Positions 1 through 64,000 of a stretch of DNA of 64,000 nt are shown here, one piece after another (the stretch's first letter is position 1; each line of letters opens with the position of its first letter). A model generated the notes under the pieces. That model was not told where the DNA came from, did no database searches, and saw nothing but the letters and a program-made list of their open reading frames with translations. Both the position numbers and the translations under genes were made by a program. This stretch comes from Thermoproteota archaeon (GTDB lineage Archaea > Thermoproteota > Nitrososphaeria > Nitrososphaerales > Nitrosopumilaceae): assembly GCA_003352285.1 (NCBI GenBank), contig QQVN01000004.1:62001-126000 (forward strand). The letters are read 5' to 3'.

Positions 1-588
1 TATGCCAAAAATTCTTAGTAATTCATTCTTTGCATCAACATAACTCATTTTTTTTAGTAATCCCAAATCCATAATTCCATTATCTGCTTCTTTTGCTGCT
101 TTTTTTACAAAATCTGCCCTATACCCCAAACCACATTCTAACAACTCTACCTTTGATGCTTCTGCAAGACTGGCAGAAGTAGGAAATAAGAAAAATTCTT
201 TTTTATCAAACTCTATCCTCTCTCCAAATTTTTTACATAATTTGTTTAACGTTGATTTGATGTTTTGAATATTGGAATTTGATGAAACAATAAACGAGAT
301 ATAGCATTGAAATGGGTCCTGACGAAGCAACCTGAGGCCCTGATTTTGAGAGATTGCTGTTTTTACTACTTCGTCTTTTTTGAGGCTTTTTAGAATTTTT
401 CCAATATCATCAGATTCCCTAAAGTAATCCACCTTTCCTCCCGAGCTTTTCATTTTCAAATCAGTAGAATCTATACAGAGTACCTTATCCCCATCAATTC
501 CATACCAAAAACCGCCCTCCTTTTTCCAAAGAAACACCTGACCGCTATTTATCGTTGAATCTAGATTTATGATATTCTTTGATGTCAT
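1..588 (-). CDS. ogg: 8-oxoguanine DNA glycosylase (OGG1-type), 3' end cut by window edge
   Basis: Removes 8-oxoguanine from DNA in base-excision repair. This reading comes from my own translation of the edge sequence: 196 codons from ATG at 588 run off the window. The N-terminal part has the OGG_N hallmarks: SGQVFLWKK near residue 15, RLLRQDPFQCYISFI near residue 95, then SSNSNIQNI, KLCKKFG and LGYRADF. The last visible residues (AKNELLRIFG) lead into the helix-hairpin-helix, so the catalytic Lys and Asp lie outside the window and cannot be checked. The ATG abuts the stop of the beta-CASP nuclease (589), so the two genes are probably co-transcribed. Family assignment is strong; enzyme activity is inferred. 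Confidence 0.88.
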   Translation of the reverse strand, partial: MTSKNIINLDSTINSGQVFLWKKEGGFWYGIDGDKVLCIDSTDLKMKSSGGKVDYFRESDDIGKILKSLKKDEVVKTAISQNQGLRLLRQDPFQCYISFIVSSNSNIQNIKSTLNKLCKKFGERIEFDKKEFFLFPTSASLAEASKVELLECGLGYRADFVKKAAKEADNGIMDLGLLKKMSYVDAKNELLRIFGI

Positions 589-1854
589 TTAGACTGTGAT
601 GATTTCATCAAATGTTGGCGCATGAGCTTCAAAACCAAATTTTTCATGAATCTCTTCTGCAAATTTTATACAAGATTGATTGTCTCCGTGCACAGTTAAA
701 ACTTTAGGATTTCCCTTGATCTGTTTTAGCATTTCAAATAATTCACTTCTGTCTGAATGACCAGAAAACTCAAACTGTTTTACTTGTGCTTCAACTTTCA
801 AATCCTTTCCACGTGTAGAAACTTTTCCAGTCTCCAAAAGTTTTCTTCCAGGAGTTCCTTCCCCTTGATATGAAACCAAAGCAATTCCATTTTTGTTATC
901 AAATGCCAAATGTTGAAGATAGTAAACTGCATTTCCTCCTACCAACATTCCAGCTGGAGAAATTACGACGCATGGTTCTTCTAGCGCTCTTTTACGTTGT
1001 TCATGATCATGAATAGATACTGATTGATTTATTGCATCAGAAAATACTTTTGGATCTCGGAGATACTCTGGATATCTAAACATGATCTCATTCACCTTCA
1101 ATGCCATTCCATCCATGATAATTTTGTGCTTAAAATTAGAATTTTTCAAAACACACGCAATCTCTTGTGAGCGTTCAACTGAGAAAGAAGGAATAAACAA
1201 AGTTCCTTTTCTATCCATAACTTCATTTGCAAATTCAATCAATCCTGCTTCGGATTCTTGGCGAGGCATTTGATCTGTTTGGGAATAAGTACTCTCAGTA
1301 ATCAGCAAGTCAATTTCGCCTACATCAAGATCTGCCTTTCGAAGCATTCTGGAACCTTTAACGTTGATATCCCCTGTGTAGAATAACTTCTTTTTTTCTG
1401 ATTCCAGTAAAACTGTGGCCCCGCCAATCACATGTCCTGATTCTCTAAATTCAAAGGAGGCAGCACCGCGGTTTATCCTTTCTTTGTAACCAATTTCTTT
1501 GGTATTTTTAATCATGTTATTTACTTCTGGAATGTCAAATGGATGTGTATTTTTTTCAATTTTGAGCATATCTTCAATTAGTAACCGACTTAGCTCAATG
1601 GTTGGTGGAGTTGCATATACTCTCGAATTTCCACTAACAAACATTGATGGAACATAACCTGAATGATCAAGATGTGCGTGGGTGATAATTATTGAATCAA
1701 CATCCTTTGGTTTGACATGCAAGGGATATTGTGGTGGAGTCCCTCTTTTTCCAAATAAAACCCCATAATCCAACAAAAGATTTGTTCCATTACAATCTAC
1801 TAAAAATCCAGATCGACCTACTTCTTGAGCCGCTCCGAGAACTCTTACTTTCAA
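589..1854 (-). CDS. beta-CASP metallo-beta-lactamase ribonuclease (aCPSF2/RNase J-like)
   Basis: Probable zinc-dependent RNA endo/exonuclease of the archaeal beta-CASP family, acting in mRNA processing or decay. The 421 residues show the metallo-beta-lactamase motifs HAHLDH (about residue 60), SGHVIGG and YTGDIN. The beta-CASP motifs follow: ITESTYS (A), FSGHSDR (B) and TVHGD (C). There are no N-terminal KH domains, which separates it from aCPSF1 and fits the short aCPSF2 class. The start is TTG at 1854; a TTTAAGG box centred near 1880 fits a leaderless transcript. Whether it acts as an endonuclease or a 5'-3' exonuclease cannot be told from sequence. Confidence 0.9.
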   Translation of the reverse strand: MKVRVLGAAQEVGRSGFLVDCNGTNLLLDYGVLFGKRGTPPQYPLHVKPKDVDSIIITHAHLDHSGYVPSMFVSGNSRVYATPPTIELSRLLIEDMLKIEKNTHPFDIPEVNNMIKNTKEIGYKERINRGAASFEFRESGHVIGGATVLLESEKKKLFYTGDINVKGSRMLRKADLDVGEIDLLITESTYSQTDQMPRQESEAGLIEFANEVMDRKGTLFIPSFSVERSQEIACVLKNSNFKHKIIMDGMALKVNEIMFRYPEYLRDPKVFSDAINQSVSIHDHEQRKRALEEPCVVISPAGMLVGGNAVYYLQHLAFDNKNGIALVSYQGEGTPGRKLLETGKVSTRGKDLKVEAQVKQFEFSGHSDRSELFEMLKQIKGNPKVLTVHGDNQSCIKFAEEIHEKFGFEAHAPTFDEIITV

Positions 1855-1966
1855 GAGTCAATTGCTAAAACATCCACCTTAAAGTCTTGTTGATTTGATT
1901 CCGATCATTCCATTACGAATATAATCTTCAAAAGCTTTAATTAGTGCAAGCTAAGATCCGATCCCC

Positions 1967-2179
1967 ATGGGAAGAAGCTTTCAAGAATGGTTAAATCAAC
2001 AAGACCCAGCATTCGTAGCAAAAGTACGTGCTGGCGATGAGAACAATAAACCACTTCTAAACCAAATTAACTGGATTTGGGTAAAGAACCTTATGGACAA
2101 AAAGGCAGACCTAAATCCTTCATCCGCAGAACTTTTGGACTGGGTCACCTCAGGCCAAATCGACGCAATGAGAAAGTAA
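1967..2179 (+). CDS. small conserved protein, paralogue of the facing 67-aa protein
   Basis: Function unknown; 70 residues, soluble, no signal peptide or membrane segment. It is recognisably related to the protein encoded convergently at 2232-2435. Both begin with an R-S-F-x-E/D-W pattern and hold a central N-x-I-N-Y/W-x-W-V-K/N-N block. Both end with L-L-x-W-x-x-x-x-x-I-x-A-x-R. The repeated tryptophans suggest a compact helical fold. A TTTAATTAG box centred near 1940 puts transcription start at the ATG (leaderless), which supports it as a real gene. No family name is recognised; probably restricted to this archaeal group (inference). Confidence 0.75.
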   Translation: MGRSFQEWLNQQDPAFVAKVRAGDENNKPLLNQINWIWVKNLMDKKADLNPSSAELLDWVTSGQIDAMRK

Positions 2180-2180
2180 A

Positions 2181-2213
2181 ACGTGAACTTCACGTTCTTT
2201 TCTTTTGTTTTTT
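2181..2213. terminator. hairpin plus T-tract between convergent small genes
   Basis: An inverted repeat, ACGTG-AACTT-CACGT (2181-2195), directly follows the stop of the plus-strand microprotein. A T-rich run extends to about 2213. T-tracts terminate archaeal RNA polymerase; the hairpin may help. The facing gene ends at 2232. Confidence 0.5.
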
Positions 2214-2231
2214 AGATATTTTTTAAAAAGA

Positions 2232-2435
2232 TTATCCGCGTTTTGCTTCAATTTTTTCGTTTGTTATCCAACTTAATAGCTCCTCTACTGTTGGAATAGA
2301 TGATGATTCTTTGCCACTCAAAATATTATTCACCCAAAGATAGTTTATCAAATTGAGATGCGGTTTTTCATTCAATGGAATCATCTCCTTTGCTTCACCT
2401 GGTAAACTATTGACCCACTCATCAAAACTCCTCAT
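2232..2435 (-). CDS. small conserved protein, paralogue of the facing 70-aa protein
   Basis: Function unknown; 67 residues. It shares its layout with the 1967-2179 product: RSFDEW at the N-terminus, NLINYLWVNN in the middle, LLSWITNEKIEAKR at the end. The two lie tail to tail, 52 bp apart. The ATG at 2435 lies about 25 bp from a TTTTATTAG box (2456-2464), so it has its own leaderless promoter and is not a shadow frame. Identity between the pair is modest by eye, which suggests an old inverted duplication. Confidence 0.72.
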   Translation of the reverse strand: MRSFDEWVNSLPGEAKEMIPLNEKPHLNLINYLWVNNILSGKESSSIPTVEELLSWITNEKIEAKRG

Positions 2436-2560
2436 GCAAACTAGTATTAGCTAAAACTAATAAAATTTCAAAACGCGATCACAAAATAGCTATAACCCTG
2501 TTATGGATTTCGATTATGGTTTAAATAGTAACTGAGCACTGATCAAAATAAGTGAAATAA

Positions 2561-2863
2561 ATGCCAATAGCAATACTTCCAGACATCGATGAACAGAGAT
2601 GTATCGGATGCGCACTATGTGTTGAAATCTGTACTTCTCTTGGCCCAGATGTACTTCGTGTAAAACCTGTTGAAGGTTGGAAGAGAGGTAAAGCATTTGT
2701 TTTCTATCCAGAGAGATGCATCTCAGACGGTGCATGCATTGGGGTTTGCCCAACAAAATCAATCTTCTGGATGAGACCAATGAATTACACTGCAGGACAA
2801 CCTGTACCTCTTCACAAGAACGGAGTTTTCATCAAAGGATGGGCAGAAGACGCCGCTCTATAA
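2561..2863 (+). CDS. ferredoxin with one CxxC and one CxxD cluster motif
   Basis: Small soluble electron carrier, 100 residues. The first cluster motif is C14xxC17xxC20xxxC24. The second is C53xxD56xxC59xxxC63-P: the second cysteine is replaced by aspartate, as in Pyrococcus-type ferredoxins where Asp ligates a 4Fe-4S cluster that converts easily to 3Fe-4S. About 28 residues separate the two motifs, longer than in minimal 2x4Fe ferredoxins. A TTTAAATA box at 2520-2527 gives a short leader before the ATG. It stands alone between divergent and convergent neighbours, so its redox partner is not indicated. Dicluster ferredoxin is secure; cluster type is inferred. Confidence 0.9.
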   Translation: MPIAILPDIDEQRCIGCALCVEICTSLGPDVLRVKPVEGWKRGKAFVFYPERCISDGACIGVCPTKSIFWMRPMNYTAGQPVPLHKNGVFIKGWAEDAAL

Positions 2864-2894
2864 GCGCGGTATCTTTCGTACACTTTTTTCTTTT

Positions 2895-4406
2895 TTAATT
2901 TAGAGATTTTTTTCTAGCTGATCTTGGAATCTTTTTTGCAAAGAATTCTAAAAATTCATCTTCCCTATCAAAGTAAACATTAGCAAAATTATTTTTTGCA
3001 AAGAATACTTCCCATGTCTTTCCAAATTCTGTATGGTCTTTTGGCTCTCTTTTTGTATCTGCCATTACATAATGAGATGCAGGAAACATATCTGAAATCT
3101 CAATTGGAATCAATCCCAAAAATGGATTGTAGATGCAAAATTGCACCAAATCAATATCTTTGAATTTTTTTTCCAGTCTTTTGTATTCTGATGATAAATA
3201 CGCTGGCTTTAGTTTTGTCTCTTTGAAAATTACTAATGTCTTGTTTTTGGTCCTAAACTTTCTCACTATATTATGAAATGATTGAATCTCTGGCCTAAAT
3301 TGGTCTTCTTTTGAAAAGAGAAAGATTGCCTTTTCTTTGAATTTGGGAGTTGTTTTTATGAAATATTTTGCATTATGGGTAAAAACACCAATAGTCTCAA
3401 AGAGTTTTGGATGTGCGCGTGCCTTTTTTATGACATATTCCCACAATCTGCCTTCATGAATTGACTCTTTGACTCTTTCTACTTCAGATTTTATTGCATA
3501 CAAATTATGCAATGCAAGATTGTTCTTCTTGTCTTCATAGGATAGACCCGACAACTCACTAGGCAAAAATTTAGAGCATACCTCACAGTTGCATGAAAAT
3601 TGCTTTATCTCTGTAAGATGACGAGTGCCATCCTCTGTGATGTATCTATCTTGTTTTGCATATAGCATGTAAGAGGCAGAATCAAATGTATCGCAACCAA
3701 GTGCCACCGCAAAGGGAATCGTTAGTGGATGTCCGGCGCCAAAAAGATGTAGTGGAATAGAAGGAGGAATCTGCTTTTTTGCAGCCACAATCATCTCTGC
3801 TAATAGTTTGTACTCGTATGATTCCATAAATTCAACTGGACTCCCAAGCGCAAGCATTTGAAATCCCTGGTTTACAAGTGCTTGAGTTGATTTTTTCACC
3901 AAATCAAAATGCTCTCCTCCTTGAATTGGGCCAACCCAAATCTGCCCGTTATCCTCACTTGACTCTAATGTTTTCTTTGATACATCAAGTGTGTGTCTGA
4001 CATAATCTAAGGCAAGCTTCTTCGGTAATCCAAATCCCGTTGGCTTGTCCAAAGGAATTGCAATGTCTGTTTTGATTCCTGTCTCAAATTTTGCCATCTC
4101 TTCATGTGAAACTTTGACCTTTCCGTATTCAAGAACTTGATATCCTCCTGAATCAGTCATTACTGAACCATCAAAACCAATTATGTCATGAATTCCTCTT
4201 TGGATGGCTTCCTCTCCATAATTATTTTTTGTAATGTATGCGTTAGTTATTACAAGATCAAAACCAAGCTCACGAAATTTTTTTGCTGGAATAGATTGTT
4301 TTACAGGATGAATTACAGGAACAAATGCAGGTGTTTCAATCTTTCCGTGATTTGTCTGTAGTATTCCAATTCTTGCAGCAAGATCACTTTTTATTATTTC
4401 AAACAA
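2895..4406 (-). CDS. tgtA: archaeosine tRNA-guanine transglycosylase
   Basis: Exchanges guanine 15 in the tRNA D-loop for preQ0, the first step on tRNA in archaeosine synthesis. The 503-residue chain starts with the TGT barrel: MTDSGGYQVLEYG holds the early active-site Asp, with GPIQGG and the ALGSPVEFM region downstream. A CNCEVC motif near residue 280 supplies zinc ligands. The C-terminal third is a shorter accessory region, without a clear full PUA domain by eye. The start is TTG at 4406; a TTTAATAATG box centred near 4435 supports it. The archaeosine synthase partner (ArcS, Gat-QueC or QueF-L) is not in the window. Confidence 0.92.
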   Translation of the reverse strand: MFEIIKSDLAARIGILQTNHGKIETPAFVPVIHPVKQSIPAKKFRELGFDLVITNAYITKNNYGEEAIQRGIHDIIGFDGSVMTDSGGYQVLEYGKVKVSHEEMAKFETGIKTDIAIPLDKPTGFGLPKKLALDYVRHTLDVSKKTLESSEDNGQIWVGPIQGGEHFDLVKKSTQALVNQGFQMLALGSPVEFMESYEYKLLAEMIVAAKKQIPPSIPLHLFGAGHPLTIPFAVALGCDTFDSASYMLYAKQDRYITEDGTRHLTEIKQFSCNCEVCSKFLPSELSGLSYEDKKNNLALHNLYAIKSEVERVKESIHEGRLWEYVIKKARAHPKLFETIGVFTHNAKYFIKTTPKFKEKAIFLFSKEDQFRPEIQSFHNIVRKFRTKNKTLVIFKETKLKPAYLSSEYKRLEKKFKDIDLVQFCIYNPFLGLIPIEISDMFPASHYVMADTKREPKDHTEFGKTWEVFFAKNNFANVYFDREDEFLEFFAKKIPRSARKKSLN

Positions 4407-4439
4407 TGTAAGATACCAAATATTTGATTCATTATTAAA

Positions 4440-4991
4440 TCAGTAGGAAAAGAATTTTTTTAAATGATCTTTCTCTGCTATTAGGCTGAGCCAGTCAACA
4501 TTATCACTTTGTTTATTTCCTTTAATTGCTTTCATTACGTCCTGTACCGTTTTTTGAATAGTCTTGTTAGTGGTATCGATTTGAATGCACTTTGTTTTTC
4601 CAAATTCTTTTATGGAATCATGAGCTATGATTCCTAAAATTTCACTATCAAGGTTCTCTATAGTTTTCTTTTTTGAATATCTTCTTTTTTTATAAATTGA
4701 ATTGAGTTTGTATGGGTTTTTTCTTAAAATGATTACTTTTCTTACTTGATCGTTTGATAACACATATGGCGCCAAATGACCAACTGTAATTGAATTTTTT
4801 AAAACTTTTTTCTTCAAATAACGCTTGATTTTTTTTACATCTACATCAATCACACCATTATTTTTCTCATAAAAATTTGATTCTAAAGCAATTTTGTTAA
4901 TATCACAAATTTCAGAATTTAATTTTGTTGCAATTTCATTTGCTATGGTGTGTTTTCCAACTCCAGGATTCCCTGTAATTACTAGCGACAT
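4440..4991 (-). CDS. AK6/Fap7-like adenylate kinase-type ATPase
   Basis: A P-loop NTPase of the AK6/Fap7 group, which in archaea and eukaryotes acts with ribosomal protein uS11 in 30S/40S maturation. The 183 residues open with a Walker A loop, GNPGVGKHT (residues 7-15). A lid region rich in Lys and Arg (RRYSKKK) lies near residue 104. The family favours a short His/Thr P-loop, as here. The C-terminal extension is basic. The ATG at 4991 is about 26 bp from a GATTTAATC box. Co-directional with tgtA, 33 bp upstream. Ribosome-assembly role is inferred from the family. Confidence 0.8.
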   Translation of the reverse strand: MSLVITGNPGVGKHTIANEIATKLNSEICDINKIALESNFYEKNNGVIDVDVKKIKRYLKKKVLKNSITVGHLAPYVLSNDQVRKVIILRKNPYKLNSIYKKRRYSKKKTIENLDSEILGIIAHDSIKEFGKTKCIQIDTTNKTIQKTVQDVMKAIKGNKQSDNVDWLSLIAEKDHLKKFFSY

Positions 4992-5063
4992 ATTCTATCA
5001 GAAAAGAATCTAGATTAAATCATTGCTGCAATACTAATATGTATAATCTGATTTTGGTTTTCC

Positions 5064-6251
5064 ATGCAAATTGGGCTGTTGGGAAAAGCAAATGTTGGAA
5101 AATCAACATTTTTTTCAGCAGCTACTGAAACATCTGTCCCAATTGGTAACTTTCCATTCACCACCATTGAGCCAAATGTTGGGGTGACACACATCAAAAC
5201 TGATTGTGCATGTAAGCACTTTGGAATTTCTCATAATAGTCAATTCTGTATTAATGGAACGCGATTTGTTCCAGTAAAATTAATTGATATAGCTGGTTTG
5301 GTTCCTGATGCACACAAAGGAAAAGGATTAGGAAATCAGTTCTTAGATGATGCAAGACAAGCAGATGCGTTAATTCATGTTGTTGACATTGCTGGAACAA
5401 CAGACATTCAAGGCCAACCTGTCAGTGTTGGCAGTCATGATCCTCTTGAAGATGTCAAGTTTGTAGAAGAGGAATTTGTACAATGGTTTAATCAAATCCT
5501 AAAACGAGAATGGCAAAAAATTTCAAAGGAGATAGAACAAAAAACTACAAAGCTTGTCGAGGGTATTACAAAGCGTTTTAGTGGACTTGGGATAAAGGAT
5601 TTCCAAGTGCAGTCTGTATTGCAACACACAGGACTGCAAACAAAAAAAATATCAGAATGGAATGATGATGATCTTTATAATTTTGCAAAAGAACTGCGTA
5701 AAATTACAAAACCAATCTTGATTGCAGCCAACAAGGCCGATTTGTGTAAAGATTTATCCGTAATAAAAAAAATTCAGGACACGATTGTTATTCCTTGTAG
5801 TGCTGAATCTGAGCTCTTACTAAGAAAGGCCTCCAAATCTGGAATGATTGAATACGTTACAGGCAGTGAGAAATTCACAATAAAAGAAAACTCCCTAAAC
5901 CCTCAGCAGAAAAAGGCATTAGATCTAGTTTCATCTGTATTAGAAAAGATCACTACAACTGGTATACAATCTGCACTAAACAAAACTGTTTTTGATCTCT
6001 TAAAATTCATTGTAGTGTATCCTGTAGAGGATGAAACCAAATTTACAAACAAAGATGGCGAAATTTTTCCAGATGCAAAACTTTTACCACTTGACTCAAC
6101 TGCAAAGGAATTAGCAAAGATCATTCATGCTGATATCGCAAAAGGATTCCTTCATGCCATTGACTGTAAAACCAAACAACGAATTGGCGCTGATCATAAA
6201 TTAAAAAATGGAGATGTAATCAAGATTGTTTCAAGTATGAGTAGAGGATAA
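5064..6251 (+). CDS. OBG/YchF-type translation-associated GTPase
   Basis: GTP/ATP-binding protein of the OBG superfamily, archaeal branch related to YchF and eukaryotic Ygr210. The 395 residues show G1 GKANVGKS (7-14), a G2-type threonine in FPFTTIEPN, G3 DIAGL, and the NKAD G4 loop near residue 223. A C-terminal TGS-like segment (residues about 310-395, ending KNGDVIKIVSS) is typical of ribosome-linked members. The ATG at 5064 sits about 26 bp beyond a TATGTATAAT box. It ends 1 bp before kae1, so the two probably form one transcript. Exact role on the ribosome is unknown. Confidence 0.88.
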   Translation: MQIGLLGKANVGKSTFFSAATETSVPIGNFPFTTIEPNVGVTHIKTDCACKHFGISHNSQFCINGTRFVPVKLIDIAGLVPDAHKGKGLGNQFLDDARQADALIHVVDIAGTTDIQGQPVSVGSHDPLEDVKFVEEEFVQWFNQILKREWQKISKEIEQKTTKLVEGITKRFSGLGIKDFQVQSVLQHTGLQTKKISEWNDDDLYNFAKELRKITKPILIAANKADLCKDLSVIKKIQDTIVIPCSAESELLLRKASKSGMIEYVTGSEKFTIKENSLNPQQKKALDLVSSVLEKITTTGIQSALNKTVFDLLKFIVVYPVEDETKFTNKDGEIFPDAKLLPLDSTAKELAKIIHADIAKGFLHAIDCKTKQRIGADHKLKNGDVIKIVSSMSRG

Positions 6252-6252
6252 C

Positions 6253-7236
6253 ATGTTATGTTTAGGCGTTGAAAGCACTGCACACACATTTTCTTGTGCT
6301 GTTCTTGAAAAAAATAATAAAAAAGGAAAAATTCTCTCTGATATAAGAAAGATCTATAGGCCACCGGAAGGTGCAGGTATACACCCTCGCGAAGCATCTA
6401 GACATCACATTGAAAATAGCGCACAGGTTTTACAAGATGCATTACAAAAAGCAGACGTATCGATCTCTGATTTAGATATCATTGCATATGCTGCAGGGCC
6501 TGGACTAGGGCCATGTCTACGCGTTGGTGCAATAGTTGCACGTTCCCTAGCATCATATTACAAAATTCCAATTTATCCTGTTAATCATGCACTAGGACAC
6601 ATTGAGCTAGGAAAGCTACTAACCGGATCTAAAAATCCATTGGTACTATTGGTTTCTGGTGGACATACAATGTTGCTTGCATTGACATATGGCAAGTGGC
6701 GCGTATTTGGTGAAACACTTGACATTACGTTGGGACAGCTATTAGACCAATTTGGTCGCTCACTGGGATTTTCATCACCATGTGGAAAACAAATTGAATC
6801 ATTGGCTCTTCAGACAAACTTGTATGAATCACTACCTTATTCTGTCAAAGGAAATGATGTTTCTTTTTCTGGATTATTATCTGCAACAAAGTCTCTAATC
6901 CCTAAAGGAAAAGAAATCGCATGCTTTTCATTACAGGAGACTGCGTTTGCAATGATCTCTGAAGCAGTAGAGCGCGCATTGGCATTTACACAGAAAAAAG
7001 AGCTAATGGTTGTTGGTGGCGTAGCTGCAAATAAGCGGCTCTCACAGATGCTTCATCAAGTTTGCAAACGACAAAATTGTAAATTTTATGTTGTGCCATT
7101 GGAATATGCTGGGGACTGTGGCTCACAAATAGCTTGGACTGGTCTACTTGAATCGACAACTAAGAGTGGCGCAAAATTAGATGAAACCTTTGTTAGGCAA
7201 TCATGGCGATTGGACTCTGTAGAAATCAGTTACTGA
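6253..7236 (+). CDS. kae1: KEOPS complex subunit Kae1 (t6A synthase)
   Basis: Catalytic subunit of KEOPS; transfers the threonylcarbamoyl group onto A37 of ANN-decoding tRNAs. The 327 residues match archaeal Kae1 length. It has an ASKHA ATPase start (GVESTAHTFSCAV), the metal-binding HxxxH of NHALGHIE (about residue 110), VSGGHT, the VVGGVAANKRL segment, and a late Asp in GDCGSQIAW that completes the metal site. bud32 follows on the same strand, but the small opposite-strand gene at 7230-7556 intervenes. In many archaea kae1 and bud32 are adjacent or fused; here they are separate chains. Confidence 0.95.
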   Translation: MLCLGVESTAHTFSCAVLEKNNKKGKILSDIRKIYRPPEGAGIHPREASRHHIENSAQVLQDALQKADVSISDLDIIAYAAGPGLGPCLRVGAIVARSLASYYKIPIYPVNHALGHIELGKLLTGSKNPLVLLVSGGHTMLLALTYGKWRVFGETLDITLGQLLDQFGRSLGFSSPCGKQIESLALQTNLYESLPYSVKGNDVSFSGLLSATKSLIPKGKEIACFSLQETAFAMISEAVERALAFTQKKELMVVGGVAANKRLSQMLHQVCKRQNCKFYVVPLEYAGDCGSQIAWTGLLESTTKSGAKLDETFVRQSWRLDSVEISY

Positions 7237-7556
7237 TTTTTAGCTTCTTCAATAGCATCTTGAAATGTTTCCAACCAACTACCGTTACTGAAAACACCAA
7301 ATTTGTAAGACTTTTCTCCATCTTCGGTTTCTACTGAAAAACATACTTTTTTCATAAGTAATCCTTCCTTCCAAACTTTTTTTATTTTTACTAGTGGCAC
7401 ATCAATTACAGTATCTCCAAATTTCTTTGAAAAGTCCATTATTCTTCCCCTAGTTTTATCAAATGCAACTCTTTTGTTTGTGATAGTGAGAATTCCTGGA
7501 CCAAATCCATCCTCACTGCAATCTTCTTGCCTGATTTTTTTTTCATCGCTTTCCAT
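7230..7556 (-). CDS. small PH/GRAM-like protein
   Basis: Unknown function; 108 residues, no membrane segment. The pattern G-I-L-T-I-T-N-K-R-V-A-F followed by alternating beta strands and a C-terminal helix (WLETFQDAIEEAKN) resembles bacterial PH-like or GRAM-type beta sandwiches. This is a fold impression, not a firm match. It lies inside the KEOPS region on the opposite strand, overlapping the end of kae1 by 7 bp. Its TTATATCC box near 7583-7590 lies beyond the bud32 TATA, so the two divergent promoters interlock. Probably a real gene, lineage-specific. Confidence 0.65.
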   Translation of the reverse strand: MESDEKKIRQEDCSEDGFGPGILTITNKRVAFDKTRGRIMDFSKKFGDTVIDVPLVKIKKVWKEGLLMKKVCFSVETEDGEKSYKFGVFSNGSWLETFQDAIEEAKNQ

Positions 7557-7593
7557 AATTAGCTTTTAATCACATCTTATGGATATAATTTTA

Positions 7594-8214
7594 ATGAAAT
7601 TACTCAAAAAAGGAGCCGAGGGGGACCTTTTTCTTACCAAATGGAATGAAAAAAAATCAATACTCAAAATTCGCAAGAAAAAAGACTATAGAATTACACA
7701 GCTTGATGAAAAAATTAGAAAACAAAGAACAATTCATGAGGCAGAAATAATTTCCAAAGTCAAAGAATTTGGCGTGCCTGCACCATTAATCTACCGAGTA
7801 AACCTTAGTCAGTTTAGCATTTTGATGCAGTTTATTGATGGAAAGACAGTAGGACAACTTCCACATAAATTGATAGTGGAAAAGTGTAAGCAAATTGGAA
7901 ATGTTGTTGGAACTCTACACAATAATGGTATAATGCATGGTGATCTTACTACATCTAATTTCATTTATTCTAAGAGGAAAATCTTTCTAATTGATTTTGG
8001 ACTATCAATCAAAACAGACAAACCAGAAGACCATGCTGTAGATCTTAGACTGTTTAAGGAAATTCTAAACAGTGCTCATGCAAAAGTAATTGACTCTGCA
8101 TGGAAAAATTTCTTGTCTGGATACAAAAACACTATTGGTGCTTCGAGATTTAGCAAAATTATTCATCTTGTTTCAGTAATAGAGAGCCGAGGTAGATATG
8201 CGACAGTCGTATGA
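7594..8214 (+). CDS. bud32: KEOPS kinase Bud32
   Basis: Small atypical protein kinase/ATPase of KEOPS, needed for tRNA t6A synthesis. The chain of 206 residues has the glycine-poor GAEG loop, the Lys of ILKIRKK, IMHGDLTTSNF (catalytic Asp and Asn) and LIDFGLS (DFG). It ends in a basic RGRYA tail typical of Bud32. I place the start at ATG 7594 because a TTTTAATC box centred near 7566 lies about 27 bp upstream and Bud32 proteins begin close to the GAE motif. An ATG at 7579 would add five residues. It overlaps the ITPase gene by 17 bp. Confidence 0.93.
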   Translation: MKLLKKGAEGDLFLTKWNEKKSILKIRKKKDYRITQLDEKIRKQRTIHEAEIISKVKEFGVPAPLIYRVNLSQFSILMQFIDGKTVGQLPHKLIVEKCKQIGNVVGTLHNNGIMHGDLTTSNFIYSKRKIFLIDFGLSIKTDKPEDHAVDLRLFKEILNSAHAKVIDSAWKNFLSGYKNTIGASRFSKIIHLVSVIESRGRYATVV

Positions 8215-8764
8215 TTTGATGTTTGCTTCTTCAAATAAAAACAAATACAATGAAGCAAAAGAGATCCTTGCAACTTTTAACATTGCCTTGGGATTTTACA
8301 AATGTGAATTAGAAGAAATTCAATCTGATTCATTAAAAAAAATTGCATCACATAAATCACAAAACGCATTTTCAAAATGTAAATGTCCAGTTATTATTGA
8401 AGATGATGGACTTTTTATTGATGCATTAAATGGATTTCCTGGTCCATATTCATCATATGTCTTTAAAACAATTGGAAACAAAGGAATTCTGCGCTTAACA
8501 TGTTCTGATAGGAAAGCAAAATTTACTTCTATCATATCTTTTAGTGATGAAAAAAACTCTTCAAAAATATTTGAAGGAACTATTTTAGGAAAAATTTCAC
8601 AAAAAGCATTAGGAACTGGTTGGGGTTATGATCCAATCTTTATTCCAGAGGGAGAAACAAAAACATTTGCACAGCTTGAAAATAAAAATATTTTATCCCA
8701 TAGACACAAATCATTAGAAAAATTTGCTAAGTGGTTTGGTAAGCGGGTATCCATCGCTCGATGA
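8198..8764 (+). CDS. XTP/dITP pyrophosphatase (HAM1/RdgB family)
   Basis: Hydrolyses non-canonical purine nucleoside triphosphates (ITP, dITP, XTP) to monophosphates, cleaning the nucleotide pool. The 188 residues show FASSNKNKYNEAKEIL at the N-terminus, EDDGLFIDALNGFPGPYSSY, GWGYDPIFIPEG and the base-binding SHRHKSLEKF. Length fits the family. I keep the ATG at 8198 because the next Met would remove the first beta strand. It overlaps bud32 by 17 bp, and its 3' end overlaps the convergent taw1 by 38 bp. Confidence 0.92.
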   Translation: MRQSYDLMFASSNKNKYNEAKEILATFNIALGFYKCELEEIQSDSLKKIASHKSQNAFSKCKCPVIIEDDGLFIDALNGFPGPYSSYVFKTIGNKGILRLTCSDRKAKFTSIISFSDEKNSSKIFEGTILGKISQKALGTGWGYDPIFIPEGETKTFAQLENKNILSHRHKSLEKFAKWFGKRVSIAR

Positions 8765-9749
8765 ATCGTTCCATATTTTGTAAAACTACTATTCTTGATA
8801 TAGTGCTTACATCCATTATGGAAAACATTTTACTTTGTTGTACAAGTTCTTTAGAAAATTGTTCTACTTCATTAAATTCTAGCATATTATCTCGTTCTAA
8901 CCTGTTGCGTGAGCGTCCAATGTGCATGTAGGATTTAATTTCTATAAAGTTTGGGCTTGATTCATTAATCATTTTTGCAAAACTAGGAATCATTTCGTTA
9001 ATGTTATTGTAATCTCGAATTAGAGTTATTCTAAGAACTGTTCGTGTATCAAGATGTTTTAGCATTCCTAATGTTTTGTTCCATCTTTCCCATGAATCAT
9101 CATATCGGGGACGATTAATCTTTAAAAATGAATCATAATCAGCTGCATTAGTTGAAAGATACAACTGTGTTGGTAAAGCATCTTCATCAGCTAATCTTTG
9201 AATCATATCTGGTTCTTGACCATTCGTAACTAAGAAAATTGATTTTGTATTTTTTAGTGATTTTAGATATTTGATTAACTCTGGTAATTTTGGATACATT
9301 GTTGGTTCACCAGACAATGAAATTGCGTAGTGACTTGGTAATCTAGACTCATCTAATCTTTGTTTGTCATTTCTTTTATCCCCATAATACCCCATGATCA
9401 ACTTCTCTCTCTCTTCCATCAACTTTGTTAGGATTTGTTCTGGCTCTGCAACTTTTTCTGGTTCCATAGCTAACGAATCATAAAATTCCATTGGTCTCCA
9501 ACAGTATACACATCTATTTTCACAGTGCATTCCAGCAGGAGAAAATTCCATGCATCTATGTGTAGAGATTCCATAAAACTTGTGTTTGTAGCAGTCTCCC
9601 TCATTCTTGAATGATTTTTTTGTCCAATGACATAATTCTACAGTAGAATGATCTGAGACTCCATACTTTGCTTTTTTTAGTTGTTGCATTACATTTGGCT
9701 TAATCTGAATAAGCTCTTCTTCTTCAATAATTTCTCCTGAGCAACTCAC
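8727..9749 (-). CDS. taw1: tRNA 4-demethylwyosine synthase (TYW1/Taw1), radical SAM
   Basis: Builds the tricyclic 4-demethylwyosine base from m1G37 of tRNA-Phe with pyruvate, using two iron-sulfur clusters. The 340 residues lack the flavodoxin domain of eukaryotic TYW1, as in archaea. The radical-SAM motif is CENRCVYCW (CxxxCxxC). Upstream cysteines (ELCHW, GDCYKHKFYG, HRCMEFSP) supply ligands of the second cluster. SLSGEPTMYP and LVTNG are the expected SAM-barrel strands. The start is GTG at 9749. The 3' end overlaps the facing ITPase gene, so the two transcripts overlap antisense. Confidence 0.93.
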   Translation of the reverse strand: MSCSGEIIEEEELIQIKPNVMQQLKKAKYGVSDHSTVELCHWTKKSFKNEGDCYKHKFYGISTHRCMEFSPAGMHCENRCVYCWRPMEFYDSLAMEPEKVAEPEQILTKLMEEREKLIMGYYGDKRNDKQRLDESRLPSHYAISLSGEPTMYPKLPELIKYLKSLKNTKSIFLVTNGQEPDMIQRLADEDALPTQLYLSTNAADYDSFLKINRPRYDDSWERWNKTLGMLKHLDTRTVLRITLIRDYNNINEMIPSFAKMINESSPNFIEIKSYMHIGRSRNRLERDNMLEFNEVEQFSKELVQQSKMFSIMDVSTISRIVVLQNMERFIERWIPAYQTT

Positions 9750-9853
9750 GTCGATATTTTTCTGATTGATTTACTTAAACTGATCGCAATATCAGTGATG
9801 AAAATTTCCAATTCTCAAAAAATCCACTTTGTGTGGAAAATTTTAGAGTGAGG

Positions 9854-9861
9854 TTTAATAA
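9854..9861 (+). promoter_or_regulatory. TATA box of first TSP3-repeat protein
   Basis: TTTAATAA, centred about 30 bp before the TTG start. The same octamer occurs at the same relative place before the second TSP3 gene (13118-13125), so the duplicated genes also share promoter layout. Confidence 0.6.
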
Positions 9862-9887
9862 CAGGATCGTGAAGGTATGGTTGGGCG

Positions 9888-12800
9888 TTGACATCAAAAT
9901 TCACTCTTGGCTTCATATTATTACTATTTTCTACTCTGACAAGCATTCCTATGCAGTCAGTCTATGCTGCAGATAATGACTTAGATAATGATGGAGTTCT
10001 CAATGATTCTGATAGATGCCCAAATTTACAAGAAGATTATCTAGGTAATATTGATGGCTGTCCATCAAAATTTGTTCCATGGTATGATAAGGACTTTGAT
10101 GGAATTGAAGATCATATAGATGCATGTCCAACTCAAAGAGAGCGTTATAATAATTTCCAAGATGAAGACGGTTGCCCTGATGTTGCTCCTTCTAGTGGAG
10201 GAAAAGGCTTGCCAGATACTGACGGTGATGGTTTTGTTGATGATGTTGACTTATGTCCTAACCAACCAGAAACATTCAATGGAATTTCTGATAGAGACGG
10301 CTGTCCTGACAAATTAATGTCATCAAGAGACTCTGACCGAGATGGAATTCCTGATGATGTTGATCAATGTCCACTAAGTGCTGAAACTTACAATAAATTC
10401 CAAGACCTTGACGGTTGCCCTGATTCTATTACAAGTTCTACATTTTTAGATTCTGATAATGATGGAATTGAAGATAAATTTGATTTATGTATTTTTGAAC
10501 CAGAAACATTCAATGGATACAATGACTTAGACGGTTGTCCAGATGCTGAATCTGATTCACTTTTCTTAGACACTGACGGTGATGGAATTGCCGATAAATA
10601 CGACACATGTCCAACTGAACCGGAAACCTTTAATCGATTTGCAGACTATGACGGTTGTCCAGATACTATACCAAACTTTTCAGCTAGTTTAGGTGACACC
10701 GATGGTGATAGAGTCAAAGACATTGATGATGCATGTCCACTTGAGCCAGAAAGATACAATGGTTTTGAAGATGAAGATGGTTGCCCTGACATTCCACCAT
10801 ATTCAACTGACAGAGACTCTGACCGAGATGGTATTTTAGATAGTAATGACTTATGTCCTGATGCAAAAGAAACTTACAACAAATTCCAAGATCATGATGG
10901 TTGTCCAGACTTTGTTTCATCAGGAAAAGATATAGCTGATTCAGACGGTGATGGAATTCCAGATGTGGATGATTCCTGTCCTAACCAACCAGAAACATTT
11001 AACGGTATTTTAGACAGAGACGGTTGTCCAGATTCTTCATCAACCAAAGACTCCGATAGAGATGGAATTGCTGATGCAAATGATGCATGTCCAACTGCTC
11101 CAGAAAACTATAATCGATTTGAGGACTCCGATGGTTGTCCTGACTTTGTTGCAAGTGCTGGATTATTAGATGCTGATGGCGACGGTATTGCTGATATTAA
11201 TGACTCATGTCCATTAAAACCTGAAACTTTCAATAATTACAAAGATCAAGACGGATGTCCTGATACAACACCATTCCCTGATGCAGATCGAGATGGTGTT
11301 GCTGATGCTAGTGATGCATGTCCAAATGAACCCGAAACTTGGAATAGATTCCAAGACGATGACGGTTGTCCTGATTCTGATGGTGGAGACACTGACGGAG
11401 ATGGAATTCCAAATTCAGTAGATGCATGTCCACTTGAACGAGAGAGATTCAACAATTTTGAGGACACTGACGGTTGCCCTGACATTCCACCTTATAGCTC
11501 AGACAAAGACTCTGACCGAGATGGAATTTTCGATAGTCTAGATCTATGTCCTAATGCTAGGGAAACTTACAATTTCTTCCAAGACGATGACGGTTGTCCA
11601 GATTCTGTAGTAGCTGGTAAAGGAGTATCTGACACTGACGGTGATGGAATAATTGATCTTGATGACAGATGTCCTAACCAACCAGAAACATTTAACGGTA
11701 TTTTAGATAGAGACGGTTGTCCTGATAACAATTTATCAAAAGATACTGATGCCGATGGAATTGCTGATGCAAATGATGCATGTCCAACTGCTGCAGAAAC
11801 TTACAACAAGTTTGAAGACTCTGACGGTTGTCCTGACTTTGTAGACTCTTCAAAGATATTTGATGCCGATGGTGACGGAATCACTGACTTGTTTGATAGA
11901 TGTCCAACAAAACCTGAAACTATGAATAATTACATGGATGAAGACGGTTGTCCTGACTTGGCACCATTCCCTGATGCCGATGGTGATGGTGTAAGTGATA
12001 GTCAAGACCAATGTCCAACAGAGGCTGAAACTTGGAATCGTTTCTTGGACTCTGACGGCTGTCCAGATGCAATAAGAGAAAATGACTCTGATTCTGATTT
12101 CATTTTGAACATTAATGATGCATGTCCACTTGAGCCAGAAAGATACAATGGTTTCCAAGATGAAGATGGTTGTCCTGACATTCCACCATATACAATGGAA
12201 GGTGATTCTGATTATGATGGCATTCCAAATTCAATTGATCAATGTCCTTTGATTCCAGAGCGCTACAACAAATTCCAAGATGAAGATGGTTGTCCTGACT
12301 ATGTTGCATCTGATGCAAACATTCCTGATTCAGACGGTGATGGAATAATTGATCTTGATGATAGATGTCCTAACCAACCAGAAAACTACAATGGTATTTT
12401 AGATAGAGACGGTTGTCCAGATACATCATCATCTAAAGACACTGACTTTGATGGAATTGCTGATGCAAATGATGCATGTCCACTTGCAGCAGAAAACTAT
12501 AATCGATTTGAAGACTCTGACGGTTGTCCAGACTTTGTAGATGTGTCAATATCTGTTGATTCTGACGGTGACGGAATTATTGATAAAAATGATATTTGTC
12601 CAAAACAACCAGAAACATTTAATGGAATTCTTGACTCTGATGGATGTCCAGATGAAACACCATTCCCTGATGCCGATGGTGATGGTGTCAGAGACAGCTT
12701 AGATTTGTGTCCAACAGAAGCTGAAACTTGGAACAGATACATCGACTTTGATGGATGTCCAGATGAAATTCCCTCAGTAGCATCAAAGTTTGATTCTGAC

Positions 12801-13019
12801 GGTGACGGAATATATGATAATGATGATCTCTGCCCAGCAGAAAAAGAAACATGGAACAAATTTGATGACTCTGATGGATGTCCAGATGTAGTTCCTGAGC
12901 AATCAAGATATCTCCATGATACTGATCTAGATGGAATTCTCAACGAAAATGATCTCTGTCCTACAGAGCCTGAAGATTATGATGGCGATAGAGACACCGA
13001 TGGCTGTCCTGATCCATAA
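9888..13019 (+). CDS. secreted calcium-binding protein of about 26 thrombospondin type-3 repeats
   Basis: Probable exported, Ca2+-stabilised surface or matrix protein of 1043 residues. A signal peptide (hydrophobic stretch, residues 6-20, cleavage after SVYA near 27) is followed almost entirely by about 26 units of 33-42 residues. Each unit pairs a DxDxDGIxDxxDxCP calcium loop with a PETxN...DxDGCPD motif, so each has two cysteines likely to form disulfides. Units 7-12, 13-18 and 19-24 form a six-unit superrepeat of about 700 bp. There is no C-terminal anchor, so attachment is unexplained. No in-frame ATG precedes the TTG at 9888. The next gene is a paralogue. Confidence 0.88.
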   Translation: MTSKFTLGFILLLFSTLTSIPMQSVYAADNDLDNDGVLNDSDRCPNLQEDYLGNIDGCPSKFVPWYDKDFDGIEDHIDACPTQRERYNNFQDEDGCPDVAPSSGGKGLPDTDGDGFVDDVDLCPNQPETFNGISDRDGCPDKLMSSRDSDRDGIPDDVDQCPLSAETYNKFQDLDGCPDSITSSTFLDSDNDGIEDKFDLCIFEPETFNGYNDLDGCPDAESDSLFLDTDGDGIADKYDTCPTEPETFNRFADYDGCPDTIPNFSASLGDTDGDRVKDIDDACPLEPERYNGFEDEDGCPDIPPYSTDRDSDRDGILDSNDLCPDAKETYNKFQDHDGCPDFVSSGKDIADSDGDGIPDVDDSCPNQPETFNGILDRDGCPDSSSTKDSDRDGIADANDACPTAPENYNRFEDSDGCPDFVASAGLLDADGDGIADINDSCPLKPETFNNYKDQDGCPDTTPFPDADRDGVADASDACPNEPETWNRFQDDDGCPDSDGGDTDGDGIPNSVDACPLERERFNNFEDTDGCPDIPPYSSDKDSDRDGIFDSLDLCPNARETYNFFQDDDGCPDSVVAGKGVSDTDGDGIIDLDDRCPNQPETFNGILDRDGCPDNNLSKDTDADGIADANDACPTAAETYNKFEDSDGCPDFVDSSKIFDADGDGITDLFDRCPTKPETMNNYMDEDGCPDLAPFPDADGDGVSDSQDQCPTEAETWNRFLDSDGCPDAIRENDSDSDFILNINDACPLEPERYNGFQDEDGCPDIPPYTMEGDSDYDGIPNSIDQCPLIPERYNKFQDEDGCPDYVASDANIPDSDGDGIIDLDDRCPNQPENYNGILDRDGCPDTSSSKDTDFDGIADANDACPLAAENYNRFEDSDGCPDFVDVSISVDSDGDGIIDKNDICPKQPETFNGILDSDGCPDETPFPDADGDGVRDSLDLCPTEAETWNRYIDFDGCPDEIPSVASKFDSDGDGIYDNDDLCPAEKETWNKFDDSDGCPDVVPEQSRYLHDTDLDGILNENDLCPTEPEDYDGDRDTDGCPDP
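10693..12790 (+). repeat. six-unit higher-order repeat, three copies of about 700 bp
   Basis: Copies start near 10693, 11388 and 12082. Each encodes the same ordered set of TSP3 units, recognisable by ERY/FN...IPPY, KETYN or RETYN, NQPETFNG or NQPENYNG, ENYN/ETYN...DFV, KPET or QPET, and ETWNR. The order shows whole-block duplication after the single units had diverged. Confidence 0.8.
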
Positions 13020-13117
13020 GCCTCACATTTCGTACATTTTTCAGAAATCTAATTTTTGATCTTCGAAACTGCAATTCTAAGAAATTTAGTCTAACTAGCT
13101 AAAAATTTACCGTGACG

Positions 13118-13125
13118 TTTAATAA
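13118..13125 (+). promoter_or_regulatory. TATA box of second TSP3-repeat protein
   Basis: TTTAATAA, centred about 32 bp before ATG 13154. It lies inside the longer possible reading frame that begins at 13112, which argues that translation starts at 13154. Confidence 0.6.
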
Positions 13126-13153
13126 AGACGTCTTGGCAAAACCGACGGGGAGT

Positions 13154-15919
13154 ATGAGAAAACACCACATTTTGGGATTTCTATTGTTATTAGTATCAAC
13201 TATTTCAGCAGTGCCAATTACCACACATGCAGCGCCAAATGATATTGATGGAGATACCATTGCAGATGCTGTTGATGAATGTCCTTTTGTAAAAGAGGAC
13301 TTTGATGGACCGCTTGATGGCTGTCCATCCAATTTTGTTCCATGGTATGATGCTGATTATGATGGAATCCAAGATCATTTAGATAACTGTCCAACTGTAA
13401 AAGAAAATTATAACAAATATCAGGATGATGATGGTTGTCCAGACGTCCCAGTAACTGGAAATCCTGATGAATTCATAGATTCAGACAAAGATGGATTTAC
13501 TGATAAAATTGACTTATGTCCTAACCAACCAGAAACATTCAATGGATTTTTAGATTTTGATGGCTGCCCTGATAATTATTTACCACTAAAAGATTCTGAT
13601 CAAGATGGCATTCCAGATGCAGTAGATGAATGTCCATTTGAACAAGAAGTTTACAATAGATTCCAAGACATCGATGGCTGTCCTGACTCTGCCCCATCTG
13701 TAGGTACTGATTATAAATTCCCTGATACAGATGGTGATGGTATCGATGATAGATGGGACTCTTGCATTAACGAGCCTGAGAACTTTAACAATTATTTAGA
13801 TTGGGACGGTTGTCCTGATGTACCTGGACACACCTCTGATGGATTGATTGATACTGACTACGATGGAATTCCAGATTCATCAGATCAATGTCCAACAGAA
13901 CGAGAAAATTATAACAAATTCCAAGACGATGACGGTTGTCCAGACGTCTTAAATCTCCAATCAACAGGTGATTATGATTCAGACGGTATTGGAGATCTCG
14001 TCGACAAATGTCCTTTCAGTAGAGAAGTGTATAACAAATTCCTTGATGAAGATGGATGTCCAGATTATATCGGAACCGAGAAAGCAACACCTGACTCTGA
14101 CGGAGATGGAATTAATGATTACTTGGACTTGTGTAAGATGCAACCAGAAACCTACAATGGATTCTTAGATCAAGACGGTTGTCCAGATAAAGTGTCCAGT
14201 GGTGATGCTGACAGAGATGGAATCCCTGATAATGTTGATAAATGTCCAAATGTTCCTGAAACATTTAACAAATTCCAAGACTGGGATGGCTGTCCTGACT
14301 CTGTAAGCTCAGACAAAGCAGCATACCAATTTGCAGATACTGATGGTGATGGTATCGAAGACAGATGGGACTCTTGTATTACAGAGCCAGAAAATTATAA
14401 TCAATATTTAGATTGGGACGGTTGCCCTGATGTACCTGGAACCACCGGTGGTAGCGTTATTGATACTGACTACGATGGAATTCCAGATGATTTAGATCAA
14501 TGTCCAACTGTAGGTGAGCGTTACAACAATTATTATGATGAAGATGGTTGTCCAGACATTCCACCATATCTCTCTGGTATTGATTCTGATTCTGATGGCA
14601 TACCTGATAGCGTAGACCTATGTCCACAAATAAAAGAGACTTACAATAAATTCCAAGACGATGATGGCTGTCCTGATTATATTGGAGGTCAAAAATCTAC
14701 TCCAGACTCTGATGGTGATGGAATCGTAGATGTTTTAGATTCATGTCCTAACCAACCAGAAACATTCAATGGATTCTTAGACCAAGATGGCTGTCCTGAT
14801 ACACTATCATCAAAGGACTCTGACAGAGATGGAATTGCAGATAGATTTGATCAATGCCCCAATGCTCCTGAAACTTATAACAAATTCCAAGACTCTGACG
14901 GTTGTCCAGACTCTGTAACATCTGGCATGACCGAATTCCAGTTCCCTGATACTGACGGCGATGGTATAGAAGACAGATGGGACTCTTGTATTAACGAGCC
15001 TGAAAACTATAACAATTATTTAGATAAAGATGGCTGTCCAGATGTTCCTGGTGTGTCCGTTGAAGGTTTACTTGACTCTGACGATGATGGAATCCCAGAC
15101 TTTGAAGACATGTGTCCAACTGCAGGTGAAAGATATAACGGGTTCCAAGATGATGATGGCTGTCCAGATGTACAACCATATTTAGTTGATCGTGACTCTG
15201 ACTTTGATGGCATACCTGATAGCGTAGACCAATGTCCACAAACCAAGGAAACTTATAACAAATTCCAAGACACCGACGGTTGCCCCGACTTTGTATCTGG
15301 TCAAGCAGGAATTGCTGATTCTGATGGCGACGGAATTGCTGATGTCATAGATTCATGTCCTAACCAACCAGAAACATTCAATGGATTCTTAGACCAAGAT
15401 GGATGTCCTGACACTACTACTTCAAGAGATTCTGACAGAGATGGAATTCCAGATAATATCGATCAATGCCCCAATGTTCCTGAAACTTATAACAAATTCC
15501 AAGACACCGATGGTTGTCCAGACTCTGTAACATCTGATGCAAAATCATTCCAATTCCCAGATGCAGACGGTGACGGTATCGAAGATAGAAAAGATCAATG
15601 CAAGAATGAGCCAGAAAATTATAATCAATATTTAGACTGGGATGGCTGTCCAGATGTAATCCCTGCTGGTAACACAGACCCAACTCGTCCAGATGCTGAT
15701 AAAGATAACATTCCAGATGATTTAGATCAATGTCCAACCCAGCCAGAAACATGGAACAAGTACAAGGATAATGACGGTTGTCCTGATATTGTACCTGAAC
15801 AATCAAGATTTGTACACGATGATGATTTAGATCAAATCATAAATGATCTGGACTTATGTCCTACAGAGCCTGAAGATTATGATGGCGATAGAGACACCGA
15901 TGGTTGTCCTGATCCCTAG
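13154..15919 (+). CDS. secreted calcium-binding protein of about 22 thrombospondin type-3 repeats
   Basis: Paralogue of the preceding gene, 921 residues from the chosen start. The ATG at 13154 directly begins a signal peptide (MRKHHILGFLLLLVS..., cleavage near THA) and lies downstream of the TATA box; an earlier in-frame start at 13112 would precede the promoter. About 22 TSP3 units follow. Here the higher-order period is five units (about 203 residues), seen in units 1-5, 6-10, 11-15 and 16-20. Distinctive units carry DRWDSC and ENYN. The last 21 codons match those of the upstream paralogue almost exactly at DNA level. Likely a shared extracellular role; inferred. Confidence 0.88.
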   Translation: MRKHHILGFLLLLVSTISAVPITTHAAPNDIDGDTIADAVDECPFVKEDFDGPLDGCPSNFVPWYDADYDGIQDHLDNCPTVKENYNKYQDDDGCPDVPVTGNPDEFIDSDKDGFTDKIDLCPNQPETFNGFLDFDGCPDNYLPLKDSDQDGIPDAVDECPFEQEVYNRFQDIDGCPDSAPSVGTDYKFPDTDGDGIDDRWDSCINEPENFNNYLDWDGCPDVPGHTSDGLIDTDYDGIPDSSDQCPTERENYNKFQDDDGCPDVLNLQSTGDYDSDGIGDLVDKCPFSREVYNKFLDEDGCPDYIGTEKATPDSDGDGINDYLDLCKMQPETYNGFLDQDGCPDKVSSGDADRDGIPDNVDKCPNVPETFNKFQDWDGCPDSVSSDKAAYQFADTDGDGIEDRWDSCITEPENYNQYLDWDGCPDVPGTTGGSVIDTDYDGIPDDLDQCPTVGERYNNYYDEDGCPDIPPYLSGIDSDSDGIPDSVDLCPQIKETYNKFQDDDGCPDYIGGQKSTPDSDGDGIVDVLDSCPNQPETFNGFLDQDGCPDTLSSKDSDRDGIADRFDQCPNAPETYNKFQDSDGCPDSVTSGMTEFQFPDTDGDGIEDRWDSCINEPENYNNYLDKDGCPDVPGVSVEGLLDSDDDGIPDFEDMCPTAGERYNGFQDDDGCPDVQPYLVDRDSDFDGIPDSVDQCPQTKETYNKFQDTDGCPDFVSGQAGIADSDGDGIADVIDSCPNQPETFNGFLDQDGCPDTTTSRDSDRDGIPDNIDQCPNVPETYNKFQDTDGCPDSVTSDAKSFQFPDADGDGIEDRKDQCKNEPENYNQYLDWDGCPDVIPAGNTDPTRPDADKDNIPDDLDQCPTQPETWNKYKDNDGCPDIVPEQSRFVHDDDLDQIINDLDLCPTEPEDYDGDRDTDGCPDP
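13846..15660 (+). repeat. five-unit higher-order repeat, three clear copies of about 609 bp
   Basis: Copies start near 13846, 14458 and 15068. A fourth, more diverged copy precedes them from the N-terminus. Unit order within each copy is constant: ERYN/ENYN, ETYN/EVYN, QPETFNG, PETYN, then ENYN with GCPDV. Confidence 0.8.
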
Positions 15920-15936
15920 CTCTCTAGTCTTTCATA

Positions 15937-16905
15937 ATGAGTCAATTACCAAAGTTTTCTAGTAAGGCGTTCTTAGCTCCAATGGCAGGAGTTAGTGATC
16001 CTGCATTGCGATTACTGTGTAAAAAAATGGGTGCAGGTTTGGTAGTTACTGAATTTACTAGCATTCATAGTATCGTCGCAAAAGAAGAGCAATTAAAAAA
16101 AAATCAAAAACAAATCTGTGAATTCATTGAATTTTCTGAAGAAGAACGACCATTATCAGTACAACTCTTTGGTTCTGATCTAAAGGCATTAGCCAAAGCT
16201 GCAAAAATTGTCGAACCGTTTTTTGACATTATAGACTATAACATGGGGTGTCCTGCACCGCACATCACACAGCAAATGGCAGGAGGCGCATTATTACAAG
16301 AATCAAATCTTACAACAATGATATTCAAAACTCTAGTTGAAAGCGTGAACAAACCTGTCACACTAAAAATTCGAGCAGGTGTAACCTCTGCAAATCGATT
16401 TCTGTTCAAGGATATCGCACAAATAGCCCAAGACAAGGGAATTCAGATGATTACACTGCACCCAAGAACAGTAAAGCAAGGATATTCTGGTTATGCTGAT
16501 TGGAGTTTGATTAAAGAGCTCAAAGAATTAGTTGACATTCCTGTAGTGGGAAACGGTGACATAACCTCTCCTGAGATTTCTAAACAGATGTTTGAATCAA
16601 CAAAATGTGATTATGTGATGATTGGCAGAGGAGCAATGGGAAATCCATATCTTTTCAAACAAATTAATGAATATTTGGAAAACGGAACATACGAAAAATC
16701 ATCCCTCAAACAAAAAATTGGAATCTTCTTTGAGTATCTAGAAATTGCAACAAAATTTAAGATAAGATTTTCAAATATCAAAGGTCAAGCAATGAGTTTT
16801 ACTAAAGGCATCAATGATGCAACTAAACTTCGAGCAAAAATCACACTTTCAAAAAATATCAAAGATCTCGAAAGTATAATGTATCAAGCATATTCTCAAT
16901 ATTGA
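15937..16905 (+). CDS. dus: tRNA-dihydrouridine synthase
   Basis: Flavin enzyme that reduces uridines to dihydrouridine in tRNA. The 322 residues show the TIM-barrel FMN-binding start FLAPMAGVSDPALR, the SVQLFGSD strand, YNMGCPAPH with the catalytic Cys (about residue 104), the KIRAG strand, TLHPRTVKQGYSG, GNGDI and MIGRGAMGNPYLF. These are standard Dus hallmarks. It begins 17 bp after the second TSP3 gene, without a clear separate promoter. A membrane protein gene follows 9 bp downstream. The target uridine position is not predictable. Confidence 0.93.
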   Translation: MSQLPKFSSKAFLAPMAGVSDPALRLLCKKMGAGLVVTEFTSIHSIVAKEEQLKKNQKQICEFIEFSEEERPLSVQLFGSDLKALAKAAKIVEPFFDIIDYNMGCPAPHITQQMAGGALLQESNLTTMIFKTLVESVNKPVTLKIRAGVTSANRFLFKDIAQIAQDKGIQMITLHPRTVKQGYSGYADWSLIKELKELVDIPVVGNGDITSPEISKQMFESTKCDYVMIGRGAMGNPYLFKQINEYLENGTYEKSSLKQKIGIFFEYLEIATKFKIRFSNIKGQAMSFTKGINDATKLRAKITLSKNIKDLESIMYQAYSQY

Positions 16906-16914
16906 AGAAAATTA

Positions 16915-17712
16915 ATGAAAAATAAATTCTATGTAATTATTCCAATAGTTGCATTTGTAGTGATTTTTTTAAATGCCTTCTTTGGACATTTAATTTTTAG
17001 CTCTGGATCTGATGAAACAATTAACAAATATTCGATCTATGTACACTTGCAACCCGAATGGAATAGCTATCCTGGGAATATACTCTTTGATGTAACTACA
17101 ACATGGAAACGACCAAATGCCGACATATACTCATTTGATTATGATACAAACCTTGGACCACAGGAACAAAATTTTAATCAACTTGAATTTCTTGGGGAAA
17201 AATCATTCATCGAACTACAGCATGAGTTCAGCAATTGTGAGTCAAGCTGGAAGCCCATTTTATACAGATATGCTATAGATACTGTCAGAAACAGAATTGA
17301 ATATTTTCAGGGAAATGAACTCAACGGAGATCCCTATGCATCCTCATTTCCAATCAAAAAAAATCTCAACTATGATCTAAACTCACAAAATGAAAAAATT
17401 CGAGGTGGATATGTACAGTTTGTTCCAATCTGTACTGATAAGGAAACCACATCCTATGAATTCAGTCTTAAAATTAATGACAAAAAGAACGGATTTGATG
17501 TGTACTTTGTTCCCTCAAAGGAGTCAATCAACGAATTTGTAAATGGAGAAAGTTTTTCTTATTATTCAGAGGCTTCATGTTTTGGGCAAAATTATCAGAG
17601 CTTCAATGGGTATTGCAATAATGTGGACAAAGACAGTGGGTTGATGATTGTAATTCCTGATGAAATGAATTTATCATTAACTAAAGTGGTTATCAGCCTT
17701 ATTGAGAAATAG
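16915..17712 (+). CDS. membrane-anchored extracellular protein, unknown
   Basis: Not recognised. The 265 residues begin with one hydrophobic segment (about residues 6-28, uncleaved anchor or signal peptide). A hydrophilic, probably beta-rich exterior domain follows. At least four cysteines (NCESSW, PICTD, ASCFGQ, GYCNN) could form disulfides outside the cell. The gene starts 9 bp after dus and is probably co-transcribed, and faces corA. Likely lineage-specific. Confidence 0.7.
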   Translation: MKNKFYVIIPIVAFVVIFLNAFFGHLIFSSGSDETINKYSIYVHLQPEWNSYPGNILFDVTTTWKRPNADIYSFDYDTNLGPQEQNFNQLEFLGEKSFIELQHEFSNCESSWKPILYRYAIDTVRNRIEYFQGNELNGDPYASSFPIKKNLNYDLNSQNEKIRGGYVQFVPICTDKETTSYEFSLKINDKKNGFDVYFVPSKESINEFVNGESFSYYSEASCFGQNYQSFNGYCNNVDKDSGLMIVIPDEMNLSLTKVVISLIEK

Positions 17713-17725
17713 TAATTATGATTTC

Positions 17726-18736
17726 TTAATCACTTAGCCAGCCCAACTTCCTAAAGTACATGAACATTAATCCTGCAGGTATTATTGAAGCAAGAATAAC
17801 TATGATGAAAGTAGTGTATCCTCCATTTCCTGCACTTTCAATTCCACCTGGTAGATTTACGTTCATTCCATAGAACGTACCGATTACTGTAGCCGGAATA
17901 GCCAAGGTGAAAATTATAGTCAAAACGGCAAGAACTTTGTTTGTCTTTTCAGTACTGAGCATAAAATCAGTATCTTTGTAAATTTCCATAGTTTCTCTTG
18001 ATTCTTCTAATGTGTCAATGACCTTGTCTATGTGGTCTATGATGTCATCAAAGTATAATGTAAGATCTGTTTCAGAGAATCTTGGAATGTGTTTTGTAGT
18101 TTCCAAAACAATTCTTTTCAAGGGGTTGACAATGCGTCTTAGCATCGTAATCTCTCTTCTTAACACTGAGATCTTTCTTGCAGCAGATTTCTTTTCATCA
18201 AATACACCCTCCTCAATTTCATCTAAATTAGCTACAATCTTTCGTAAAGTGTGCAACAAATCGTCTACTAGTACATCAATTATTTCATGCAGTAACATAC
18301 CAGTTGATTTGCCTAGTAGTCGTTTTTTTCTCTCTGGATCAAAATCACCCTTGCAGATATTTACCAGATCAAGTAATGGTTTCAAATCTCCTTGATGGAC
18401 AGTAATCAAAAAATTTTTTCCCAAAAATACAGAGAGCTGACTGTACTTGGGCATGAATTGACTTGATGCCAATGGAGGAAAATGAAGTATTAGAAAAACA
18501 TGCTCAGAATAACTATCAAGCTTTGGTAATTCAAATTTTGTTAGACAATCTTCAATATTTAGCGAGTTTAGGTTATACTGTTTTGCTAATTTTTCAACAT
18601 ATGCCCTATCTGGGTTTTGCAAGTCTATCCAGGTAAATTTTTCACTTTCTACAGTTTCTACCTTCTGTTCTGTTCCAATATTCTCAGATAGTTTCTTACC
18701 CGAACGTAATTTTTTTGTAATAAACTCTCGTTTCAA
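17726..18736 (-). CDS. corA: CorA-type magnesium/cobalt channel
   Basis: Pentameric Mg2+ (Co2+/Ni2+) uptake channel. The 336 residues comprise a cytoplasmic alpha/beta domain, a long helical stalk, then two C-terminal membrane helices. The signature YGMN lies near the end of the first helix in TFYGMNVNLPG. The C-terminus is MYFRKLGWLSD. The start is TTG at 18736; a TTTTTATTTG box centred near 18762 gives a leaderless message. Just upstream of that box lies a GTGCGT/ACGCAC inverted repeat that may be an operator. Confidence 0.94.
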   Translation of the reverse strand: MKREFITKKLRSGKKLSENIGTEQKVETVESEKFTWIDLQNPDRAYVEKLAKQYNLNSLNIEDCLTKFELPKLDSYSEHVFLILHFPPLASSQFMPKYSQLSVFLGKNFLITVHQGDLKPLLDLVNICKGDFDPERKKRLLGKSTGMLLHEIIDVLVDDLLHTLRKIVANLDEIEEGVFDEKKSAARKISVLRREITMLRRIVNPLKRIVLETTKHIPRFSETDLTLYFDDIIDHIDKVIDTLEESRETMEIYKDTDFMLSTEKTNKVLAVLTIIFTLAIPATVIGTFYGMNVNLPGGIESAGNGGYTTFIIVILASIIPAGLMFMYFRKLGWLSD

Positions 18737-18771
18737 ATCGTCACATTTGCAGCCACTTCAAATAAAAATCT

Positions 18772-18790
18772 GTGCGTCATATTTACGCAC
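18772..18790. promoter_or_regulatory. inverted repeat upstream of corA promoter
   Basis: GTGCGT and ACGCAC, perfect 6-bp arms separated by 7 bp. It sits about 5 bp upstream of the corA TATA-like box, where an archaeal activator or repressor would bind. The regulator is unknown. Confidence 0.4.
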
Positions 18791-18829
18791 TAAATCATAA
18801 AAATCATTTACACAATGAAATTAGTTATT

Positions 18830-18916
18830 CTATAGCCAAGGAAGGAAATAATTTACTCCGACCCATGTAACTGCTGCTGCAATTCCCATGCCTATCCACC
18901 AACCTTTGGATTTCAT
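18830..18916 (-). CDS. 28-residue membrane microprotein
   Basis: A short frame reading MKSKGWWIGMGIAAAVTWVG and then VNYFLPWL before TAG. It has a two-lysine N-terminus and a single hydrophobic helix with four tryptophans and glycine spacing. A TTTATTATT box at 18939-18947 is centred 26-27 bp from the ATG, the leaderless spacing seen across the window, which makes it more than a chance frame. Single-helix microproteins often sit beside larger membrane complexes; none is indicated by the neighbours (corA, tRNA-His). Function unknown. Confidence 0.55.
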   Translation of the reverse strand: MKSKGWWIGMGIAAAVTWVGVNYFLPWL

Positions 18917-18938
18917 ATTTTTAATACTGTTTTACTCA

Positions 18939-18947
18939 ATAATAAAT
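18939..18947 (-). promoter_or_regulatory. TATA box for the 28-residue microprotein
   Basis: Reads TTTATTATT on the minus strand, centred 26-27 bp upstream of ATG 18916. No ribosome-binding site follows, consistent with a leaderless mRNA. Confidence 0.5.
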
Positions 18948-19011
18948 CTAAAGATAATTTTCTGAATCAAAAATCAAAGATTATTACTGGAAAGCCTGAA
19001 TTGATGAACGT

Positions 19012-19084
19012 GGCCCTCGTAGTATAGTGGTTAGTATAGGGGACTGTGGATCCCCGGACAGGAGTTCGATTCCCCTCGAGGGCC
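19012..19084 (+). tRNA. tRNA-His (GTG)
   Basis: Cloverleaf with anticodon GTG in loop CTGTGGA on a GGGGA/TCCCC stem. The acceptor stem GCCCTCG/CGAGGGC is preceded by an encoded G-1 facing C73, the tRNA-His identity pair. The D-arm is GTAT/GTAT and the T-loop TTCGATT. The T-stem carries one apparent A52-C62 mismatch. CCA is not encoded and there is no intron. A GATTATTAC element near 18979-18987 is a plausible TATA box. Confidence 0.96.
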
Positions 19085-19124
19085 CTCAAATAATTATCAG
19101 GTATTTTCTGAAATCAGTATTTAT

Positions 19125-19472
19125 CTAAAATATTCCGTACTTGCTAGATTCCATCTCTTCTTTAATTGCTAACTTGAATCGTGGAATCTTATTTTCAATT
19201 TTTTGAGTTAACCAAGTTAAGAATTTTTTATCAACCCCTTTGCCTTTTAATCTACTAAAGTCATCTCCCATTTGTACTGCCAATTTGTTGACCACTTCTC
19301 TGTTTACACTTACAACAAAGAAATGCCAGCCAAAGGCAAATTCTGAATCTGTAATGACAAATTCATCCTCTCCATGAACCATTTCTTCCAGTAATGATAG
19401 AGTGGATGTTATTTGCTTGCTAGTTTTGTCATAATCGATTGCAGAAACATTGATGTTGATTCTTTCTTGCAT
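19125..19472 (-). CDS. small conserved protein, unknown
   Basis: Not recognised; 115 residues, soluble. It starts MQERINI; after an alternating beta region comes an aromatic-rich FAFGWHFFVVSVNRE strand and a C-terminal helix rich in Lys and Glu (KIPRFKLAIKEEMESSK). No catalytic motif is visible. It lies upstream of nothing on its own strand except the tRNA-His region, and downstream of a methyltransferase gene. Probably lineage-specific. Confidence 0.65.
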   Translation of the reverse strand: MQERININVSAIDYDKTSKQITSTLSLLEEMVHGEDEFVITDSEFAFGWHFFVVSVNREVVNKLAVQMGDDFSRLKGKGVDKKFLTWLTQKIENKIPRFKLAIKEEMESSKYGIF

Positions 19473-19510
19473 ATTTGAATAATACCTCTTACAAAATAAA
19501 AGGATTACAG

Positions 19511-20254
19511 CTATTTTTTCAACAAGTGTTCAATCTCAATATTGAAGAAATTTCGCAATATACCAATATACGTTTTAATTGATTCTGGGATTTCATCCCC
19601 ACACGCAACTCCTAAATTTTTTGCATTAATCCAAATCACCAATGATTGAATAATTGTCAAAAATCTATCATTTTCAGATTCGGGACCGCTAATTGCTTTG
19701 GTGTATCTTTCAGCAAATTCCCATGCTGTAACAAAGTCGACACACTTTACACCAAAAATTGCCAATAGCTGCTCCTGCAAATCCGTTGTCTTTTTGAATG
19801 GGGTTTGGTTGATTATGTAGGGAAACTGGACTTTTTCTGGTAGACACTCAGGTAAGGGACTCCAAATTGTAATAATTCTACAATTATTTAATGAAACAAA
19901 CTTTTTCATCATTTTTTCAATAATTGCTTCATCAGTGAACCAAAATAGGATTACAGTAGCATCAGAAATATCTGATTCTGTAATGTCTTGACAAAATAAA
20001 TCACAATCTACTCTTTTCTCTGCTTGTAAAATTTTTTCTTTATTGGTATCTATCCCAACGGCTTTTCTTACATTAAATTCCTTTATTGCAATTTCAAGTC
20101 CTTGTCCTGTCCCGCATCCCAAATGATAAAAAACATCCTTTTCTGATAATTCAGCAAATCTAAAGATGTCTCTTAAGGAATTTGTAGGAAGCTCTACGTC
20201 TTCCCCAGAGATAATTTCTTGGGGCAATGATTTTAGATAATCTTCAATTTTCAT
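19511..20254 (-). CDS. class I SAM-dependent methyltransferase
   Basis: Rossmann-fold methyltransferase of 247 residues. Motif I is FYHLGCGTGQGLEIA (about residue 45); motif II is an acidic strand end in AVGIDTNKEKI. DITESD and VILFWF follow for motifs III-IV. The opening (PTNSLRDIFRFAEL before motif I) resembles the DOT1-like archaeal lysine methyltransferase arrangement, but the substrate cannot be fixed. The ATG at 20254 is preferred over a TTG two codons upstream. Neighbours UPF0147 and Rieske genes lie on the same strand. Confidence 0.78.
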   Translation of the reverse strand: MKIEDYLKSLPQEIISGEDVELPTNSLRDIFRFAELSEKDVFYHLGCGTGQGLEIAIKEFNVRKAVGIDTNKEKILQAEKRVDCDLFCQDITESDISDATVILFWFTDEAIIEKMMKKFVSLNNCRIITIWSPLPECLPEKVQFPYIINQTPFKKTTDLQEQLLAIFGVKCVDFVTAWEFAERYTKAISGPESENDRFLTIIQSLVIWINAKNLGVACGDEIPESIKTYIGILRNFFNIEIEHLLKK

Positions 20255-20279
20255 TGACAAGAATAATCATCAAAGAAAT

Positions 20280-20549
20280 TTATTCTCTTATTCCTTCCAG
20301 CTTTGATACTGCCTGCCAAAGTGTTACACGAACATATGATGGCATGTTAGGATCTTGTGTAATATCATCTAGCATACTGATTGCATTGGCTGCCCTAACT
20401 GACATGGAATACTCTTTATTTCCTAAATCTGCTAATAGATCAGTGATATTTTTTTTAATGGTCTTTGGAGTTGAGGGGTTCGACGCTATTTGATTAAGAG
20501 TATCTATTGCTTCCTTCAATGATTCTTTATTTTGATCGTTGCTTGCCAT
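20280..20549 (-). CDS. UPF0147 family protein
   Basis: An 89-residue all-helical archaeal protein. The pattern LNQIASNPSTPKTIKKN...ADLGNKEYSMSVRAANAISMLDDITQDPNMPSYVR is that of the uncharacterised UPF0147 family, conserved in archaea. Function is unknown; acidic helices suggest a protein-protein role. It lies between the methyltransferase and Rieske genes on the same strand. Confidence 0.85.
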   Translation of the reverse strand: MASNDQNKESLKEAIDTLNQIASNPSTPKTIKKNITDLLADLGNKEYSMSVRAANAISMLDDITQDPNMPSYVRVTLWQAVSKLEGIRE

Positions 20550-20573
20550 AACTCCTCTTTAGTATCTCTGATA

Positions 20574-20882
20574 TTATACCTCAACAAATACATCGTCTGA
20601 TTCTACTACAACTTTGTAAGTGCCCAAATTTCTGATTTTAGCTGGAAATTTTTCTAGATTGCCATTTTTACAATTAAACTGTGCTCCATGCCATCCGCAA
20701 GTTACTGTCGAGCCCTCAATTTTTCCTTCAGACAAACTGGCCCCTGCATGAGTACAGGTATCATCTACTGCAAAATACTCGCCATCCAAATTAGTTACAA
20801 GAATATCTTTACCATCAATCGATACTTTACAGAGCTTACCTGGGGTGATGTCTGATACTTTACCCGCAATAATCTTACCCAT
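20574..20882 (-). CDS. Rieske [2Fe-2S] ferredoxin-like protein
   Basis: Small soluble electron carrier of 102 residues. The Rieske cluster motifs are C-T-H (CTHAGASLSEG) and CGWHGAQF, giving the two Cys and two His ligands. It has the length of a dioxygenase-type Rieske ferredoxin and no membrane anchor. Thus it is not the bc1-type subunit. I place the start at ATG 20882; an upstream TTG would add four residues. No oxygenase lies nearby, so its partner is unknown. Confidence 0.9.
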   Translation of the reverse strand: MGKIIAGKVSDITPGKLCKVSIDGKDILVTNLDGEYFAVDDTCTHAGASLSEGKIEGSTVTCGWHGAQFNCKNGNLEKFPAKIRNLGTYKVVVESDDVFVEV

Positions 20883-20932
20883 GGGCGATCTCAATTAACT
20901 ATTCTTAATAATTTTTCTACTTGAATCTCTTC

Positions 20933-21742
20933 ATGCAAGTACTAAATGCCCTAAAATCTGATAAAAAGGATGTAATCAAATTTTGCAAGAATACCTTTTC
21001 TTGGGGTGATTATATCTCTGAAATATGGGATTATTGGTATTTAGAGGGTAATCTGTTTGTAGTACGTGAAAATAATTCTCCAGTAGCATTATCTCATGCA
21101 TCTATCTCAAAAAAGGACCAGCAAGTATGGATTGAAGGCATAAGAGTAAATCCAAACTTTCGCAGGAAAGGCTATGCATCATCGCTTATACAACATTCTG
21201 AAAACCAAGCAATAAAAAATGATTGCTTAAGTTCTTTTATGTTAATTGAAACAAATAACAAAAACTCTTTGGAATTATCTAAAAAGCTTGGATATGTCAT
21301 TAAAGAAACGTGGAATTTTTTTTCATTATTACCAGAAAAATCAATTGCTTCTCAGATTGAATTTACTAAAACCAATACTAAAGTTTTTGACTTGATGAGA
21401 TCCCTAGAACTTTTCTATGTAGACTCTTGGCGGTGGTATCCATTAAATGATCAGCAATTATCACTACTAGTTGAAAACCAACAGATAATTTACTACAATG
21501 ATAATGATGAATACTCCGTTGCTGTAATTACATCTTCAAAGCATTTTGCCAAAACGATGATCGTTACTTTGCTCTTCGGAAATGATTTGGGAATTAAAAA
21601 ACTTCTTGACTATTCAAAACATTTGGCTAATTTACAGAATTTTAAGCGCATACAAGTTCTAACAAAATTAAATAAAATTAATGATTCACAAGACATTATC
21701 AAAAAATTATCTTTTTACTTGATGTGGAAAAAACTTGAATGA
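20933..21742 (+). CDS. GNAT-family acetyltransferase
   Basis: N-acetyltransferase domain in the first half: IEGIRVNPNFRRKGYASSLIQHSE carries the acetyl-CoA loop R-R-K-G-Y-A, and IETNNKNSLELSKKLGYV is the usual late motif. The remaining 120 residues form a second domain without recognised motifs, possibly a degenerate GNAT half. I place the start at ATG 20933. A TTAATAATT box lies near 20906-20914, divergent from the Rieske gene. The substrate is unknown. Its 3' end abuts the convergent FAH gene with no gap. Confidence 0.82.
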   Translation: MQVLNALKSDKKDVIKFCKNTFSWGDYISEIWDYWYLEGNLFVVRENNSPVALSHASISKKDQQVWIEGIRVNPNFRRKGYASSLIQHSENQAIKNDCLSSFMLIETNNKNSLELSKKLGYVIKETWNFFSLLPEKSIASQIEFTKTNTKVFDLMRSLELFYVDSWRWYPLNDQQLSLLVENQQIIYYNDNDEYSVAVITSSKHFAKTMIVTLLFGNDLGIKKLLDYSKHLANLQNFKRIQVLTKLNKINDSQDIIKKLSFYLMWKKLE

Positions 21743-22615
21743 TTAATCATAAAATTTTATTGTGTTAGTTATCATTCCTAAATTCTCAATCTCCATTTCA
21801 ATTTTGTCTCCATCTTTTAGATAATCAAATTTTGAGCTGTTTAAAGCAACACCAGCAGGAGTGCCAGTCGAAATAATGTCTCCTTTTTCCAATGTCATTA
21901 CTTTGCTTAATTTTGAAATGATTTCTGGAATTTGAATTGACATCTTTGATGTGTTTGAATCCTGCCTGGTTTCACCATTAACTTTTGTCTTGAGCCATAG
22001 ATTTTGTGGATCTTTGATTTCATCTTGCGTGGTAATCCATGGACCACACGGCGCAAATGTATCAAATCCCTTTGCCCTTGTGAATTGTTTGTCTTTAAAT
22101 TGAATATCTCTTGCAGAAACGTCATTTAAAATCATGTAACCGAAAACTGAATTCATGGCTTCTTTCACATCAAGGTCTTTCGATTTTTTGCCAATAATTA
22201 TCGCTAGTTCTATCTCGTAATCCAACTGGGTAACAAAATTTGGGCAAACAATTTCAGAATCTGTAGAATTGATAGCTGTTCTAGGCTTAATTACAATTGC
22301 CGGGTCTGTTGGAGGAGTAAGTCCTTGTTCTTTTGCATGATCAGAGTAATTGAATGCAAGACAAATGATCTTTGAAGGATTAGGGATTGGCGCTAAAACC
22401 TTGAATTTAGATAGTGATTCATCATATGGCAGGCTATCAAATTTTTCTCTAATCTCTTCATACCACCCATCAAAAAGAAAATCCTTGATACTAATAGGAA
22501 TTGGAATTCCCGTGGCATAAGTAATCTCTTCTTTGGTAGCTACTTTGTCATTTTTGATAATACCATAAGTTTCCTTTTCTCCATTCAGTAATCGTGCTAT
22601 CTTCAAATTAATCAC
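21743..22615 (-). CDS. fumarylacetoacetate hydrolase family protein
   Basis: Metal-dependent hydrolase or decarboxylase of the FAH/FAHD1/HpcE fold, 290 residues. Signatures are KIICLAFNYSDHAKEQG, the metal-binding DYEIELAIIIGK, NDVSARDIQ and STGTPAGV. Substrates in the family include acylpyruvates and oxaloacetate; nothing here selects one. The start is GTG at 22615, overlapping the gltX stop by 4 bp, so it closes the long rpoN-to-gltX operon run. Oxaloacetate decarboxylase activity would suit central carbon metabolism, but that is only a guess. Confidence 0.9.
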   Translation of the reverse strand: MINLKIARLLNGEKETYGIIKNDKVATKEEITYATGIPIPISIKDFLFDGWYEEIREKFDSLPYDESLSKFKVLAPIPNPSKIICLAFNYSDHAKEQGLTPPTDPAIVIKPRTAINSTDSEIVCPNFVTQLDYEIELAIIIGKKSKDLDVKEAMNSVFGYMILNDVSARDIQFKDKQFTRAKGFDTFAPCGPWITTQDEIKDPQNLWLKTKVNGETRQDSNTSKMSIQIPEIISKLSKVMTLEKGDIISTGTPAGVALNSSKFDYLKDGDKIEMEIENLGMITNTIKFYD

Positions 22616-24324
22616 TTGTGGGTAAAAATTGCTTGATTTTGCGAGTCTTTCCTACAGTATCCAAATCGCATAAATTGTATTTTTGCATCTTCTTTTAGTT
22701 CTAGGAAATATGACTCTGTATAAACTTCTAACTCTTCTAAACTGTCTTCATTATACGTCTCTTCGATGAATAATTGTTTTGGGATGAGGATTTTTATTTT
22801 ATGTACATTTTTTTCTGGAATCCATTGTGCTTTTGGAAAATCAACATCCATGTTATCATCAGTATATTCTGCAATAATTTCTGGAGAATTATTAACAATT
22901 TTGATGTTACCTAGTCCCATCAATCGCAAATGTGAATTTACTTCAAGATTGTTTTCAGCTTGTACTTCGACCAAAACGTTTTCTTCAACTTCTATTCTTC
23001 TTTTACCTAGATCTTTTGTTGGGTGATTTGGAACTTCCACGTGTTTTGAAGGGAGTTTTTTTATTGTTATCTTCTTTGGATTTTGTATCATAAACAATCT
23101 GATGCTTTCCCCATCGATAATTTTCCTGTTGAATGATTCTAAAGCATCAAACGGTGCCAGAGTGTCTGATTTGGTAAATCCTAGCGATAAGATGAATTTT
23201 CTTATTGCTTGCGGTGTGATGCCTCTTTTTTTCATAGCCTCTAGCGTGGGTAGTCTTGGGTCGTCATATGATGCAATTTTTCCCTCCTCGATTAGTGGCC
23301 TTAGGACTCTTTTTGAGACTGGCATTCCTTTAAATTCCAAGCGTGAAAATTCTCCCATCTTTGGCTTGCGCATTTTTAATGCATCAAGAATTGCATCATA
23401 CAACTCGTTTCGCAGTTCATATTCTTTTGATCTAAATGCGTGGGTGACTCCGTCTATACTATCCTCAATTGCTACTGCAAAATCATAGCTTGGCCAAACT
23501 CTATATTTTTCCCCTAAAAGCGGATGTTTTCCCTCAATAATTCTAAAAAGTACTGGATCTCGCATAACCGTATTCTCTGAATTCATGTCTCCACGAAATC
23601 TTACTATTGCTTCTCCGGGCTTGTACTTTTCAAACATTTTATTCCATCTTTCATTATTTTGTTTCAAGTCACCTTTACTGCATTTACATGCCTTCATCTC
23701 TCTTCGATTTTTACTGATATCGTCTCTCTTACACGTGCAGACATAGGCATTATCAGATTTGATTATTTGCATGCCTTTTTCATACAATAATTCCATATCA
23801 TCAGAAGTGTTTTTTACCACATCATAATGAATTCCAAGCCATTCTAATCCCACTTTGATTGCCGCGTAATATTCTAGTCTCTCACTTTCTGGATTGGTAT
23901 CGTCCATTCTGAGAATTTTTTTTCCGCCATACTTGTTTACGTATTCTTCATTGATTATTGCAGCTTTTGCATGTCCTATGTGGGGATATCCATTTGGCTC
24001 AGGAGGAAATCTCGTCACAACCTTTCCATTTTCAGCTCCCTCTAGAGGAGGTAATCCTTGTTCTTCCTTGGCTTGTTTCTCTTTTGGTTCTAAAATATCT
24101 GGAAACAATGATTCAATCTCTGATCTTTGCTCTTCAAGTGAAAGCTTGTTAATCTCATTTACAATTTCTGAAATTTCTGAAATGATCTCTTTTGCTTTAC
24201 TTCGATATTCTGGTTTTGTTCCTAGTATTTTTGATAAGACAATTTTGTCTTGAGTCTTTCCATCATGCTCAAAGGCATTTTGTAAGGCAAATTTACGAAT
24301 ATCATTTTTTAACTGATCATCCAA
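22612..24324 (-). CDS. gltX: glutamyl-tRNA synthetase, archaeal type
   Basis: Charges tRNA with glutamate. The 570 residues show the class I HIGH motif in PPEPNGYPHIGHAKAA (about residue 107), the archaeal/GlnRS-like extension before it, and PVSKRVLRP as the KMSKS-type loop. The C-terminal beta-barrel anticodon domain is of GlnRS type. Archaeal enzymes of this kind usually also charge tRNA-Gln and need an amidotransferase, which is not in the window. It starts 1 bp after the prenyl synthase stop, inside the operon run. Confidence 0.95.
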   Translation of the reverse strand: MDDQLKNDIRKFALQNAFEHDGKTQDKIVLSKILGTKPEYRSKAKEIISEISEIVNEINKLSLEEQRSEIESLFPDILEPKEKQAKEEQGLPPLEGAENGKVVTRFPPEPNGYPHIGHAKAAIINEEYVNKYGGKKILRMDDTNPESERLEYYAAIKVGLEWLGIHYDVVKNTSDDMELLYEKGMQIIKSDNAYVCTCKRDDISKNRREMKACKCSKGDLKQNNERWNKMFEKYKPGEAIVRFRGDMNSENTVMRDPVLFRIIEGKHPLLGEKYRVWPSYDFAVAIEDSIDGVTHAFRSKEYELRNELYDAILDALKMRKPKMGEFSRLEFKGMPVSKRVLRPLIEEGKIASYDDPRLPTLEAMKKRGITPQAIRKFILSLGFTKSDTLAPFDALESFNRKIIDGESIRLFMIQNPKKITIKKLPSKHVEVPNHPTKDLGKRRIEVEENVLVEVQAENNLEVNSHLRLMGLGNIKIVNNSPEIIAEYTDDNMDVDFPKAQWIPEKNVHKIKILIPKQLFIEETYNEDSLEELEVYTESYFLELKEDAKIQFMRFGYCRKDSQNQAIFTHK

Positions 24325-24325
24325 A

Positions 24326-25303
24326 TTACAGACTCCTTTTTACAACAAAATCTAACAATGAGATGAGTTCATCCTTTGAAAGTCCTGAATATGTTCTCAA
24401 AGATTTTTTTGCAAGCTGTGCATATCTTAGGGCTTGGGCTCTTACAGTTTTCTCAATTCCTAATGAACGGATGATCTTCACAGAATTTTCAAGCTCTTTT
24501 TTTGTAGTTTTTGGATTTCCAAATGCCTTTAGTATTGCTGTCTTGTCTTTTCCCTTTGCTTTTTTAATTGCAAGTAAAATCGGTAATGATTTTTTTCCTT
24601 CCCTTAAATCATTACCGACTGGTTTTTTTGTAATTTTGGGATCACCCATTATGCCAATCAGATCATCAGTAATTTGAAATGCAATTCCAAGATTTTTTCC
24701 AAATGATGACAAATTCTTGATGTCCTTGCTCTTTCCCTTTGCACATATTGCACCCATTGAACATGATACATCAAATAGCGCAGCCGTTTTCTTCCCAATC
24801 ATTTTAATATATTCAGCTTCTGAAGGAATTTTTTTACTACTTGCCATTCCAATGTCTAGTAATTGACCTTCACAAACATCGACACAGGCTTTTGCTAATC
24901 TTGCAACAAGTTTTGATGAAATCTCTGGTGAAAGATTTGATGTAGAAATTAACTGATAAGCTTTTGAAAATAATACGTCTCCAGCTAAAATTGCAATCGG
25001 CATACCAAATTTATTATGAACTGTTGGAACTCCATGCCTCATTTCATCATTATCCATTATGTCATCATGAACAAGTGTGAAATTGTGTATCATTTCCACA
25101 GCTGCTGCAGCTGGCAATGCTTCAGAATCTTTGCCCTTTAGAATTTGAGAACTCTTCATGACCATAAATGGTCTAAGTCTTTTTCCTCCATTTACTATGA
25201 GGTGTCCTGCAGCGTTATAGAGTAACTTTGGTTCTCCTTTTAGCTTTGTTTTTAGGTATTTGTTTACATTTTTTGCATTATTTTTCATTGATTTCTCGTT
25301 CAA
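24326..25303 (-). CDS. idsA: polyprenyl (geranylgeranyl) diphosphate synthase
   Basis: Condenses IPP with allylic diphosphates to make C20-range prenyl chains for archaeal ether lipids. The 325 residues have the first aspartate-rich motif VHDDIMDNDEMRHG and the second, QITDDLIGIMGD, with Gly in the usual archaeal fashion. The start is TTG at 25303, sharing TTGA with the stop of the IDI-like gene; an ATG follows five codons later. Chain length is not certain, though GGPP is expected for membrane lipids. Fourth isoprenoid gene in the same operon. Confidence 0.93.
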   Translation of the reverse strand: MNEKSMKNNAKNVNKYLKTKLKGEPKLLYNAAGHLIVNGGKRLRPFMVMKSSQILKGKDSEALPAAAAVEMIHNFTLVHDDIMDNDEMRHGVPTVHNKFGMPIAILAGDVLFSKAYQLISTSNLSPEISSKLVARLAKACVDVCEGQLLDIGMASSKKIPSEAEYIKMIGKKTAALFDVSCSMGAICAKGKSKDIKNLSSFGKNLGIAFQITDDLIGIMGDPKITKKPVGNDLREGKKSLPILLAIKKAKGKDKTAILKAFGNPKTTKKELENSVKIIRSLGIEKTVRAQALRYAQLAKKSLRTYSGLSKDELISLLDFVVKRSL

Positions 25304-25941
25304 TCACTTACATGCCTCCAATTGTTGTCTGGAAGATGAAGTTTAATTGCCTTTTCTAATATTTCTCTGATTTCTTTTTGTGTCCAATCCTTAAAAATTT
25401 CATTGAATTTTTGTAATGCATCTTTTTTTGATAATGGTATGAGGTAAAGTGCAATAAGCATCCAAGGGCAGTATATCTTTGCATTATCTTTCAATTCAAA
25501 GATTAATTCTTTCGGTGTAATCCATTTCAATTCGCTAATTTCATCATCCACCAAACTAAATTTTGCATTTTTATCTACAATCCCAATTAGCGTCCCACAC
25601 ATTTCATTCTCCGAACCTATGTCCTTGTAAGGCACATGGTATTCAAATTTGAAAAGATAATACATCTTACACGGTATGCCAACCTCTTCAGGCATTCGTC
25701 TTTCAGCTGATGAGATGTAGGTCTCTGATTCTCTTGGGTGACTAGCTACTGTGCCGTCCCAATCTCCAGGCCATAACATCTTACTAGAACTGCGTCTGGT
25801 GAGTAGTAGTCTTCCCTCTTTATCAAAAAGTAGCGCAGTAAATGCCCTGTGTAACTTGCCATTTGGTAGATGACACTTTACTTTTTCTTCCTTTCCAACA
25901 GGATTATCATTTTTGTCGACTAGTATGACATATTCTTCCAT
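25300..25941 (-). CDS. idi: type I (Nudix) isopentenyl-diphosphate isomerase-like protein
   Basis: By context, interconverts IPP and DMAPP. The 213 residues from ATG 25941 have the IDI-1 layout: HRAFTALLFDKEGRLLLTRRSSSK, PGDWDGTVASHP, then a Nudix-type RRMPEEVGIP with metal-binding Glu residues. At the position of the catalytic Cys of bacterial and eukaryotic type I enzymes (N-T-x-C-S/G-H-P) this protein has Ala66. That is unusual and either implies a different acid/base residue or a changed function. I place the start at 25941, just after the IPK stop, not at the upstream in-frame start that overlaps IPK by 41 bp. Confidence 0.8.
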   Translation of the reverse strand: MEEYVILVDKNDNPVGKEEKVKCHLPNGKLHRAFTALLFDKEGRLLLTRRSSSKMLWPGDWDGTVASHPRESETYISSAERRMPEEVGIPCKMYYLFKFEYHVPYKDIGSENEMCGTLIGIVDKNAKFSLVDDEISELKWITPKELIFELKDNAKIYCPWMLIALYLIPLSKKDALQKFNEIFKDWTQKEIREILEKAIKLHLPDNNWRHVSD

Positions 25942-25942
25942 T

Positions 25943-26686
25943 TTATTTACCTCGAAACAACGTGCCCTCAAATTTCTTTCCATTTACGGCCTTGACTATT
26001 CTTTCAGGTTTGTTGCCATTTACAAAAAATACATCTAATCCAAATCCTGAAATTTTTGTTGCTTCCTGCACTTTTCTAGTCATGCCGCCTGTAACATCCA
26101 TTGAATTCTCTGTTATGGATAGTTTTTGATTTTTTACCTCATGAATTAATTTCTTAGATTTTAGGTCCGAATACAATCCATCCTCATTTAAAACAAAAAT
26201 ACTTAATCTTGGTTTTAGTATTTTTGCAAAGATCGTCATAATTTTATCACCTGACAAAATGAATGATTTTTTATTCCCGTACCATAACGCATCACCAAAT
26301 GTTACTGGAATAAGATTGGATTTAGAAATTTTTTCAATCTCATGAATCTTTTTGGATATTGGTTTATTGCCAAACATAAAATCTGTTGGAGGGATTGAAT
26401 ATGGATTTAATTTATTTTTTAAAAATGAGTCAAGTATAATCTTGTCTAATTCAATCATTGAATTTTTTACTATTGAAACACCTCTGGGACTGTAAGATGC
26501 CGGCTTTGTGTGCATATCGAATTTGACTGACCAGTAATGCCCAAACGAACCTCCGCCATGAACTACGATTATTGGCTCATGAATTTTTTTGATATTTTTT
26601 ATGATCTTATCTATTACTTTTGGTTTAGGGGAAAGAGGTTTTTCTTTATTAGTGATAATTGAACCGCCTAGCTTTATCAGGATCAT
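25943..26686 (-). CDS. ipk: isopentenyl phosphate kinase
   Basis: Phosphorylates isopentenyl phosphate to IPP, the last step of the archaeal alternative mevalonate route. The 247 residues belong to the amino-acid-kinase fold: start MILIKLGGSIITNK, and VHGGGSFGHYW, whose His is the IPK-specific phosphate-binding residue. ILSGDKIM and LNEDGLYSD complete the ATP site. It lies between mevalonate kinase and the IDI-like gene. The missing step between mevalonate phosphate and isopentenyl phosphate is not encoded in this window. Confidence 0.95.
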   Translation of the reverse strand: MILIKLGGSIITNKEKPLSPKPKVIDKIIKNIKKIHEPIIVVHGGGSFGHYWSVKFDMHTKPASYSPRGVSIVKNSMIELDKIILDSFLKNKLNPYSIPPTDFMFGNKPISKKIHEIEKISKSNLIPVTFGDALWYGNKKSFILSGDKIMTIFAKILKPRLSIFVLNEDGLYSDLKSKKLIHEVKNQKLSITENSMDVTGGMTRKVQEATKISGFGLDVFFVNGNKPERIVKAVNGKKFEGTLFRGK

Positions 26687-26709
26687 GTATGTTTGAACAA
26701 AATAGGGAA

Positions 26710-27654
26710 TTAAAAAGTATTCAATCCTTCAACCCCAATTTTTGTAGTAAAGCATTCGTATTTTTCTTGCTTTAAATTTTGTAGGGTTTCATTGATATTA
26801 GAATCATTTACCAATGCAATAATGCATCCCCCGCCTCCTGCTCCAGTGATTTTTGCTCCAAATGATGATCTCTCTGCAATTGCAATCATTGCTTGTAGTT
26901 TTTCATTTGATACTCCGATCTTTTCTAAATACATTTGATTTTCATTCATACATTTTCCAAGACTCACAATGTCATTATTCATAATTGACTCCTGTGCTTT
27001 TTGAATTAGTTTTGATTCTTGATTACACAGCTCTGAAAATTCAACATTATTTTTTTTCCTAAATTCATTTACTTTTGTTACAACTTTACTTGTTGAATGA
27101 ATGATCGTTGAGTTGGCAATTACTAGACTAAAACTAATTTTTGATTTAATAGGGTGAAATTCGCCCATATCATACTCTATAATTCCTCCATGTGCGCTGA
27201 TTGTGGTATCTGCTCCTGATGCTCTTTCAAATACAGTTTTTTCTGCATCTATAGATAGCTGAACGATTTTCTCTTTTGAAAGTTTTGAGAAAAGTGCAGA
27301 AATCGAACCTGCTGCTGCAACACAGCATGCAGAGGATGAACCCAATCCTACCCCTGATGGTATTTCTGAATTAATTTCGATACTTATTCCTGCATTGTGA
27401 TTAAATTCTTCCATCATCTTCTTTGCTATGAAAATAAACGGCTTAAACGATGATTTGATTTTCGAAATAGGCTCTGAAGAGTTAACTGAAATTTGTCCTA
27501 AATCTGATTTTACGATTATCTTTTTATCACTAATTATTTCGGAAGAAACTGTCACTCGCTTATCTATGGAGCATAATATTGCTTTTGTTCCATGTACGAC
27601 AAAATGTTCTCCAAAAAGAATGACTTTTCCTGGGGCTGAAGCTGTTGATTTCAA
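26710..27654 (-). CDS. mvk: mevalonate kinase
   Basis: Phosphorylates mevalonate, committing it to isoprenoid synthesis. The 314-residue GHMP kinase shows APGKVILFGEHFVVHG at the N-terminus, the ATP loop SGVGLGSSSACCVAA, and ITGAGGGGCIIAL near the C-terminus. The catalytic Asp lies in ASGADTTISAHGG. The start is TTG at 27654, sharing TTGA with the stop of the MEMO gene; such coupling recurs in this operon. Length matches archaeal enzymes. Confidence 0.95.
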   Translation of the reverse strand: MKSTASAPGKVILFGEHFVVHGTKAILCSIDKRVTVSSEIISDKKIIVKSDLGQISVNSSEPISKIKSSFKPFIFIAKKMMEEFNHNAGISIEINSEIPSGVGLGSSSACCVAAAGSISALFSKLSKEKIVQLSIDAEKTVFERASGADTTISAHGGIIEYDMGEFHPIKSKISFSLVIANSTIIHSTSKVVTKVNEFRKKNNVEFSELCNQESKLIQKAQESIMNNDIVSLGKCMNENQMYLEKIGVSNEKLQAMIAIAERSSFGAKITGAGGGGCIIALVNDSNINETLQNLKQEKYECFTTKIGVEGLNTF

Positions 27655-28487
27655 GAAAAAACTATCGACCCATATCCTACTACAGAACTCTTTTCTCCAG
27701 TGATATCTCCACTTGTTGCATATTTTAGAAGTTTTCCCTCTTTTGCACCTAGTTCCTTAGATGCCTGCATTGTTGCAGCAATAGCACCATAGCCACATGC
27801 ACTAACTTGTTTTTCTTCTAAAACTTTGTAGAATTCATCAATATCCAATCTCAAAATTGGCTCGATTAGTGCTTTATCTTGTTTGTATGCAACATCATTT
27901 GGCTCGTAGTGAGTAAAATCTGATGAACCAACAATCATGACTTTATTTTCTTTTGAAATTTTTGCAACTGCTTTTCCCAACGCCACTGTTGTTTTTTTCG
28001 TTTGATCAATTAATGATATTGGTAATATCTTAAATGAATTTTGAAATGTTTCTTGCAACATTGGAATCTGTACTTCAATACTGTGCTCTTTTGTATGTGA
28101 AAACAAATCCAACTCAACAAAATTTGTTTCATTAACTAGTTCATCAGCCAATTTGGAATCAACAATTACTTCTCCAAGAGGAGTTTCCCAGGTACATTCT
28201 TTGATGGATGATACATTGCAACCAAGTCCCCAATGATTGGGTCCAATTATGATAAATGTTTCATATTGATTTGCTGATATTTCATAAACTGAATGACATG
28301 CAATTGGTCCAGAATACATGAATCCAGCATGGGGACAAATCATACCGATTATGTTTTTTGATAATGAACTTGGCGGTAAGTTTTTTGGTCCATAGGAATG
28401 CAGAAAGCAATCATGAATGGATTTTTTTAATTGATTTTTTTCGCCGGCGTAGAACATTCCGGCTACTGCCGGTGTTCTAACTTGCAT
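27651..28487 (-). CDS. MEMO1 family protein
   Basis: A 278-residue protein of the MEMO fold, related to extradiol dioxygenases. It begins VRTPAVAGMFYAG and contains CPHAGFMYSGPIA, IIGPNHWG, HTKEHSIEVQIPML and VGSSDFTHYEP; His and Asp residues at these places form the metal pocket in relatives. Biochemical role in archaea is not established, although it is regularly found next to AMMECR1 or mevalonate genes. Its ATG overlaps the rpsB stop (TGATG), and its own stop overlaps the mvk start. Confidence 0.9.
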   Translation of the reverse strand: MQVRTPAVAGMFYAGEKNQLKKSIHDCFLHSYGPKNLPPSSLSKNIIGMICPHAGFMYSGPIACHSVYEISANQYETFIIIGPNHWGLGCNVSSIKECTWETPLGEVIVDSKLADELVNETNFVELDLFSHTKEHSIEVQIPMLQETFQNSFKILPISLIDQTKKTTVALGKAVAKISKENKVMIVGSSDFTHYEPNDVAYKQDKALIEPILRLDIDEFYKVLEEKQVSACGYGAIAATMQASKELGAKEGKLLKYATSGDITGEKSSVVGYGSIVFS

Positions 28488-29110
28488 CAGTCTAAGGCCT
28501 CATCAGAAATTTTGGTCTCAAAGTCATCAATTTCATACTTCATTGATTCATCTTCTTTGAGCTCACCCTTTTCAATTAAAATTTCTCTTGCCAATAACCA
28601 GTATACTGTTGCAAGGGCTTTTCTACCTCTGTTGTTTGCAGGAATTACCAAATCCACTTTTGATGTGATATTGTCTGTGTTTGCTACTCCAATCACAGGA
28701 ATTCCTGCATTGGTAGCTTCTGTAATTGCCTGATCATCTACCTGTGGATCAGAAATTAACAATAATTTTGGTTCAATATAATATGGTAATGATGGATTTG
28801 TCAAAGTCCCTGGCATAAATCGTCCTAATTTTGCAGATGCTCCTGTCATTTCACAGAATTTTTCAATTGGCATATTGGCATACTCTCTTCCTGAACAAAC
28901 GATTACTTTGTCCACTCCAATTCTGTTAATGAATTTTGCAGCTGTCTTGATACGGTCTAATGAAATATCTAAATCAATCATGTAAAGGCCTTCAGGACTG
29001 GCTTTAGTGATGAAAGGTTTCATGAATTTGGTTTTAACCTGAGTTCCTACCCTGATTCCTGTGGATAGGATTTTCTTCTTAATATCTTCAGTTTCTGCTT
29101 GTTGACTCAT
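28487..29110 (-). CDS. rpsB: 30S ribosomal protein S2 (uS2)
   Basis: Small-subunit ribosomal protein; 207 residues. It has the uS2 core: VGTQVKTKFMKPFI, the FINRIGVDKVIVCSGREYA strand, FMPGTLTNP, LLISDPQVDDQAITEATNAGIPVIGVANTDN and the RGRKALATVYWLL helix. Archaeal length. It lies between enolase and MEMO, an order common in archaea (rpoN-eno-rpsB). Confidence 0.97.
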   Translation of the reverse strand: MSQQAETEDIKKKILSTGIRVGTQVKTKFMKPFITKASPEGLYMIDLDISLDRIKTAAKFINRIGVDKVIVCSGREYANMPIEKFCEMTGASAKLGRFMPGTLTNPSLPYYIEPKLLLISDPQVDDQAITEATNAGIPVIGVANTDNITSKVDLVIPANNRGRKALATVYWLLAREILIEKGELKEDESMKYEIDDFETKISDEALD

Positions 29111-29118
29111 ATCGATTT

Positions 29119-30357
29119 TTAAATTTCAGCCATACCGCGTATTAAATCATGCTCTGATAATCTAATTAATTCATTGAGTTTTGATACCCTTTCACCACCT
29201 ACGACACCTACTTTGAGCATCTTTGACTTGGTAGCGATACCTATATGGGAAATCTGACTATCTGTAGATTCGCCTGATCGATGTGAAGTGATTAATCTAA
29301 TGTTATTATCATTTGCCTCCTTTGCAAATTCTAGTGCATCATAAAGACTTCCTGCCTGATTAACTTTGAGAATAGCTGCATTGCAAGCTTTTTTCTCAAT
29401 AGCCTTTTGTAAAATTGATTTGTTAGTTACTGTTAGATCATCACCAGTGACAAGTGTATTTGGAAATCTTTTAGTAATTTCTGACATATCATCAAAAGCT
29501 TCTTCATGTACAGCATCTTCTGCGTAAATTAATTTGTATTTTTTAATTATATCTGAAACAAATTCAATTTGTTCTCCGGCAGAATTTTCAAATCCTGACC
29601 TATCATAAACATACTTATTTTTTTCTTCTTTCCATTGAGTGGATGATGCAAAATCTACTCCTAGGGATACTTCTTTGCCTAAAGTAAATCCTAAATTTTC
29701 ACATGCTTTTGCAGACACCTCTAAAGCTTTATCATTATTCATCTTTGGTGCCCAACCACCTTCATCACCTCTACCGTTTGTAAAACCAGGATCTTCTTTC
29801 TGCAAAATATTTCTCAATTCTTTATGAACTGCCAAATTAGTATCGATGGATTCTCTTATTGATTTTGCACCTGTCGAGCAGATCAATATTTCTTGAATAT
29901 CTGGGGTTCCAGGACCTGCATGGGCTCCACCACCAAGTATGTTTCCTAATGGAAATGGAAATTTTAACTCAGTCTTGTCCGCTAGTATCTTGTAGAGTGG
30001 CAAGTCAGATGCCTTTGCAGATGCATCCATTGACGCAATGGTTACTGCAAAAGCAGATGCACCTCCAATCTTGGAGTAATATTTTGAATCATCAATTGAA
30101 CGAATGGTGTCGTGAATGGATTTTAGATCTCCAGAGTCTAGCCCAATAAATTTTCGCTCATTAGAGTTTAGTACTTTTGCACTTTCTTCTGGTCCTCCAG
30201 TAGGGAAGCTCTGTGCTTCATACTTTCCAACACTTGCTCCAGATGGTGCGCATACTCTTCCTAAGATTTTATTATCTACAGTAATGTCTACCTCGATAGT
30301 TTTACTGCCTCTACTATTGTATAGTACTCTTGCCTTTAATGATGAAATTTTTGACAA
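29119..30357 (-). CDS. eno: enolase
   Basis: Interconverts 2-phosphoglycerate and phosphoenolpyruvate. The 412 residues show RGSKTIEVDI, GAHAGPGTPDIQEILI, GDEGGWAPKM, AEDAVHEEAFDD, GDDLTVTN, LKVNQAGSLYDALEFAK with the catalytic Lys, and SHRSGESTD. The start is TTG at 30357, one base after the rpoN stop, so the two are co-transcribed. Probably works in gluconeogenesis here, as expected for an autotroph (inference). Confidence 0.96.
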   Translation of the reverse strand: MSKISSLKARVLYNSRGSKTIEVDITVDNKILGRVCAPSGASVGKYEAQSFPTGGPEESAKVLNSNERKFIGLDSGDLKSIHDTIRSIDDSKYYSKIGGASAFAVTIASMDASAKASDLPLYKILADKTELKFPFPLGNILGGGAHAGPGTPDIQEILICSTGAKSIRESIDTNLAVHKELRNILQKEDPGFTNGRGDEGGWAPKMNNDKALEVSAKACENLGFTLGKEVSLGVDFASSTQWKEEKNKYVYDRSGFENSAGEQIEFVSDIIKKYKLIYAEDAVHEEAFDDMSEITKRFPNTLVTGDDLTVTNKSILQKAIEKKACNAAILKVNQAGSLYDALEFAKEANDNNIRLITSHRSGESTDSQISHIGIATKSKMLKVGVVGGERVSKLNELIRLSEHDLIRGMAEI

Positions 30358-30358
30358 G

Positions 30359-30595
30359 CTATTCTAACTCAGATTGAACTTCTTGGTGTCTTCTCTGAAT
30401 TGCTTCATAAAATGGAACAATCTGTTGAATTGTTTCCACTGAAGTTAGTAACATTCTTCTGCAGCAATATCTTTTGATATTCAAAGAATCAAGAACTTTG
30501 GCAGGATCTTCCCCTGATCTGATTTTAGTTTGATAATCATCAAATTTGTCAGCAATTAGATTTCCACAAGTAAAACATCTGACTGGAACTAACAT
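30359..30595 (-). CDS. rpoN: DNA-directed RNA polymerase subunit N (Rpb10)
   Basis: Small zinc-binding subunit of archaeal RNA polymerase, 78 residues. The N-terminal zinc site is [12 protein letters not shown] with CCRR later ([14 protein letters not shown]). A longer in-frame extension to 30670 would cross into the tRNA-Leu gene and lies upstream of the TATA box, so ATG 30595 is the start. That start is 27 bp from the centre of the shared TATA element (30618-30626). It heads the eno-rpsB-MEMO-mevalonate run. Confidence 0.95.
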
Positions 30596-30617
30596 ATTTT
30601 CGAAAAGTAACCAAGGA

Positions 30618-30626
30618 TTATAAAAA
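30618..30626. promoter_or_regulatory. single TATA element between divergent rpoN and tRNA-Leu
   Basis: TTATAAAAA on the plus strand, TTTTTATAA on the minus. Its centre (30622) is 25 bp from the tRNA 5' end (30647) and 27 bp from the rpoN ATG (30595). Both are the normal archaeal TATA-to-start distance. No second TATA-like box is seen in the 51-bp gap. Confidence 0.6.
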
Positions 30627-30646
30627 CCCTGCATGAAAATTTCGTT

Positions 30647-30731
30647 GCGGGTGTCGCCCAGCCTGGCCAAAGGCGCTAGCTTGAGGGGCTAGTCTCTTAG
30701 GAGTTCGTGGGTTCAAATCCCATCGCCCGCA
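30647..30731 (+). tRNA. tRNA-Leu (GAG)
   Basis: Class II cloverleaf. The acceptor stem is GCGGGTG/CGCCCGC with discriminator A. The anticodon stem CTAGC/GCTAG carries loop TTGAGGG (anticodon GAG). A long variable arm (TCTCTTAGGAG) is followed by T-arm GTGGG-TTCAAAT-CCCAT. CCA is not encoded and no intron is seen. Confidence 0.96.
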
Positions 30732-30746
30732 TATTCATTATCAAAA

Positions 30747-31361
30747 TTATTTCTCGAGTTTTTTTATTGCATTAATTAAATCAGATCTTCGAATTTCTTC
30801 TGTAAGAGCTGCTCTTACATCTTCTACCAAAATTCTATTGACGTCCAGCTTCCTTCGTGTCTCTCTTACAATTTTATCATATGTAGCAAATGGATACAAA
30901 TTTTGATAAAGATCTTCCATAACTCCAAAAATTCTGATGGCTTCTTCTGGTTCTCCTTTGCGGATTTTATCGTACGTTAGTCTTTTTAATTCACCAACAC
31001 AATCAAGCAGACCAAGAATATATGATTCAGGATTGACTTTTAGTGTATCAATAGATGGTACAGGTTTTTTTTCAGCAATGGCAATTAATGCAAATGCCTC
31101 AACTAATTCCTGTTCTGGAATGATTATGTACCTTTGAAGTTCTCCCACTGCTTTTTTCTTTTGTGAGGTTAACAATGTATTTGCCTTTTTAGCTTTCTCC
31201 TTTGCAGATTTTAGATCTTGTTTGTGGACTGCAATAATGGCCTGACTTGATAAAATTACAACTTCTCTTGTATTTTTAATTAGAAATTCCCTTGCATCCT
31301 GAGTAACGGAAAAGCTTTTTGATATTTTGTCTAATGATGACTTGACATTTTTTAATGACAA
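30747..31361 (-). CDS. translin-family protein
   Basis: Helical nucleic-acid-binding protein of 204 residues. The archaeal translin pattern is visible: DAREFLIKNTREVVILSSQAIIAVHKQD near the N-terminus, YILGLLDCVGELKRLTYDKIRKGE, and LYPFATYDKIVRETRRKLDVNRILVEDVRAALTEEIRR at the end. Some translins form octameric RNA-binding or RNase assemblies with TRAX; whether catalytic acidic residues are present is unclear. The start is TTG at 31361, about 25 bp from a TTTATCTT box. It ends 15 bp past the tRNA-Leu 3' end on the facing strand. Confidence 0.87.
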   Translation of the reverse strand: MSLKNVKSSLDKISKSFSVTQDAREFLIKNTREVVILSSQAIIAVHKQDLKSAKEKAKKANTLLTSQKKKAVGELQRYIIIPEQELVEAFALIAIAEKKPVPSIDTLKVNPESYILGLLDCVGELKRLTYDKIRKGEPEEAIRIFGVMEDLYQNLYPFATYDKIVRETRRKLDVNRILVEDVRAALTEEIRRSDLINAIKKLEK

Positions 31362-31434
31362 TAATCATGGGTCAAGAAACCAAGATAAAGCCGTTTGCCA
31401 AAGCGCTTATTTTATGTTCTAGCTTAGGGTGTTT

Positions 31435-32082
31435 ATGGAAATTACAGTCGATCAAATGTATCAGATTGAAAATAACGGTCATGCTATGGGATTTTTGAAA
31501 AAATTTATGATGGAAAATGCTGGCGCATCTGCTGTAAGACGACTAGTAGAAAAATTTGGTGACGTACAATCTAAGAATATTTTGATCTTCGTTGGAATGG
31601 GAAATAACGGGGGTGACGGTCTTGTGATGGCAAGACATTTAGCTGGATATGGGGCAATTGTTACAGTTAGACTCCTTGGTACTCCGGAGAAAATTAAAAC
31701 TGAAGAAAGTAAATGGAATTGGTCAATTTTAGAGAAAATGCAATCTGTTCAATTACTTTATGGAGATGAATTAAATTTTAATTTCAAAACTGATATTATT
31801 ATTGATGGAATTCTCGGAACTGGTATTACCGGTTCTATAAGAGAACCTTATGCATCAGCCATTAATTTCATAAATAACTCAAACTCTTTCAAGCTAGCAG
31901 TGGATGTTCCATCAGGATTAGATCCACAAACCGGAGAAACTGCAAACGTTTTCGTAAAAGCTAACATGACAGTAACATTTCATAAAATGAAGCAAGGAAT
32001 TCCAAAAAGAAAAGATCTTACTGGAGAATTATTTGCTGAAAAAATTGGAATACCACCTGAAGCTGAGATTGGAGTATTATGA
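31435..32082 (+). CDS. nnrE: NAD(P)H-hydrate epimerase (YjeF N-terminal domain)
   Basis: Epimerises damaged R-NADHX/NADPHX so that it can be repaired. The chain is 215 residues. The YjeF_N hallmarks are MMENAGASAVRRL, FVGMGNNGGDGLVMARHL, DGILGTGITGSIREPYA and AVDVPSGLDPQTG. The fused dehydratase domain (NnrD) found in many prokaryotes is absent, so the partner must be encoded elsewhere. ATG 31435 fits a TTATTTTATG box centred near 31412. Its stop overlaps the next start (ATGA). Confidence 0.92.
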   Translation: MEITVDQMYQIENNGHAMGFLKKFMMENAGASAVRRLVEKFGDVQSKNILIFVGMGNNGGDGLVMARHLAGYGAIVTVRLLGTPEKIKTEESKWNWSILEKMQSVQLLYGDELNFNFKTDIIIDGILGTGITGSIREPYASAINFINNSNSFKLAVDVPSGLDPQTGETANVFVKANMTVTFHKMKQGIPKRKDLTGELFAEKIGIPPEAEIGVL

Positions 32083-32690
32083 TAGTCCATCAAATACAAG
32101 TTGGAAACATGCAAAATTTTTGTTATATTGTTACCGACGAAGAAACAAACGAATGCATTGTTATTGATCCCTCATGGGATCTTGAAAAAATTGAAGAGGT
32201 TGTTACCAGAAATGATCTGACTGTAAAGTACATTGTTAACACACATCATCATTTTGATCATACAATTGGGAATAAAGCAATGAGTGAATCTACTGGAGCA
32301 AAAATAATTCAACATGAAGCATCAACTTTAGATCATGACATATCTGTAAAAAATAATGAAAAAATAAAATTTGGTAAAAGTGAATTAACCGTAATTCATA
32401 CTCCTGGCCACTCAAAGGACAGTATTTGTCTAATTGGTGATGGGAAAATCTTTTCAGGTGATACTTTGTTTGTTGGAAATTGTGGTAGAGTCGATCTTCC
32501 TGGTGGTAGTGCACGTGAGTTATACCATAGCCTATTTGATATACTTCATAACTTAGATGATTCGCTCACTCTTTACTGCGGACATAATTATGGCTCATCT
32601 CCTACATCTACAATTGGTAAAGAAAAGAAAATGAATTTTGTAATGCAACCGAGATCTGAACAAGAATTTGTAGAAATGATGGGACAGTGA
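32079..32690 (+). CDS. metallo-beta-lactamase fold hydrolase, glyoxalase II-like
   Basis: Zinc hydrolase of 203 residues. The motifs are THHHFDH (HxHxDH, about residue 53), HTPGHSKDS, SGDTLFVGNCGR and CGHNYGS. The last two are typical of glyoxalase II and persulfide-dioxygenase-like enzymes, but the C-terminal helical domain is short. It therefore probably acts on a small thioester or persulfide; the substrate is unknown. Translationally coupled to nnrE by a 4-bp overlap, which suggests a metabolite-repair unit. Confidence 0.88.
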   Translation: MIVHQIQVGNMQNFCYIVTDEETNECIVIDPSWDLEKIEEVVTRNDLTVKYIVNTHHHFDHTIGNKAMSESTGAKIIQHEASTLDHDISVKNNEKIKFGKSELTVIHTPGHSKDSICLIGDGKIFSGDTLFVGNCGRVDLPGGSARELYHSLFDILHNLDDSLTLYCGHNYGSSPTSTIGKEKKMNFVMQPRSEQEFVEMMGQ

Positions 32691-32694
32691 TAAA

Positions 32695-33759
32695 GTGAAA
32701 GATATTGAATTTTTCGGAAATATAAAAAATTGTGAAAACTTTGTAAATGCTGTTAAAGAAAAGGACTTTTTATTTTCATTAGTGATTTCTTATACGTCTA
32801 CTAGTGAAATTCCTGGAATTACCATAGCTGGCTCTAATTCCGAACTTGTTAAATTCACCGCTCCAGCTGATGCAGAATTCCTTCATTATGGCTATTGCAA
32901 ATCAATTAAATCGATTCCAATGACTCCTGACGGAAAACCAACTCCTGCATTAATAACTAAATCCGCATTAGAATCAGCTAGCATACCGCTAGTAGTAATT
33001 AATGCTGGAAGTAAGGTTGAACCTCAATTACCATTTATTCAGACTGGTTTGAAGCCTGGAAATAATATCACACAAAACTTTGGGCTTGACGAGGAATCAT
33101 TTCTTCATGCAATTGATTATGGCAGAATTATTGGTCGTACTTTGGCATCTCTAACTGATTGTCTTGTTATAGGTGAAAGCCTACCTGGCGGGACCACTAC
33201 TGCATTAGCAGTAATGAGGGGTTTAGGAATTGATGCTAAGGTAAGTTCTAGTATTCCAAAAAACCCCGTTGAGCTAAAAAATCGTATAGTGACAAACGCA
33301 TTGAAGAAATTAGATAATGACGATCCCTTCAATGTAGTAAAAGCAGTTGGTGATCCTATGATTCCAACTGTCGCTGGGATGTTAAGCAGCGCATCAGAAA
33401 TTTCCAAAGTTCTACTTTCAGGTGGTACTCAAATGGCAGCTGTTCTAGCATTTGCAAAATCAATAGGTTACAAATCTGATAATGTAGCAATTGGAACTAC
33501 GTGTTACATTACAAATGACACAACTGCAAATTTTTTAGAAATAATTAAACAAATTGATGACATATCAATCTTAGTTGTTGATCCAAAACTTGAAAGATCA
33601 GAATTTCCAGGCCTGAAATCATTTTCTGAAGGATTCGCAAAGGAAGGCGCCGGTGCGGGAGGATCCTTAATTGCTGCAATGCTAAAGGCAGGACTTGATT
33701 CTGAAAAACTACTTCAATTAACTGAAAATCAGTATAAGAGAATTTTTACTTCACAGTAA
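32695..33759 (+). CDS. cobT: archaeal CobT-like nicotinate-nucleotide phosphoribosyltransferase
   Basis: Archaeal/cyanobacterial homologue of CobT that activates the lower-ligand base for cobalamin. The 354 residues show IAGSNSELVKFTAPADAEFL, VVINAGSKVEPQLPF, GESLPGGTTTALAV, LSGGTQMAAVLAFA and GAGAGGSLIAAM, the conserved pockets of this family. The start is GTG at 32695, 4 bp after the upstream gene. Ammonia-oxidizing archaea make cobalamin, which agrees with a role here; other cobalamin genes are not in the window. It overlaps the facing glmS by 14 bp. Confidence 0.87.
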   Translation: MKDIEFFGNIKNCENFVNAVKEKDFLFSLVISYTSTSEIPGITIAGSNSELVKFTAPADAEFLHYGYCKSIKSIPMTPDGKPTPALITKSALESASIPLVVINAGSKVEPQLPFIQTGLKPGNNITQNFGLDEESFLHAIDYGRIIGRTLASLTDCLVIGESLPGGTTTALAVMRGLGIDAKVSSSIPKNPVELKNRIVTNALKKLDNDDPFNVVKAVGDPMIPTVAGMLSSASEISKVLLSGGTQMAAVLAFAKSIGYKSDNVAIGTTCYITNDTTANFLEIIKQIDDISILVVDPKLERSEFPGLKSFSEGFAKEGAGAGGSLIAAMLKAGLDSEKLLQLTENQYKRIFTSQ

Positions 33760-35506
33760 CTGATTTTGCTAAATTCCTTGGATAGTCAGGATCAGTTTCT
33801 TTCTCAAGTGCGGAATAATATGCCAATAATTGAATAGGAATTATTTCTATAATCGGAAACATTGACTCTTCTATTGTGGGAATTTCAATCCAATAATCAT
33901 AAACATCACTCTTCTTATCTGAGATTCCAATAATCTTAGCTCCTCTAGCTTTAATCTCTCTTGCACTGGTAATTGTATCATTATAGGTTGAATCATTAGG
34001 ATTTATGATTACAACAAAAACATTTGAATCCATTAATGCCAATGGTCCGTGTTTTAATTCTCCTCCTGGAATTCCTTCAGCATGGATGTAAGTTAATTCT
34101 TTTAATTTCAATGCAGCCTCTGATGCGATTGGATAGTGAATTCCCCTTCCCAAAATGTAGATGTCAGATACATCTTTTAGCTGTTTAGAGACCTCCTTGA
34201 TTTTTGAATGACTCGATAGAATTTTTGCAATTAACGCTGATATTTTCTCAAAGTCTACTCCTATACATCCAGCACATATTTTTTCAGTTATTTTATAGAT
34301 AATTCCTAATTGTGATGTGAAACTCTTCGTTGCTGCAACTCCAATTTCCGGACCGCAATTCATGCCAATTACTACCGAAGATTCTTGAACAAGGGAGGAA
34401 GTTAGTAGATTCACTATTGATATGATCTTCGCACCTGATTTTTTTGCAATGTTTACTGCTTCTAAAACATCTGCACTTTCTCCACTTTGAGAAATGGCAA
34501 TTAGAATTGAATTGGGTTCAATAGAATCAGGAGAAAACGGAAGCTCGCTAGAAATTATTGGCTCTAATTTTATTTTTGCATATTTTGACATGAGATATTT
34601 TGCTACTAGTGCAGCATTGTAACTTGTACCACTACCTGTTATGTAGACATTTTTTGCATGTTTGATATAGTCCGTTGCCTGTTCTATTGCTTCAATGGTA
34701 TTTTCTCCTGCCTTGATAATGGTATCTGGTTGTTCCGAAATTTCTTTTAGGGTAAAATGTGCATAATCTCCCTTATATGCATCAGCAAATTCTTTTGAAA
34801 CTTTTGTTATCTGTTTTTTTACTGGCGTTCCATCAAAATTACATATTTGCAATCCTGCAGAATCGATTAACACAAAATCACCATTGTCTACATAAATTGC
34901 ATCATCTGTTTGTTCAATAAATCCTAAAACATCACTGGACAAAAAATAAGACTCTTTCCCAACTCCGATTATTAATGGTTCATGAAATCTTGCAGCTGCA
35001 AGCGTACCGTCTTCAAACATTGCCACAAAGGCATAATGTCCTTTTAGATCTCTTAGTGTTTTTATCAAGGACTCTTTAACATCTAACTTTTCATCATAAT
35101 GCATCTGTAGTAAATTTGCAATTACTTCACTATCTGTTTCACTTTTGAAAGTATAATTTTTCTTTTCAAGAATTTTTTTTAATTCAGAAAAATTCTCAAT
35201 TATTCCATTATGTACTATGGCAATTCTTCCTGAATTACTTGGGTGTGGATGAGCATTCTTATCCGTCACTTTGCCGTGAGTTGCCCATCTAGTGTGCCCA
35301 ATTCCGATGGTACCTGGAAGCTTGTCAAGTTGCACTGTATTGTTAACTTCGGAGACTTTGCCTACTCCTTTTTTTAGATTAATCTTATCTTCTGATTTAG
35401 TGGCTACGCCAACACTATCATATCCCCGATACTCCATTCTTTTTAGGCCCTTCACTAGTATTGGGGCAGCTGTATCGATTCCGTAATAACCAATTATTGA
35501 ACACAT
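33746..35506 (-). CDS. glmS: glutamine-fructose-6-phosphate aminotransferase
   Basis: Makes glucosamine-6-phosphate, the entry to UDP-GlcNAc and N-glycan precursors of the S-layer. The 586 residues hold a class II glutaminase domain with nucleophile Cys2 (MCSIIGYYG), GHTRWATHG and HNGIIENF. Two SIS domains follow, with GSGTSYNAA and SQSGESADVLEA. The C-terminus is DYPRNLAKSVTVK, the usual family ending. A TAAATATTG box centred near 35533 puts the start at the ATG, so it is transcribed separately from rpsD. Confidence 0.97.
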   Translation of the reverse strand: MCSIIGYYGIDTAAPILVKGLKRMEYRGYDSVGVATKSEDKINLKKGVGKVSEVNNTVQLDKLPGTIGIGHTRWATHGKVTDKNAHPHPSNSGRIAIVHNGIIENFSELKKILEKKNYTFKSETDSEVIANLLQMHYDEKLDVKESLIKTLRDLKGHYAFVAMFEDGTLAAARFHEPLIIGVGKESYFLSSDVLGFIEQTDDAIYVDNGDFVLIDSAGLQICNFDGTPVKKQITKVSKEFADAYKGDYAHFTLKEISEQPDTIIKAGENTIEAIEQATDYIKHAKNVYITGSGTSYNAALVAKYLMSKYAKIKLEPIISSELPFSPDSIEPNSILIAISQSGESADVLEAVNIAKKSGAKIISIVNLLTSSLVQESSVVIGMNCGPEIGVAATKSFTSQLGIIYKITEKICAGCIGVDFEKISALIAKILSSHSKIKEVSKQLKDVSDIYILGRGIHYPIASEAALKLKELTYIHAEGIPGGELKHGPLALMDSNVFVVIINPNDSTYNDTITSAREIKARGAKIIGISDKKSDVYDYWIEIPTIEESMFPIIEIIPIQLLAYYSALEKETDPDYPRNLAKSVTVK

Positions 35507-35544
35507 TACTCGTCTATCACAATTAACAATATTTACTGATAAGC

Positions 35545-36177
35545 TTATTCTTCTGGTTTATCGGTTGAATCATTTTCACCCTCATCAGAGACAGATTCGA
35601 CATTTTTATCATCCATGTCTGAGGATTCACTATCTGTTTTCTCAGCTTTAGTCTTTTCGGAAGATTCGTTCTTGGAAATTTTTTCTAATAGATCTTTTAA
35701 TGAAGAACCTGGTGTTAGTTTGATATCTTTTTCTTCATTAACTGTTACAGTATATGATGGAACATTTACTATCCTGTCTCCAATCATTATATGTCCATGA
35801 ATTACAGCCTGTCTTGCTTGATATGGTGTCTTGAAACCTAATTTTTTCATAACAATCGTTTGTAATCTTCTACCTAACAATTCTTCAACGTGAAGATTCA
35901 ATACGTCATCCAAAGTTGAACTTTCTCCTACCAGTCCAATTCTTCTCAATGATTTCATAAGGATTGGTTCTTTTTCTTCTCTAATCTCTTGTCCTAAAGC
36001 TAACAATGAACGAGCCTGATGTCTAATTCTAGATAGTTCTGTATGAGCTTTCCATAATTCTCTTTTTGTTTTTAATCCAAAAGTGCCCAGAGTTTTCAAC
36101 TCTTCCATCTTTAACTCATAATTCAATGGACGCTTAGGCTTTCTCCACATTCGTCTTGGATATTTTGGATCTCCCAT
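35545..36177 (-). CDS. rpsD: 30S ribosomal protein S4 (uS4) with acidic C-terminal tail
   Basis: Early-assembly small-subunit protein; 210 residues. The core has the archaeal start MGDPKYPRRMWRKPKRPLN and the S4 RNA-binding domain (LGRRLQTIVMKKLGFKTPYQARQAVIHGHIMIGDRIVNVPSY). The final 40 residues after the conserved region are Ser, Asp and Glu rich (SESSDMDDKNVESVSDEGEN) and surely disordered. Archaeal S4 normally ends sooner. The gene follows rpsM by 9 bp. The neighbour S13 carries a basic Ala/Pro/Lys tail, so the pair have opposite charges. Confidence 0.96.
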   Translation of the reverse strand: MGDPKYPRRMWRKPKRPLNYELKMEELKTLGTFGLKTKRELWKAHTELSRIRHQARSLLALGQEIREEKEPILMKSLRRIGLVGESSTLDDVLNLHVEELLGRRLQTIVMKKLGFKTPYQARQAVIHGHIMIGDRIVNVPSYTVTVNEEKDIKLTPGSSLKDLLEKISKNESSEKTKAEKTDSESSDMDDKNVESVSDEGENDSTDKPEE

Positions 36178-36186
36178 TCACAACAC

Positions 36187-36810
36187 CTACTCTTTCTTTG
36201 CAGCTGGCTTTGCACCTGCTGCTGGTTTTGCGTCAGCAGCTGGCTTTGCACCTGCTGCTGGTTTTGCGTCGACTGCTGGAGCTGCACCTGCTGCTGGAGC
36301 TGCACCTGCTGCTGGAACTGCACCTGCTGCTGGAGCACCTGCACCACCAGCTGGCATAACTTTACCACCTTTAGCAACTCCTACTGCTCCACCTTTTCTT
36401 CCAGTGGTTCTCGTTCTCTGACCTCTAACTTTTAATCCAAACATGTGACGGTAACCTCTCCAACTTCCAGTGGTTCTTTCTCTTTCAACATCATTTCTTA
36501 CTGTAAACTCAATATCAGATGTTATCAAATGAATATTTCTTCCTGTTTCTACATCCTTTCTTCTATTTAGGAACCAAAGTGGAAAATTTGCAGAAGCTGG
36601 ATCTTGTAAAATCCCTTCTATTGCCTGAACTTGAGATTCAGAAAGATAACCTATACTATCATTTGTATCAATTTTTAATTTATGCAATATTGCATTAGCA
36701 AAATTATATCCAACACCACGAATTTGGGTTAAACCTACCAGCATCTTTTTACTTCCTGGTATATCATTTCCCACAATTCTAACAATGTGTCTATATTCTT
36801 GTGTAGCCAA
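36187..36810 (-). CDS. rpsM: 30S ribosomal protein S13 (uS13) with Ala/Pro/Lys-rich tail
   Basis: Small-subunit head protein contacting tRNA and the 50S subunit; 207 residues, of which about the first 150 are the conserved archaeal S13 ([17 protein letters not shown]..., [26 protein letters not shown]). The remaining 55 or so residues are a low-complexity run of PAAGA and KPAAGA units ending AAKKE. The start is TTG at 36810; a TTTTTATC box near 36841 supports a leaderless transcript. rpsD follows 9 bp later. Confidence 0.96.
36199..36345 (-). repeat. 18-bp-type tandem repeat in the S13 tail
   Basis: Reads as repeated GCACCTGCTGCTGG units on the plus strand, coding Ala-Pro/Lys-Ala-Ala-Gly on the minus. 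Units differ by a few bases and alternate Ala and Lys forms, so slippage-driven length change is likely. Confidence 0.75.
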
Positions 36811-36916
36811 GTATGCAAGATTCTAAGTACCCCCGATAAAAACCCTGCTGGAAATTTTGAACTTTTACCATTTTGTCTAAAGTAATATTATAAACACCAT
36901 TTGGATATTCAGATTA

Positions 36917-38548
36917 TTGCCTGATGACTTTGGTACAATTGTAAGTCAATCATATTCCACACCCCCAAAATATTCAGAAATTCAGGCTGGAGTACCAGAA
37001 GACTTTGCTGATATTAAGACGCTAGGGGACATATTATCGATCAATTACAAGTTAATTGACTCAAAAGAACAATTACGAAAAAACCTGATTTCTAAAATGA
37101 GATCGGGAAAACCAAGATATCCGGGGATTATAGGATTTGACGATGATGTAATTCCTGCATTAGATAGGGCGATTTTATCCAAACATGATGTCTTTTTAGT
37201 TGGACAAATTGGGCAAGCAAAAACCAAGATAGTACAAACAATAGCTGAAACTTTACTATCGCCTATTCCTATTATTCGAAATAGTATTACAAATGACTGT
37301 CCATTGGAATTACCGCAAGATGAATTAATTTCATTATTAGAAGACAAAGAAATCACAAAACAGAGTCCCACTTTTCATATCAGTCCTGAAAGCTCTGAAC
37401 AAATTAGGAATGATAAACTAGATACCAAAATTGAATGGGTAGATGGCAAAAGCAGATTCAAGTATGTTTTGGCAACTCCTGACATCTCCGTCAAAGATCT
37501 TGTCGGATATTTAGATGCAATCAAAGTTGCCAAGAAAGGAATTGAAATGTATAAGATTGATTCGTATTCTCCTGGACAATTAATGCAGGCAAAACACGGT
37601 ATTTTCTGTATTGATGAATTACCAGTTTTGGATCCTAGAAAACAAGTTGCACTGCTTTCTGTTTTACAAGAAGGAAGATTCACTACAGGCTCTTATCCTG
37701 TAATTTTTGAACCAAAGATTACATTTTTTGCAACTGCAAATCCAATAGATTATACACATTCAGGAAAAGTAATAGAACCACTTTATGATAGGTTGAAGAG
37801 TCACATCCATACACATTATCCAAATTCCATTATTGATGAAATGATGATAATTTTACAAGAAGCCAAAATTTCTAATACTCTAATTTTATCTCCAATTCTA
37901 TCCACTCTCACAAAAATAATTCAAAAAACTCGAAGTAACTCACAAGTAAATCAAGAACGCGGAGTAAGTGTTCGCTTGGGAGTTCACGGTCTTGAGCTTT
38001 TGGTTGGTGAGGCTGAACGAACTAGAGGCATTTCACATAATTTACTGGCAGTCCCAAGAATCTCAGATTTACACTGCCTTACACAGATTGCTAAATTTGA
38101 AATCTCTGAAATGGATGATACTATTGAAAACAGACACAAGTTATTTACTAATATAATTAATGAATCAATCAAAGAAACATGTCTAGAATTTCTTGGTGAG
38201 CAATCCCCTGAGGTCTTAAATGTCATTAAACAAGAATTTGGAGAAAACATGTTTCCCATCTCGCAAAAAATGCTTTGGGTTAATGGACAAACCTCGCTAA
38301 AAAATCAAATAGAAAAATTTCCCAATCTAAAAAAACTAGTAGATTCTAAAATGGGCGATATTCAAAATCTACAAACTCAATTAATAGAAAAAATCTCTTC
38401 AAATACAATTAACACTATTTCATTAAAGATTGATGAAAACTCTAATCCAGAAATCTCTGCTTTGTTAGTTGAAATGATTTTAGAAGGACTATGTTGGACT
38501 GAACCCAAAACCCTTGATAGGCGTGAGGCTGGCTATGGCGCATCATGA
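36917..38548 (+). CDS. AAA+ ATPase, MoxR/Mg-chelatase I-like
   Basis: ATPase motor of 543 residues. The Walker A loop is GQIGQAKTK (about residue 94), the Walker B strand GIFCIDELP, followed by VLQEGRFTTG and FFATANPIDY, as in MoxR and ChlI/BchI proteins. An insert of about 100 residues lies between Walker A and B, and a helical domain follows. The start is TTG at 36917; a TATTATAAA box centred near 36889 fits it. It overlaps the VWA gene by 14 bp, the classic AAA+/VWA pairing. It could drive cobalt chelation for cobalamin with CobN, or a MoxR-type chaperone; undecided. Confidence 0.85.
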   Translation: MPDDFGTIVSQSYSTPPKYSEIQAGVPEDFADIKTLGDILSINYKLIDSKEQLRKNLISKMRSGKPRYPGIIGFDDDVIPALDRAILSKHDVFLVGQIGQAKTKIVQTIAETLLSPIPIIRNSITNDCPLELPQDELISLLEDKEITKQSPTFHISPESSEQIRNDKLDTKIEWVDGKSRFKYVLATPDISVKDLVGYLDAIKVAKKGIEMYKIDSYSPGQLMQAKHGIFCIDELPVLDPRKQVALLSVLQEGRFTTGSYPVIFEPKITFFATANPIDYTHSGKVIEPLYDRLKSHIHTHYPNSIIDEMMIILQEAKISNTLILSPILSTLTKIIQKTRSNSQVNQERGVSVRLGVHGLELLVGEAERTRGISHNLLAVPRISDLHCLTQIAKFEISEMDDTIENRHKLFTNIINESIKETCLEFLGEQSPEVLNVIKQEFGENMFPISQKMLWVNGQTSLKNQIEKFPNLKKLVDSKMGDIQNLQTQLIEKISSNTINTISLKIDENSNPEISALLVEMILEGLCWTEPKTLDRREAGYGAS

Positions 38549-39881
38549 CTATAAAAATTTAGTATATTTTGCAAACAAAACAAAAAAAGAATCATCAAAA
38601 GACAACAATCGTCTATCAGAAGAAAACTTAGAAAAAATTCTAGAATCTTTGGCAAAACAAGCAATGAGAGAAAAGCCCCCTACTATGGAAGAGCTAGAAT
38701 CCATTCTGCAAGAATCTACAGGCTCATCAAAAGGTAATGATAAGGAAAATCAAAGTAATTCACAAAATTTAGAAGAAGAACAGGGATCTGCTTCCATTAC
38801 AAAACTTCTTCAAAATGAAGGATATCTCCGAAATGATACACAATGGCTCACTAACAAAGCGTTCTTCCAAATCGGAAACAAAATCTTACAAGACGTAATG
38901 AAAGATCTCAGCTCTGCTGAATTCGGATTACATGAAACTAACGTATCTGGTTCTGGTAACGTGGTGATTGACTCTACAAAAAAATTTGAACCAGGCGATG
39001 AAATCAAACAGCTAAGCGTTCCTCAAACTTTACTGAATTCAATTCAAAGAATCCTAAAAACACAAGAAATTAAATTTCCAATCTCAATTGAGCCAGACGA
39101 TTTAGAAGAATATGAAACCCTTGAAGATGTTAAAACATCAGTAGTTTACTGTATAGATCTTAGTTCAACTATGAAACAATCACTTGGTTCAAATGTTAGT
39201 AGATTAGTAGCCGCAAAAAAAGCCTTATGGAGTCTTTATGTTTTAAATAAAAAATTCTTTCCTAGTGATTCAGTTTTTGTCGTGGGATTTGCTTCTATGG
39301 CATCTATTGTGAATCCTTTTGATATTCCATTTTTAAAAACATTTGATGCAAATGATAATTTTTTACATTATACCAATTATCAAGCAGCATTACGTCTGGC
39401 AAGAAAAATTCTTCAAAAAAATTATTCTCAAAATAAAAGAATTGTTTTAATTACTGATGGTCAGCCTAGTGCATGCTTTATTGAAAATGAATATCAAAAA
39501 AATGAAATAATTTCAGAAAAACCATATTCCAATTTTTACTCTCCTGATCCAGCCATTCTCTCTAAAGTGCAAAAAGAAAAAAAGATGAGAATTGAAAATA
39601 ATCCTGACAGGCTAGTGTACCTATGCTATCGTTACAAAAAAGTCGATCCTAAAATCGATAAAAGAACCATGATTGAGGCTAAAAAATGCTTACGGGAAGG
39701 AATCCAGATTGACTCTATAGTTGTAAGCGATGAATTTGAATTATTAGATTACGTTAAAGAATTAGAAAAGGAACTTAAAGGAAAGACATATCATATTGAT
39801 AATTCAAACATGGACAAAGTTCTAGTCACTGATTACTTGACGAATACGAAAAAAGTTTTAAACGTTTTAAAACATTGGTGA
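38535..39881 (+). CDS. VWA-domain protein, partner of the AAA+ ATPase
   Basis: Probable metal-ion-dependent adhesion partner of the AAA+ ATPase, 448 residues from ATG 38535. The N-terminal half is helical and charged, with a Lys/Ser/Asn/Gln-rich linker. The C-terminal VWA domain begins SVVYCIDLSSTMKQS (a DxSxT form of MIDAS) and includes VLITDGQPSACF. This matches ChlD/CobT-type or MoxR-associated VWA proteins. No transmembrane segment, so cytoplasmic. It is followed without gap by a winged-helix gene. Confidence 0.84.
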   Translation: MAHHDYKNLVYFANKTKKESSKDNNRLSEENLEKILESLAKQAMREKPPTMEELESILQESTGSSKGNDKENQSNSQNLEEEQGSASITKLLQNEGYLRNDTQWLTNKAFFQIGNKILQDVMKDLSSAEFGLHETNVSGSGNVVIDSTKKFEPGDEIKQLSVPQTLLNSIQRILKTQEIKFPISIEPDDLEEYETLEDVKTSVVYCIDLSSTMKQSLGSNVSRLVAAKKALWSLYVLNKKFFPSDSVFVVGFASMASIVNPFDIPFLKTFDANDNFLHYTNYQAALRLARKILQKNYSQNKRIVLITDGQPSACFIENEYQKNEIISEKPYSNFYSPDPAILSKVQKEKKMRIENNPDRLVYLCYRYKKVDPKIDKRTMIEAKKCLREGIQIDSIVVSDEFELLDYVKELEKELKGKTYHIDNSNMDKVLVTDYLTNTKKVLNVLKHW

Positions 39882-40199
39882 ATGAATATGGGGAAAACAT
39901 ATGATCACCAAAAAATAATTGATTGCATCTTTGATCCAATTACCTCTCAAATCTTATCAGAACTTGAGGATGGTGAAAAAAATATTTCGCATCTATCTAA
40001 TCAAACTGAGATATCAGAAAATGAGATTCAAGACCGATTATTCTATCTTGTTGAGACTGGTTTTGTTACTATGACTAATGATGGCCAATCTATCTCATAT
40101 TCAGCTGATGCAGAAAAACTATCCAAAGTCATTGAAGATGAACAAAATTTTGATGGTGCAATTGATGGATTAACAAAAATGGATAGTTACCTTAACTGA
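39882..40199 (+). CDS. small winged-helix protein
   Basis: A 105-residue ArsR-like winged helix-turn-helix: PITSQILSELEDGEKNISHLSNQTEISENEIQDRLFYLVETGFV, then a wing GQSISYSAD and a C-terminal helix. No cysteine sensor residues, so it is not an ArsR metal sensor. It begins immediately after the VWA stop, with a second ATG two codons in. Third gene of the AAA+/VWA operon; it may regulate it, or act as an adaptor. Its 3' end overlaps the facing membrane protein by 8 bp. Confidence 0.78.
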   Translation: MNMGKTYDHQKIIDCIFDPITSQILSELEDGEKNISHLSNQTEISENEIQDRLFYLVETGFVTMTNDGQSISYSADAEKLSKVIEDEQNFDGAIDGLTKMDSYLN

Positions 40200-40737
40200 T
40201 TCTTTTTTTACATTTATTTTTAATCACAACAAGTCCCATGATGATAATTCCTATTAGGCCAACAATTAAGATGTAAAATCCTGTATAGCCTATGACTAGT
40301 TTATCAGAACTAGGTAAATGACCTATCGCAATAATTATCTCTGTTTCACTACCGGAATTTTCAACTGATAGTCTGTAATTTCCTTGAGTTTGTATTTCAA
40401 ATTGTTTTTCATATGATTCCTTCTCGATATTTGATGAATCAATTATGGCTCCAAAGGGATCAAAAAGATTCACTGATACTGCATTCTCTTGAAAATTCAT
40501 CACCTGGACAACATAGACCCCAGTGTCTTCTATCGCTGGATCAAGAAATGATTCCACATCTAGGCTACTTCCTGAACCAACTTTGGCAGTATTCTGGGTA
40601 AATCCTTCAGTTATCATCTGTGAGCCATAAAACGAAAGTACAATCCCTAACACAACAATTCCGCCTACTATGACTAGGAATATGCCTGATTTTTGCATTG
40701 ATTCTGCAGTTGTATTCCTGTAGTTAAAACTTAGCAT
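40192..40737 (-). CDS. membrane protein with extracellular beta domain
   Basis: Not recognised by name; 181 residues from ATG 40737. It has two membrane helices, about residues 15-37 (SGIFLVIVGGIVVLGIVLS) and 155-177 (ILIVGLIGIIIMGLVVI). Between them is an exterior domain with GVYVVQVMNFQENAVSVNLFDPFG and QGNYRLSVENSG, which resembles a small beta sandwich of the GOLD or COX2-tail kind. It diverges from the multicopper oxidase gene across the palindromic operator region and may share its regulation. A TTG three codons upstream is an alternative start. Confidence 0.7.
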   Translation of the reverse strand: MLSFNYRNTTAESMQKSGIFLVIVGGIVVLGIVLSFYGSQMITEGFTQNTAKVGSGSSLDVESFLDPAIEDTGVYVVQVMNFQENAVSVNLFDPFGAIIDSSNIEKESYEKQFEIQTQGNYRLSVENSGSETEIIIAIGHLPSSDKLVIGYTGFYILIVGLIGIIIMGLVVIKNKCKKRIS

Positions 40738-40749
40738 TATACTCAAACC

Positions 40750-40768
40750 TAAAGTTAGCCTAGGGTAA
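40750..40768. promoter_or_regulatory. DtxR/IdeR-like operator, site 1
   Basis: Contains GTTAGCCTAGGGTAAC (40754-40769), a 16-bp palindrome with one mismatched pair. Over 19 bp (40750-40768) it matches the remembered DtxR/IdeR iron-box consensus at about 15 positions. It lies upstream of the multicopper oxidase TATA box, between divergent genes. Confidence 0.5.
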
Positions 40769-40773
40769 CAAAT

Positions 40774-40787
40774 TTAGCCTTGGCTAA
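40774..40787. promoter_or_regulatory. DtxR/IdeR-like operator, site 2
   Basis: TTAGCCTTGGCTAA, palindromic except for its central two bases, spaced exactly 19 bp from the TTAGCC of site 1. It abuts the TATA-like TTTTAAATA (40788-40796), so a bound regulator would block TBP/TFB entry. Confidence 0.5.
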
Positions 40788-40796
40788 TTTTAAATA
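40788..40796 (+). promoter_or_regulatory. TATA box of the multicopper oxidase-ZIP operon
   Basis: TTTTAAATA, centred 26-27 bp before ATG 40819. It directly adjoins operator site 2. Confidence 0.6.
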
Positions 40797-40818
40797 AGGT
40801 GTTTAAAGAAAATTATTG

Positions 40819-41877
40819 ATGAAAAAAACTCGCTCAACGACAATGTTTTCAATTATATCTATTAGTGTAGTTTTAGGTTCGTTATTCTTTGTTTTACCTG
40901 TAATTTCTGAAGCACAAAAAGAAGAAAAGACGTTTGTAACTCATTCTGGTAGGGTTGTCACTACATCTGGTGAAATATTAGATCCTCTTTACACAAGTAC
41001 CACTTTGGAGTTTGATCCAATGGAATTTCTTCGAGATTTTAATTATGGAAGAGTATCTGAGCTTCCAGATGGAACCATTCTAAGGGAATATACGATTATT
41101 GCAGAGGATGACGGAATCATGGAAGTTTCTCCTGGGGTTTTTTACAATGTTTGGACATTTAATGGAACAGTTCCAGGTCCAACTATCAGAGCAACAGAAG
41201 GAGATTTGGTTCGAATAAAATTCATCAACAATGGTGAAAAGGAGCACACTATGCATTTTCATGGAATTCATGAAGCGCATATGGATGGAGTCTTTGAGCC
41301 AGTTGGTCCCGGTGGTGGAAAATTTGTCTACGAATTTAGAGCCGGACCTGTTGGTGTTCATCCATACCATTGTCATATAATGCCATTAGAGGAACACATT
41401 GTCCATGGATTGTACGGTGTTTACATCGTAGATCCTAAAGAAGGCAGAGCACCTGCAGATGAAATGGTAATGGTTCTGAATAGTTTGGATACTGACTTTG
41501 ATACCGAAAATAATTTCTACGCTGCAAACACAATTCCATTTTACTATCAACACCATCCAATCCAAATTAACACTGGCGATTTAATCAGAGTCTATGTAGT
41601 AAACATGGTCGAATTTGATCCAATAAACAATTTCCATTTGCATGGAAATTTGTATCGTTATAACCCAACTGGAACTGACACCGACTCTTTTTACACTGAC
41701 ATGATTACTCTTTCACAAACTGAACGTGGAATAATGGAATTTTCATATGATTATCCTGGGAAATATCTATTTCATGCTCATAAAGTAGAATTTTCAGAGA
41801 AAGGCTGGGTTGGATTATTCCTAGTAAACGGGGAGCCATTAGCTGAAACCATTGGAAGTATAAACTATGGAAATTAA
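40819..41877 (+). CDS. two-domain multicopper oxidase, exported
   Basis: Exported copper oxidase of 352 residues with a signal peptide (hydrophobic residues 11-30). Domain 1 has HFHG (H146, H148) and HPYHCHIMPLEEHIVHGLYG: C185 and H193 are type-1 ligands, the His residues around C185 serve the trinuclear site, and the axial position is Leu198, not Met. Domain 2 has FHLHG and FHAHKVEF, keeping His ligands but with Ala replacing the type-1 Cys. Only domain 1 is blue, the type C layout. Start is ATG 40819. Overlap with the ZIP gene suggests oxidation of a metal before uptake; nitrite-reductase-like activity is less likely. Confidence 0.88.
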   Translation: MKKTRSTTMFSIISISVVLGSLFFVLPVISEAQKEEKTFVTHSGRVVTTSGEILDPLYTSTTLEFDPMEFLRDFNYGRVSELPDGTILREYTIIAEDDGIMEVSPGVFYNVWTFNGTVPGPTIRATEGDLVRIKFINNGEKEHTMHFHGIHEAHMDGVFEPVGPGGGKFVYEFRAGPVGVHPYHCHIMPLEEHIVHGLYGVYIVDPKEGRAPADEMVMVLNSLDTDFDTENNFYAANTIPFYYQHHPIQINTGDLIRVYVVNMVEFDPINNFHLHGNLYRYNPTGTDTDSFYTDMITLSQTERGIMEFSYDYPGKYLFHAHKVEFSEKGWVGLFLVNGEPLAETIGSINYGN

Positions 41878-43042
41878 TCAAACATCTAAAGCAAAAATCA
41901 TTGCAAGTGGGGTCATCCCTTTTGCATTTCTGATTATTTTAATCGCATACATTTTTGGTCCAGGTGCTGAACTTTTAGACCTTGGCATTGCTTTACCTGA
42001 GATTAGTATTGAAAAAGTTGAATTTCATAAATCTGAAATTCATGCAACTGTAAGAAATACTGGACCTATTCCTGTAGAGATTGTAATGGCTGATGTTAAC
42101 GATAGAATTCATCCTGCCGCAGTAGAACCTGACAGATTTCTAGAAAGATTTGAGACTGCTTTAGTAAGAATCCCATTTGAATGGAATGCAGCTGAACCAT
42201 ACATTATTGGTATAACTATTGAGGACGGAACAAGATTTGAAAAAGAGATAGAGGCCGCAGCCCCTGCTGTCCAACCTACTATTGAGTTAACAGGGTATTT
42301 TGCTATTATCGGAACTTATGTCGGAGTAATTCCTGTCATGATTGGATTACTTTGGTTGCCTTTTATCAAAAGAATAAGTAAAAGTAAATATCATTTTTTT
42401 CTAGCCTTAACGGCTGGACTATTACTCTTTTTGGCAATTGATTCTATTGAGGAAGCAATTGATGTATCCAATGAAAATCTCTCAGGCAGTTTTAATGGAG
42501 CTCTGCTTGTAGCCACAGTAATCACTCTATCATTTTTGGGATTGTATTATTCTGGTTCGAAACTTACACAAAGTGTAGTATCGTCTCGTTTTTCAAAACC
42601 AATTGCAATAGCACTTATGATTTCAATAGGAATTGGATTACATAATTTTGGTGAAGGACTCGCAATCGGAGCTGCTGTGGGACTAGGTTCTATTGCGTTT
42701 AGCACTTTTCTAATTGTAGGATTTGCTTTACACAATACTACTGAGGGTATAGCGATTGCTGCACCAATGTCACGAGGAAAATTAATGATAGGAAAACTCA
42801 TTGGTCTTGGATTAATTGCAGGCTCTCCTGCCATATTTGGTGCCTGGGTTGGAGGTTTCGTTTATTCTCCATTCACTGCAGTTGTATTTTTATCAGTAGG
42901 AGCCGGTGCAATATTTCAGGTAATTGTTGTATTGTTAAAATGGCTCAAGGAAGAGGGCGACAAGAATCTTTCTAGCGCATCATTTGCTTCAGGTTTTGCA
43001 TTAGGAATGCTAATCATGTATCTGACAAGCATATTGGTTTAG
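41867..43042 (+). CDS. ZIP-family metal transporter with N-terminal extracellular domain
   Basis: Divalent metal importer of 391 residues. The C-terminal two thirds hold the ZIP membrane helices with signatures HNFGEGLAIG and HNTTEGIAIA, whose His and Glu line the metal path. Unlike ordinary ZIPs it starts with an anchoring helix (about residues 10-32). An exterior beta domain of about 100 residues follows (EISIEKVEFHKSEIHATVRNTGPIPVEI). It overlaps the multicopper oxidase gene by 11 bp, so the two are made together. Likely iron, copper, zinc or manganese; the operator suggests iron or manganese control. Confidence 0.88.
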   Translation: MEINQTSKAKIIASGVIPFAFLIILIAYIFGPGAELLDLGIALPEISIEKVEFHKSEIHATVRNTGPIPVEIVMADVNDRIHPAAVEPDRFLERFETALVRIPFEWNAAEPYIIGITIEDGTRFEKEIEAAAPAVQPTIELTGYFAIIGTYVGVIPVMIGLLWLPFIKRISKSKYHFFLALTAGLLLFLAIDSIEEAIDVSNENLSGSFNGALLVATVITLSFLGLYYSGSKLTQSVVSSRFSKPIAIALMISIGIGLHNFGEGLAIGAAVGLGSIAFSTFLIVGFALHNTTEGIAIAAPMSRGKLMIGKLIGLGLIAGSPAIFGAWVGGFVYSPFTAVVFLSVGAGAIFQVIVVLLKWLKEEGDKNLSSASFASGFALGMLIMYLTSILV

Positions 43043-44397
43043 ATTGGTTCTGGATGAATAGTAATTACCGCTTCACTAAATCTAGTTCTAATCTTTTGTT
43101 CAATCTGTGATGTAAGGTCATGAACCTTTTCAATTGAAAGATTTCTATCAAATGAACAGTCTATGTCAATTTTCTGTATGTCATTATAATGAAGTATGAT
43201 TATACGACCAATTTTCTGAATTTCCTTATACTGCTCCAAGATTTTTGTAATTTCATCCTCAGCTTTTTTTCCTTCCATCTGTAAATTATTAGGAATTGTA
43301 ATGTGTGGTTCTATGTGAACAGTTACATGCTCAATTTCTGGAAAATTTTTCTGAATTTTAAGCTCAATTTCTTCAGAAATTTTATGTGCTGATTCTAAAT
43401 TTATTTCTCTATCTACCATTACATGCAAGCTTGCAAATATTTTTCCTTGAGATTTGTATGTGCTTACATTATGGATATTTTTTACTCCAGAAATTGAACC
43501 TGCAATTTCATTAATCTTCGAATCTAATGGAACTTGTTCCCAATTTGGCTCAAAATGAACTGTAATTGTAGAGTTTGCAATATTTTTTTTAATGTTTTTT
43601 TCAACATTACTTGATATCTCATGTGCTCTGTCAAAACTTACATCTCCTCTTAACGATATGGTGATATCTCCAAACAGAGTATCGCCTGATCTTCTCATTA
43701 GAACTGATTTTGTATTCAACACTCCGTCGGTATTAATCGCTATGTTCTTAACTTGTGACACAAGATCAGGAGAAATAATATCTGTTAACTCCATTGCAGT
43801 TCTGTAGATTAATTTTAAACTTAGAACCACTAAAACAATTCCCAGGATAAATGCGGCAATAAAATCTCCATAGTAAAATCCGTAAGTAACAAAAATAATT
43901 CCAATTATTGCTACCATCGTAGATCCAAAATCAAGAAAGGCATGATAGAAATCAGCCTTTAGTGTCACGCCGCCAATTTTTTTTATTGATTTTCTTAGAA
44001 GAATTATGCGAAATACATCCACTCCAATTGTGTAAAAACCTGCAATTAATGCAAAAAATCCTGGCAGTATCAATGGAGGTGGACTAGTTGCCCGTTCAAC
44101 TGATTCATAAATGAAAAATATTGCAATTAAAAATATTGCAATTCCCCCAATTAATCCTCCAAGCGATTCAATCTTTCCGTGACCATAGGTGTGTTCTGCA
44201 TCAGGAGGCTTGATAGACATTCTTGCAGCTAAGAGAAGAATTACTGTAACTACACTGTCTAAGAGAGCATGAATACTGTCTGTAATGAGGGCAAGGCTAT
44301 TCGAAACTAACCCGAATACTAGTTCTACCACAAATGCCGATAATATTGCAAAAAGTGAAATCTGCAGAACTTTGGTTTTATGAAGAAACACACTCAT
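43039..44397 (-). CDS. cation diffusion facilitator with three tandem C-terminal domains
   Basis: Exporter of divalent metal, 452 residues. Membrane helices carry HxxxD in TM2 (H43-D47, SIHALLDS) and TM5 (H152-D156, FYHAFLDF), the Zn/Cd-type signature. The usual CDF has one C-terminal ferredoxin-like domain. Here three follow in tandem, each with a gamma-V-x-N/K start and a VH-x-E-P ending: HFEPN (about 274), VHIEPH (about 346) and IHPEPI (452). It overlaps the facing ZIP gene by 4 bp. Divergent from the surface-protein gene at 44457. Confidence 0.9.
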   Translation of the reverse strand: MSVFLHKTKVLQISLFAILSAFVVELVFGLVSNSLALITDSIHALLDSVVTVILLLAARMSIKPPDAEHTYGHGKIESLGGLIGGIAIFLIAIFFIYESVERATSPPPLILPGFFALIAGFYTIGVDVFRIILLRKSIKKIGGVTLKADFYHAFLDFGSTMVAIIGIIFVTYGFYYGDFIAAFILGIVLVVLSLKLIYRTAMELTDIISPDLVSQVKNIAINTDGVLNTKSVLMRRSGDTLFGDITISLRGDVSFDRAHEISSNVEKNIKKNIANSTITVHFEPNWEQVPLDSKINEIAGSISGVKNIHNVSTYKSQGKIFASLHVMVDREINLESAHKISEEIELKIQKNFPEIEHVTVHIEPHITIPNNLQMEGKKAEDEITKILEQYKEIQKIGRIIILHYNDIQKIDIDCSFDRNLSIEKVHDLTSQIEQKIRTRFSEAVITIHPEPI

Positions 44398-44420
44398 TGC
44401 ATTTTTGATTAAAATGGCAA

Positions 44421-44429
44421 CTATATTAC
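44421..44429. promoter_or_regulatory. near-palindromic TATA between CDF exporter and surface protein
   Basis: CTATATTAC on plus, GTAATATAG on minus. Centre is 28 bp from the CDF start (44397) and 32 bp from the surface-protein ATG (44457). Only 59 bp separate the starts, so one element may serve both. Confidence 0.4.
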
Positions 44430-44456
44430 TAGTATTAGGAATATTTCGAATAAATT

Positions 44457-47400
44457 ATGCGACAACGTTATTTGTTTGAACGACTGCTTTTCCTCAAGTT
44501 GACGCGGTATTCGTTATGCCTATTTCCAATTTTATTATTGATGTTTGTAATTCCACCTGCGTTTGGTGCATCAAACGCAAATCTTTTTGTCTCTGCAGAA
44601 AATCCACTTTTTTCAAATCATTTTGCTGGCCCAATGGTAGTTGAGGTTGTCATTAGAGATCCAATGATTGCAGATACTAGTGAGGGAAAGGGGGAGCCTG
44701 ATGTGTCTCTTAATGGGAAAAAACTTAGAATGATTCAGGGTTCTGATGGAAGCTGGTATGCGTATTTTGCAAATAAGGCCAAAGCCCAAATTGCAGATGG
44801 GATTGCATACAACAACGGTGGAGGAATTGGCAAAGGACTTGACTTTGGAGAGTTTTGTGGAAAAGATACTCCCAGTTCAGTTTTGGGAATTAGTTTCTCT
44901 AATACAGAAGGAGTAGCAATACCTAGATCAGGAACAACTGGAGCAACAAACGGGCAATCAAGTTTCACATCCTGCACTGGAACAATTCCTGCAAACCCAA
45001 TTGTTAACAACGTGGTAAGAAGTCCAACTGGCATTAACACAAATTCTGGAATCCCAGTAGGGCAGGTGGGCCTTCAACAAAACGCATGGCCTGTAATTCA
45101 ATTGTTTTCGTTTGATAATAAAGTCACAATTCAATACAACAAAGCAGGTGGAACACAGAAAGTCGACTTACAATATAACGAAATTCAAAATATCTCTTTA
45201 TCGCTTGATCGTAATGGTTACCCACAAAGTGCAGAGGTTATTGTATTGCTTAACGATATTCAATTAAATCAAGATCCTACTGATGAAGATTCTTGGACCT
45301 TCAAAGTTAATTCTCCCCCTGCTACATTTTATCAAGCATTTACAGATTCAGGCGCAAATTCTGCTAACGGGGGTGCAGGTTTGGTCAATCTGATTCCTCA
45401 TTTATCAAATCTAGGGTTTGAAGACAATGGCATCCTGACAATGAACTTAGGATCCGTAGTAGAGCTGCAAACAAACAACCACCAACCAGTAAATTCTGTT
45501 TCAGATGGAACTAACACATTTAACAATATTGTTACTTTGGTTGAATCTCAAAAAAACTCTGGAATTTTTGAAAGTTTTGATTCTAATAATAATTCCTTAA
45601 TTGGAATCAAATCTGATGCACCAAGAGGACAATCAGGCATTATAGAATACGATTCGAGAAAGACCTCGATTGTATCTGGCACCTTTACTGCTTCATTATC
45701 ACTAAATGATGGAAAAGGTCCTCAGCCAGGAAAACGAACACCGATAACTTTGTCTGATAATGATCAGAATATCAATCCACAAAAACAGGATGACTTGGAT
45801 GTTTTTCGAAGTACCAATATTATTCCAAGTCTAAAAATTGGGGAGCCTATCACACTAGAAAAGTCCAGCAATGTTAGATTCTATCCTTCAGGTGGCAGTA
45901 ATTTAGTTTCTGGTGGAACTTTAACCCCCTCTTCTGTTCCTGATAAGAACTCCAAAAGACTAGTAATTGATTCTGGCCCGACAACATTCCCAGCCAATTT
46001 TAATTTTGAGATGATTTCAATTGAACTGAATGTATCTGCAAATGATCTAAAAGAATTATTGCTCAATACAAGTGTTAGTGGAACATCAGGAACAAACTGG
46101 ATTAACTATGATTTGCGCTCAATATCTAATCAATTAGGGATAACTGACTTCTCCAAAACAAACATGACACTAAATTTTGGTTTGTCTGATACAACTCCAA
46201 TACAAATTCTTGATCCTGATGACATAAATTCCGCAAAAGGCCTCATCCAAATAGATAATGCCGATGTTCAAACAATTAACTCAAAATCAGGAAACGCATT
46301 TTTGGTCATAAATTTTGATTCTGGAAATACTGGAGTTTCTGGTCTAATTTCAAGTGAAACACATAAACAACCAATAGTTTTCGATTTGTTTTCATTTGGA
46401 GAAAAGAACAGTAACACTGTAAATAATGCAATTTATCGATTTGAGCTAAAAGAGACAGGTGTCAACTCTGGAGTTTTCTCTGGTACGATGGAATATGTGA
46501 TTACTAATCAAGTAAATGTGTTTGATGCAAATTTGATAAAGTCCCTTAGAACTATTGATGATGATATTAGATTCTTAATCAGTGATAGACTTTTGGATGA
46601 AAAAGGAATTAGCATTTCATATTCAGATGTTTCTCAGGTAGGACAAGAAGTTCCTACCTCATCTAAAAGTGATATTTTGACTCATTCTGGCACCGTAGGA
46701 TTTAGTTCTCCATCATATCGTTTTGGCCAACCCGTATTAGTGAGATTAATAGATCCTGATCTAAATACAGATTCAGATCAAATTGATATTTACTTGGTAA
46801 ACAATGATCCAAATTCTTCAAATGTTGATACTGTTGGTGATTCTTCTGGAGGCGTTTTACTAGAAATAAAAATCAAAGATACAAGATACAAACGTTGTAC
46901 AATTAATGGTGTAGAATATGGTGGATTAGCTGCAACTGGATTCACACTTATGGAAACTGGAAAAAAGACTGGTGTCTTTGAAGGTGTTTTTAAAATGCCA
47001 ACCCAAATTTGTGATAAAACTGGAACCAAGTTAATTTCTACTGCGGGTGGAAGTTTAGATGCAAAATATAATGACTTTAGAGATAAATTTGGACAACCAA
47101 ATATTTTTGAGACTGGAAGAAATCAACAACTACAGACACTTGGTTCTCCCCCGATTCTAAATAATGATGTATTTACATTACCTAAATACAAACAAACCAC
47201 TGAAGTAGTTCTTACAGGAACCCTTGATAATCATAAAAGAGGAACTCCGTTAACTGCTACCTTGGTAGGACCGGATCAATCTATCTCATCATTTGGAGTA
47301 TATCCAACTTCTAGTGGAGAATACAAAGTTGTCATTACATTAAATCATGATTCCCTAACTGGACATTATGGAATAAACTTGGAATATCTTGGTAAATCTG

Positions 47401-47696
47401 TCGGAAGTACTTCTTTCTTAGTTACCAAAAACAGTATACCTGATTGGATAAAGAATAACGCAAAACTTTGGTCATCAAATAAAGTATCTGATACTGAATT
47501 TATCAATGGCCTAGAGCATTTGATCAAAGAAAATATTCTCAAGGTATCCGCATCAGCAACTACTGAAAAACACTCCCCTCTTGTTCCTGATTGGATTAAA
47601 GCAACAGTATCTCTCTGGGCGGACAATAAAATTTCTGATGATGAATTTTTGTCTGCCATGGAATTCTTGGTCAAAAAGGGCATCATCCGAGTTTAG
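44457..47696 (+). CDS. large secreted surface protein with C-terminal PDWIK repeats
   Basis: Probable S-layer-associated or cell-surface protein of 1079 residues. An N-terminal signal anchor (about residues 18-37) ends near FGA. Most of the chain is beta-rich with repeated Asn/Thr/Gly loops, resembling thaumarchaeal S-layer-type proteins of several Ig-like domains. Two C-terminal units of about 45 residues repeat PDWIK(N/A)...LW(S/A)xNK(V/I)SDxEF and end in a (L/F)(I/V)KxxII motif; the fold is probably helical. Few cysteines. Whether it is the main S-layer protein cannot be judged; the known one in Nitrosopumilus is longer. Confidence 0.75.
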   Translation: MRQRYLFERLLFLKLTRYSLCLFPILLLMFVIPPAFGASNANLFVSAENPLFSNHFAGPMVVEVVIRDPMIADTSEGKGEPDVSLNGKKLRMIQGSDGSWYAYFANKAKAQIADGIAYNNGGGIGKGLDFGEFCGKDTPSSVLGISFSNTEGVAIPRSGTTGATNGQSSFTSCTGTIPANPIVNNVVRSPTGINTNSGIPVGQVGLQQNAWPVIQLFSFDNKVTIQYNKAGGTQKVDLQYNEIQNISLSLDRNGYPQSAEVIVLLNDIQLNQDPTDEDSWTFKVNSPPATFYQAFTDSGANSANGGAGLVNLIPHLSNLGFEDNGILTMNLGSVVELQTNNHQPVNSVSDGTNTFNNIVTLVESQKNSGIFESFDSNNNSLIGIKSDAPRGQSGIIEYDSRKTSIVSGTFTASLSLNDGKGPQPGKRTPITLSDNDQNINPQKQDDLDVFRSTNIIPSLKIGEPITLEKSSNVRFYPSGGSNLVSGGTLTPSSVPDKNSKRLVIDSGPTTFPANFNFEMISIELNVSANDLKELLLNTSVSGTSGTNWINYDLRSISNQLGITDFSKTNMTLNFGLSDTTPIQILDPDDINSAKGLIQIDNADVQTINSKSGNAFLVINFDSGNTGVSGLISSETHKQPIVFDLFSFGEKNSNTVNNAIYRFELKETGVNSGVFSGTMEYVITNQVNVFDANLIKSLRTIDDDIRFLISDRLLDEKGISISYSDVSQVGQEVPTSSKSDILTHSGTVGFSSPSYRFGQPVLVRLIDPDLNTDSDQIDIYLVNNDPNSSNVDTVGDSSGGVLLEIKIKDTRYKRCTINGVEYGGLAATGFTLMETGKKTGVFEGVFKMPTQICDKTGTKLISTAGGSLDAKYNDFRDKFGQPNIFETGRNQQLQTLGSPPILNNDVFTLPKYKQTTEVVLTGTLDNHKRGTPLTATLVGPDQSISSFGVYPTSSGEYKVVITLNHDSLTGHYGINLEYLGKSVGSTSFLVTKNSIPDWIKNNAKLWSSNKVSDTEFINGLEHLIKENILKVSASATTEKHSPLVPDWIKATVSLWADNKISDDEFLSAMEFLVKKGIIRV

Positions 47697-47864
47697 GCAA
47701 ACCATTTTCTAAAATTAATCAAAATTTTTCAGACGAGTAAATCTGAATTTCGTACCTTGTTAAATGTCAGTATTTCAAATTTGCTGATTTTTGCAAAGTA
47801 TCACTTTATTATATCCTGGTTTACACTGGGTCACATTCTAGTATAATCGAGTCAATTTTTGTTT

Positions 47865-47885
47865 CACTGAATACATAAATACTCT
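47865..47885 (+). promoter_or_regulatory. ATACATAAATA promoter element, CFI-box protein gene
   Basis: AATACATAAATACTC at 47871-47885 lies about 30 bp before ATG 47909. The 11-mer ATACATAAATA recurs before the secreted-protein genes at 57794 and 58702. Confidence 0.5.
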
Positions 47886-47908
47886 CATACGTTGGTACAT
47901 TCCAGCAA

Positions 47909-49006
47909 ATGACGATTACCGGGCGTATGGCATTAGTTATGTTGGCAGTTTCTATACTGTCTTATGGTTTATCCGGTACTAGTTTTGCCCAGACTTGTGG
48001 ACCTGAAGAGGTAATAGTAGCTGGCGAATGTGTTCCAGCATTTGATGAAAAACCACATCCATTAAATCTAAAAACAAATGCCAAAATTTACACTGACGGC
48101 GCGACTTTAACAATTACAGGTAAAATTCCAACATTAAGTGATTTCTTACAAGATGTCACAATTATAATTAAAACACCTACTGGCGATATTGCTGGTGTAG
48201 GTCAAGTCTCACATGCTGCTGATGGCTCATTTACATATACCACTGTAACACAAGGACAAAAATGGAAAGTAGCAGGAGATTATGAAATTTTAGCACATTA
48301 TGGTAGTACTCAAAAAGATTCTATTAAAATCGACTTTGAAGGAGGAGAAGGCATTGTTGCTCCACCTCCAAGTAAAGGAACTCCACCACCACCAGAACCC
48401 GAATGCAAGTCAACAGAACAGTTAGTTAACGGAAAATGTGTTCCAAAACCACCTGTATGTACTTCCAACCAAGTACTTGTTGATGGAGTTTGTAAGGATA
48501 AAGAACCAGAACCAGAACCAGAACCAGAGCCTGAACCAGAACCAGAGCCTGAACCAGTCTGTGGCCCAGGAACTGTGTTGAAGAATGGAATCTGTGTGGT
48601 TGCTGAAACAGAGAAGCCAAGAGGCGGTGGTTGCTTAATCGCAACTGCAGCATATGGAACTGAGATGGCACAACAAGTACAGTTCCTCAGAGAAGTACGA
48701 GATAACACCCTACTATCAACTGAATCTGGAACATCATTTATGACCGGATTCAATGAAGTGTACTACTCCTTCTCACCAACAATTGCAGACTGGGAGAGAG
48801 AAAACCCAGCATTCAGAGAGGCTGTAAAGGCATTCATCACACCAATGATGTCAACACTATCAATAATGACACTGGCTGACCAGGGCTCTGAAGAGCAAGT
48901 ACTCTTCCTTGGAATCTCTGTCATTGCATTGAACCTTGGAATTTACATTGCAGCACCTGCAGTAGTTGCAATCAAGGTAAGAAAGCACTTGAAATTACGA
49001 AAGTAA
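47909..49006 (+). CDS. secreted protein with Ig-like domain, EP linker and CFI-box C-terminus
   Basis: Exported protein of 365 residues. A signal peptide (residues 5-27) is followed by an Ig-like domain of the kind found in the PEFG-CTERM cluster (IYTDGATLTITGKIP...GQKWKVAGDYEILAHYG). Two short Cys-rich motifs (CKSTEQLVNGKCVP, CTSNQVLVDGVC), a linker of about ten EP pairs and a third Cys motif come next. The C-terminal domain begins GGGCLIATAAYGTEMA, the CFI-box signature, with a membrane helix and a basic tail (KVRKHLKLRK). Such domains look like processing or sorting signals. Its own promoter precedes it. Confidence 0.82.
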   Translation: MTITGRMALVMLAVSILSYGLSGTSFAQTCGPEEVIVAGECVPAFDEKPHPLNLKTNAKIYTDGATLTITGKIPTLSDFLQDVTIIIKTPTGDIAGVGQVSHAADGSFTYTTVTQGQKWKVAGDYEILAHYGSTQKDSIKIDFEGGEGIVAPPPSKGTPPPPEPECKSTEQLVNGKCVPKPPVCTSNQVLVDGVCKDKEPEPEPEPEPEPEPEPEPVCGPGTVLKNGICVVAETEKPRGGGCLIATAAYGTEMAQQVQFLREVRDNTLLSTESGTSFMTGFNEVYYSFSPTIADWERENPAFREAVKAFITPMMSTLSIMTLADQGSEEQVLFLGISVIALNLGIYIAAPAVVAIKVRKHLKLRK

Positions 49007-49049
49007 TTTCTCCCTTAACTTATTATAATACAACCCTTGTTTTTGATTA

Positions 49050-49376
49050 ATGCATATCGAATACGAGGAATTCAACACCATTGAAGACATCTTCATGTAC
49101 ATGTCATCAGCTGCCCCTCCTATGAAAAACACAATGCCTGTTAATTCGTACAAGGGTTATGTCATGTCATTTATTCCATTAAGTCCTGCTACTGGCGATA
49201 CGTATCTCATGATATATGCAAAGGGTGAACTAGAATCAGGAATCTACGAATTTGATTTGCAATCTAGATCATACAAAAAAGTTCCATCAATAGAGAGAGC
49301 TGATAAAAATTACTTTATCTCTTTAACACCAAAAAGAAACACCATTGCAGATGTTGCAATAAAAAATCTCAATTAA
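49050..49376 (+). CDS. small conserved protein, unknown
   Basis: Not recognised; 108 residues. Soluble alpha/beta composition: MHIEYEEFNTIEDIFMYMSS, then strands GYVMSFIPL, TYLMIYAKGE and GIYEFDLQS. No motif. A TTATAATA box at 49022-49029 places the start at the ATG. It stops exactly where the facing radical SAM gene stops (49376/49377). Confidence 0.68.
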   Translation: MHIEYEEFNTIEDIFMYMSSAAPPMKNTMPVNSYKGYVMSFIPLSPATGDTYLMIYAKGELESGIYEFDLQSRSYKKVPSIERADKNYFISLTPKRNTIADVAIKNLN

Positions 49377-50954
49377 CTATAGTTTTTTAGTTTCAATCTT
49401 TGGGGCAGATACCGATCTGCTTCTTGCATACTTGTCTACAATCTCTTCTGGCATTCTTCCGTTGAATAGATCTTTACATAATCCTCTGAGATATCTCATA
49501 ATTGCCCAAGTACCTGCTTTGATAATTCCATACATGAATATCTTCATTGGAGGACCATAGGTCTTGTTTCTCAGAATAATTGGGATAATATCGTTAATCA
49601 CTCTAAGGTTATTTTCCCAACATTTCCAAAAGAGTGTGAACTGAGCCTCATTAAGATTTCCGAAATGCATGGAGTTTTTCTCACTGAAGTCTTGATAAAG
49701 TAATGGTGCTACTAAACCTCTGAAATCCATCTTTCTAAAGTCTGTTAACATGTCAATAGTGTATTGTACTTCATCAGGTGTTTCATCTGGCCAACCAATG
49801 ATGATGGTAGCTGCTGGGAACCAATGATTTTTGTTAAGGATTTCTGCGCCCTCTCTAACTACACTGCCCCACTCTTCTGGAGCAAAGGGTTTTGTCTTAA
49901 CACCAAGATGTTTTTTGACCATTCTAGGTGCTACGGTTTCAATACCCAGATTTGTTGCAAGCCATCTCCCAGTCTCATGTTGGTTATTAATTGAAGAAAT
50001 CTCATGCATAAGATCAGGATCTGCTGCAACAGCTGAGAATGTCATATGTGTTGTTCCAACAAAATTTGCACCTAAACCTTTCAATCCTCTCCAGAGTTCT
50101 GTTATAGCATCACGATTTGGTCTAAAGTCTCTATTGTCACATCCATACAATAGCATTTCATCTGAGTGTAACCAAATTGAATCAAAACCATAATCTAGAT
50201 TTATTTTTGCTTCTTTTTGCAATCTCTCTAGCGGTAAATCTTTTTTAGATCTTTTATTGACATCACAAAAATCACAACCTCTTCCACATCCTCTCATAGC
50301 TTCAATTAATGAATTGACAGTTGGACCTTCAATTCTTGGAATATTCTGAATGTTCTTTACAAAACAGTGCATTAACTCTGGCGCATCACCCTTTTCTAAA
50401 TCGTTGAAAAGGTCCAATGCTAATTCATCTGCTTCTCCTACAACGACTGTATCAATGCCGTGAACTTTCATTCTGTCTGATTTTGCAAGTTCCCATGCCC
50501 CATTGCCGCCAACTACAACATGAAAATTATATTTTTTCTTTAACTGAATTATGTCTGCACACATTCGCTTAAACTTCATTGCAACATATGATAATTTTTC
50601 AGGAGACATTGTTGTAGTTACTGGAGCCATTCCCAACGGATCCATTACATTAATCCCTACTACCTTTGTATCGGGACCTATAGATTTGGCAATGTGATCT
50701 GGATTTGCAATAAAGACTTCATCTCTTTTGTATCCTTGAAGTAATGCACTCTCTACCCTTCGAAGTCCTACTTGAGCTACTTTTGCTTCTCCTGTAACAG
50801 GATCTGTTTCAACAGGAGGGCAAAACACTTTATCAAATACCCACTCTGGTAGTACTTCATATGGTCCACATGCAATAAAACCATACAGGAAATTTCCCCG
50901 ATAATTTGTCATTAAACTGCGATCTGCAGTTAGAACAATACGTTTGCCAGACAA
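49377..50954 (-). CDS. B12-binding-domain radical SAM protein
   Basis: Radical SAM enzyme of 525 residues. The N-terminal 190 residues look like a cobalamin-binding Rossmann domain (TKVVGINVMDPLG..., HVVVGGNGAWELA, VVGEADELA) without the DxHxxG base-off motif. The radical SAM cluster motif is RGCGRGCDFCD (CxxxCxxC). Barrel strands include IWLHSDEMLLYG and AATIIIGWPDETPDEV. The family includes lipid and hopanoid methylases and the Grs GDGT-ring synthases of archaea; the last would suit this lipid biology, but I cannot decide. The TTG start lies about 26 bp from a TATATAGAAT box. Confidence 0.85.
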   Translation of the reverse strand: MSGKRIVLTADRSLMTNYRGNFLYGFIACGPYEVLPEWVFDKVFCPPVETDPVTGEAKVAQVGLRRVESALLQGYKRDEVFIANPDHIAKSIGPDTKVVGINVMDPLGMAPVTTTMSPEKLSYVAMKFKRMCADIIQLKKKYNFHVVVGGNGAWELAKSDRMKVHGIDTVVVGEADELALDLFNDLEKGDAPELMHCFVKNIQNIPRIEGPTVNSLIEAMRGCGRGCDFCDVNKRSKKDLPLERLQKEAKINLDYGFDSIWLHSDEMLLYGCDNRDFRPNRDAITELWRGLKGLGANFVGTTHMTFSAVAADPDLMHEISSINNQHETGRWLATNLGIETVAPRMVKKHLGVKTKPFAPEEWGSVVREGAEILNKNHWFPAATIIIGWPDETPDEVQYTIDMLTDFRKMDFRGLVAPLLYQDFSEKNSMHFGNLNEAQFTLFWKCWENNLRVINDIIPIILRNKTYGPPMKIFMYGIIKAGTWAIMRYLRGLCKDLFNGRMPEEIVDKYARSRSVSAPKIETKKL

Positions 50955-51027
50955 CTATAGAATCCCTATCTGTATTCTATATATGATTTACGAGAATTCT
51001 CATTAACAATTCAAAGTATGAAAAACT

Positions 51028-51804
51028 CTAATGCTTTTTCCTGTTAATCTGATTGATAATATTTCCAGCAACAGCTCCTGCACCTATTCCATTGTCAATG
51101 TTTACTACAGATAATCCCAATGAGCAACTCTGCAGCATCGATGCAAGCGCAGCCATTCCTTTTTCACCATATCCATATCCTACTGATACGGGAACTCCAA
51201 TTACTGGTACATCAACTAAAGATGAAACTACTGTGGCAAGAGCTCCTTCCATTCCTGCTACTACGATAATCACATCAACATCATTTTCCACTAATTCCTT
51301 TAATTTTGGAAAAACTCTGTGGATTCCTGCAACTCCTACATCATAACTACATATGCATTCAATACTCATTGATTCTAGCATTAATCTTGCTTCTTCTGCA
51401 ACTCCTATGTCAGATGTTCCTGCAGCTAAAATCCCTACTTTACCTTTAGATTTCTTAATTGATTTATTGAAAATGAGTAATGTTGTGTTGTTTTTTCCTT
51501 TTTGAAATTTCAATTTTGATTTTTTCAAAAATGAAACAACTCTTGAATAATCAGTTTTTTTAATTCTTGAAACAACCAATGAATCTGATTTTGAAAGAGT
51601 TTTTCTAATTATTTTTTCAATCTCAGAGTATTGTTTTTTTTCAGCAAATACTACTTCAGGGATTCCTCTTCTGTTTTTTCTTCCAATGTCGATTCTAGCA
51701 AAGTTTTCAATTTTTTCAATTGAATGTAATGCCAAGAGTTTTTTTGCCTCAGGTACATTGACTTTACCTGATTTCAAAGATTCTAAAATCTCATTTAATT
51801 CCAT
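51028..51804 (-). CDS. larB: LarB, pyridinium carboxylase/hydrolase of nickel-pincer nucleotide synthesis
   Basis: Carboxylates nicotinic-acid adenine dinucleotide at C5 and hydrolyses it, the first step to the nickel-pincer cofactor. The 258 residues have an N-terminal helical part and a C-terminal PurE-like domain: GILAAGTSDIGVAEEA, YDVGVAGIHRVFP, VVAGMEGALATVV, PVIGVPVSVGYG. A TTTTTATC box near 51829 gives its own leaderless start. It lies on the same strand as malate dehydrogenase, and diverges from larC-larE. Confidence 0.92.
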   Translation of the reverse strand: MELNEILESLKSGKVNVPEAKKLLALHSIEKIENFARIDIGRKNRRGIPEVVFAEKKQYSEIEKIIRKTLSKSDSLVVSRIKKTDYSRVVSFLKKSKLKFQKGKNNTTLLIFNKSIKKSKGKVGILAAGTSDIGVAEEARLMLESMSIECICSYDVGVAGIHRVFPKLKELVENDVDVIIVVAGMEGALATVVSSLVDVPVIGVPVSVGYGYGEKGMAALASMLQSCSLGLSVVNIDNGIGAGAVAGNIINQINRKKH

Positions 51805-51839
51805 ATGGAATTTAATTTTGATTTAGATAAAAATCTAAT

Positions 51840-52754
51840 TTAGATGTCTATTCCTGAGATGGCGCTTTTTACACTATCTACTGCTTTATTGAAAACAGTT
51901 TTCTCTTCATCATTCAATTCAAGCTCAATGATTTTCTCAACACCATTCTTTCCAATTACTGCAGGAACTCCTATGGTTACATCAGAATGACCATATTCTC
52001 CATCTAGATACGTGGCTACTGGAATGACTTGTTTTCTATCTCTAACTACAGATTCGATGATTGCAGAAATTGCGTTTCCTGGAGCATGTACTGTTGCCCC
52101 TTTAAGTTCAATAACTTTGGCTGCAACTTGTTTTGTATTTACAACTAATTCATCTAGTTTTTCTTTTGGGAGCAAAGAAGTTAATGGAATTCCAGAAACA
52201 GAAGAAAATCTTGGCAACGGTAACATGTTTTCACCATGTTCCCCAATGACTAGGGCTCTAATAGAATCTCTTGAGTGACCAGTAGCTTCGTGAATGAATT
52301 GTCGGAATCTAGATAGATCAAGCATTCCGCCCATTCCGAAAACTCGACTTCTGTCAAAGCCTGAGACCTTGTATGTTATGTATGCCATAGGATCAAGTGG
52401 ATTTGTAACTGGAATTATCATGGAATCATTGGCATATTTTTTTATGTTTTCAACTACGCTTTTCACAATTCCTGCATTAATTTTTAACAAATCCATTCTA
52501 GTCATACCTGGTTTTCTACCAGAACCTGCAACTACTACTACAATGTTAGAGCCTTTCATCTCTGAATAGTCATTTGAGCCTCTAACCTCTACATCAATTC
52601 CTTGCTCTGATAACATATGATTGATATCCATTGCCTCACCCTGTGGCAATCCTTGTGCAATATCTAAAAGCAAAATTTGATCATCAAGTTTCTTTAATGC
52701 TGAGAAAAGTGCTGCATCTCCGCCAACTTTTCCTGAACCGATGATAGTAATCAT
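51840..52754 (-). CDS. mdh: malate dehydrogenase
   Basis: Interconverts malate and oxaloacetate. The 304 residues are LDH-like MDH: a [10 protein letters not shown] nucleotide loop, an Asp ending the second strand (LLDIAQG) that favours [16 protein letters not shown] with the Arg that selects oxaloacetate over pyruvate, VTNPLD, and GEHGENMLP with the catalytic His. A TTTAATTA box centred near 52781 is 27 bp from the ATG. Located between larB and larC on the larB strand, which may matter for 2-hydroxyacid metabolism. Confidence 0.95.
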
Positions 52755-52842
52755 GTTGTGGCATCTGAATATTACGTAATTAAATCTAATGTCGAGTCCA
52801 TCTCAGATACAATTTATATGCATTTTTGATATTTTTCATTTT

Positions 52843-54069
52843 ATGGTTATGATTATTGATTCTCATATTGCAGGAATTTCTGGGGATATGTTTCTCAGCT
52901 CTTTAGTAGATATTGGTGCTGATAAAAACAAAATCATCCAAGGAATCAAAACAGCCGCTGATTTTTTTCCAGATTCTAAAATCATAAAACTTGATTTTGA
53001 AAAAACCAAGAAAAAAGGTTTGGAAGCAACAAGACTTGTTTTAGAAATCCAAGAAGATATCCACGAAAGAAAAGGAATTGAAATTCAAAAATGTATTGAA
53101 GAATCTGTAAATAAACTCAATTTATCCGATCATGCAAAAAAATTCTCAATTGGAAGCATTGAAACGCTAATCACCGCAGAATCTCACATTCATGGCGCAC
53201 CACTAGATTCAGTACATTTTCATGAAGCAGCTAGCATTGATACTATAATTGACATTATAGGTAGTGCCATCGCATTAGATGATCTTGAATTATTTGGTCA
53301 AGAAATTGTTTCGACGCCGGTCGCAGTAGGCGGCGGTACTGTTAGCTTTTCACATGGTACCACAACAAATCCTGCAAGTGCAATATTGGAGATATTCAAA
53401 AACACCTCTATCATAATTAAAGGAGGGCAAGCAGTTGAAGAGCTTACCACTCCTACTGGAGCTAGCATGTTAGTTAATTTGATTTCTTCATGTCAAGAAT
53501 TTTACCCATCCCTACAGGTGGACGGAATTGGATATGGTGCAGGGTGTAAGAATTTTGAAAATTTTTCCAATGTTTTAAAAATTGTTACAGGAAAAAAATC
53601 CACTGGATACATCCATGATTCTGTGCAAATTCTTGAAACAAATCTTGATGATGTTTCTGGAGAAGTGTTGGGAAATACAATAGAAAAAATCATGAATAGC
53701 GGAGCAAAAGATGTGACCGTAACATCAGCAATTACAAAAAAAGGCAGACCAACTCATTTAGTATCAGTCATTTGTGATTCTTCAAAAATGAATGATCTCT
53801 TAGAGTTACTCTTTTCAGAAACTGGAACACTTGGAATTAGAATTAGGACCTCAGACAGAGTTACTTTGACACGCACCATAAAATCTACTTCTATTGTTAT
53901 AGAAAACAAAAATTTCATTGTTAATTACAAAACCTCTCCGAATCAGCCGTTAAATTTTAAAATTGAATCTGATGATATTCAAAAAATTTCTCATGAGATA
54001 AAAAAATCCTTTAGATATACCGAGGACTTGCTTAGAACTGAAATTAAAAAAACCTTGGAGCAAAAATGA
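52843..54069 (+). CDS. larC: LarC, nickel insertion enzyme
   Basis: Inserts nickel into the dithio-pincer nucleotide (CTP-dependent cyclometallase). The chain is 408 residues in one frame; no ribosomal frameshift is needed, unlike the Lactobacillus gene. Signatures: DSHIAGISGDMFLSSLVD, HFHEAASIDTIIDIIG, TPVAVGGGTV, TPTGASML, and LETNLDDVSGE in the C-terminal half. I choose ATG 52843; a TTTATATG box centred near 52816 lies 26 bp upstream of it, making the earlier ATG non-transcribed. Its stop overlaps the larE start (ATGA). Confidence 0.94.
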   Translation: MVMIIDSHIAGISGDMFLSSLVDIGADKNKIIQGIKTAADFFPDSKIIKLDFEKTKKKGLEATRLVLEIQEDIHERKGIEIQKCIEESVNKLNLSDHAKKFSIGSIETLITAESHIHGAPLDSVHFHEAASIDTIIDIIGSAIALDDLELFGQEIVSTPVAVGGGTVSFSHGTTTNPASAILEIFKNTSIIIKGGQAVEELTTPTGASMLVNLISSCQEFYPSLQVDGIGYGAGCKNFENFSNVLKIVTGKKSTGYIHDSVQILETNLDDVSGEVLGNTIEKIMNSGAKDVTVTSAITKKGRPTHLVSVICDSSKMNDLLELLFSETGTLGIRIRTSDRVTLTRTIKSTSIVIENKNFIVNYKTSPNQPLNFKIESDDIQKISHEIKKSFRYTEDLLRTEIKKTLEQK

Positions 54070-54866
54070 ACAAATTAGATTCTCTTTGTAATTGGTTTTC
54101 AGATAAAAAAAGTGTAATTGTTGCAGTGTCTGGTGGCGTAGATAGTGCTCTGGTAGCATATGCAGCATATGCCCAATTGGGTAATTCCGCTATTGCAGTA
54201 ACCGCTGATTATAAGACATTATCTAATGACGAACTAGACTCATCAAAAAAGATCTGCAAAGAAATTGGAATTAATCAAATAATCATAAACTACAGTGAAT
54301 TAGAAAATGAAGATTTTGTGCGTAATGATAAGAATCGTTGTTTTTACTGTAGGACAGAACTATCTCATTATCTAATCAATATTGCAAAAGAAAACCAAAT
54401 TGAAACTATAGTTGATGGTACAAATCTTGATGATTTAGGAGACTATCGTCCTGGGTTAGTCGCATTACAAGAAAACAACATCTTACATCCATTAGTGGAA
54501 TGCAATTTCACAAAAAACGAAGTCAGGGACATCTCAAAAGACATTGGACTGTCAATTCATAATAGACCTTCAAACTCGTGTCTTGCTTCAAGAGTACCTT
54601 GGGGACAACGTGTCACTGCAGAAAAACTTACGCGAATTGAGATGGGTGAAACTTTTGTCAAACAAATTGTTGGCGCAAAACAGGTACGCGTTCGTGATCT
54701 TGATGGTTCTGCAAAAATTGAAGTAGGTGTTGATGAACTGTATCTTCTCAATGATCCATCAAAAATTAATGAAATTAACATGAAATTGAAATTTCTTGGG
54801 TTTTCTTCTGTTCAAATAGATCCTGATGGATATTCACCCGGAAAACTAAATGTGATTGTAGATTGA
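54066..54866 (+). CDS. larE: LarE, sulfur transferase of nickel-pincer nucleotide synthesis
   Basis: Adds the two sulfur atoms to the pincer nucleotide. The 266-residue PP-loop ATPase has SGGVDS (22-27), DGTNLDDLGDYRPG and SNSCLASRVPWG. Cysteines C92 and C95 (NRCFYC) join C172 (SNSC). This three-Cys set matches [4Fe-4S] LarE enzymes, which are catalytic, not the sacrificial single-Cys type. It overlaps larC by 4 bp, and shares TTGA with the cysteine desulfurase start, so the three genes are translationally coupled. Confidence 0.92.
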   Translation: MNKLDSLCNWFSDKKSVIVAVSGGVDSALVAYAAYAQLGNSAIAVTADYKTLSNDELDSSKKICKEIGINQIIINYSELENEDFVRNDKNRCFYCRTELSHYLINIAKENQIETIVDGTNLDDLGDYRPGLVALQENNILHPLVECNFTKNEVRDISKDIGLSIHNRPSNSCLASRVPWGQRVTAEKLTRIEMGETFVKQIVGAKQVRVRDLDGSAKIEVGVDELYLLNDPSKINEINMKLKFLGFSSVQIDPDGYSPGKLNVIVD

Positions 54867-56020
54867 TTTACCTAGATAATGCAGCATCTACACAAATTCA
54901 TGAAGAAGTTTTAGATGCAATGCTCCCATTTCTCAAGGAACAATATGGCAATCCTTCATCAATCCATAGGTTTGGAAGACTAACTGAAAAGGCAATCAAC
55001 AAAGCTCGAAAGGAAATATCAGCCCTGATTAATGCTTCTCCTGATGAAATTTTAATTACTTCTGGTGGAACTGAATCAAATAATACTGCAATTTGTGGGA
55101 TAGCAAACCTGAATGATGGAAATCATATCATTACTTCTTCTATAGAACATGAGGCAATTTTGGAACCTTGTAAAAAATTAGAAAAACAAGGATTTGATGT
55201 GACCTACCTTTCGGTAAACAACAAAGGACAGATTAATCCTGATGAATTAGCCAGTGAGATTTCTGATAAAACATGTCTTGTTACAGTAATGTTTGCCAAT
55301 AACGAAGTTGGTACGACTCAACCAATATCGGATATTGCAAAAATCTGTAAAAATCATAATGTACCATTTCATTCTGATGCAGTTCAGGCTGTAGGAAAAA
55401 TTCCAATTGATGTCAAAAATCTAGGGATAGATCTACTCTCAATATCTTCTCATAAAATTAATGGTCCAAAAGGAATTGGCGCCTTATTCATACGAAATGG
55501 TATCAATATTGATCCATTAATTCTGGGCGGGGGACAAGAACACGGCTTAAGATCTGGAACAGAAAATGTTTCAGGAATTGTAGGCTTTGGAAAGGCATGT
55601 TCCCTAGCTTATCAAAACCTTAATGCAAATATCTCCCACATGAAAAACTTGCGAGATTACATGGTATCCAAAATCACAAATGAAATCTCTCATACCACAT
55701 ACAATGGACATGAAACGCTTAGAACCCCAAACAATGCCCACTTTACATTTCTTGGAGTAAATGGTGAGGATCTCATCATAAAATTAGATGAGAATGGAAT
55801 TGCGGCATCTACTGGATCTGCATGTTCTGTAAAGACACAAAAGGCATCTCATGTTTTACAATCAATGGGTTTTTCTCATGAGAAAATTACTGGTTCATTA
55901 CGACTAACTGTAGGGATTTTCAACACAAAAGAAGAGATTGATTCTACAGTTGATATCCTCAAAAAAGTAGTTTCTGAATTACGTTCTGTATCTCCTTTCA
56001 AAGAAAAATATGGATTCTAG
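54863..56020 (+). CDS. iscS: cysteine desulfurase (NifS/IscS family)
   Basis: PLP enzyme that mobilises sulfur from cysteine as a persulfide. The 385 residues begin YLDNAASTQ and show SGGTESNNTA, HSDAVQAVGKI, SISSHKINGPKGIGAL with the PLP Lys, LRSGTENVSG, and the sulfur-carrying Cys loop in GSACSVKTQKASH. Start is TTG at 54863, overlapping larE. In this position it probably feeds sulfur to the LarE cluster, but it may also serve general Fe-S synthesis; no iscU follows. Confidence 0.95.
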   Translation: MIYLDNAASTQIHEEVLDAMLPFLKEQYGNPSSIHRFGRLTEKAINKARKEISALINASPDEILITSGGTESNNTAICGIANLNDGNHIITSSIEHEAILEPCKKLEKQGFDVTYLSVNNKGQINPDELASEISDKTCLVTVMFANNEVGTTQPISDIAKICKNHNVPFHSDAVQAVGKIPIDVKNLGIDLLSISSHKINGPKGIGALFIRNGINIDPLILGGGQEHGLRSGTENVSGIVGFGKACSLAYQNLNANISHMKNLRDYMVSKITNEISHTTYNGHETLRTPNNAHFTFLGVNGEDLIIKLDENGIAASTGSACSVKTQKASHVLQSMGFSHEKITGSLRLTVGIFNTKEEIDSTVDILKKVVSELRSVSPFKEKYGF

Positions 56021-56021
56021 A

Positions 56022-56855
56022 TTAAATTCTCATTCTGAGTGGATTTTTTGACGTCGCTGCAATTATTGAGATAATTGCTACTGCCAAAATCAAGGCTGCA
56101 ATTGCGCCAAATTCTGGTACTACACAAGTACCGATTATTTCAATATCTGAATCACCTTCTTCAAAATTTATAGTAATAGTTCTTGATGCAGAGTTTGTAT
56201 CTTTTTCTGAATATGTCACTTCTACACCGTCAATTAGAATTATGAAAACATCATCACTACCATTACACATGTTGACTTTTGCATCTATTGATTCCCTAGG
56301 GAGCTTTAAGGTTATTGCTCCATCTGCTGTTGAATCAATAACTGTGATTAACGCATAGATGTCTGGATCAATTAACATATTTTTGACAGTACCTCCTTTG
56401 ATTGAATACTCTACATCAAAGGTTCCTGATGTACCGGCATCAACTTCGAACCTATCTGTTGTCTCAACCATTGCCTGCTTTGTTGCAAATTCAAATGTTG
56501 CCTCTGCAACTACTCCCTGACCATATGATGCTCTAACTGTATATTCTCCATTATTTTTCCAAAGGGGACCTTGTGCTAAGATAGTCTTTGTAAACGTACC
56601 ATCATTTGCTACGTTAAGCTGTGCAACTTCTACTAGGTTTCCTTGATGGAATAACTGAAGTGTAACCGGTGTCTCTCCAATTACCGTTGTAACGGTTCCT
56701 GAAATTACAATGGTTTCTCCTTCTGTGTATATACTCTTTGAAGAACTAACAGATAGTAGTGATTGTGATTGTGCAAATACAGGAATTACACTAAACGCAA
56801 AAACTCCAATTATTATTACCACCAGAAGATTTCGCACAAGCAACTTGTAGTGCAA
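56022..56855 (-). CDS. secreted Ig-like protein with PEFG-CTERM sorting tail (1 of 4)
   Basis: Exported surface protein of 277 residues. A signal peptide (residues 6-28, ending FAQ) precedes an Ig-like domain (KSIYTEGETIVISGTVTTV..., GPLWKNNGEYTVRASYGQG). A second beta domain follows, holding a CNGSDDVFIILIDG stretch. The tail VPEFGAIAALILAVA, a helix and a basic KNPLRMRI end form the PEFG-CTERM signal for a thaumarchaeal archaeosortase. Closest to the 58950-59777 protein in its second domain. The start is TTG at 56855. Faces the cysteine desulfurase gene 1 bp away. Confidence 0.85.
   Translation of the reverse strand: MHYKLLVRNLLVVIIIGVFAFSVIPVFAQSQSLLSVSSSKSIYTEGETIVISGTVTTVIGETPVTLQLFHQGNLVEVAQLNVANDGTFTKTILAQGPLWKNNGEYTVRASYGQGVVAEATFEFATKQAMVETTDRFEVDAGTSGTFDVEYSIKGGTVKNMLIDPDIYALITVIDSTADGAITLKLPRESIDAKVNMCNGSDDVFIILIDGVEVTYSEKDTNSASRTITINFEEGDSDIEIIGTCVVPEFGAIAALILAVAIISIIAATSKNPLRMRI
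56057..56117 (-). repeat. PEFG-tail DNA repeat, short copy
   Basis: About 61 bp identical by eye to the central part of the three longer copies at 56923, 57855 and 58951, coding PEFG plus most of the membrane helix. Outside it this gene's tail diverges. Confidence 0.8.
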
Positions 56856-56885
56856 TTCTATATTTCCTTTACTATTATGAAATTA

Positions 56886-56912
56886 GCTAGAATAAATGAA
56901 AAAATGAAAAAA
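56886..56912 (-). terminator. T-tract after the second PEFG gene
   Basis: Minus strand reads a C-interrupted T-run (CACTTTTTTCATTTTTTCA) just beyond the stop at 56922. Typical of archaeal intrinsic termination. Confidence 0.45.
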
Positions 56913-56921
56913 GTGTAGTTG

Positions 56922-57794
56922 TTAGTATTTTGGCATAATACTAAGTCTTGATCTTGCAGATACTGCAATTATTGAGATAATTGCTACTGCCAAAATCAAG
57001 GCTGCAATTGCGCCAAATTCTGGAATTACTTTTGCACCAAAGATTTCTATCTTCTCAGCCCCTCCAAGGAACATTATGGTGATTTCGTTACCGTTGATAG
57101 TAACATCATCCCATTGTTCGCCATCAACTAAAATGGTGTGAACGCCACTGATGATTTCTTGTGATGGAGTCAAAGTCAATGTACCGTCATTAACAGATTC
57201 AATCATTATTACTAATGATTTGCTTGCTGTATTGATGCTTGCACTTGTTACTGAGCCAGTAGATATTGTAAATGGAATGCAACTTCCACTTGCATTAAGT
57301 TCTGATGCAGAACATACTTTTGGTTTATCTGTAGATTTGCCGACTCCGCCTGTTAGTTCAACAAGTACTCTATTGTTGATATCTTGTGAACCATATTGAG
57401 CTCTGATAACATAAGTTCCGTCATATTTCCACAGGCTTCCTGCAGTGTTTAATGCAGTCTTGAATGTTCTATCTTGATTTACATCAATTTGTTGGACAGT
57501 GACAATATTGTTTGATGGGCTTACCACAGTTATTGTAACTGGGACTCCTGTTTTGTAATATGCAACTGTGCCGCTAACATTGATTGTAGTGTCATGACCA
57601 TAAGTTTTCTTGTCAGTCTTGACCGTTATAGGAATCTCATTGTCTGCTGAAGCCATGGCTTTCTGACGATTATCAGCACCGTCACAATCTGGACAGGCTT
57701 CTTCAGAATAAGCGCCAAAGGCTGCTGGTGCAACTGATAAAGTTCCTACTGTGGCCAATATGGCTAGTAGTGCGTACGTGGTACGAGTATTCAT
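56922..57794 (-). CDS. secreted Ig-like protein with PEFG-CTERM sorting tail (2 of 4)
   Basis: Exported protein of 290 residues. Signal peptide MNTRTTYALLAILATVG..., cleavage near FGA. A short CPDCDG motif follows, then the Ig-like domain (YGHDTTINVSGTVAY..., GSLWKYDGTYVIRAQYG), then a second domain with two cysteines and an ending of the same fold as the paralogues. The tail is IPEFG, helix and SRLSIMPKY. Its promoter contains the ATACATAAATA element (57814-57833). It probably ends up linked to a surface lipid by archaeosortase; inferred from family knowledge. Confidence 0.85.
   Translation of the reverse strand: MNTRTTYALLAILATVGTLSVAPAAFGAYSEEACPDCDGADNRQKAMASADNEIPITVKTDKKTYGHDTTINVSGTVAYYKTGVPVTITVVSPSNNIVTVQQIDVNQDRTFKTALNTAGSLWKYDGTYVIRAQYGSQDINNRVLVELTGGVGKSTDKPKVCSASELNASGSCIPFTISTGSVTSASINTASKSLVIMIESVNDGTLTLTPSQEIISGVHTILVDGEQWDDVTINGNEITIMFLGGAEKIEIFGAKVIPEFGAIAALILAVAIISIIAVSARSRLSIMPKY
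56923..57030 (-). repeat. PEFG-tail DNA repeat, long copy A
   Basis: About 108 bp covering the last 35 codons and the stop region. Identical by eye to copies at 57855-57962 and 58951-59057, including third codon positions. Confidence 0.88.
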
Positions 57795-57813
57795 CTTGTT
57801 TGCGAATTAACAA

Positions 57814-57833
57814 CGTCTCTATTTATGTATATT
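57814..57833 (-). promoter_or_regulatory. ATACATAAATA promoter element, PEFG gene 2
   Basis: Minus strand reads ATATACATAAATAGAGACG, centred about 30 bp from the start codon at 57794. Shares the 11-mer with two other secreted-protein genes. Confidence 0.5.
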
Positions 57834-57853
57834 TAAAAAACCTAGTTGGCGAT

Positions 57854-58702
57854 CTAGTATTTTGGCATAATACTAAGTCTTGATCTTGCAGATACTGCAA
57901 TTATTGAGATAATTGCTACTGCCAAAATCAAGGCTGCAATTGCGCCAAATTCTGGAATTACTCTTCCGTCGATAATTTCAACTTCTACAGTGCTCTTGAA
58001 TTGACCGCCTTCTCCTTGTTGAGCAGTAATCTTGTAAAATCCATCTTGTTTCCATAGTGGACCACCAGTTGTGATCTTTTTCTCAAAGTTACCATTGATG
58101 TCTGGTAAAATCTGAGCAATTGAAACTACGTTTCCATTTGGTGCCTTTACTGTGAGTGTAATATCATTAAATGATGTTGTATGTCCATTTGCTGTAATAG
58201 TTGTAGAACCTTCAATTGCATCTGCAAAGAGCGTCAATCCTCTCTCTGGTTCTAATGCTGCTACCCTTCCATCCTCAAGAGAAGAGATGAATGCATATGG
58301 TGTTATGACTTTGCCGCCTTTAACTTCTACTTCTAAAGCGACTTTGAAAATTCCACCTGTTCCTTGTTGAGCAGTAATCTTGTAAAATCCATCTTGGCTC
58401 CAAAGTAAACCACCAGTGTTTATTTTAGCTGCATAAGTTCCATCTGCAGTTGGAGTTATCTGAGCAATTGAAACCACATTTCTGTTTGGTGCTGTTACTG
58501 TAATTGTGATATCTGAGGTTCTTGTTGTTTCTCCGCTGATATCAATTTGGGATGGTCTACCTTCTGCAGAAGCAGTTAATGAGATTCCTCCGGCAGCACT
58601 TGCAAAGCTAAATGATGAAACGGAGATAATTGAAACTGTAAGTAAAACTACTAAAACTGCCTTTTGATGGTTTTTCCCGAAATTCAATTTACAAGATTCC
58701 AT
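57854..58702 (-). CDS. secreted double Ig-like protein with PEFG-CTERM sorting tail (3 of 4)
   Basis: Exported protein of 282 residues. I place the start at ATG 58702: the ATACATAAATA promoter lies at 58711-58730, inside the longer possible frame, which therefore is not translated. The signal peptide covers about residues 15-38. Two Ig-like repeats follow, each with a VVSIAQI...GLLW/GPLW...DGFYKITAQQG pattern; the paralogues have one. The tail is IPEFG, helix and SRLSIMPKY. No cysteine pair in the second half, unlike its neighbours. Confidence 0.86.
   Translation of the reverse strand: MESCKLNFGKNHQKAVLVVLLTVSIISVSSFSFASAAGGISLTASAEGRPSQIDISGETTRTSDITITVTAPNRNVVSIAQITPTADGTYAAKINTGGLLWSQDGFYKITAQQGTGGIFKVALEVEVKGGKVITPYAFISSLEDGRVAALEPERGLTLFADAIEGSTTITANGHTTSFNDITLTVKAPNGNVVSIAQILPDINGNFEKKITTGGPLWKQDGFYKITAQQGEGGQFKSTVEVEIIDGRVIPEFGAIAALILAVAIISIIAVSARSRLSIMPKY
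57855..57962 (-). repeat. PEFG-tail DNA repeat, long copy B
   Basis: 108 bp, identical by eye to copy A; the match to copy C begins a few bases earlier with GATCTAG. Confidence 0.88.
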
Positions 58703-58710
58703 ACGATTGT

Positions 58711-58730
58711 CTATATTTATGTATATATGC
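58711..58730 (-). promoter_or_regulatory. ATACATAAATA promoter element, PEFG gene 3
   Basis: Minus strand reads ATATATACATAAATATAG, centred about 20-28 bp from ATG 58702. It lies within the longer reading frame and so decides the start. Confidence 0.5.
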
Positions 58731-58732
58731 AA

Positions 58733-58949
58733 AGATCCATTTTACATATCCCAAGGTCTGTTTTTGAACTTTTTTCATTTTTTGATCCTTTTGGATCTTT
58801 GAATCTTTTTAGATATTGGTAATCTGTGGACTTGGAAAAACTGTATTATCTATTTACGAACTCTTATGTCTTGGATTTCATAAACAGATCCAACTGGGAT
58901 ACTCTAGAGCTGGTTTTGTGTATTTAAAAAATGAAAAAAAGTAAAAGAT
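58733..58949. other. intergenic stretch of 217 bp
   Basis: No frame with gene-like features was found. It holds a GATCC-TTTT-GGATC hairpin (58784-58797) followed by T-rich sequence on the plus strand, several TATA-like runs, and the poly-T terminator of the downstream minus-strand gene at 58922-58945. A small RNA is possible but unsupported. Confidence 0.5.
58922..58945 (-). terminator. T-tract after the fourth PEFG gene
   Basis: Minus strand reads TTTTACTTTTTTTCATTTTT right after the stop at 58950. It resembles the tract behind PEFG gene 2. Confidence 0.45.
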
Positions 58950-59777
58950 CTAGTATTTTGGCATAATACTAAGTCTTGATCTTGCAGATACTGCAATTAT
59001 TGAGATAATTGCTACTGCCAAAATCAAGGCTGCAATTGCGCCAAATTCTGGAATTACACAGGTACCGATTATTTCGATTACTTCAGATCCTTCTAGGAAT
59101 GAGATAGTCAAAGTCCTCATGTCTGAAGTTAACACTTCATCAAAGTCCTCTTCTTGACCATCAATCAATACGAAGAAATCGTCATCTTCACCACTACAGC
59201 CACCTAGTTTTGCATCTATTACTGCTCTGGGTAAGTTAATGGTTAATTGACCATCGCCAGTTGTAGATATCTCTAAGATTAGAGACTTTGATTCCTCATC
59301 TGGTGTGATGCTAAGTAAGCTTCCACCAGTAATAGAGTATCCAATTGCAAATTCTCCAACTTGTATTGTAGGTCCTGTTGGTTTTGTGCCTGGTTGTCCT
59401 GTTGATCCACCGAATTCAAAGGTAGCTTCAGCAGTTCTAGATTCAGTACCGTAGAGAACCTTTACAGTGTATGTTCCTTTTGACTTCCAAAGAGCTCCAC
59501 CAGCAGTTAACTCAGTACCAAATTTTTTGTCGGTACCGACGTCAAGTTGTTTTACAGTAACCAAGTTACCATTTGCTGATATGACTTGTAGGGTCACAGG
59601 AAATCCTGAGAGAAGTTCTTTGACTTCTCCAGATATTATTACAGTGTCTCCATCAGAATATGAAGGAAGATCTGTACTAACACGGATTGGTTCTACGATC
59701 TGTCCAAAAGCTGGTGTTAGTCCGATACTTGCAACTAAAATTGCAGATAAAGCTAACACCGAAAGACGAGTACTCAT
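58950..59777 (-). CDS. secreted Ig-like protein with PEFG-CTERM sorting tail (4 of 4)
   Basis: Exported protein of 275 residues. Signal peptide MSTRLSVLALSAILVAS..., cleavage near FGQ. The Ig-like domain has SYSDGDTVIISGEVKEL and GALWKSKGTYTVKVLYG. A Gly/Pro-rich linker leads to a domain with CSGEDDDFFVLIDGQEEDF, close to the equivalent in PEFG gene 1. The tail is IPEFG, helix and SRLSIMPKY. Its promoter (TTAAATAGTATAGG, about 25 bp from the ATG) differs from those of genes 2 and 3. Confidence 0.86.
   Translation of the reverse strand: MSTRLSVLALSAILVASIGLTPAFGQIVEPIRVSTDLPSYSDGDTVIISGEVKELLSGFPVTLQVISANGNLVTVKQLDVGTDKKFGTELTAGGALWKSKGTYTVKVLYGTESRTAEATFEFGGSTGQPGTKPTGPTIQVGEFAIGYSITGGSLLSITPDEESKSLILEISTTGDGQLTINLPRAVIDAKLGGCSGEDDDFFVLIDGQEEDFDEVLTSDMRTLTISFLEGSEVIEIIGTCVIPEFGAIAALILAVAIISIIAVSARSRLSIMPKY
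58951..59057 (-). repeat. PEFG-tail DNA repeat, long copy C
   Basis: 107 bp, identical by eye to copies A and B, coding the last 35 residues of PEFG gene 4. Confidence 0.88.
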
Positions 59778-59869
59778 CGAATAATCGCTTCAACCTATAC
59801 TATTTAAGGTTAAGAAAAATATTCTTGACTAAAAAGAAAAAACACGGAATTTTTTTCTGGTTTTCAGAT

Positions 59870-59882
59870 TAGATATATATTA
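59870..59882 (+). promoter_or_regulatory. promoter of the rpoH-rpoB-rpoA1 operon
   Basis: GATATATATTAACC centred near 59876. Expected transcription start near 59902, giving an untranslated leader of about 57 nt. Start-proximal GAGGT at 59946-59950 is a Shine-Dalgarno candidate. Confidence 0.55.
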
Positions 59883-59958
59883 ACCTCTCGGTGAGTTTTT
59901 GACAGTTTGTCAGTGTTCTTATTATCTACAGCTAATGTTCTTGATGAGGTCGCTTAAA

Positions 59959-60210
59959 ATGGCATCTAAGAAAATCCCAATTTTAGTTCCAGATCACGTT
60001 TATGTTCCAAAACACGAAATCATGACAAAAAAGGAAGCAGAAGAAGTATTGCAAAAATTCAACTGCCAACCAACAGAACTCCCACTTATCTTTGTAAATG
60101 ATCCTGCGATTATGGGACTTGGTGTAAAACCAGGTGATATGATTAAGATTACCAGAAAAAGTAGCACTGCTGGCGACAGCCTATACTATCGATACGTGGT
60201 GGAAGTCTAA
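59959..60210 (+). CDS. rpoH: DNA-directed RNA polymerase subunit H (Rpb5)
   Basis: Small assembly subunit of archaeal RNA polymerase; 83 residues. It matches the Rpb5 C-terminal domain: ILVPDHVYVPKHEIMTKKEAEEVLQKF, LPLIFVNDPAIMGLGVKPGDMIKITRKS, LYYRYVVEV. I place the start at ATG 59959. A GAGGT Shine-Dalgarno-like sequence about 9 bp upstream and a TATATATTA box near 59876 point to a leader of about 57 nt, in contrast with the leaderless genes nearby. rpoB begins on the base after its stop. Confidence 0.95.
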   Translation: MASKKIPILVPDHVYVPKHEIMTKKEAEEVLQKFNCQPTELPLIFVNDPAIMGLGVKPGDMIKITRKSSTAGDSLYYRYVVEV

Positions 60211-63200
60211 ATGGCAGATCCATCAAACAAACGTTGGCCTATCATTCAGGATATTCTAAAAAGAGAAGGAATTGCAAGACAGCACTTAAACTCATTTGAT
60301 GAATTTTTAGAAAGAGGACTACAAAGCATAATCAACGAAGTTGGACAAATTGAAATTGAGAATGCAGAATATCCATACAAGATTCAGCTTGGAAAAGTAA
60401 AACTTCAACAACCAAGAATGATGGAACTTGATGGTTCTATTACTCACATCACACCAGCAGAAGGAAGACTACGAAATGTATCATACTCTGCACCAGTTAT
60501 GATGGAAGCAAGTGTTGTAGAAGATGGGAAAATCTTAGAATCAAGATTTGTTCACATTGGCGATATTCCAGTGATGGTGAAATCAAATGCCTGCATATTA
60601 CATAATTTCTCAACTCAGAAATTAATTGAACATGGTGAGGATCCAAACGATCCTGGTGGATACTTTATCATTAACGGTTCTGAGCGAGTTATTGTAGGAC
60701 TAGAAGATCTATCTTACAACAAAATTATTGTAGATAGAGAAACAGTTGGTGGTAACGTTGTATTCAAAGCTAAAGTATATTCTTCAATTGTTGGCTATCG
60801 TGCAAAATTAGAACTAGTAATGAAGAATGATGGCTTAATCGTTGCTAGAATTCCAGGTTCTCCTGTTGATATTCCAGTAGTTACTTTGATGAGAGCACTG
60901 GCATTAGAATCAGACAGAGAGATTGCAGCATCTGTTTCTTTAGTTGATGAAATTCAAGATGAATTAGAAGCATCATTTGAAAAGTCTGGAGATGTTCCAA
61001 CATCAAAAGATGCTATCATCTACATCAGTAAAAGAATCGCACCTGGTATGTTAGAAGAATTCCAAATCAAACGTGCAGAGACACTGCTTGATTGGGGACT
61101 ATTACCTCACTTGGGAAAACATCCTGAAAACAGAAAGGAAAAAGCACAATTCCTCGGTGAAGCAGCATGTAAATTATTAGAATTAAAACTTGGATGGATA
61201 TATGCAGATGATAAGGATCACTATGGTAACAAAGTAATCAAATTCGCAGGTCAGATGTTAGCTGACCTATTTAGAACTGCATTTAGAAACTTGGTCCGAG
61301 ATATGAAATACCAATTAGAGAGATCAGGTCAGAAGAGAGGAATTAATGCAGTTGCTGCAGCAATTAGACCTGGAATTGTTACTGACAAACTAAACAATGC
61401 AATTGCTACTGGAAACTGGGGACGTGGACGAGTTGGTGTAACTCAATTACTTGATAGAACAAACTATCTCTCAACAATTAGTCATCTGAGAAGAATTCAA
61501 TCTCCATTGAGTAGAACTCAACCAAACTTTGAAGCAAGAGACTTGCATGCAACGCACTTTGGAAGAATCTGTCCAAGTGAAACCCCAGAAGGTTCAAACT
61601 GTGGTCTTGTAAAGAACTTGGCATTATCTGCAATTATTTCAGTAAACTCTTCATCTGAAGAAATTGTTGAAAAATTATACGATCTTGGAACAAACCACTT
61701 TTCTGATGCAAAAGAAGATCTCAAAAAAGATGGCGCTAGAATATTTGTTGATGGACGACTAATTGGATATTACAAAGATGGAGAACAACTAGCAGAGTCA
61801 TTACGTGAACTCAGAAGGAGCTCAAAGATTCACCCACATGTAGGAATATCTTTCCACAAACCAGAGATTGAAGGTGCAACAAGAAGACTATACGTAAACT
61901 GCAATGCTGGCAGAGTCTTAAGACCATTAATTATCATAAAAGATGGAAAATCATTACTTACTCAGGACTTACTAGATAAGATTTCAAAGAAATTACTTTC
62001 TTGGAATGATCTAATCCGAATGGGAGTAATTGAACTAATAGATGCAAATGAAGAAGAAAACTGCTTTGTCACCTTAGATGAAAAGGACACAAAGAAACAC
62101 ACTCATCTTGAAATCTTCCCATCTGCAATTTTGGGTGCAGGCGCATCAATCATTCCTTATCCAGAGCATAACCAGTCTCCAAGAAATACATACGAATCAG
62201 CAATGGCAAAACAAAGCCTTGGATTTTCTACACCAATGATGAATACCAGTACTTATGTTAGACAACATTTCATGCTTTATCCTCAAACACCAATTGTTAC
62301 TACAAAAGCAATGGGATTATTAGGATTAGAGGATAGACCAGCAGGTCAAAACTGTGTTGTTGCAGTTTTACCATTTGATGGATACAATATTGAGGATGCC
62401 ATAGTTCTCAGCAAGGCATCTGTTGATAGAGGACTTGCTCGTACATTCTTTTACAGAATTTATGATGCAGAAGCTAAACAATACCCAGGTGGTATGCGAG
62501 ACAACTTTGAGATTCCAAATGCTGAGGATAACATTAGAGGTTACAAAGGTGAAAAAGCATATCGTCTATTAGAAGACGATGGTGTTGTAGCAACAGAATC
62601 TCCAGTACTTGGTGGTGATATCTTGATTGGTAAAACCAGTCCTCCAAGATTCATGGAAGAGTATAGAGAGTTTGAATCAACTGGTCCATACAGAAGGGAC
62701 ACATCAATCGGTGTAAGACCATCAGAAACCGGAGTAGTTGACACAGTTGTCATGACACAATCAAACGAAGGTGGAAAGATGTACAAGATTAGAGTTAGAG
62801 ATATGAGAATTCCAGAGATTGGAGACAAGTTTGCATCAAGACATGGACAAAAAGGTGTACTTGGAATTTTAGCAAAATCTGAAGACCTACCATATACTAA
62901 GGAAGGAATCTCTCCAGATGTTTTGATTAACCCACATGCATTCCCATCTAGAATGACAGTTGGAATGTTTATGGAATCAGTTACAGGAAAGGCAGCAGCT
63001 CTTCGAGGCAAGAAATTTGATGGCTCTGCATTTGTTGGAGAAAAGATGGATGAAGTAAAAGAAGTAATGGAAAATTCCGGCTTTGAATATTCTGGTAAAG
63101 AGATAATGTATGATGGAAGAACTGGAAAATCATTTCCAGTAGAAGTCTTCATCGGAGTAGTATACTATCAAAAATTACACCACATGGTGTCTGATAAGAT

Positions 63201-63558
63201 ACATGCAAGAGCAAGAGGACAAGTTCAGATGCTTACAAAACAACCAACCGAAGGACGTGCCAGAGGTGGTGGATTGAGATTCGGAGAGATGGAACGAGAT
63301 TGTCTAATTGCATATGGAGCATCAATGATTCTCAAAGATAGATTACTTGATGAATCTGACAAATCAGATATCTTTGTCTGTGAAAGATGTGGTCTAGTTG
63401 CATATCATGATGTTAAACAAAGAAAGTATGTATGCAGAGTTTGTGGTGACAAGGCAAAAGTCTCATCAGTATCTGTTGCATATGCATTCAAATTATTACT
63501 ACAAGAGATGCAAAGTCTTAACGTTGCACCAAGACTTTTGATAAAGGAGCGAGTATAA
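60211..63558 (+). CDS. rpoB: DNA-directed RNA polymerase subunit B (Rpb2)
   Basis: Second-largest RNA polymerase subunit; 1115 residues in a single chain, so not split into B' and B'' as in many methanogens and halophiles. Visible landmarks: RISHLRR-type fork region (STISHLRRIQSPLSRTQPNFEARDLHATHFGRICPSETPEGSNCGLVKNLAL), AVLPFDGYNIEDAIVLSK, GDKFASRHGQKGV near the catalytic centre, and a C-terminal zinc ribbon, CERCGLVAYH...YVCRVCG. It starts 1 bp after rpoH and its stop overlaps the rpoA1 ATG (TAATG). Confidence 0.98.
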   Translation: MADPSNKRWPIIQDILKREGIARQHLNSFDEFLERGLQSIINEVGQIEIENAEYPYKIQLGKVKLQQPRMMELDGSITHITPAEGRLRNVSYSAPVMMEASVVEDGKILESRFVHIGDIPVMVKSNACILHNFSTQKLIEHGEDPNDPGGYFIINGSERVIVGLEDLSYNKIIVDRETVGGNVVFKAKVYSSIVGYRAKLELVMKNDGLIVARIPGSPVDIPVVTLMRALALESDREIAASVSLVDEIQDELEASFEKSGDVPTSKDAIIYISKRIAPGMLEEFQIKRAETLLDWGLLPHLGKHPENRKEKAQFLGEAACKLLELKLGWIYADDKDHYGNKVIKFAGQMLADLFRTAFRNLVRDMKYQLERSGQKRGINAVAAAIRPGIVTDKLNNAIATGNWGRGRVGVTQLLDRTNYLSTISHLRRIQSPLSRTQPNFEARDLHATHFGRICPSETPEGSNCGLVKNLALSAIISVNSSSEEIVEKLYDLGTNHFSDAKEDLKKDGARIFVDGRLIGYYKDGEQLAESLRELRRSSKIHPHVGISFHKPEIEGATRRLYVNCNAGRVLRPLIIIKDGKSLLTQDLLDKISKKLLSWNDLIRMGVIELIDANEEENCFVTLDEKDTKKHTHLEIFPSAILGAGASIIPYPEHNQSPRNTYESAMAKQSLGFSTPMMNTSTYVRQHFMLYPQTPIVTTKAMGLLGLEDRPAGQNCVVAVLPFDGYNIEDAIVLSKASVDRGLARTFFYRIYDAEAKQYPGGMRDNFEIPNAEDNIRGYKGEKAYRLLEDDGVVATESPVLGGDILIGKTSPPRFMEEYREFESTGPYRRDTSIGVRPSETGVVDTVVMTQSNEGGKMYKIRVRDMRIPEIGDKFASRHGQKGVLGILAKSEDLPYTKEGISPDVLINPHAFPSRMTVGMFMESVTGKAAALRGKKFDGSAFVGEKMDEVKEVMENSGFEYSGKEIMYDGRTGKSFPVEVFIGVVYYQKLHHMVSDKIHARARGQVQMLTKQPTEGRARGGGLRFGEMERDCLIAYGASMILKDRLLDESDKSDIFVCERCGLVAYHDVKQRKYVCRVCGDKAKVSSVSVAYAFKLLLQEMQSLNVAPRLLIKERV

Positions 63559-64000
63559 TGTCGATTCAAACTGTAAAATCTATTGACGCCATACGATTCT
63601 CTGTTTGGTCTCCAAATGAAATCAGAAAGTACTCTGTTGCAGAAATCACTGCACCTGAGACATATGATGAGGATGGAATGCCTGTACAAGGTGGATTAAT
63701 GGATGGTCGATTAGGAACCCTAGAGCCAGGACAAAAATGTCTTACTTGTGGAAACACTGCAGCAAGATGTCCAGGTCACTTTGGGCACATTGAGTTAGCT
63801 GAACCAGTTCTTCACATTGCATTCATTGATAATATCTACAAATTGCTTCTTGCAACTTGTCGTTCTTGCTCTAGACTAAAACTCACCCAGGAGGATCTTG
63901 ATGAGTTTAGAAAAATTAAACAAAAAGAGGCAGCTTATACTGTAATTTCTCAAAAGAGAATTCCAGAACAAATTCTTGACAAAGCAAAAAAAGCAAAAGA
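63558..64000 (+). CDS. rpoA1: DNA-directed RNA polymerase subunit A' (Rpb1 N-terminal part), cut by window edge
   Basis: Large RNA polymerase subunit, N-terminal fragment; 147 codons visible. My reading gives IDAIRFSVWSPNEIRKYSVAEIT, then the clamp zinc site CLTCGNTAARCPGHFGHIEL and a second metal region ATCRSCSRLKLT. All match archaeal A'. ATG at 63558 overlaps the rpoB stop. The catalytic NADFDGD loop and the split to A'' lie beyond the window. Confidence 0.97.
   Translation, partial: MSIQTVKSIDAIRFSVWSPNEIRKYSVAEITAPETYDEDGMPVQGGLMDGRLGTLEPGQKCLTCGNTAARCPGHFGHIELAEPVLHIAFIDNIYKLLLATCRSCSRLKLTQEDLDEFRKIKQKEAAYTVISQKRIPEQILDKAKKAK

Follow-up and report, generated by a model that had tools for sequence, protein, structure and literature searches.

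MCO1 is among the better-known orphan enzymes of the ammonia-oxidising archaea, and the gene pair that it forms with a ZIP-family transporter is already known (PMC7785015, PMC5767755, PMC5817080 and Kerou 2016). So far its role has been sought in hydroxylamine oxidation and, in papers from 2020 to 2025, in copper acquisition, a hypothesis set out in PMC7785015, PMC12448741 and PMC11849493. The pair described here is an orthologue of the known MCO1-ZIP, with the same genes in the same order, and lies in a 64-kb window, the whole stretch of DNA that was analysed and to which the coordinates refer. In a literature search confined to papers available without subscription, no report was found of an operator in front of this pair, of its linkage to MntR or to manganese, or of replacement by MntH behind the same operator, and the operator appears to be undescribed so far.

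The tandem operator and its promoter

The features of the locus are as follows.

39882..40199, plus strand: ArsR/SmtB-like winged-helix protein, syntenic (HTH_metalloreg 2.8e-8, below the cut-off)
40195..40698, minus strand: divergent small membrane protein sharing the intergenic operator region (start at 40698 placed by homology; syntenic in most Nitrosopumilaceae)
40755..40768, no strand: distal operator palindrome TTAGCCTAGGGTAA, from the sequence; distal partner of the 19-bp pair in 58/63 relatives
40774..40787, no strand: proximal operator palindrome TTAGCCTTGGCTAA, abutting the BRE/TATA (at least one site at ≥11/14 in 63/63 MCO1 promoters)
40789..40796, plus strand: TATA box TTTAAATA, 23 nt 5′ of the ATG, from the sequence (the arrangement recurs in most aligned promoters)
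40819..41877, plus strand: MCO1, exported two-domain multicopper oxidase, 352 aa (Pfam PF07732/PF07731; PDB 3gdc, 1.5e-94)
41867..43042, plus strand: ZIP-family metal transporter (BbZIP match by sequence and fold)

The two palindromes stand at the promoter as the sequence-only reading had placed them, exactly 19 bp apart from start to start, with the TATA box directly 3′ of the proximal site. The distal site departs from a 6-2-6 palindrome at a single position, and the 6-bp arms of the proximal site are perfectly complementary. Given the order of the second site, the TATA box at 40789-40796 and the MCO1 ATG at 40819, the transcript is probably leaderless. The number of sites alone is unremarkable (1.19 expected in the window at ≤2 mismatches, 2 observed); rather, it is their pairing, their position at the promoter and their conservation that make them more than chance. 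A search of the 1.69-Mb genome from which the window comes, as had been proposed, found the tandem pattern at ≤2 mismatches in one place only. Three sites in that genome lie within one mismatch of TTAGCCNNGGCTAA, two of them being the MCO1 operator pair, and the sites at two mismatches are background, with a control count above the observed one, so that we claim no wider regulon there.

What relatives conserve is a 14-bp palindrome with the consensus TTAGCCTAGGCTAA, for which we required agreement at ≥11/14 positions. Of 63 different MCO1 upstream regions from Nitrosopumilaceae, every one contains a site, compared with 0.83 regions per set in a first-order Markov simulation of the same sequences, and 58 of the 63 contain a pair exactly 19 bp apart, compared with 0.10 regions per simulated set; the palindromes on whose conservation the sequence-only reading had depended are thus retained across this set. 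Triple sites occur in 10/63 promoters, and the spacing histogram is dominated by 19 bp (68 pairs), with 38 bp next (12 pairs). The A-rich flanks are also conserved, with AA before TTAG and W after CTAA. We also scanned 91 family genomes at ≤1 mismatch. Those that have the single consensus hold about one or two copies each, nearly always at MCO1, and a reversed-consensus control was near zero in the same genomes; 65/91 have the tandem pattern, mostly at MCO1 or mntH. MCO1 orthologues were present in 54 of the 73 family genomes sampled, the named loci being from Nitrosopumilus, Nitrosarchaeum, Nitrosotenuis, Nitrosopelagicus and relatives, which identifies the family as Nitrosopumilaceae. At several Nitrososphaeraceae MCO1 loci no site was found upstream, although a regulator gene is adjacent. 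In one locus (L196) a decayed MCO1 copy at 538-1100 keeps the 19-bp tandem operator just 5′ of an intact MntR-MCO1-ZIP cluster.

This conservation bears on the identity of the operator. Site 1, taken in the 19-bp frame 40750-40768 (TAAAGTTAGCCTAGGGTAA), does agree with the iron-box consensus TWAGGTTAGSCTAACCTWA at 15 of 19 positions by hand count, as the sequence-only reading had put it. The 19-bp iron box itself, TTAGGTTAGSCTAACCTAA, has to be given up, because relatives conserve only the 14-bp unit, in tandem.

The oxidase and the transporter lie in overlapping frames, as first described, with an overlap of 11 bp. MCO1 has a type 1 copper site in domain 1 only and four HxH trinuclear motifs that make up a complete trinuclear site; C185, H146/148, H184/186, H273/275 and H319/321 are invariant among 12 diverse orthologues. 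Pfam gives no ZIP match for the second protein, even at E ≤ 10, and the NCBIfam ZupT match (6e-10) is below cut-off. Its sequence matches BbZIP (8j1m, 4.9e-6; 5tsa, 7.7e-6), which is also the top match to its modelled fold (5tsa, 2.3e-6, prob 1.00; model pLDDT 83.7), and the metal motifs of TM4 and TM5, HN.GEG and HN..EG, are invariant. The model places an N-terminal TM helix and an extracytoplasmic β-sandwich (about residues 46-128) ahead of the ZIP membrane domain, and this predicted extension could dock MCO1.

Other genes nearby include a convergent CDF efflux transporter at 43039-44397 with three ZT_dimer matches, which adjoins MCO1-ZIP also in L096 and L099, and an S13-like ribosomal protein at 36187-36810 with a long Ala/Pro/Lys repeat tail. 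About 2.7-4.1 kb past the MCO1 match of another genome (L097, G058) lie a ZnuA-like binding protein gene and a divergent NikR/CopG-like gene, a pair without an MntR-type site.

Importers and regulators linked to the operator

In most genomes without MCO1, mntH stands behind the same operator. An NRAMP search found strong MntH proteins in the MCO1-less genera g6 and g9, as well as in MCO1-less G068, of another genus, and in G093, a member of the Nitrososphaeraceae that also lacks MCO1. Eight g6/g9 loci (L115, L116, L120, L121 and L123-L126) have the 19-bp tandem arrangement at the mntH promoter, and single sites precede mntH in L113, L117, L118, L122 and L131. Two MntH proteins encoded behind tandem sites were scanned, and both score above the NCBIfam MntH cut-off. 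In G093 mntH and a divergent MntR-type gene flank the perfect palindrome TTAGCCATGGCTAA. In G008 the place where MCO1-ZIP usually lies is taken by mntH, behind a degenerate 19-bp pair. There a VWA fragment is followed by an ArsR-like gene, the divergent TM gene and mntH (L114, Nramp start at about 1390), which looks like replacement of MCO1-ZIP in situ; the G008 bin also holds an MCO1 contig.

MCO1 and mntH exclude each other among family genomes at least 90% complete, with 42 holding MCO1 only, 10 mntH only, none both and 3 neither. The Fisher value of 1e-8 ignores kinship, and about three separate switches would account for the pattern (in the g6/g9 clades, in G068 and in G093). Nitrosotalea has been described as lacking MCO1 and having an acquired NRAMP, with no regulatory tie drawn between the two (PMC5767755), and because this pattern matches that of g6 and g9, we infer that these genera are Nitrosotalea-like lineages. 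For the MCO1-less genera examined, mntH behind the same operator offers an alternative reason for the absence of MCO1.

A third type of importer is found behind the same sites. TroA-type ABC operons are preceded by tandem sites in G001 and G045 and by a single site in G058 and G019, the latter being one of the three genomes with neither MCO1 nor mntH. In G001, which is closely related to the window's species and whose bin has 8% contamination, the tandem operator precedes genes for a TroA-type binding protein, an ATPase and two permeases (L133 377-4254, G001:C71), and the best PDB match of the binding protein is TroA (4.4e-79). The ZnuA/AdcA-type paralogues that were checked have no such promoter sites. 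Elsewhere, a TTAGSCTAGSCTAA site is conserved in genus g20 between a tetrapyrrole gene cluster and a gene for a 466-aa protein (L135 2670, L136 2575), a possible second target, and extra single sites occur in G020/G131 (beside tetrapyrrole genes and the 466-aa gene), G126 and G048.

In Nitrososphaeraceae (L080-L083 and several of L199-L213) the gene directly 3′ of MCO1-ZIP encodes a DtxR-family protein; a gene of this family is found directly 5′ of MCO1 in one genus of the Nitrosopumilaceae (G030, G045 twice, G058) and at some further loci. Several MCO1-ZIP loci with an adjacent MntR-type gene have TTAACCTAGGCTAA or a similar palindrome upstream. Every archaeal regulator examined that is linked to MCO1 has DEHEEH at the positions of the Bacillus MntR ligands D8/E11/H77/E99/E102/H103, the six manganese ligands whose roles are described in PMC6860424. 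Two DtxR-family proteins of the window's own genome score above cut-off, L108 and L109. L108 has all six MntR ligands, its best PDB matches are MntR (6kta, 1.1e-26), and its NCBIfam MntR score of 130.7 bits is just under the cut-off of 138; its gene is unlinked to MCO1-ZIP. Given the six ligands and its 53-63% identity to the MCO1-linked regulators, L108 is the likely trans-acting MntR that would bind the MCO1 operator here. Close L108 orthologues (71-79% identity; L137, L139, L141) are found in the MCO1-less genera. L109 belongs to a distinct branch and carries Met and Cys at the positions typical of DtxR. An IdeR/DtxR iron-box regulon would call for a regulator with Met10/Cys102 iron ligands linked to the target; the linked regulators are MntR-type, and the three copies of L109 examined lie away from MCO1. 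What stands of the DtxR-like, metal-repressed operon in the sequence-only reading is the DtxR-family operator, the probably metal-repressed uptake and the exported copper oxidase with a ZIP importer, with the iron box to be read as MntR-type.

The MCO1 lineage has been described as restricted to thaumarchaea (PMC7785015). The closest bacterial relatives of MCO1 are 49-63% identical and come from Spirochaetes, Gemmatimonadota, Chloroflexi, Bacillus, Croceifilum, Kribbella and Dadabacteria, with a ZIP gene directly downstream in 15/15; contrary to that description, therefore, the lineage has close relatives outside the thaumarchaea. A DtxR-family gene is near the pair in 11 of these 15, immediately upstream in seven, and nearly all of the linked proteins carry aspartate at position 8 and glutamate or aspartate at 99 instead of the IdeR Met/Cys pattern. 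A TTAG-N6-CTAA palindrome is found within 150 bp upstream of the first gene in 11/15 loci (1.2 expected), and the control element recurs together with the MCO-ZIP module across domains. Viral MCO1 genes are reported in the literature for some viruses of ammonia-oxidising archaea; our scan of viral contigs for MCO1 found no relative.

Function of the MCO1-ZIP operon

On these comparisons we consider it likely that MCO1-ZIP is a metal-acquisition operon under repression by a DtxR-family protein of the MntR type, for which Mn(II) is the most likely signal, and that MntH can take its place. Given that the same operator also stands in front of manganese importers of known types in relatives, MCO1 probably serves manganese (or manganese/iron) acquisition. 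Manganese is the likelier metal, with iron the main alternative, because the linked regulators have MntR ligands and the operator also precedes genes for MntH and TroA-type importers. Against a strict manganese reading, MntR-like proteins, NRAMP and TroA can also handle iron or zinc.

For the scheme that follows we infer binding, the identity of the metal, the direction of repression and the substrate of the oxidase. With metal in sufficient supply, each of the tandem 14-bp palindromes would be occupied by an MntR dimer; the proximal dimer, sitting over or beside the BRE/TATA, would block TBP/TFB, and the paired dimers may bind cooperatively, as at known tandem MntR/SloR sites (PMC11275975). 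When manganese is scarce, derepression would give a leaderless MCO1-ZIP mRNA; ZIP would then import Mn(II), and possibly Fe(II) too, while the copper oxidase would act next to it on the outer side of the membrane. Our guess for the oxidase is that it removes Fe(II) or Cu(I), letting an unselective ZIP take Mn(II); an alternative guess is that metal oxidation is coupled to uptake. ZIP carries divalent ions, so oxidation-coupled import would be mechanistically awkward.

The same objection applies to iron acquisition, in which Fe(II)-responsive DtxR-family control would act on a ferroxidase-ZIP pair like Fet3/Ftr1, since ferroxidation would counter uptake through ZIP. This reading gains from the 15/19 agreement of site 1 with the iron-box consensus, from the resemblance of the IdeR half-site TTAGGNNNNCCTAA (PMC8464063) to TTAG-N6-CTAA, from the ability of NRAMP and ZIP to carry Fe(II), and from the lack of a known iron-specific uptake system in N. 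maritimus (PMC9723733). However, the linked regulators have MntR ligands instead of Met/Cys iron ligands, and the Met/Cys-type L109 is a separate protein, its three examined copies all lying away from MCO1; we regard iron as unlikely, if still the rival to be taken most seriously. In the current published view, MCO1 oxidises Cu(I) to Cu(II), which ZIP imports. Copper limitation mildly to moderately induced MCO1 and ZIP in N. viennensis (log2 0.81 and 1.33, PMC7785015), and MCO1 is said to be the only multicopper oxidase induced by copper limitation in N. maritimus (according to PMC12448741). Yet the operator and the linked regulator are MntR-type, MntH and TroA-type importers stand under the same operator, and the copper-response motif TTCSGSMTTTGWACYANT (PMC7785015) is, compared by eye, unrelated to the operator palindromes, all of which makes copper acquisition improbable. 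Control by the CopC/D copper motif was also considered and ranked low.

The copper response could be reconciled with manganese acquisition if copper-starved MCO1 fails and thereby brings on a secondary manganese or iron starvation. In yeast copper deficiency likewise leads to iron deficiency, through Fet3. We predict that copper limitation would cause secondary manganese or iron starvation in ammonia-oxidising archaea.

Binding of the operator by the neighbouring ArsR/SmtB-like protein (39882-40199) rather than by MntR seems very unlikely to us. Its gene is syntenic with MCO1 in most Nitrosopumilaceae and is kept beside it even in a reduced genome (L090), but it was undetected near MCO1 in Nitrososphaeraceae, genus g12 and bacteria, groups that keep the palindrome and have a linked DtxR-family gene. 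A role of MCO1 in ammonia metabolism through hydroxylamine oxidation, with the operator incidental, was proposed by Kerou 2016 (as cited in PMC5767755) and is hard to credit alongside a metal-regulator operator, strict ZIP linkage, the absence of MCO1 from Nitrosotalea (PMC5767755) and bacterial relatives of 49-63% identity that have ZIP and often DtxR-family neighbours.

More broadly, the operon may represent a cross-domain uptake module made up of an MntR/DtxR-type regulator, a type-C-like two-domain copper oxidase and a ZIP with an extracytoplasmic domain. In this module the oxidase would act directly in the uptake of divalent metal, either oxidising the substrate itself or clearing away competing Fe(II)/Cu(I). 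The module would be a copper-dependent substitute for MntH and an analogue of Fet3/Ftr1 with an unrelated permease. We offer this tentatively and lean slightly against it. The operator probably links MCO1 with manganese-type metal starvation, and the regulon that it defines, in one of the ocean's most abundant archaeal groups, can be tested.

Relation to known systems

The best structural relative of MCO1 is the Arthrobacter blue copper oxidase 3gdc, a type C two-domain multicopper oxidase with the same domain and copper layout. As in yeast Fet3/Ftr1, a copper oxidase, presumably extracytoplasmic, is paired with a metal permease, with a putative coupling here; unlike in yeast, the permease belongs, on its sequence and fold, to the ZIP and not to the Ftr1 family. 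With the IdeR/DtxR iron box (PMC8464063) the operator shares the outer TTAG...CTAA half-sites and the 14-bp single-dimer core, but it has C instead of G at position 5 and no conserved 19-bp box, and the regulator linked to MCO1-ZIP is without Met/Cys iron ligands. The likeness to the Bacillus and E. coli MntR regulon (mntH, mntABCD; PMC11275975, PMC6860424) extends to a regulator with six manganese ligands, palindromic operators, tandem dimer sites, which are known there, and MntH and TroA-type ABC importers as targets. What sets the archaeal system apart from that regulon is the operator TTAGCCTAGGCTAA itself, its 19-bp tandem spacing, the archaeal BRE/TATA and an MCO-ZIP pair as the main target.
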